Source: a virus. Taken from it: a stretch of DNA of 23,167 bases. The position numbers and the translations under genes are program-made. Under the pieces are notes generated by a model. It did not search any database, was not told where the DNA came from, and was given only the letters and a program-made list of their open reading frames with translations. Shown here one piece after another: positions 1-23,167 of the stretch. The stretch is taken from the IMG/VR virus record IMGVR_UViG_3300048044_000070, positions 1-23,167 of that record, one strand, 5' to 3'. Every line of letters starts with the position of its first letter. Position 1 is the stretch's first letter.

Positions 1-78
1 ACCAAACATATGTGAACCGTCAAAGTCTAAATCGCTTCCTGTTGTTCTTAATTTTCGCTTTTTCTTTTTGATAGTCAT
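1..78 (-). CDS. N-terminal fragment of an unrecognised protein (cut by window edge)
   Basis: Only the first 26 codons are present; the gene continues beyond position 1. Its ATG (plus-strand cat at 76-78) shares one base with the helicase stop codon (TAATG overlap), so it is probably translationally coupled to the helicase. The helicase end supplies an AAGG Shine-Dalgarno-like stretch about 8 bases upstream. The protein starts MTIKKKKRKLRTTGSD, a strongly basic first dozen residues followed by an acidic patch. No family can be assigned from so little sequence. Confidence 0.6.
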   Translation of the reverse strand, partial: MTIKKKKRKLRTTGSDLDFDGSHMFG

Positions 79-1703
79 TATACAGCCTTGTAAGCATCCC
101 TCCACCATTGAGGGATCTGCATGTAGGTCATTTTATACAAGAATGCAAACGATTGATCGAGAATGTATACATGTCCCCAATCCTCTTTACTACGAACAAC
201 ACGACCGCCACCTTGGATGATGTTGATCAACGCCTGACGTTGATACCATTCTGAAGATAGCTCCATACGACGCTTGATCCATTGGTCTCCAAGATTACCA
301 AATGGTACCTTTGCAAAGATAGCAAATCGGCCTAGGTCTTCCTTCAAGTCAAGACCTTCAGTACTTGATGGAGAGATTAAGATACGAGGCTTCACATCGG
401 TCGTGAATGCTTCAATAATACTATTACGATCATCACCACTATCTGGATTATGATGATAAATGTGATGGCTTATACCATAATTTTTCAACTCACGAACAAG
501 CCATTCAGCAATCTTAAAATTACCTGTGTGAATGATGCCTGTATCATCTTTGTGTGATTCAACAATTTTGATAATACCATCAGCCATTGCCCTACGTTCT
601 TTTGTAAGTTCAGGTGCATTCCATCCAGCATTCATCTTCATTGAAGGAATGTAATAGACGGGGCGATTTTCTTTTGGAAAATCGCTATCAAGAGACAGGA
701 ATGCAGACTCTTCAGGAAGAATTCCTAAATCCTTACAAAAACCTTTCTGGTTTAAAACTGTTGAAGACATGAACAAGAACTTGTCAGCCTTAGGTTTAAC
801 CAAGCGAGTAAACGTGTAAGCACCATACAAACGTTTAAACTGAAATGTAAGTGGTTCATGAACAAGAACGTAATTGTCTTCCACATATTCTATGTCACGT
901 GATGCCATGAGGCTTACTTCATCAACGTGATCTGATAGTGCATCAAATTCTTGCAACTTCTTAATTTCAGCCTTTGTTAACTTCTCGCCATCTTCAGCTC
1001 TGAATTGAATCTCTTCACATTCTCGTTCCAACTTAGTTAAGACCTCTCGCATCTTAGGAAGATAGATATCTGCCATCCATTGTAATGCATTAGGTAATGT
1101 CTTTTGCAACTCAAAACGGATATTGTATTTCTTGCAACGCCAATCAGTGATTTTAAGTGCATCAAAATCAATCAAGTGGTTTTCAAGAGTATGACATTCA
1201 TCCATTACAATTAGTGATCGCTTCGTAAATGTCTTTTGACCATATGCGAATTGAAGAAGGGCTAGTTTGTAGTTGAGAACTGTATTGGTAGCCATGACTG
1301 CTCTACGCTTAGCAGCAACGAAAGGACATCCCGTACATTGTGGTTTAACAACGCTACCAACATCACAGGTGGTGTTCTTCTCACGACATGTGTAGTTCGC
1401 TTTGCCGTAAAAGGACGCAAGATTGACTTTCTGGTTGTCCTTAAACGATTCCTCATATTGTGCTTGGAGAATACGTTGTGGTGTTAGGATATAGGACTTA
1501 CCGAATCCTTTGTCGTCCTCGTATCTTGGAGTAGCTGTTTGAGCTAAGTACTGCTGATATGCAATACCAATGTTTGACTTACCACTGCCAACAGGAGATT
1601 CCAAGATCAAGTATCGAGCATCTTGTTTTTCAAGCCACTCTAATGCCTTGATTTGATTCGCCCTAGGTGGTGATTCAAATGGCCAATATGATAGATTTGT
1701 CAT
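78..1703 (-). CDS. DinG/XPD-type superfamily 2 DNA helicase with iron-sulphur cluster
   Basis: Likely an ATP-driven helicase of the XPD/DinG (Rad3) group, which typically unwinds DNA 5' to 3'; a role in phage recombination or repair is inferred. Numbering from the ATG at 1703 (541 aa): Walker A ESPVGSGKS at 35-43, four cysteines at 106, 113, 123 and 126 between Walker A and the DEAH-type box (the position of the XPD/DinG 4Fe-4S cluster), Walker B box DECH at 168-171, motif III SSTVLN near 314, motif V SSTEGLDL at 446-453, and motif VI QGGGRVVR at 497-504 with its arginines. An in-frame TTG at 1718 would add five residues but lies inside the promoter -10 region, so the ATG is preferred. No Shine-Dalgarno sequence precedes it, and the mRNA may be leaderless. 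It is the last complete gene of the minus-strand block and overlaps the next gene by one base. The helicase class is well supported; polarity and job are family inference. Confidence 0.9.
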   Translation of the reverse strand: MTNLSYWPFESPPRANQIKALEWLEKQDARYLILESPVGSGKSNIGIAYQQYLAQTATPRYEDDKGFGKSYILTPQRILQAQYEESFKDNQKVNLASFYGKANYTCREKNTTCDVGSVVKPQCTGCPFVAAKRRAVMATNTVLNYKLALLQFAYGQKTFTKRSLIVMDECHTLENHLIDFDALKITDWRCKKYNIRFELQKTLPNALQWMADIYLPKMREVLTKLERECEEIQFRAEDGEKLTKAEIKKLQEFDALSDHVDEVSLMASRDIEYVEDNYVLVHEPLTFQFKRLYGAYTFTRLVKPKADKFLFMSSTVLNQKGFCKDLGILPEESAFLSLDSDFPKENRPVYYIPSMKMNAGWNAPELTKERRAMADGIIKIVESHKDDTGIIHTGNFKIAEWLVRELKNYGISHHIYHHNPDSGDDRNSIIEAFTTDVKPRILISPSSTEGLDLKEDLGRFAIFAKVPFGNLGDQWIKRRMELSSEWYQRQALINIIQGGGRVVRSKEDWGHVYILDQSFAFLYKMTYMQIPQWWRDAYKAV

Positions 1704-1709
1704 TAGGGG

Positions 1710-1738
1710 ATTATACAAAATTTTAGGCTTGAGATCAA
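1710..1738 (-). promoter_or_regulatory. Sigma70-like promoter for the helicase
   Basis: On the minus strand, TTGATC (plus positions 1733-1738) is followed by a 17-base spacer and a perfect TATAAT (1710-1715). Six bases separate TATAAT from the helicase ATG, so the predicted transcription start falls on or next to the A of the ATG. The same TTGATC -35 is used at the other strong candidate promoter near 8236-8263, which supports recognition by host sigma70-type polymerase early in infection. Confidence 0.7.
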
Positions 1739-1750
1739 CGATTGCTTCGC

Positions 1751-1781
1751 CTGAATTCGCTCACTTCGTTCACTAATTCAG
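1751..1781. repeat. Inverted repeat between the RNA candidate and the helicase promoter
   Basis: CTGAATT (1751-1757) and AATTCAG (1775-1781) form a perfect 7-bp stem around a 17-base loop. Read on the plus strand, the stem is followed by a T-rich stretch (GGTTTATTTTAGG), giving a weak terminator look. Read on the minus strand, the direction of the flanking genes, no T-run follows. It may be the 3' hairpin of the intergenic transcript or a protein-binding site; nothing decides between these. Confidence 0.4.
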
Positions 1782-1834
1782 CGGTTTATTTTAGGTCCAA
1801 TTTTAATGGATACACTAATCTACCCCCACGTTAA

Positions 1835-2091
1835 CGGAGTTGAGTCGAACGACCTGCCGTGCAAATAATATTTGCAATTGTACACATCAATGATTTTGGT
1901 TAGTATTCTCTGATGAGTTGGATACTAATCCTTTGATGGCAATCTAATGCCACAAGCGCCGCTGTTATAGTTGGTAGCAGTCTCTTGGTCATCCTAACGA
2001 TGTAGAGTTCTTTCCTTTAGACCAGCCCGAAGGCACAAACAGTTATCGCAATAATGGAGCGGTTGCCCTAACTCCGCACTCTTCTCGAGTG
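1835..2091 (-). ncRNA. Candidate structured non-coding RNA with a tRNA-like closing stem
   Basis: The stretch 1704-2106 has no plausible gene, and its core folds locally in many places. Minus strand, 5' to 3': hairpin CACTC/GAGTG (2091-2077); closing stem CGGAGTT (2076-2070) with AACTCCG (1841-1835); GCC-TTCG-GGC tetraloop hairpin near 2034-2025; CATC-GTTAG-GATG near 2002-1990; CTGCT/AGCGG (1980-1976, 1963-1959); TGGCA/TGCCA (1952-1948, 1941-1937); TTAGTAT/ATACTAA (1928-1922, 1906-1900); TGCAAAT/ATTTGCA (1876-1860). A GTTCGACTC string, like a tRNA T-loop, lies just inside the 3' closing strand, but a proper T-stem cannot be built. It does not match tmRNA, RNase P RNA, 6S RNA or a group I intron as far as can be judged by eye. 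The strand is inferred from the flanking genes and the TATAAT box at 2106-2111. It could instead be a replication origin or other structured DNA element. Confidence 0.45.
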
Positions 2092-2105
2092 ATATTTCCT
2101 ATTTT

Positions 2106-2111
2106 ATTATA
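2106..2111 (-). promoter_or_regulatory. Possible -10 box for the intergenic RNA
   Basis: A perfect TATAAT on the minus strand overlaps the stop codon of the RuvC-like gene. It is placed so that transcription would begin near 2099, just before the first hairpin of the RNA candidate. No good -35 lies at 16-18 bases; TTGCAG is present, but 21 bases away. This is therefore only a partial promoter match. Confidence 0.3.
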
Positions 2112-2571
2112 CCTGAGAAATCCAGTAAGCATCTGCAAGATCAGATAACCCAGTTGTCAACTTATAATTCTTATCTGTAAACATCTTCTTAATATCATCT
2201 GGCAAGGCAGCAATCATATCTTTCTTCTTAAACTTGCCATCACCTGCTCTCTTCTTCACTGACTTAGGAGAAATGATTCTGAAATTCTTGAACACATGTA
2301 AATGTGATATCACATTAATGATTGTGAATAACAATCCAGCAAGATCTCTCGTGGCATCTCCTCTCATTCCAAAAGCCAAACCTTCTAATCGTATCTCAGT
2401 TGGTGTGTATGTAAGAAACACTCTACCAAGTTCTAAACTAAGATTCAACGCTCTTTCGTAGATTGTCTTTTGTTTATCCGAATGTAGCACATCAAAAGCA
2501 ATTACGTCTCTTCCGTTTGTAACGCACCAAGCACAATGAGTATAACTTTGATCGATTGATAATATTGTCAT
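2107..2571 (-). CDS. RuvC-like Holliday junction resolvase
   Basis: A 154-residue protein with the RNase H-like resolvase pattern: N-terminal strand ILSIDQS with D7, then RLEGLAFG with E63, and a C-terminal helix GLSDLADAYW carrying D144 and D147. These acidic residues match the order and spacing of the RuvC catalytic tetrad, and the length is close to bacterial RuvC. It would cut four-way and branched DNA made by phage recombination before packaging, the job done in T4 by the unrelated endonuclease VII (gp49). It lies at the end of the operon that also encodes the gp46/gp47-like nuclease. Its ATG is preceded by a small hairpin that buries AAGG one base from the start, and no well-spaced Shine-Dalgarno is seen. 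The RNase H-fold nuclease call is strong; the resolvase function is inferred. Confidence 0.82.
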   Translation of the reverse strand: MTILSIDQSYTHCAWCVTNGRDVIAFDVLHSDKQKTIYERALNLSLELGRVFLTYTPTEIRLEGLAFGMRGDATRDLAGLLFTIINVISHLHVFKNFRIISPKSVKKRAGDGKFKKKDMIAALPDDIKKMFTDKNYKLTTGLSDLADAYWISQV

Positions 2572-2586
2572 GCCTTTATTTAAGGC
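2572..2586 (-). promoter_or_regulatory. Hairpin abutting the RuvC-like start codon
   Basis: On the minus strand GCCTT-AAATA-AAGGC forms a perfect 5-bp stem whose 3' arm ends directly against the ATG. The arm contains AAGG, the only purine-rich stretch near this start. The structure would limit translation unless opened. The loop contains TTAAATAA, only loosely like a late-promoter core. Confidence 0.45.
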
Positions 2587-2611
2587 GACAAATTACTTAG
2601 TTACTACCCTA

Positions 2612-3019
2612 TTAGCTCTTCAAAAACTTTTCTGTGTCTACAAGAAATTCATTTGTCTCGCGAAGAAAATCTTCTATCTCTTGTCTCATAGCAGCTATTT
2701 CTGCTGGTGTATGATCTACGATCTTACCACCAAGAATATGTTCATTAACATTTTTTAGTTCTTCACGATCAGCAACACTGGTATATCTTGCAAAATTAAA
2801 TTGCTTGTCCCTATCAACATCTTTGATAGGATCGAATCCACTATAGTTTATGTTAACTGAACGCTTTGCATCTTCATAATGCTGATCTGAGATGATCTTT
2901 AAAACTTTGCTTTTCTCGTAAGGATATGGAAGAGTATCGGCTAACTTTATCAATAGTTTTTCAAATTGATCATTAACAATTGCTCTTATAAAATTTTCAT
3001 CTATGTTTACTGTAACCAT
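2612..3019 (-). CDS. Unrecognised 135-residue phage protein
   Basis: No known family is recognised. The protein is charged and looks mostly helical, with an N-terminal segment MVTVNIDENFIRAIVNDQFE, a central KDVDRDKQFNFARYT region, and a C-terminal acidic helix (about residues 103-132, EIAAMRQEIEDFLRETNEF) that could form a coiled coil. The ATG at 3017-3019 has a good Shine-Dalgarno (AAAGGGA, about 5 bases upstream) and follows the previous stop codon by one base. It sits between the five small motif-bearing proteins and the RuvC-like gene, but lacks their shared C-terminal motif. Confidence 0.75.
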   Translation of the reverse strand: MVTVNIDENFIRAIVNDQFEKLLIKLADTLPYPYEKSKVLKIISDQHYEDAKRSVNINYSGFDPIKDVDRDKQFNFARYTSVADREELKNVNEHILGGKIVDHTPAEIAAMRQEIEDFLRETNEFLVDTEKFLKS

Positions 3020-3020
3020 A

Positions 3021-3419
3021 TTAGTTTCCCTTTATATCAATGATAGACATTGCTCTATCATAGTTGGAATATTTATCCTCAACCTCAATGGGAATACCGC
3101 ATACATGATTGAAAAGCATTTCAGTTGAGATGTATTTGTTATTTTTCATGAACTCCAAGTCGCCTTGTGTTAGACACTTCATAATTTCTTTGTCGACGGA
3201 TTTTACTATTTCTGCACCAATCATTTTCATATATTCGTCTTCAATACTATAGTCAGGCCATTCAACCACATAATTAACATCAAAGTGTATTGCATTTGTC
3301 CAACATTGGTCGTTTGGTATTTTATCTTTAAAATCAGGGTCGTATTCTAATTGATTATAATCTACAAGATCAAGTTTCTTTGACCAAGGAAACTTTTCTT
3401 CAAACATATAACTTGTCAT
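3021..3419 (-). CDS. Unrecognised 132-residue protein with C-terminal YDRAMSII motif
   Basis: No known family is recognised. It is acidic, rich in Tyr, Asp and Glu, with no signal peptide or membrane segment. The C-terminal end carries Y-D-R-A-M-S-I-I followed by five residues (DIKGN). The same motif closes the four genes upstream in the operon. The start overlaps the previous stop codon as ATGA. The Shine-Dalgarno GGAG lies inside the motif-coding region of the upstream gene. The motif DNA here is also a perfect 8-bp inverted repeat (ATGATAGA/TCTATCAT). Confidence 0.75.
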   Translation of the reverse strand: MTSYMFEEKFPWSKKLDLVDYNQLEYDPDFKDKIPNDQCWTNAIHFDVNYVVEWPDYSIEDEYMKMIGAEIVKSVDKEIMKCLTQGDLEFMKNNKYISTEMLFNHVCGIPIEVEDKYSNYDRAMSIIDIKGN

Positions 3420-3715
3420 TTAATTATCTCCATTGCTCTTTCATAGTCTGTTTGATCAACAGGTTGTGATTTTGATAAATCTGGTTTCATTATACGTGGT
3501 GTAGGTGTGGAACTAATAACTGTTAATGATACTTCTGGTGGTATTGCAACAATATTAATTGCTGGATCAGGAAATACCTGTCTCCATAACTTAGTAGCAT
3601 TCTGTAGATAATCTTGTTTACGATTTGATGGTATATTTTTGCAATTAATTTGAATAACTAATGTCTCACCTGGTTGTAAATTTACCTTCTTAATATCTTC
3701 TATTTCTATTGTCAT
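3416..3715 (-). CDS. Unrecognised 99-residue protein with C-terminal YERAMEII motif
   Basis: The N-terminal part (KVNLQPGETLVIQIN, about residues 10-24, then a helix and an FPD turn followed by AINIVAIPPEVSLTVI) suggests a small alternating alpha/beta fold of the kind common in short phage proteins. No function can be named. Residues about 70-90 are Pro/Ser/Thr-rich and look like a flexible linker that holds the final motif DYERAMEIIK at the extreme C-terminus. The start overlaps the previous stop codon (ATGA), and the Shine-Dalgarno GGGG comes from the motif codons of the upstream gene. Confidence 0.75.
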   Translation of the reverse strand: MTIEIEDIKKVNLQPGETLVIQINCKNIPSNRKQDYLQNATKLWRQVFPDPAINIVAIPPEVSLTVISSTPTPRIMKPDLSKSQPVDQTDYERAMEIIK

Positions 3716-4005
3716 ACAATCCCCATTGCTCTGTTATATGCTGCCAAAGGCGCATCATTTTTCTTAATCAGTAATTCGTGTGATTTGTAAATGTCGTTTG
3801 GAAAGTAAATCAAAATTCTTACGTTCATTTCTGTATCTGTAATTTCTGGAAAGAATTCATAATCTTCAAGATCAAATTTTAACATTGCTCCAAGCAAGTA
3901 TGTTGAAAAATGGGTCAGAATTGCGTCTCTTGAACTACATCTCTTCAGAAGATTTGTTAAATCTTCTTCTATAGCGTTTAAATTCTTTGATTGTACAAGA
4001 TTCAT
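3712..4005 (-). CDS. Unrecognised 97-residue protein with C-terminal YNRAMGIV motif
   Basis: No family is recognised. It is a mixed, partly hydrophobic small protein with a helical first half and a strand-like MNVRILIYFPND segment. It ends exactly at the motif A-Y-N-R-A-M-G-I-V with no tail. An in-frame GTG at 4012-4014 would give 100 residues. The ATG at 4003-4005 is preferred because AGGTGG sits five bases before it. That Shine-Dalgarno overlaps the last codons of the upstream gene, so the two are likely coupled. Confidence 0.7.
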   Translation of the reverse strand: MNLVQSKNLNAIEEDLTNLLKRCSSRDAILTHFSTYLLGAMLKFDLEDYEFFPEITDTEMNVRILIYFPNDIYKSHELLIKKNDAPLAAYNRAMGIV

Positions 4006-4006
4006 T

Positions 4007-4411
4007 TCATCCACCTATGATAGCCATTGCTCGTTCATAGTCATCGTATGGATCACTTGATACGGCAGGTACTTTTGTTAAACGAAACCATGATAGTGGC
4101 CACGAGTCTTGTGTTATAAGAGACATCTCTTCAAACTTATGAATTGGACCAGAATAAATGTTTACATTAACAAATGTTTCAGTAGGTGTTGCAGTTGATG
4201 TACTTGGCAAATTGCCTTGATGTTCGCTACCTGGAATAATTTCAACAAAGATGTATTCAATTAAAATGTTCAAATGTGAATCATGTACCATAGCAATGAA
4301 TGCGGGAGCACCATCGCCTGTATCTTTAATAACAGCGGATGGAATCCTGTCAGTTTCTATAACACTTCCAATAATGATTTGATCATCATTCCAATAATTA
4401 CCGTATCTCAT
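4007..4411 (-). CDS. Unrecognised 134-residue protein with C-terminal YERAMAII motif
   Basis: No family is recognised. The sequence alternates short hydrophobic strands (QIIIGSVIET, LNILIEYIFVEII, FVNVNIYSG) with turns, which looks beta-rich. A Ser/Thr/Pro-rich stretch lies near residues 86-95. It ends DDYERAMAIIGG, the shared motif plus two glycines. The start overlaps the end of the upstream gene by 14 bases, and AGGCG lies a few bases before the ATG within that gene's last codons. Confidence 0.75.
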   Translation of the reverse strand: MRYGNYWNDDQIIIGSVIETDRIPSAVIKDTGDGAPAFIAMVHDSHLNILIEYIFVEIIPGSEHQGNLPSTSTATPTETFVNVNIYSGPIHKFEEMSLITQDSWPLSWFRLTKVPAVSSDPYDDYERAMAIIGG

Positions 4412-4610
4412 TTGAATCGCCTATAATAGACATTGCTCTATCATAATTTTTTCGATCATTAATTCCAAACACAATGTTTACTCCTGCCCCCATTATTTTA
4501 GTCATTGGGTCGTCAGGATCCATTTGTTTCAACATTTCTTCATAATGTTCTTTTGGGTATGATTTCAAAAAATCATAATCAAAGTCTTGTAATTTTTTAT
4601 ATTCTGTCAT
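4398..4610 (-). CDS. Unrecognised 70-residue protein with C-terminal YDRAMSII motif
   Basis: The shortest of the five motif-bearing proteins. It has an acidic, aromatic N-terminal half (DFDYDFLKSYPKEHYEEML) and then the motif NYDRAMSII with a seven-residue tail. Its motif DNA is nearly identical to that of the 132-residue protein at 3021-3419, and both have a similar K-[IM]-[MI]-G-A segment, so the two may share a duplicated origin. The start shares one base with the gp46-like stop codon (TAATG), preceded by AGGATGAG. Confidence 0.75.
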   Translation of the reverse strand: MTEYKKLQDFDYDFLKSYPKEHYEEMLKQMDPDDPMTKIMGAGVNIVFGINDRKNYDRAMSIIGDSNEIR

Positions 4611-6373
4611 TACTCATCCTCATATCTTAGTGAACTGAAACCACCTGATAATTGAACGATCATTTTTCGATCAAATGCACTATTAAGTTCATTTCTATGA
4701 CTAATGATATATAACGCTAACTTTTCTTCGCGCGCTTTGTGCTTCAACATCTTTGCCGCCGCCTGAACACTAATATCATCTAATCCAACATCTAGTACTT
4801 CATCAAGTAGACATATATTTACATGATCATGCATGCTCTGTAATACGTCTCTGAATGCAAACGAAAGGGCAATGTTAACACACGCCTTTTGTCCGTTTGA
4901 TAAGTTACCAAAATCAGCTTCATGCCCAAATTGGGAAATATTTGCAGTCATCTCGTGAGTAAATTCAACTGTGTGAGGTAACCCTAAATCAACCAAATAC
5001 TTTTGCATTCTCTGATTTAGGAATGGAATATTCTTGTTAAGTATTGCCTTACGAACGAAACTATCTTTCTTTGTAAGTAGCTTGAGTAAGAATGTTTGAT
5101 GTGTAAGAGATAGGTTAAGTTCATTAACTGTAGACATATCCTTTTCATCAAGTTTGATAGCTTCTAATTCCTGTAAAGGATCTAAGAAAGGATTAACGGC
5201 ACTCATTAAATCGGCACACTTTGTTTGTAATTGTGTGATACTGTTTTTGATTTGTAGTAGTTGTTCAAGATTTTCAACTGCAAGTTTTGCTTTCAGTTTC
5301 TTGTAGTTGCTTGACTGTTTCTTGACTTCGCCGGCTGCTTCTCTATATTTGAGAGATACAGCTGTATGATTTTCTTGTGCTTTGTGTAGAGCTGCTTCAA
5401 TCTTCTTTTTATCCTTTGTAGCAATATGGAAGTCTTGTTTACAATATGGGCAATGACCACTATCTAAATGTTTAAGTTCGTGTGACAAATCTGTCATCGT
5501 TTTCTGGATTGTTGTAATTTCTGCATCAGATTTCATTTGCTCTTGAATTACTTGTTCAAGTTCAGTTTCTAATCTTTCAAGTTCTTCCAACAACAATCGT
5601 TGCTCTGTAACATCAATTACTTTTAGTCCCTGGATTTGTGTGTTAAGTTTTTCAATCTCTTTAAGATTGTTAGCTTCCCAATTACTGACACGCAGACGTG
5701 CAGCTTCCAACTGCTTTGCGTAACGTTCGTGTTCCTTTTCAAGCTGTTCATGTCGTTCATTAACAGCTTCTAAGGCAAGTTCTGTATCTTTGATGATAAC
5801 CTTTAAGGCTTCAGCTTTTGTGGATAGCGTTACAATATCAAACAACTCTTCAATAATGTCGGTTTGATTTGTTTGTGATGCATGACGGGTTGGCAGATCA
5901 AAGAATGGAGTATGTGTAGCAGAGAATGTTACAATACGAACGAATAACTCATACTTGATACCAATGATTTCAATAATTTTATCATCAGCTTTGCTGGCTG
6001 GAGTAATATCTTCCCCATCCTTAATGATTTGAATGAGATTGCCAGCACCAGCTTTTGTTTTCCTTCCACGCGTTACAACATACGTGCTTCCATCTTTTTC
6101 AAACTCAACACTAACAATCATGTTCTTCTTATTAACCCAGTTAATAAGATTATCAAGTTTCTTGATTGTTGAAACAGGTTTGTCGTACAGACAATATACA
6201 ATAGCATTAAGTAGTGTTGTTTTTCCAACACCATTTGATCTTATCCCATTTGCTGTATTGTCAAGATTTTCACCTGACATGAAAATTGTTCCAGGACGAT
6301 CTAATTCAATTGTCGTAGGTACTGCACCATATGACATGAAATTTTGCATCGTCACTGATTTGAATACTATCAC
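4610..6373 (-). CDS. 46: gp46-like recombination nuclease ATPase subunit (SbcC/Rad50 family)
   Basis: A 587-residue SMC-like ATPase that with the gp47-like subunit should resect DNA ends for phage recombination-dependent replication. Seen in order: N-terminal P-loop SNGVGKTT with K51; coiled-coil arm about 185-300; zinc hook CPYC at 308-311; return coiled coil about 318-390; ABC signature LSNGQK at 491-496; Walker B CLLDE ending at E525; H-loop ISHR with H559. The length is close to T4 gp46 and much shorter than bacterial SbcC. Translation starts at GTG (6371-6373): an in-frame stop lies two codons upstream, and AAGGGG sits six bases before it. It follows the gp47-like gene by 24 bases and overlaps the next small gene by one base. 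Confidence 0.95.
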   Translation of the reverse strand: MIVFKSVTMQNFMSYGAVPTTIELDRPGTIFMSGENLDNTANGIRSNGVGKTTLLNAIVYCLYDKPVSTIKKLDNLINWVNKKNMIVSVEFEKDGSTYVVTRGRKTKAGAGNLIQIIKDGEDITPASKADDKIIEIIGIKYELFVRIVTFSATHTPFFDLPTRHASQTNQTDIIEELFDIVTLSTKAEALKVIIKDTELALEAVNERHEQLEKEHERYAKQLEAARLRVSNWEANNLKEIEKLNTQIQGLKVIDVTEQRLLLEELERLETELEQVIQEQMKSDAEITTIQKTMTDLSHELKHLDSGHCPYCKQDFHIATKDKKKIEAALHKAQENHTAVSLKYREAAGEVKKQSSNYKKLKAKLAVENLEQLLQIKNSITQLQTKCADLMSAVNPFLDPLQELEAIKLDEKDMSTVNELNLSLTHQTFLLKLLTKKDSFVRKAILNKNIPFLNQRMQKYLVDLGLPHTVEFTHEMTANISQFGHEADFGNLSNGQKACVNIALSFAFRDVLQSMHDHVNICLLDEVLDVGLDDISVQAAAKMLKHKAREEKLALYIISHRNELNSAFDRKMIVQLSGGFSSLRYEDE

Positions 6374-6397
6374 CCATCACCCCTTATAATTTTTCTT

Positions 6398-7462
6398 TTA
6401 TTGTGTCTTCAAACTGGTATAGATATCAATCAACTTTTGATTGTTGATATGGTCACTATCAATCTCTGTCAACATATGTTTAACCAATTCATCGACAGTT
6501 TTTAATTTGTCGTATTCGGGTTTATTCTCTGGGTTAAACTCAGATTGTGTTTGTGAGACAGCATCCTTAATTTCTGATGTTTCTTCTAGGATGAATTCTC
6601 TTAGTGTAAATTTTTCTGTAAACTTCTTTTTCAAGTATGTACTCTCTTCGAAAGAGATAGGAAGGTCAACTAAGCATCTCACTCTTGCATCGGTATACAG
6701 GGTGGTTGTATTATCAAGTACATTAGATAATTTAGTCTTGATGTACTTGGGACAATCAGCCCAATCTTCCCATGTTGGTTCTTGTTTAATATGATCGTAG
6801 AACATCATTCCACGAGCGAAGTCTCCAGCATCACTATAATCCATAGGGAATGTATTTCCCATATAGATAATATTCTGGTTTGCTTGACGCTTGTGAAAAT
6901 GTCCTGAAATAATATGTTTAGGTCCTTTGAAATTACCTGCATCTGGACCGAATGGCATTACATGTCCACCTGTTACGATGAATCCTTTAAATTCAAAATG
7001 ACCAGCCCAAAAAGGTAAAGACAAAAATTTCTCCAATCCTGGATACTCTTCGTGGAACATATATGGGCTAAACAAAGCCTTACCTTCAATCTCTTCAACA
7101 ATAGTTGGATGTTCAATTACCTTGAAGTTCTTAAATTCTTGGAAGTGAACAATTGAATGAACCTCTCTTGTATGGCGTTGATACAGGTCATGATTACCAA
7201 TAACAAAGTACACAGGCAATCCCATGTTGTTTAGTTTCTTTGCACCATGGTAGGAATAGTTAAGAGTTGAAATATTTAAAGCACTGCGATTTTCATTCCA
7301 ATCACCAAGGAATGCTATGTAATCAACCTTACCATCTTTTTTGACTTGATCACAAAACCAATCAATATAGTTCAAGCAGTCTTGATTATGTTGTGGTGAA
7401 TTTCCCTTCTTTCCAAAATGGATGTCTGTGCAAAAAGCTCCACGTTTTAATGTCTTTTTCAT
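6398..7462 (-). CDS. 47: gp47-like recombination nuclease subunit (SbcD/Mre11 family)
   Basis: A 354-residue metallophosphoesterase, partner of the gp46-like ATPase. Nuclease motifs in order: TDIHFG (D13, H15), FLGDWNENR (D54), VIGNHDLY (N90, H91), AGHFE near H155, and SGHFHKRQ (H188, H190). Together they form the two-metal active site. The C-terminal third (about 250-354) is helical and charged, fitting the capping and ATPase-binding region of the family. The length matches T4 gp47 well. The ATG at 7460-7462 follows the sigma factor stop codon after nine bases, with a weak AAAGAA ribosome site. Confidence 0.95.
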   Translation of the reverse strand: MKKTLKRGAFCTDIHFGKKGNSPQHNQDCLNYIDWFCDQVKKDGKVDYIAFLGDWNENRSALNISTLNYSYHGAKKLNNMGLPVYFVIGNHDLYQRHTREVHSIVHFQEFKNFKVIEHPTIVEEIEGKALFSPYMFHEEYPGLEKFLSLPFWAGHFEFKGFIVTGGHVMPFGPDAGNFKGPKHIISGHFHKRQANQNIIYMGNTFPMDYSDAGDFARGMMFYDHIKQEPTWEDWADCPKYIKTKLSNVLDNTTTLYTDARVRCLVDLPISFEESTYLKKKFTEKFTLREFILEETSEIKDAVSQTQSEFNPENKPEYDKLKTVDELVKHMLTEIDSDHINNQKLIDIYTSLKTQ

Positions 7463-7471
7463 TGTTATTCT

Positions 7472-8209
7472 TTAGTATGCTTCTGGTGTTATTGATTCTT
7501 CTTCATCATTAGGACTTGGAATAAATGGATCTACATCCTCATGTAATTTTGTAGGCGCATCAATCACTTCATGGTCCGCCGCTTCTGTATTTGCATGTTT
7601 ATCTTCATATTCGTATTGAAACGAAAACGAAGGTGTCAACCCCTTGTCAACCAACACTTCATCCTTAATATCGCGTTGTCGCTTTTCTTGGTTTAGGTAT
7701 TGGATAAACGAATTCTTAATACATTGTGTGAAGAATGCAAACGGATTTGAACTCTTCGCTGGATCAAAAGCACTCCACGTCTTAACCAACATTAGCATAG
7801 CGTAGCTCTGCATGTCATCATTATATGTGTAGTTAGCAAAATTGCCCTTCTTTGCATATCTTGATGTTAATAGTTGTAGCATCTTTGCAAGCTCGTTCGA
7901 CATCATCATTTTCTTCTTGCTTAAGATAACTTGAGCGAGTAGATCACGATTATTCAAATACTTAACCGGACGCTTCGATGGGGCAAAAATCTTTTCAACA
8001 GCTTCAGCTAACTTAGGTGGCAAGGTAGAGATTTCAGCTTCCTCTTTTAATTCTTGAGGAACTTCAATAACATCAACCTTCTTTACTTTTGGTTTGTAAT
8101 AAGATTTGTATTTCTTCTTTACAACCTTTTTAACTGATTTCTTAGCTTTTGGTTTGTAATATGACTTTTTTGGAGCAGTCTTTGTTTTAGTCTTTTTGAC
8201 CTTCTTCAT
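7472..8209 (-). CDS. 55: gp55-like late-transcription sigma factor with a lysine-rich N-terminal extension
   Basis: Predicted to redirect host RNA polymerase to phage late promoters. Numbering from the ATG at 8209 (245 aa): the conserved gp55 core runs from about 100 to 185, with NYTYNDDM at 126-133, a tryptophan-containing segment LVKTWSAFDP, NPFAFFTQ at 155-162 and KNSFIQYLNQEKRQRDI, resembling sigma region 2. Residues 2-45 are extremely lysine-rich and contain SYYKPK twice. The C-terminal 50 residues are acidic; T4 gp55 uses its C-terminus to contact the sliding clamp, but that exact motif is not recognised here. A TTG at 8263 would extend the frame, but the ATG at 8209 is preferred because AGGAG lies about 10 bases before it. 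ATAAATA boxes elsewhere in the window fit its expected target. Confidence 0.9.
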   Translation of the reverse strand: MKKVKKTKTKTAPKKSYYKPKAKKSVKKVVKKKYKSYYKPKVKKVDVIEVPQELKEEAEISTLPPKLAEAVEKIFAPSKRPVKYLNNRDLLAQVILSKKKMMMSNELAKMLQLLTSRYAKKGNFANYTYNDDMQSYAMLMLVKTWSAFDPAKSSNPFAFFTQCIKNSFIQYLNQEKRQRDIKDEVLVDKGLTPSFSFQYEYEDKHANTEAADHEVIDAPTKLHEDVDPFIPSPNDEEESITPEAY

Positions 8210-8235
8210 TATTATTATTCTCCTATTAGTGGGTG

Positions 8236-8263
8236 AGTATACGTGAAAAAATGTAGCGATCAA
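8236..8263 (-). promoter_or_regulatory. Sigma70-like promoter for the sigma factor / recombination operon
   Basis: On the minus strand TTGATC (8258-8263), a 16-base spacer and TATACT (8236-8241) lie about 27 bases upstream of the sigma factor ATG. The -35 is identical to the helicase promoter. Transcription would start near 8229, leaving a short leader with AGGAG. No strong internal terminator is seen before the RuvC-like gene, so it may drive the whole minus-strand operon. Confidence 0.65.
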
Positions 8264-8267
8264 CGTT

Positions 8268-8275
8268 CATAAATA
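8268..8275 (+). promoter_or_regulatory. Late promoter box CATAAATA before the baseplate cluster
   Basis: CATAAATA differs by one base from the T4 late consensus TATAAATA. It lies 33 bases before the first plus-strand gene, predicting a start near 8281 and a leader with AAGGA (8296-8300). It shares the 98-base divergent region with the sigma factor promoter. Confidence 0.7.
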
Positions 8276-8307
8276 CCCTGACAAATTGTGTGATTAAGGA
8301 ATAGCAA

Positions 8308-9006
8308 ATGGCAACTAATGCAAATCAAGTGTTGGATGAAATTACTGTAACGGCTTCGCGTGTTACTGACTATAAGGTTAAGTTGACTCGTGCGGCTTCT
8401 GCAAATCTACCATCTAACCAAATCGAACGAGTTGTGTGGGACGCTACTCCTGAATTTAGCGAATCGCGTCAAGTTATGTACAAGAACATAGAACCAGTTC
8501 ATGCACCTGGTGCTATATATCAATACGGAAGTACGGGTTCACGCACGTTTTCAATTGAGGGTAAATTCATATCTCGTTCGGTAAATGAAGCTACAAGAAC
8601 ACTGGCTTACATTCAATATTTAAGAACATGGGCAATGCCAGTATTCGGAACAGCAGGTACAGCAGTTGGTGAAGACATTTTAGGTGCACCACCTTCAGTA
8701 TTATTCCTAACAGCATATGCAAGAAATAATCCAGGCGATAACCAAACATCGAAAACTGTTCCAATTGGTAATGGGTCGAGTTCATCAACACCAGCAATAG
8801 GAAATAACATTTACAACGTTCCTGTTGTTATTACAGGTTTGAATATTCCATATCCATCAGACGTTGATTATATTCCAACAATAAACAATATTCCAGTTCC
8901 AACGATCATACAAGTTTCGGTTCAATTAGTTGAAACACATTCACCTAACGCATATTTGAACTTTAACATTCAAGATTTTAAGCAAGGTAGTTTGATAAAC
9001 TTTTAA
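8308..9006 (+). CDS. Tail-tube-like baseplate hub or tube initiator protein (gp48/gp54-type, tentative)
   Basis: A 232-residue protein with a tube-fold look: an N-terminal beta region, the strand-turn-helix FSIEGKFISRSVNEATRTLA followed by YIQYLRTWAMPVFG, then PPSVLFLTAY, and C-terminal strands VPVVITGLNIPYPSDVDYI and TIIQVSVQLVETHSP. The pattern of a beta strand, a helix with a tryptophan-containing end and a long closing strand resembles tail tube, tube-initiator and hub-ring proteins of contractile phages. It opens the baseplate operon two bases before the gp53-like gene. AAGGA lies seven bases before the ATG. The structural role is likely; the exact T4 counterpart is uncertain. Confidence 0.6.
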   Translation: MATNANQVLDEITVTASRVTDYKVKLTRAASANLPSNQIERVVWDATPEFSESRQVMYKNIEPVHAPGAIYQYGSTGSRTFSIEGKFISRSVNEATRTLAYIQYLRTWAMPVFGTAGTAVGEDILGAPPSVLFLTAYARNNPGDNQTSKTVPIGNGSSSSTPAIGNNIYNVPVVITGLNIPYPSDVDYIPTINNIPVPTIIQVSVQLVETHSPNAYLNFNIQDFKQGSLINF

Positions 9007-9008
9007 TT

Positions 9009-9389
9009 ATGGCAACATCTAACACAACAGTCTTTACAACTCAACCAACAAGCTCTGTAGAAGTTCCACTATCTCGTTATGTACAGGGTGGGTTGACAGA
9101 TGTATATCCTACACGTTTGGGATGGTGGGATGGTGTGACATTTACTACGGCATCAGATGATTTGAAGTTTGTTCTTCAATCTAGATATCATCAACGTCCT
9201 GATCTTCTTGCTTATGATACATATGGTAAATCAACCTTAATGTGGGTTGTACTTCAATATAATGCCATCGTTGATATTAACGAAGAATTCATTACAGGTG
9301 TTCCTATAATTTTACCTTCAAAGTCTCGCTTGTTTTCATCAATTCTGATAAACCAAACTGGAGGAAGTCCCGTTTCAACATCTTCATAA
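9009..9389 (+). CDS. 53: gp53-like baseplate wedge subunit
   Basis: A 126-residue protein with the gp53 signature: GWWDGVTFT (38-46), then KFVLQSRYHQRPDLLAYDTY (53-72), followed by LMWVVLQYNAIVDINEEF (77-94) and a closing GVPIILPSKSRLF. T4 gp53 clamps wedge proteins together through a LysM-like fold. The first 25 and last 18 residues are Thr/Ser-rich and less conserved in type. It is shorter than T4 gp53. It sits two bases after the previous stop codon and 20 bases before the hub gene. No strong ribosome site is visible, so coupling to the gene before it is likely. Confidence 0.88.
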   Translation: MATSNTTVFTTQPTSSVEVPLSRYVQGGLTDVYPTRLGWWDGVTFTTASDDLKFVLQSRYHQRPDLLAYDTYGKSTLMWVVLQYNAIVDINEEFITGVPIILPSKSRLFSSILINQTGGSPVSTSS

Positions 9390-9409
9390 AATAGGCAAAT
9401 TATAATCAT

Positions 9410-12268
9410 ATGGCAGTAGAAACAATAACACAACAATCACCAGTAGCAGCGACAACCGATCGCGCCGACAACTTTGATAACCCACTAAGAAAATACGCTA
9501 GTTATTCTTATCATTTTATTTTAGTTGCTATTGATAGTACAGATATCCTTACTTACACTGGACAATCACAGCCAAATAGTAATTCAAATACTACGACTGC
9601 AAATAATGCAAGTACTACAAATAATACTAGTGGTACGATTGGAATCAACTCTATTGATTTCTATGAACGTCCTTCAGGACCAGATCCTCGTGCAGTTAAG
9701 TCGTGCCTAGTTGGTAATTATTCAATCGTTATTGATACACGATACGATACAGACTTTTTTATTCAAGATGCTGAATGGGGAACGGCCTTCATCGGCAATG
9801 CTCGTGATCCTACCTCAACGTTTGGTTTGAACACATATGTTAATGATGGTGTGTTAAACGTTATTGAACCTCGAGGTGTTAACTTCCTCAATGTATTAGC
9901 ACAAACTGCAAGCAATAAGTATCTTGGACTTGATCCAAGCGTAATGCCATTCCTGCTTAAGATTATTTTTGTTGGTCACAATGATGATGGAACTGTAGAT
10001 CAAATCACAAACATTCCTCCGTATGGTATCCTAATTACTAACATTGAAGGTAATATTGATGCAACTGGATCAATGTATAAGCTTTCTTTTTGTGGTTGTG
10101 ATAATGGTGCAGGATGGACACAAATCTATCTAGGAATGACAGATGGTATTGGATTTACCTTTGGTGGTAGAAATCCAAGTAACTATGGTGCTCCATATAC
10201 ACTTGAAGAACATCTTCAAACATTCCAAGAGCAAATGAATCATGCATATCTTGCTCGCCGTAATGTTATTATTCAAAACCTGTTGGCTTCTTCTGCACAT
10301 GTTGATCTTTCAAAGACGGCAAAAATTACTTGGAAGATTGTGCTTGAGCCAAGTAGTATTGTTTTACAGAATCTAAAAGATTTTGGTACGTTGATTCCAG
10401 ATACGGGCAAACCTGGTGGTAGTAGTAACCCATATCAATATATTGGAAAGAAGGATGGTGGTGTTGTTGATCTAATCGATAAGTTAATGGCAAGTTCTGC
10501 AACTTGGGCAAAATATCAGGTGGAAGGTGATCCAAATGTAGTTACATTACCAAAAAATGGTACTCCAAAATACTCTTATAAGATTACAACAGAATTTCAA
10601 AGAACAAGTCCTGACAAAGGTGATAACTCTATTACAATTATCTATTATGTGTCAGAGTATCAATATCAAGCAGTTGATCTTACACCTTCAGAAGAAGGTA
10701 ACGCACAATCACAAACATTAGACTTATCTAACAGCACGGTTTATACATTTGATTATATTTACACTGGTAAAAATGCTGATGTCATTCACTTGGATATGAA
10801 TTTGTCCATGGGATTAGCATTGTGGCAAAATTTAATTACAGCAAGATCTCTTCCTAACCAACAGTTGGACGTAACAGGAAAAATTCTTACGCCTGATTTC
10901 GTACCAATACTTACTCCATCGGGTGCTTTAAATCCTAATAATGAAATTCGTCTTGGTACACCAATTTGGCCACCAGCATATTCAGATTATGCTGATTCAT
11001 TGAAAGAACATTTGAACCAACCATCTGTACAAACAGCAGATGCTATTTGGCGTCAGTTTGCAGGATACCAATCTGTTAATACAAAAATGGTAATTCATGG
11101 CAACCCATTATTCCTTCAGAAATTTACAAATCCAAGCAAGTATGGTCCTGACTATGTAAAAGTCAATATTAAAATGCCAAGTACAACAGATGATATCTGG
11201 GAGTATGAACAAAGTTCTAATCCAACACCAGGTGGATACTATAAAACATTTTGGTATGATGGATACTTTAATATTATAACGGCACAGAATAAATTTAATG
11301 ATGGGCAATTTACACAAGAATTGAATTTGTGGCAAGTACCTGGTATTTCGGCAAGCATGCAATCAGTAAATGATAAGGATGAATTGACTGGTGTTGGTAC
11401 ACCATCTGTATCAAGTGTTTATACACCACAAAAACAATCGATAACATCAACAGCATCAACACCGCCTAATCTTTCTACGAATACAAATCCAATAACACCT
11501 GGAAGATCATTAGGACATAAAACAGGTACTGGTATATCACCATCAAGCAATACCTTGTTCGTTCAAATGTATTACAACCAAGCATTAGCGGCAAGTCAAC
11601 GTGTTGCAGCAACTTATGGAACACCTCCAATCGATCCAAACTATATTTTAGCAGCTGCAGCTGTTGAATCAACCCATCCAGGTGGAAACTGGGGATCATC
11701 AGGTTTAACTACTGGCTATAATAACTTCTTTGGATTTAAGGCATTTCCAAATAATCCTAATAATGCATTCTGGACAGGACAAATTGTTCCACTACAGACA
11801 ACCGAAGTTGTCCATGGTGTAACAACACCTACAACTGCAAACTTCAGAGTCTATTCTGATGCACAAAGTAGCTTTAGTGACTACGCAAGATTGATTTCAC
11901 AAAGGTATGGTAACGCTGATTCATCAACAACAATTCAAAATTATGCAAATGCTGTTCAGAATAAACCTGGTGGTGGTAGCTATTCAACAAATCCAAATTA
12001 TCAGGCATTGTTAATTTCTGATTATAACCAGATATTAACTATCGAAGCTGCTCTTGGTATTACACCTAACATGCCCTATACAGGACCCAATGCAACGGGT
12101 GCATCTTCACAGGCAAACGCTTCACCATTTTTAGCATCAACAACACAACCAAACAATACTGTTGCACCAGCAACACCAACATCATATTCAGCAACAGATC
12201 GATTAGTTCAAGATGCTGCTGTAACTCAAAAGACACTAATAACAGTACTTGCAGGAAAAGCACATTAA
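9410..12268 (+). CDS. Baseplate hub protein (gp27-like) with C-terminal GH73 glucosaminidase domain
   Basis: A 952-residue two-part protein. Residues about 25-660 are beta-rich and resemble gp27/gpD-type hub proteins, including YTYTGKNADV-like text near 449-460 (read as YIYTGKNADVIHLDMN) and a closing FNIITAQNKFNDGQFTQELN segment. A Ser/Thr/Asn/Pro linker follows (about 665-705). Residues about 708-885 form a GH73 (FlgJ-type) peptidoglycan N-acetylglucosaminidase: AAAAVESTHP with probable catalytic E753, YNNFFGFKA near 771-779, and FRVYSDAQSSFSDYARLI, all family hallmarks. The enzyme would open the cell wall locally during injection. The next gene is the spike, which here has no lysozyme domain, so lytic activity seems moved to the hub. 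The GH73 call is strong; the gp27-like call is moderate. Confidence 0.85.
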   Translation: MAVETITQQSPVAATTDRADNFDNPLRKYASYSYHFILVAIDSTDILTYTGQSQPNSNSNTTTANNASTTNNTSGTIGINSIDFYERPSGPDPRAVKSCLVGNYSIVIDTRYDTDFFIQDAEWGTAFIGNARDPTSTFGLNTYVNDGVLNVIEPRGVNFLNVLAQTASNKYLGLDPSVMPFLLKIIFVGHNDDGTVDQITNIPPYGILITNIEGNIDATGSMYKLSFCGCDNGAGWTQIYLGMTDGIGFTFGGRNPSNYGAPYTLEEHLQTFQEQMNHAYLARRNVIIQNLLASSAHVDLSKTAKITWKIVLEPSSIVLQNLKDFGTLIPDTGKPGGSSNPYQYIGKKDGGVVDLIDKLMASSATWAKYQVEGDPNVVTLPKNGTPKYSYKITTEFQRTSPDKGDNSITIIYYVSEYQYQAVDLTPSEEGNAQSQTLDLSNSTVYTFDYIYTGKNADVIHLDMNLSMGLALWQNLITARSLPNQQLDVTGKILTPDFVPILTPSGALNPNNEIRLGTPIWPPAYSDYADSLKEHLNQPSVQTADAIWRQFAGYQSVNTKMVIHGNPLFLQKFTNPSKYGPDYVKVNIKMPSTTDDIWEYEQSSNPTPGGYYKTFWYDGYFNIITAQNKFNDGQFTQELNLWQVPGISASMQSVNDKDELTGVGTPSVSSVYTPQKQSITSTASTPPNLSTNTNPITPGRSLGHKTGTGISPSSNTLFVQMYYNQALAASQRVAATYGTPPIDPNYILAAAAVESTHPGGNWGSSGLTTGYNNFFGFKAFPNNPNNAFWTGQIVPLQTTEVVHGVTTPTTANFRVYSDAQSSFSDYARLISQRYGNADSSTTIQNYANAVQNKPGGGSYSTNPNYQALLISDYNQILTIEAALGITPNMPYTGPNATGASSQANASPFLASTTQPNNTVAPATPTSYSATDRLVQDAAVTQKTLITVLAGKAH

Positions 12269-12277
12269 GGATATTGT

Positions 12278-13861
12278 ATGAGCATTTATGGATCAATCAA
12301 ACAAGCAAATACATCAAGCGATTATGATCAATCAAGATTAGCAATCTCTATTGGTCGTGTTGTTGATACAAACGATCCTATGCAAATGGGACGTGTTCGT
12401 GTTTGGATTGCTGGACTAGATGCTGATACTGCGAAGGTTGGAGATATTCCATTTGCAATTTATTGTTCGCCATTTGCAGGACATCAACAAGTTCAGTCAA
12501 GAGGTCCTACAGATGGTGTTTATACACCAGGACCTGTTGCGTTTGGTATGTTTAATATTCCAAAGGTAGGTACTGATGTTGTTGTTGCTTATTTAAATGG
12601 TGATCCAAATTATAGAATTTGGTTTGGTGCATTATTTGGTGCAATGCTTGCAGGAACAATGCCACATGGTCGATATACCTTTAATAATCCAAGCGCACCA
12701 GAAGGAGTACTAGATGGTCCATTATCTGCAAATGAACAACCTATTCAACCATTATATGAAAACTATACAACGGCATATACAAGAACTACAGCAGTAGCAT
12801 CTAATGATGGTGGTGTTGGCTTAAATCCAAGAAAGAATTTTGAGTGGCGAGTTCGTGGTGCTGATTATCAAGTTGCAGGTTTAGGCAATATTCAAAAGAA
12901 TCTTCCAACACAGAAGGTTGCAAACTTACCCGATGATCGTAACTATGTGTATACAGAAGAAGATGGAAATGAATTTGCTAATGGTGATTATACACAAGGA
13001 TATGCATTAAGCCAAATTGAACCAAATGCAACGTATGAAGAATCATTAATTGATGGTGGACAAAATCTTGATCCACAAACATACTCATGGACAACTCCAG
13101 GGTTTAGCTCTATTGCTCTTGATGATCGCCAACAGAACTGTCGTATTCGTTTAAGAACAGGATCAGGACATCAAATTCTTCTTGATGATACAAATGAAAG
13201 AATTTATATCTCGACTGTTCAAGGAAATAACTGGGTTGAAATGGATCAAGATGGAAGTATTGATATCTATGCTGCTCGTAGAGTTTCTATTCACTCAGAA
13301 ATGGATGTTAATGTCACTGCTGGTGGAACATTCCGCGTGTACGCAACAGATGGAATTCACATGACAAGTGGTGGAGAAATTCGCATGACAGCAAATGCAG
13401 ATTTCAGTTTGAATACAACAAGTGGTGATGTTCAGATTGCATCAACTGGTAATGTAAACATTCAGCCAAAAGGTGATGTAAATATCAACTCTGGTGGTAA
13501 TCTAAACTTACAATCAACACAAAACACCAATATTCTTTCAACTGGTATTGGAGCTTGGACAGCTTCCACCACGTTGAACTTAAGTGCATCGGCAGCTGTT
13601 GTTATCGGTGCTGCAACTGTTGATATCAATGGTGGAACTCCAACAGTTGCAACTTCTGCAGGAACGGCAACTTCAAACGAAGCATATTATACTAATAGGG
13701 TTCCGGAACATGAACCTTTTGGACGAATTATGATGGATAAAAATGCAACAGATAATGATTTAAATAATTCATTCCAATTAGAATTGGATTATGATAGTCC
13801 ACTAGTTGGCAGGTATGAATTAGGAGAAGTAATCCCACGCAACAACAGATGGCATAGATAA
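12278..13861 (+). CDS. gp5/VgrG-like central baseplate spike without lysozyme domain
   Basis: A 527-residue needle protein. Residues about 20-115 form an OB-fold typical of gp5/gpV/VgrG (SIGRVVDTNDPMQMGRVRVW, later VGTDVVVAYLNGDPNYRIWFG). A linker region (about 130-285) follows, then a repetitive beta-helix from about 287 to 455 with short strands separated by Gly/Asn/Asp turns (RIRLRTGSGHQILLDDTN, then DGSIDIYA, GDVQIAS, GNVNIQP, GDVNINS). The C-terminus has the VPEHEPFGRIMMD motif common to spike proteins. T4 gp5 carries a lysozyme domain between OB-fold and helix; none is seen here. AAGGA lies six bases before the ATG, nine bases after the hub stop codon. Confidence 0.9.
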   Translation: MSIYGSIKQANTSSDYDQSRLAISIGRVVDTNDPMQMGRVRVWIAGLDADTAKVGDIPFAIYCSPFAGHQQVQSRGPTDGVYTPGPVAFGMFNIPKVGTDVVVAYLNGDPNYRIWFGALFGAMLAGTMPHGRYTFNNPSAPEGVLDGPLSANEQPIQPLYENYTTAYTRTTAVASNDGGVGLNPRKNFEWRVRGADYQVAGLGNIQKNLPTQKVANLPDDRNYVYTEEDGNEFANGDYTQGYALSQIEPNATYEESLIDGGQNLDPQTYSWTTPGFSSIALDDRQQNCRIRLRTGSGHQILLDDTNERIYISTVQGNNWVEMDQDGSIDIYAARRVSIHSEMDVNVTAGGTFRVYATDGIHMTSGGEIRMTANADFSLNTTSGDVQIASTGNVNIQPKGDVNINSGGNLNLQSTQNTNILSTGIGAWTASTTLNLSASAAVVIGAATVDINGGTPTVATSAGTATSNEAYYTNRVPEHEPFGRIMMDKNATDNDLNNSFQLELDYDSPLVGRYELGEVIPRNNRWHR

Positions 13862-13869
13862 AAAATAAG

Positions 13870-13889
13870 AGGTTACCTTTCAATAAATA
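13870..13889 (+). promoter_or_regulatory. Late promoter box with upstream palindrome, before the homing endonuclease
   Basis: AATAAATA (13882-13889) matches the late promoter core at seven of eight positions. Four bases before ATAAATA stands the palindrome AGGTTACCT (13870-13878), which recurs with identical spacing at 18212-18231. A start about six bases after the box would fall on the endonuclease ATG at 13895. Confidence 0.55.
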
Positions 13890-13894
13890 CAACA

Positions 13895-14563
13895 ATGAAT
13901 TACTTAAAACACTATAACACATTGGTAGATAGAGCAAAAGGCAGAGTATTAGAAGGATACTCTGAAAGGCATCATATTATTCCAAAATGCATTGGTGGAA
14001 ATAATAAAAAAGATAATTTAGTTAGATTAACACCAGAAGAACACTATGTAGCTCACCAACTATTAGTAAAGATTTATCCTGGAAATCACAAATTATTATT
14101 TGCTGCGTTTGCTATTTCAAGTATGAACAATCGAGGGTTTAGAGAATACGCGTGGTTAAAAAGAAAACGAGCTGCTTACCTATCTAGTAGACCTGGAACG
14201 ATGACTGGAAAAAAGCACACGGACGAAGCCAAACAAAAAATGAAACAAAATCACTGGTCACAAACTGGTAGTTTTGATGCCTCAAAACCAAAAGGAAAAG
14301 ATAGTCCAAACTATGGAAAGCAACATAGTCAAGAAACATTACAAAAATTGAAAATACCAAAAACTCTTGAGTGGCGAACAAAAATGTCTGGTGAGGGTAA
14401 CCCAAACTACGGTAAACATTTTTCTGATGAATCGAAGCAAAAAATGAGAGAAAGAGCCATTAATAGACCTAAGCCAACATGTCCTTATTGTGGTACTATA
14501 GCAATGGGCAAGATGATACGATATCATTATGAAAATTGTAAATCTTTAGTGAGGGCTGCATAA
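13895..14563 (+). CDS. Free-standing HNH homing endonuclease with NUMOD3 repeats
   Basis: A 222-residue selfish endonuclease. The HNH domain is N-terminal: ERHHIIPKCIGG with H26/H27, DNLVRLTPEEH with N41 and H50, and AHQLL with H54. Three DNA-binding NUMOD3 modules follow (about 103-117, 137-153 and 168-187; SPNYGK and NPNYGK cores). A C-terminal zinc finger has C196, C199, H211 and C215. It sits between the spike and gp25-like genes, which are not split. Its stop codon shares a base with the gp25-like ATG, and its last codons (GAGGG) provide that gene's ribosome site. No clear ribosome site precedes its own ATG; a late promoter box ends five bases before it. Target site unknown, most likely the homologous junction in related phages. 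Confidence 0.93.
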   Translation: MNYLKHYNTLVDRAKGRVLEGYSERHHIIPKCIGGNNKKDNLVRLTPEEHYVAHQLLVKIYPGNHKLLFAAFAISSMNNRGFREYAWLKRKRAAYLSSRPGTMTGKKHTDEAKQKMKQNHWSQTGSFDASKPKGKDSPNYGKQHSQETLQKLKIPKTLEWRTKMSGEGNPNYGKHFSDESKQKMRERAINRPKPTCPYCGTIAMGKMIRYHYENCKSLVRAA

Positions 14564-14931
14564 TGACAACCTATGTTGGATTTTCGTCATACGAATTTCA
14601 AAAGAATAAAACTTTTGTTTTAACAGACATCGCATTAATTGAACTTGATCTGTTGAATCAAATTTTTACTCGTAGAGGTTCGCGTGTAATGATGCCAACG
14701 TTTGGAACACGAATACCTGAAATAGTATTCGAACCACTTGACGAGATGACAGTATCAGATATTGAGAATGAATTGCTTTCTGTGTTTCAGTTTGACCCAC
14801 GTGTTAATCTTTTGAATTTAGCAATAACACCAAACTATAGCACAAACAGCGTCACAGCAGTAGCTATTTTAAATTATGTCGAATTAAATTTGACACAACC
14901 ATTCCAGCTAAATATTCAATTTGAGGCATAA
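14563..14931 (+). CDS. 25: gp25-like baseplate wedge subunit
   Basis: A 122-residue protein of the gp25/gpW lysozyme-like wedge family (structural, not enzymatic). Key pattern: IFTRRGSRVMMPTFGTRI at 34-51, followed by PEIVFEPLDEMTVSDIE, then a strand VNLLNLAITPNY and a closing NLTQPFQLNIQFEA. In T4 and in contractile injection systems gp25 helps nucleate the sheath and joins gp6 and gp53 in the wedge core. The ATG overlaps the homing endonuclease stop codon, and GAGGG lies eight bases upstream. The gp6-like gene follows after five bases, the same 25-6 order as T4. Confidence 0.93.
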   Translation: MTTYVGFSSYEFQKNKTFVLTDIALIELDLLNQIFTRRGSRVMMPTFGTRIPEIVFEPLDEMTVSDIENELLSVFQFDPRVNLLNLAITPNYSTNSVTAVAILNYVELNLTQPFQLNIQFEA

Positions 14932-14936
14932 AGATA

Positions 14937-17900
14937 ATGGCACAACTAATAGACGCAGCAGAATCATTCCAAGCAGTTTATCAAGCATACGCTACGATAA
15001 ACTTTTCTGCATTTGATTACAATACTGTAAAGCAAAGTCTACTTGCCTATGTTCAACTTTACTTTCCTGAAGATTTTAACGACTATATTGAATCAAGTGA
15101 ATTTATTGCTATTCTTGAATTGTTTTGTTATATTTCTGAATTGTACGCTTATCGTAGTGACTTAAATGCTCACGAAAATTTGATGCCTGTAGCTGAGAGA
15201 CAAGAATCAGTATTACGTCTTGCTAGTTTTATCTCATATACACCAACACGTAACTTACCAGCTCGTGGTTTAGTAAAACTTCAATCAGTTACAACAACCG
15301 AAAGTGTATATGATAGTCTTGGTAACAATCTCGCTAATGTCACAATCAACTGGAATGATAGTTCAAATGCAAACTGGAAGGAACAATTTATTCTTGTAAT
15401 GAATCTTGTTCTAACACAAACGTTTGGAACAGTATTACCAAGCCAGCGTGTTCAAGTTGGTGATGTTCTTTTAGAGCTTTATACACTTAACAATAGTCCT
15501 CTTTCTTCAACATCAGGTGCACCAGTATTCAGCTATAATGCAACGGCAAATGGAACAAACTATCCAATGGAACTTGTCCCAGTTCTTTTGAATTCAAATG
15601 GTCCGTACGAAAAACGTCCTGAAAATAACGCTCTGTTCAATTTGATGTATGCAAACGATGGTTTAGGTGATGCATCAACAACAACTGGTTTCTTGATGTA
15701 TACAAAGCAAGGAACATTATTAAGTACAACTACTACATTTGATGGTGTGACTCCAAACCAAACATTTGATATTAGTGTTAATAATATTAACGATACAGAC
15801 GTCTGGGTTAATAACGTCAATCCAACAACATTAGATATCATTACAATTAATCCAAATCCAACAACAATACTATCACCAAATACTTCTGTATATGGTTATT
15901 GGTATCCAGTTGATACGTCTGGTTCACAGAATATTATTTTCAATTACTCAAGTAGTAACTATAATGAATATCAAGTTCAAAGCAATGCCAATGATGATGT
16001 CACATTGATCTTTGGTGATGGACAAATGGCAAATATTCCTTTAGGAACATTTGAAATTTGGTATCGTGTTTCTGCTAATGATGGAGCAATTATTCCCGCA
16101 ACAGCAGTTTCAGGAGTATCTAATTCTTTTAGTTATGTTGATAGTACAAATACGACACAGACATTTACATTTGCTGTATTCTTGACAAGTTCGCTATTGA
16201 ATGCATCAACATCTGAAAGTATTGAACATGTTCGTACAACTGCACCTTTAGTTTATGAAACACAGAATCGTATGGTTAATGCACAAGACTATAATACATT
16301 CATGTTACAGGATCCATCAATTCTCAAGATGGTTGCATTTAACAGAACGTTTGCTGGTGATTCAAAATATATCGCATGGCATGATCCATCAGGAACGTAT
16401 GAAAATGTAAAGATGTTTGGTGATGATCTTGCTCTTTATTTTCAAAGTGTAACACCAGAGAATGGTATTCTTGAAGTTGTCAATACAGATGTAACACCAG
16501 ATGTGTTGTTGCTTAATTATATTCAACCATTACTTTCCTCCTCATCATTCTTTACAACACTTGCACCAATCTATAATTCACTTGGTGGAGATCCTGCAAC
16601 ATTAAGAACAGAATTCACTGCAGCTGAACAAACAGCAATTTTGGCTGTATTAGGAAGTCCTGCCCAAACAATTTATTTTTATTACTCTGTGATAAATGAT
16701 GCGTGGACAACAAGTACAGGTGCTTCACCTAATACTCCAGCTAATGCTGTGTATATGATGGTTGTTAATAAAGTATATTCAGGATCTATCCAAACTGGAT
16801 GGACAATTCAATATGCATCAACACAAATGATTGCACAAAGCGCATCCTCACACTTCTGGAATACAAACAATGGTGAATCAGTAATCAACTACAATACATT
16901 GAATGCTGATCAGGACGAAATCATATTACTTCAAGCAAATGTTGATAATACTGGTGCTGGAATATTCCCACAGAATTATATCTACAATGTATTGAGTTTA
17001 GTTACAGATCCGCTTACACCAGGTCTTCCAAATCTAACAATGTTGAATGTATTACCAACAGACACAAATGGTGATGGTATTCCTGAGAATATGGCACAGG
17101 TTGGTATTTTGAATTACACTGAAACATTTACCATTACAGCCTCAACTCCAGTTAATGCGGGAAGGTATTTGATTACTCTTCCACGTTCATATATTCTTGG
17201 ATATAGTAGCCAGGATTTGGTTGTAACAATTACCGATGGTACAGATGGTAATACATACACACTAACAAACGATGCTACGCAACCATATTATTATAATGAA
17301 ACTGTTCAGCCACCAAATGTAAATGCCATAGTAAGTTACCAGATTCAAGTTGGTGGCAACATTCCTGCAGATAGCGATCATATTATTGGTATTGGTGATA
17401 CTGTAACTGTTACAATGATCGATTATGTATATTTTTCACGTCCATCTGTAAGTGATGATTATACACCAGTTCTAACAACTGATACTATAAAGGCGTTGTG
17501 GGCAGCAAATGCATCTACAGCTCCACAACTTCAAACTTATATTCGTTATCTGGGTCGTTATCCATTCAACTTTGCATGGTTCCATTGGCCAACAACATAC
17601 TACTTAGTTGATCCTGCCTCTTCAAATATCATCGACATGTATATTATCACAACTGGATACTATCAAGCATTGACAGAGTGGTTGGATGGACAAACAGATG
17701 TTGAACCAACACCACCATCATCATTGGATCTTCGAACATCCTATGCAACACTATTGCAATCAGCAATGATCTCTGATACTTGTGTTCTTTATTCTGGTGG
17801 ATTCACACTTTTGTTTGGTCCAGATGCTGATCCAACTTTACAAGCAACGTTTGCAGTTGTTCGTCCAACAACAAACGTTACATTAACAGATAACCAGGTT

Positions 17901-18185
17901 CAAAATCAAATCGTGGCAATTATCCAAGATTTCTTTGACCCTCAGTATTGGAACTTTGGTGAAATTTTTGAATTCCAAGAACTTGCAACAACTATCATAA
18001 CACAGCTTACAACAGCAGAAGTTACATCGGTTGTTATTGTTCCATCATATGCTGCAAACCAGTTTGGTGACTTGTTTGAAATAACTCCACCACCTTATCA
18101 ACTTTTCTTACCACAGGTTTCAACTGCAAACATTAATATTGTTACAGCATTGACACCACAAGTACTAAGACAAGCAGGATACTAA
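14937..18185 (+). CDS. 6: gp6-like baseplate wedge protein, enlarged
   Basis: A 1082-residue wedge protein. The N-terminal 110 residues carry the gp6/gpJ hallmark: DFNDYIESSEFIAILELFCYI, then SELYAYRSDLNAHENLMPVAERQ and ESVLRLASFISYTPTRNLPARGLVKL. The C-terminal region has the matching YWNFGEIFEFQELATTI, then TSVVIVPSYAANQFGDLFEI and a PPYQLFLPQVSTANINI end. In T4, gp6 dimers form the iris-like ring around the hub that opens on infection. T4 gp6 is about 660 residues; here the middle (roughly 110-950) is about 400 residues longer and rich in Thr, Asn, Ser and Tyr. GAGG lies about ten bases before the ATG. Confidence 0.93.
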   Translation: MAQLIDAAESFQAVYQAYATINFSAFDYNTVKQSLLAYVQLYFPEDFNDYIESSEFIAILELFCYISELYAYRSDLNAHENLMPVAERQESVLRLASFISYTPTRNLPARGLVKLQSVTTTESVYDSLGNNLANVTINWNDSSNANWKEQFILVMNLVLTQTFGTVLPSQRVQVGDVLLELYTLNNSPLSSTSGAPVFSYNATANGTNYPMELVPVLLNSNGPYEKRPENNALFNLMYANDGLGDASTTTGFLMYTKQGTLLSTTTTFDGVTPNQTFDISVNNINDTDVWVNNVNPTTLDIITINPNPTTILSPNTSVYGYWYPVDTSGSQNIIFNYSSSNYNEYQVQSNANDDVTLIFGDGQMANIPLGTFEIWYRVSANDGAIIPATAVSGVSNSFSYVDSTNTTQTFTFAVFLTSSLLNASTSESIEHVRTTAPLVYETQNRMVNAQDYNTFMLQDPSILKMVAFNRTFAGDSKYIAWHDPSGTYENVKMFGDDLALYFQSVTPENGILEVVNTDVTPDVLLLNYIQPLLSSSSFFTTLAPIYNSLGGDPATLRTEFTAAEQTAILAVLGSPAQTIYFYYSVINDAWTTSTGASPNTPANAVYMMVVNKVYSGSIQTGWTIQYASTQMIAQSASSHFWNTNNGESVINYNTLNADQDEIILLQANVDNTGAGIFPQNYIYNVLSLVTDPLTPGLPNLTMLNVLPTDTNGDGIPENMAQVGILNYTETFTITASTPVNAGRYLITLPRSYILGYSSQDLVVTITDGTDGNTYTLTNDATQPYYYNETVQPPNVNAIVSYQIQVGGNIPADSDHIIGIGDTVTVTMIDYVYFSRPSVSDDYTPVLTTDTIKALWAANASTAPQLQTYIRYLGRYPFNFAWFHWPTTYYLVDPASSNIIDMYIITTGYYQALTEWLDGQTDVEPTPPSSLDLRTSYATLLQSAMISDTCVLYSGGFTLLFGPDADPTLQATFAVVRPTTNVTLTDNQVQNQIVAIIQDFFDPQYWNFGEIFEFQELATTIITQLTTAEVTSVVIVPSYAANQFGDLFEITPPPYQLFLPQVSTANINIVTALTPQVLRQAGY

Positions 18186-18211
18186 CCCCTTTAATCCCGT
18201 GAAAATTTAAC

Positions 18212-18231
18212 AGGTAACCTCGACATAAATA
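18212..18231 (+). promoter_or_regulatory. Late promoter box with upstream palindrome, before the large structural gene
   Basis: CATAAATA (18224-18231) is the same box as at 8268-8275. The palindrome AGGTAACCT (18212-18220) lies four bases before ATAAATA, exactly as at 13870-13889. The predicted start near 18237 leaves a leader of about 24 bases containing GGAG (18247-18250). Confidence 0.65.
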
Positions 18232-18260
18232 ATCTCTGGAACTTGCGGAGATAAAATATT

Positions 18261-21200
18261 GTGTCGACTATTATAACACCACCTATACCAACTGACCCAA
18301 ACTCAGATTACGATACTGCAAGTACTGATTTGTTTCAGATGTTACCTCAACCTTACCAATCTGATACAAACAGAGCGGTGATGAGTAATCTGTACAACCG
18401 TTTTCTTTCGAAGACGGAAACTGTACATACTGTTGGTAATTTAGGTCTAAACAATCCACTTTCCCTAATACCAACTTCAATCAAAGAAGAAACTGTTCAC
18501 CGCCAAGCATATCAATTACAACCTGTAATGTATGATAAGATTGGTTCAGTTGAACATATGTCTTCCTGGTATGATATTCTTAACAATCTTGCAGCACAAG
18601 GTGTTGATATCAGCAACCAAGCGGCTTGGGGAAATGCACTAGAGTTTAACTGGGTTCCACCAATCGATATCAATAAACTTGTTAACTATCAAGATTACTA
18701 CTGGGTTAATCCATCAAGTCCTAACTCACAGCCTCAATATATTACTGTAAAGAGTCAATGTGCTTATGCAAACTCATTGGTTTCATTTTACGAATCGTTG
18801 ATTGCACAATATGGTGCAACCTTTAATATTATTGAAGTAACTCCTTCAACAAATTCGCTTGTAATTATTGGTAACTTCACCTCGCTGTTTGTACCAGGAT
18901 TTGTATTGTATGTTGAGAATTCAACAAACCCACAAATCAACGATAGCTTCTTAACTGTTACATCTTCATCATATGATGCAACATTTAACGAAACAACTAT
19001 TGTAATCACCTCACCACCAACAATCACAAATTCAACTGCAGATGGTGATATTACTCTTAACGAACAACTTCAGATATACCAAAATTTTGCTCTATGCCAA
19101 TGTGCAGAGCAGAATGGTGGTTGGGATATTCTTCCTTGGGATGATAATAATTTTGGTGGTGTAAATAATAACGAATTTGTTCCACCTCCACCATTATGGA
19201 ATGTAGCTTTCATTGCAAGTATCTCTTATCCTACATTAGCAGCTTGGAATGTTGCTAACTCTTCACCACAAATATACGATGTTTGGTGGAATACAACTTC
19301 AGATATATTGTACATATTGGAAGATCCTTCTGCTGCAGTACTCCTGACTTCATGGAAACCAGTATATCAAAATTTTAGCTTAATAGTTGCACAAACAACA
19401 GGTGAAGGTCTTTGGGACTATTCAGCAGGTTGTGCCACTGAGGCAACAATTGCAGGACTTGATCAATGGATCAACCAAAACTACTGGGTGCATAAGAATG
19501 ATGTTACAAACTTTTCAATTGCACAGGCAGCACAATATCCTATCATTGAGTACGAACCAAACCTTGAATTAAATGAATGGATTTCAACTACCTATACCTG
19601 GCAGTATCGTTCAAGTTCATTAGTACAGTGGGCTAATACTACAGCACAACCAAATAGACTTGAACTTGAATCAGCAACTATTGTAGCAAGTACTTCAAAC
19701 ACAATCACTTTGGATGAACGCTTTGGTGATATGACAAGTATTTTTGTTCCTGGATATACGTTCCTGGTTGATACATTACCACCAACCCCATTAACAGTAG
19801 TAAGTTCATATTTTGTTCAGCAATCAGAACAGAGTGCATTTCAAACTATAATTACTGTCACAGGTACTGTTCCAGCAGTTGTATATGGTACTTCATATGT
19901 GTATCCAGAATTAACATCTCAAGGTGATGCCTTTACAACATATGGTAATCAGTGGTTGTTTATTGGTGCTAATACAACAACAGCAATAAATCATCAGTAC
20001 GAAAATCAAATGATGATTCCTACAATAACTGGTCCAATATATCCTAGTTATTCAACAATACTTGCACCATATGCTGAGCAGTTTACAATTAACGCTGCTG
20101 GTGTAACAACATTAAATCTTGATTTTTATATTCCATCAAACTCAACACGTTCATTAGCAGAACGTTCATTGGTTGGATTTAATGATATTAGAGTTTATGT
20201 AAATGGTATTCGCCAATACGGAACATATGATGAACTTGGTACGACATTTGTAACAGGTATCCAGTTCTTAACATCATTGAATCAGGGCGATGTTGTATTG
20301 TTCCAGGTTGGTGAAGCTTCCTATTTTGATTTTGGTAATTATGCTGTTCCTGTTCGTATGATTGCAGATGATGCAACATGGATTACAGATGGCAGTCCGC
20401 AACCACTTGTAAGTTTGGTTCAATTGCGTCTTAATGAACAAGTAAAGACAGCAGTCAATCAATATCCATTGTTTGATATCTACAATATCAACTCAACATC
20501 AGCACTTATTGCAAATCAAATTTTTGGTTATGATGATGGTCCAACAGGAACGTTATATCCAGCATTAGGACAGAGAGTTATTTCTTCGCCAACTGATGGA
20601 AGTTATGAATTTGAAAACTATCTTGTTCAAAGCAATGATGGTGTAATGTATGCATATCGCAATTACGATCTATATAATGGTGTGCCATATTGGTATGATA
20701 TAATTACAAAGCAATTGTTTGTATGGACAGGTGAAACCTGGTCAACAAAATATGTAACATCAACATTAACCAGCCAACAAGTTGGATATTGGATAGCACC
20801 ACTTGTATTACCAGCACTACCAGTAACCACAATTGCTGGCTTATTAGTTTACAACACAACAAACAATACGCTTCAGTGGTGGAATGGTACAACATGGACA
20901 AGTGTCGCGGTCAATACCACAACATCTGATGAAACATTAGAAACAAATTGGCGTCATGGTTTACACAACGAAGAGTTTGTTCCAGCAATTGTTGATTGGG
21001 AACAGAGAACATATTCAGAATACCAAGCTGCGGAAGCTTCATATATTGCAACAACTGCTGCAAATCTAATTACAGCAAATCCATCTTTAACACAAGCAGA
21101 AGCAACAACACAAGCAACTACACAGTGGGTAGCGATTGAAACAGCACAAATTAATCCTGATTGGTATACAGATAAAACAACTCCACTTCCAGTAACGGAA

Positions 21201-23167
21201 GGTACAGATCCAGTTTGGATTGGCAATTGGCAGATTCCAGATACATTATACTACAATGTCAATAGCGAAGATAGACAACTCATTTCGTTAATTCAATTGA
21301 ACCAACACTTCTTGTCTATTGTTGATGCACAACCAATTGTTCCTGGTTTCCAGGGCACTGGTTCTGCAAACTGGCGTTTGATTGATTATACAAACATTAA
21401 CTGGGGACTTGGTGGAACAATCAAGGAATATAACAATTCATTTGATACATTCTTGTCTTCACAATTTACAGATGAAGTAACACCACCAGCATTGTTTAGC
21501 TTTGCTCAGAGTGAATATGAAAATATGCTTGTTACATTGCGACAACTATTGGTTGCAAACTATGTAACATACATGACAAATACAACTCCAGCTGTAATTC
21601 TTGATCCAGGTGATTATATTGCAAATCAAGTTCTTACATCATATGAAGAAAATGAAGCGGCAAATTTGGTGTATGGTGATAGTACAACATATACACCACC
21701 TACAGTAAACACACCAGCAAGTGGTGTTGAAAATTGGATTGCAACATTACCATTCTTTGGAATCATTCCAAAGGTAGATCCCTACATCTATCAAGATAAT
21801 GATCAAGGTATTTCTGGAATTGTTCATCACGATGGGCATCGTAATTCGTATGCACTACCAGAATCAACAATTATTGGTCTTGATCAAGTTCTTATTGCTA
21901 CACCAGATCCAAGAGCACCTGGTGAAAAATTTGGTCGCGTAAGTGCATCACTACCACCAATAAATCAATCTGTATTTGCTCTACGATTTAGTTCAATATA
22001 TCGTAATGGTGTTTACTGGTTAAACAATAATATTTTATATCGTTTGGTACTTGCTGGTGTAGGTCCAACATCTCCAGCAGGATCTTATCCAATTGGTTCG
22101 TTGTGGTGGAATACAACTGGAACAGGAACATTAGAACAGCAACAAACTCTTGGTGTATGGACACCAGTTCTTGGTGGTCAGTTTTATGTTGGTTCTCCAC
22201 AAACATCTCCAATTTCTGCATGGCAGGTTGTTGATATTGACCAGTACTTGCTTGATACAATCTTAAATGTTGAAACATTGTTATATGAACAGTGTCCACC
22301 ACCTCCATTTACTCCACCAATTAATTTTGCTCAGTTACAGTCCACATACCCAACATTATGGAATCAGTATCTTGAACAACAGTTCATTGCATATTGTATG
22401 GAACTTCAGATTGCAACACCATTTGCAAACAATACGTACAATGCAACAAACCCATTCACATGGAATTACAAGTATTCAACTCCAGTTGAACTCCCATCAT
22501 CAGCACCATATGTTTCTGGTGGTGCATGGCAAGATGTTTATGAAAAAGCATATGGAACACCATATCCTAATCTTGAGCCATGGATATTACAAGGATATCC
22601 TGATAAACCAGCTTGGTGGGATGCACAATGGGCAAATAACGATCCAGCAACGTATGGCAATCGTTTGTGGGCTTATGTGCATGGACTTCAAGTACATGCA
22701 GTAACACCATCAACAATTACTATTGTTGGAAATTATGTTAATGCCTTTAATAATGTTGAAACATTTACGTCTTGTATTGGAACCAGCCCAACAATGGTAT
22801 ATTCAGTTCTTGCTGTAATGTTAATTGGAGGCAATACAGTTGTTAATGTTGGATCAACGGCTGGTATAACAACGGCATCACAACTTCGTGTTGGTATGTG
22901 GGATTATATTCTTCGTGGAAAAATTCCAACAGGTGAAGTTCCTCCATTAACCACAATTCCAACATGGAACTATGTCTCAGTTAATATTTCCGATTATAAA
23001 TTTAACGTATCGGCTGATGGTGGAAATATTTTTGAACCAGACGATCTACTCCCTCCTTATTGGAATGTTGCTGCTAACTTTGCTGAATACTCTTTAGTGG
23101 TAGGTCAAACTATCAATCTTCCGCTTCGTTCAATCTTTACAAATACTAGTCAGGTTACAATGGAGAA
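18261..23167 (+). CDS. Very large baseplate/tail structural protein (gp7 position), C-terminus beyond the window
   Basis: The frame is open from GTG at 18261 to the right edge, at least 1635 codons. GGAG sits ten bases before the GTG and no better start is seen nearby. The N-terminus reads DLFQMLPQPYQSDTNRAVMS followed by NLYNRFLSKTE, then a long Asn/Thr/Tyr/Trp-rich body. Tryptophan-rich modules of the type VWWNTTSDILYIL...WKPV occur near 19266-19368, 20694-20756, 20838-20912 and 22086-22170, a style seen in phage fibre and wedge proteins. It directly follows the gp6-like gene, where T4 has gp7, a wedge protein of about 1030 residues. The gp7 equivalence rests on gene order and size only; a fibre or tape-like structural role is possible. 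Confidence 0.7.
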   Translation, partial: MSTIITPPIPTDPNSDYDTASTDLFQMLPQPYQSDTNRAVMSNLYNRFLSKTETVHTVGNLGLNNPLSLIPTSIKEETVHRQAYQLQPVMYDKIGSVEHMSSWYDILNNLAAQGVDISNQAAWGNALEFNWVPPIDINKLVNYQDYYWVNPSSPNSQPQYITVKSQCAYANSLVSFYESLIAQYGATFNIIEVTPSTNSLVIIGNFTSLFVPGFVLYVENSTNPQINDSFLTVTSSSYDATFNETTIVITSPPTITNSTADGDITLNEQLQIYQNFALCQCAEQNGGWDILPWDDNNFGGVNNNEFVPPPPLWNVAFIASISYPTLAAWNVANSSPQIYDVWWNTTSDILYILEDPSAAVLLTSWKPVYQNFSLIVAQTTGEGLWDYSAGCATEATIAGLDQWINQNYWVHKNDVTNFSIAQAAQYPIIEYEPNLELNEWISTTYTWQYRSSSLVQWANTTAQPNRLELESATIVASTSNTITLDERFGDMTSIFVPGYTFLVDTLPPTPLTVVSSYFVQQSEQSAFQTIITVTGTVPAVVYGTSYVYPELTSQGDAFTTYGNQWLFIGANTTTAINHQYENQMMIPTITGPIYPSYSTILAPYAEQFTINAAGVTTLNLDFYIPSNSTRSLAERSLVGFNDIRVYVNGIRQYGTYDELGTTFVTGIQFLTSLNQGDVVLFQVGEASYFDFGNYAVPVRMIADDATWITDGSPQPLVSLVQLRLNEQVKTAVNQYPLFDIYNINSTSALIANQIFGYDDGPTGTLYPALGQRVISSPTDGSYEFENYLVQSNDGVMYAYRNYDLYNGVPYWYDIITKQLFVWTGETWSTKYVTSTLTSQQVGYWIAPLVLPALPVTTIAGLLVYNTTNNTLQWWNGTTWTSVAVNTTTSDETLETNWRHGLHNEEFVPAIVDWEQRTYSEYQAAEASYIATTAANLITANPSLTQAEATTQATTQWVAIETAQINPDWYTDKTTPLPVTEGTDPVWIGNWQIPDTLYYNVNSEDRQLISLIQLNQHFLSIVDAQPIVPGFQGTGSANWRLIDYTNINWGLGGTIKEYNNSFDTFLSSQFTDEVTPPALFSFAQSEYENMLVTLRQLLVANYVTYMTNTTPAVILDPGDYIANQVLTSYEENEAANLVYGDSTTYTPPTVNTPASGVENWIATLPFFGIIPKVDPYIYQDNDQGISGIVHHDGHRNSYALPESTIIGLDQVLIATPDPRAPGEKFGRVSASLPPINQSVFALRFSSIYRNGVYWLNNNILYRLVLAGVGPTSPAGSYPIGSLWWNTTGTGTLEQQQTLGVWTPVLGGQFYVGSPQTSPISAWQVVDIDQYLLDTILNVETLLYEQCPPPPFTPPINFAQLQSTYPTLWNQYLEQQFIAYCMELQIATPFANNTYNATNPFTWNYKYSTPVELPSSAPYVSGGAWQDVYEKAYGTPYPNLEPWILQGYPDKPAWWDAQWANNDPATYGNRLWAYVHGLQVHAVTPSTITIVGNYVNAFNNVETFTSCIGTSPTMVYSVLAVMLIGGNTVVNVGSTAGITTASQLRVGMWDYILRGKIPTGEVPPLTTIPTWNYVSVNISDYKFNVSADGGNIFEPDDLLPPYWNVAANFAEYSLVVGQTINLPLRSIFTNTSQVTME

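Follow-up and report, generated by a model that had tools for sequence, protein, structure and literature searches.

Five consecutive small proteins encoded by a T4-like phage end in one peptide, YxRAMx[IV][IV], placed 0-7 residues from the stop codon, and about 56 tags of this kind are found at C-termini in 18 related contigs, on bodies without detectable common ancestry. The tail is best explained, with somewhat better than even probability, as a modular helical tag for docking or targeting to one common putative partner, and would likely link assembly and packaging intermediates to that partner.

The tagged proteins of the window

The window, that is, the whole stretch of DNA analysed, is a 23-kb (23,167 nucleotides) IMG/VR fragment of a T4-like phage (IMGVR_UViG_3300048044_000070); among named phages the closest to it are the jumbo phages XacN1 and RAS14/CM1, with 40-48% identity in gp46 and a helicase. 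The tagged genes are five consecutive minus-strand ORFs between a gp46-like gene and a RuvC-like gene (Table 1), and the common ending reported for them in a sequence-only reading of the DNA is confirmed in all five. That reading also held that no other protein of the window has the motif, which is borne out: the 19 called genes (7,472 aa) contain the core pattern at five C-termini and at no internal position, against a shuffled expectation of 0.000, and at the DNA level a degenerate version of the tag picks out the five sites and nothing else in the window, with matches in 0 of 100 shuffles. Among the baseplate genes, an ORF at 13895-14563 on the plus strand has NUMOD3 motifs and an HNH-like start, and is probably a homing endonuclease.

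Table 1. Tagged genes of the window and the genes that flank them.
Feature	Position	Strand	Remarks
Tagged protein 1 in transcription order, 70 aa	4398..4610	-	YDRAMSII at 4445-4422, 7 aa before stop
Tagged protein 2, 134 aa	4007..4411	-	YERAMAII at 4039-4016, 2 aa before stop
Tagged protein 3, 97 aa (100 aa from GTG 4014)	3712..4005	-	YNRAMGIV at 3738-3715, exact C-terminus
Tagged protein 4, 99 aa	3416..3715	-	YERAMEII at 3445-3422, 1 aa before stop; portal-segment (P) family
Tagged protein 5, 132 aa	3021..3419	-	YDRAMSII at 3062-3039, 5 aa before stop
gp46-like (SbcC-type) nuclease subunit	4610..6373	-	phrog_77 E 1e-100; directly upstream of tagged run; untagged
RuvC-like resolvase	2107..2571	-	phrog_159 E 2e-24; downstream of tagged run; untagged
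135-aa ORF	2612..3019	-	between RuvC and tagged run; untagged

The five bodies had been described as otherwise different, and within the window this stands: with the tag removed, no pairwise similarity among them is significant (all E at least 0.17), and full-length homology, the mark of simple duplication, was looked for among the five and not found. The description does not hold everywhere, as some neighbouring tagged proteins in relatives are paralogs (L222 8591/8919, E 7e-5; G021 65412/65699, E 3e-8). Searches of the window's tagged proteins against Pfam, PADLOC and PHROGs gave nothing convincing besides phrog_23805, which is matched by the 99-aa protein (E 2.9e-8); compared with the other members of the P family this protein scores prob 32, E 5e-4, and by its profile matches it is the one body in the window convincingly assigned to a virion-derived family. 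Residues 39-83 of the 132-aa protein weakly resemble a T4-like major capsid profile (hhalign prob 20, E 1e-3; reversed control E 0.28). The 97-107-aa tagged proteins were considered as relatives of sheath domains of the G023/G025/G026 type, for which profile support is absent, and profile comparison failed to place the protein at 4007-4411 in the K family described below.

Anatomy of the tag

Over the approximately 56 tags the consensus is [YF]-[DEN]-[RD]-A-M-x-[IV]-[LIV]; position 1 is Tyr or Phe, position 2 mostly Asp, Glu or Asn, position 3 mostly Arg and otherwise Asp, position 4 an invariant Ala (demanded by the pattern itself), position 5 a near-invariant Met, position 7 Ile or Val, and position 8 Leu, Val or Ile. 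Thirty tags are located at the exact C-terminus, and the others end 1-7 residues short of the stop. Arg is encoded by all six of its codons and Ala by all four, and the two Tyr codons TAT and TAC appear 21 times each; synonymous codons are therefore free and selection acts on the peptide, as had been suggested from the window's five copies.

The hydrophobic moment of the tag at 100 degrees is 0.59, compared to 0.39 for shuffled tags and 0.34 for other C-termini, and at 160 degrees it is 0.16 compared to 0.39; by this calculation the peptide would have a strongly amphipathic character in helical but not in strand conformation. The 12 residues preceding the tag have a net charge of -1.9 versus -0.06. 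Two AF2 models of window proteins, with pLDDT of 56 and 36 and thereby too low for fold searches, both place a helix at the tag: in the 99-aa protein a low-confidence tail (63-90) leads into a terminal helix (91-98), and in the 134-aa protein, modelled with very low confidence, the tag is drawn as terminal helix 121-133. The predicted form is that of a helix carried on an acidic linker. A 338-aa ORF of G023 contains two copies of a wall-type domain, with a tag at its terminus and an internal YERAMNIV after the first domain, and looks as if two tagged genes had been fused.

Distribution among related phages

Protein and nucleotide searches of named phages return just distant relatives (XacN1, RAS14, PA5oct and Atu_ph07; 40-48% identity in conserved genes), and the tag DNA pattern detects no tag in XacN1, RAS14/CM1, PA5oct, Atu_ph07, Phosso or Vibrio 2.275.O, the one match, in RAS14, being off-consensus. 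An IMG/VR search with the tag as DNA led to L019, where an ORF ending YDRAMGII lies immediately before the gene for the gp52 topoisomerase subunit. Profiles of gp46 and RuvC recovered about 115 related loci, in which the RuvC-like resolvase gene serves as the syntenic anchor; tags are carried there by small genes in the interval from gp46 to RuvC or a short way past it, with two in L034/G014, two in L020/G002, four in L023/G005, six in L025/G007, three in L116/G021, and three plus one degenerate copy in L222. G014 has one further tag directly before gp52, in the same place as in L019. Pattern searches of the related phages gave 61 matches. After removal of five that were judged to be chance, about 56 tags remain, in 18 contigs of uncultured T4-like jumbo phages; three more are found in L252 and L279. 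This spread, together with the diversity of the bodies, supports the original suggestion of a shared C-terminal tag.

Whole-contig scans of the 363-kb G021 identify 10-11 tags, spread over the genome and located only at C-termini (core pattern: 10 C-terminal versus 0.01 expected, 0 internal); equivalent scans of the untagged relatives G003 and G020 give 0 tags, and the K-family protein of G003 has the tail AYHNAFSGV, possibly a degenerate tag. On the RuvC tree the tag is clustered yet patchy, requiring 5 changes versus 13.8 when shuffled, with L120 drawn as untagged though it carries YNRAMKVC. At L107, L109 and L112 the ORF before RuvC is a different one, which replaces the tagged genes and ends MEEISFTEE(D/E)LDELI....

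A tag-plus-stop DNA pattern, applied independently of synteny, matches 14 IMG/VR contigs, eight of which are from this phage group; the remainder comprise an endolysin-like look-alike (two contigs), one other protein (two contigs) and two matches without a suitable ORF. The look-alike (L221 5317 and L224 1762) is an unrelated phage protein, its family recognised by eye, that ends YERAMSVL. The Phe version of the pattern has 20 scattered single matches in 257 Gb of bacterial and archaeal genomes.

The gp46 genes of G010 and G009 (L028 6839-9544 and L080 7449-10292) contain approximately 310-360 extra residues after the Walker A GVGK, including a LAGLIDADG homing-endonuclease domain; the insert is probably an intein in the P-loop. 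ORF305 of XacN1 (L005 6927-10226) features gp47 and gp46 fused in one 1099-aa ORF.

Bodies that carry the tag

Without the tag, the bodies belong to many families with no detectable homology between families. Two of these recur in conserved order before RuvC: the P (portal-segment) family, found in the window (3416-3715), L222 (9789-10109), G021 and G024, and the K family, found in G021, G022, G025 and twice in L222. Absence of the motif from relatives that keep the same genes was named in the sequence-only reading as evidence against a tag; tested on the P family, such absence was not found, the tag being kept in the window, L116/G021 and L117/G024 and degenerate in L222.

Five kinds of tagged body originate from proteins of the virion or of its packaging machinery: sheath, portal segment, capsid paralog, terminase ATPase and a chimera. 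The sheath C-terminal domain is recognised in bodies from G023, G025 and G026 (E 2e-12 to 4e-18), and sheath matches among the virion-derived bodies range over E 1e-12 to 2e-22; in the P family the resemblance covers 26 residues of the portal (profile comparison prob 95, E 2.7e-8), and the portal match among the virion-derived bodies has E 3e-11. A tagged terminase ATPase domain matches TerL (E 1e-9) with a Walker A region, QSRQVGVSS, that is broken; a tagged major-capsid paralog (E 4e-45) adjoins the terminase in G021; the 435-aa tagged chimera combines a sheath domain with a short capsid stretch (E 8e-4) and a portal stretch. Full-length untagged genes for sheath, portal, capsid and terminase are also present in these genomes. 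The sheath pieces are about as similar to the sheaths of other phages as to their own, and are therefore considered to be old. G003 and G020 each have TerL divided between two ORFs, and in G021 a 315-aa TerL-like ORF (324070-325017) is located directly before the full-length TerL.

Paralogous or partial ORFs of the four virion proteins are tagged in 7 of 10 cases, whereas the 1,397 called genes as a whole have about 50 tags (Fisher p 5e-9); the count omits the split terminase genes of G003 and G020, and the p value is optimistic, as there are about five independent origins and the four sheath-type proteins are probably one family. Tagged bodies without a virion link also exist, among them the K family, SH3-like and Cys-rich proteins.

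Proposed function of the tag

Docking to one common partner, as first proposed from the window, is the simplest reading of an amphipathic helix preceded by an acidic linker. The linker would probably be flexible and would hold the helix at the C-terminus, or close to it, in a wide range of small phage proteins. One hydrophobic face, made up of the aromatic residue (Tyr/Phe), Ala, Met and the last two aliphatic residues, would seat in a groove of the common partner, and each body would bring its own binding activity. Intermediates of virion assembly and packaging, as well as some other targets, would thereby be connected to the partner, which may be the prohead core or an assembly and quality-control hub; the origin of several bodies from virion and packaging proteins makes an assembly role the most likely. 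The partners suggested in the sequence-only reading, a polymerase, a clamp or the gp46/47 nuclease, have gained nothing specific in their favour: untagged relatives also have gp46/47, and tags are located far from these genes too, beside gp52, beside the terminase and scattered in G021. Phylogenetic profiling over very few genomes returned five candidates and singled out no partner; one weak candidate, present in three tagged genomes, is a lysine/glutamate-rich protein (G021 329088-330089).

The best placed of the alternatives, although an unlikely one, is a virion-packaging signal that would load small proteins into the prohead for delivery to the next host; such a signal would amount to docking in which the partner is the prohead core. 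The T4 internal proteins IPI-IPIII have a common 10-residue N-terminal capsid-targeting sequence (CTS) that directs them to the prohead core and is cleaved by gp21, and the CTS, carried on divergent proteins, has been proposed as a general loading device of T4-like phages (PMC9026906). Like the CTS, the tag is a short peptide common to small phage proteins with divergent bodies; tagged genes are small, numerous and fast-diverging, and the position of the G021 capsid paralog next to the terminase would suit packaging. However, the tag is found at the opposite end of the protein and on many more proteins per genome, pieces of the tail sheath carry it too, and gp21-type sites ([LIVMF]xE; [LI]xE in the T4 CTS) are not enriched before it (26 of 53 versus 28.7 shuffled); the protease specificity of these phages may differ.

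A turnover tag is slightly less probable again. Degrons of the ssrA/ClpXP type are short hydrophobic C-terminal peptides found on many proteins, and the tag could likewise act as a hydrophobic degron for ClpXP-like or Lon-like proteases of host or phage, either making its carriers short-lived or having bound virion proteins dragged to the protease. The hydrophobic C-termini fit, and ClpP-like genes are present in G021, G014 and G024; however, a ClpP-like protease is encoded equally by the untagged G003 and G020 (loci L116, L034, L117, L021 and L047, respectively), and no AAA_2 unfoldase scores above the cut-off. Unlike ssrA, the tag is gene-encoded each time; it tolerates 1-7 further residues in nearly half of the cases and has one internal copy, which differs from a strict C-terminal degron, and a fixed helical Y-x-R-A-M consensus exceeds what a degron needs.

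It is also conceivable, if improbable, that the tag marks a set of baits or adaptors, in which separately expressed fragments of terminase, portal, capsid and sheath from the phage itself, a number of them probably inactive or chimeric, would serve as decoys that bind virion-sensing host immune receptors or would block the assembly of competing phages, the tag handing the bound cargo to one phage effector. Virion proteins do trigger bacterial immunity, as seen for capsid and CapRel (PMC9712102) and for terminase, portal and tail tube (review PMC10286901). The tagged bodies include pieces of several of these triggers, an overlap that bears on this speculative reading and no other.

Descent of all tagged proteins from one tagged ancestor, through duplicates so diverged that the C-terminus alone is recognisable, is very improbable. 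Tagged genes do stand in tandem, and clear paralogs occur among neighbours in L222 and G021; however, bodies from different parents (sheath, portal, capsid and terminase) contradict a single origin and already largely refute it. Furthermore, in G022 the protein orthologous to the tagged capsid paralog has FEATMKEI at its end in place of the tag, and therefore the tag changes independently of the body.

A translated DNA or RNA element at gene ends, whether a recombination site or a signal for translation coupling or processing, has very little probability left. T4-type phages shuffle small genes by way of conserved intergenic cassettes, and the tags are found at the 3' ends of tightly packed genes; however, the reading frame is constant and synonymous codons are free, in contrast to the conservation of DNA outside coding sequence that marks such cassettes, and the gene of the G021 capsid paralog meets its neighbour tail to tail, so that its tag has no gene downstream for coupling. 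Chance, or an ordinary C-terminal helix of the kind seen in the endolysin-like look-alikes and the scattered bacterial matches, is refuted for this phage group by the counts in G021 and the window and by the clustering on the RuvC tree.

Comparison with known docking peptides

Besides the T4 CTS, the nearest parallel to a docking tag is the cargo of encapsulins, in which C-terminal targeting peptides on diverse proteins dock to an HK97-fold shell (PMC8346489). The tag resembles these peptides in being short, C-terminal and borne by diverse carriers, here on an acidic linker and, in one AF2 model, a low-confidence tail. Encapsulin cargo proteins are enzymes encoded beside the shell gene; in contrast, many tagged bodies are pieces of virion proteins, and tagged genes are mostly far from the capsid gene, with runs beside gp46/RuvC and gp52. 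We know of no sequence link between encapsulin targeting peptides and the tag.

The C-terminal tip of SSB and the sliding-clamp-binding motifs likewise place a short hydrophobic docking peptide at the C-terminus, behind an acidic linker, an arrangement shared by the tag; however, the tag does not contain a DDDIPF or QLxLF-like sequence, and peptides of those types are borne by one protein (SSB) or by known replisome proteins. In kind, the tag is a shared docking or targeting peptide. No description of such a tag was found in the open-access full-text literature, and as far as can be told several of its features are new: the sequence, the C-terminal location in phages, how many proteins of one genome carry it, and the association with pieces of virion proteins.

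Significance

In giant phages, the majority of small genes lack an assigned function. A common tag ties dozens of these orphans, from about 18-20 contigs, to one presumed partner, and a single partner could account for many orphan proteins at once. The tag also provides a sequence-only handle for finding further members, and may be useful as a fusion tag. Furthermore, it illustrates how new phage genes are put together from parts of virion genes and a ready-made targeting peptide.
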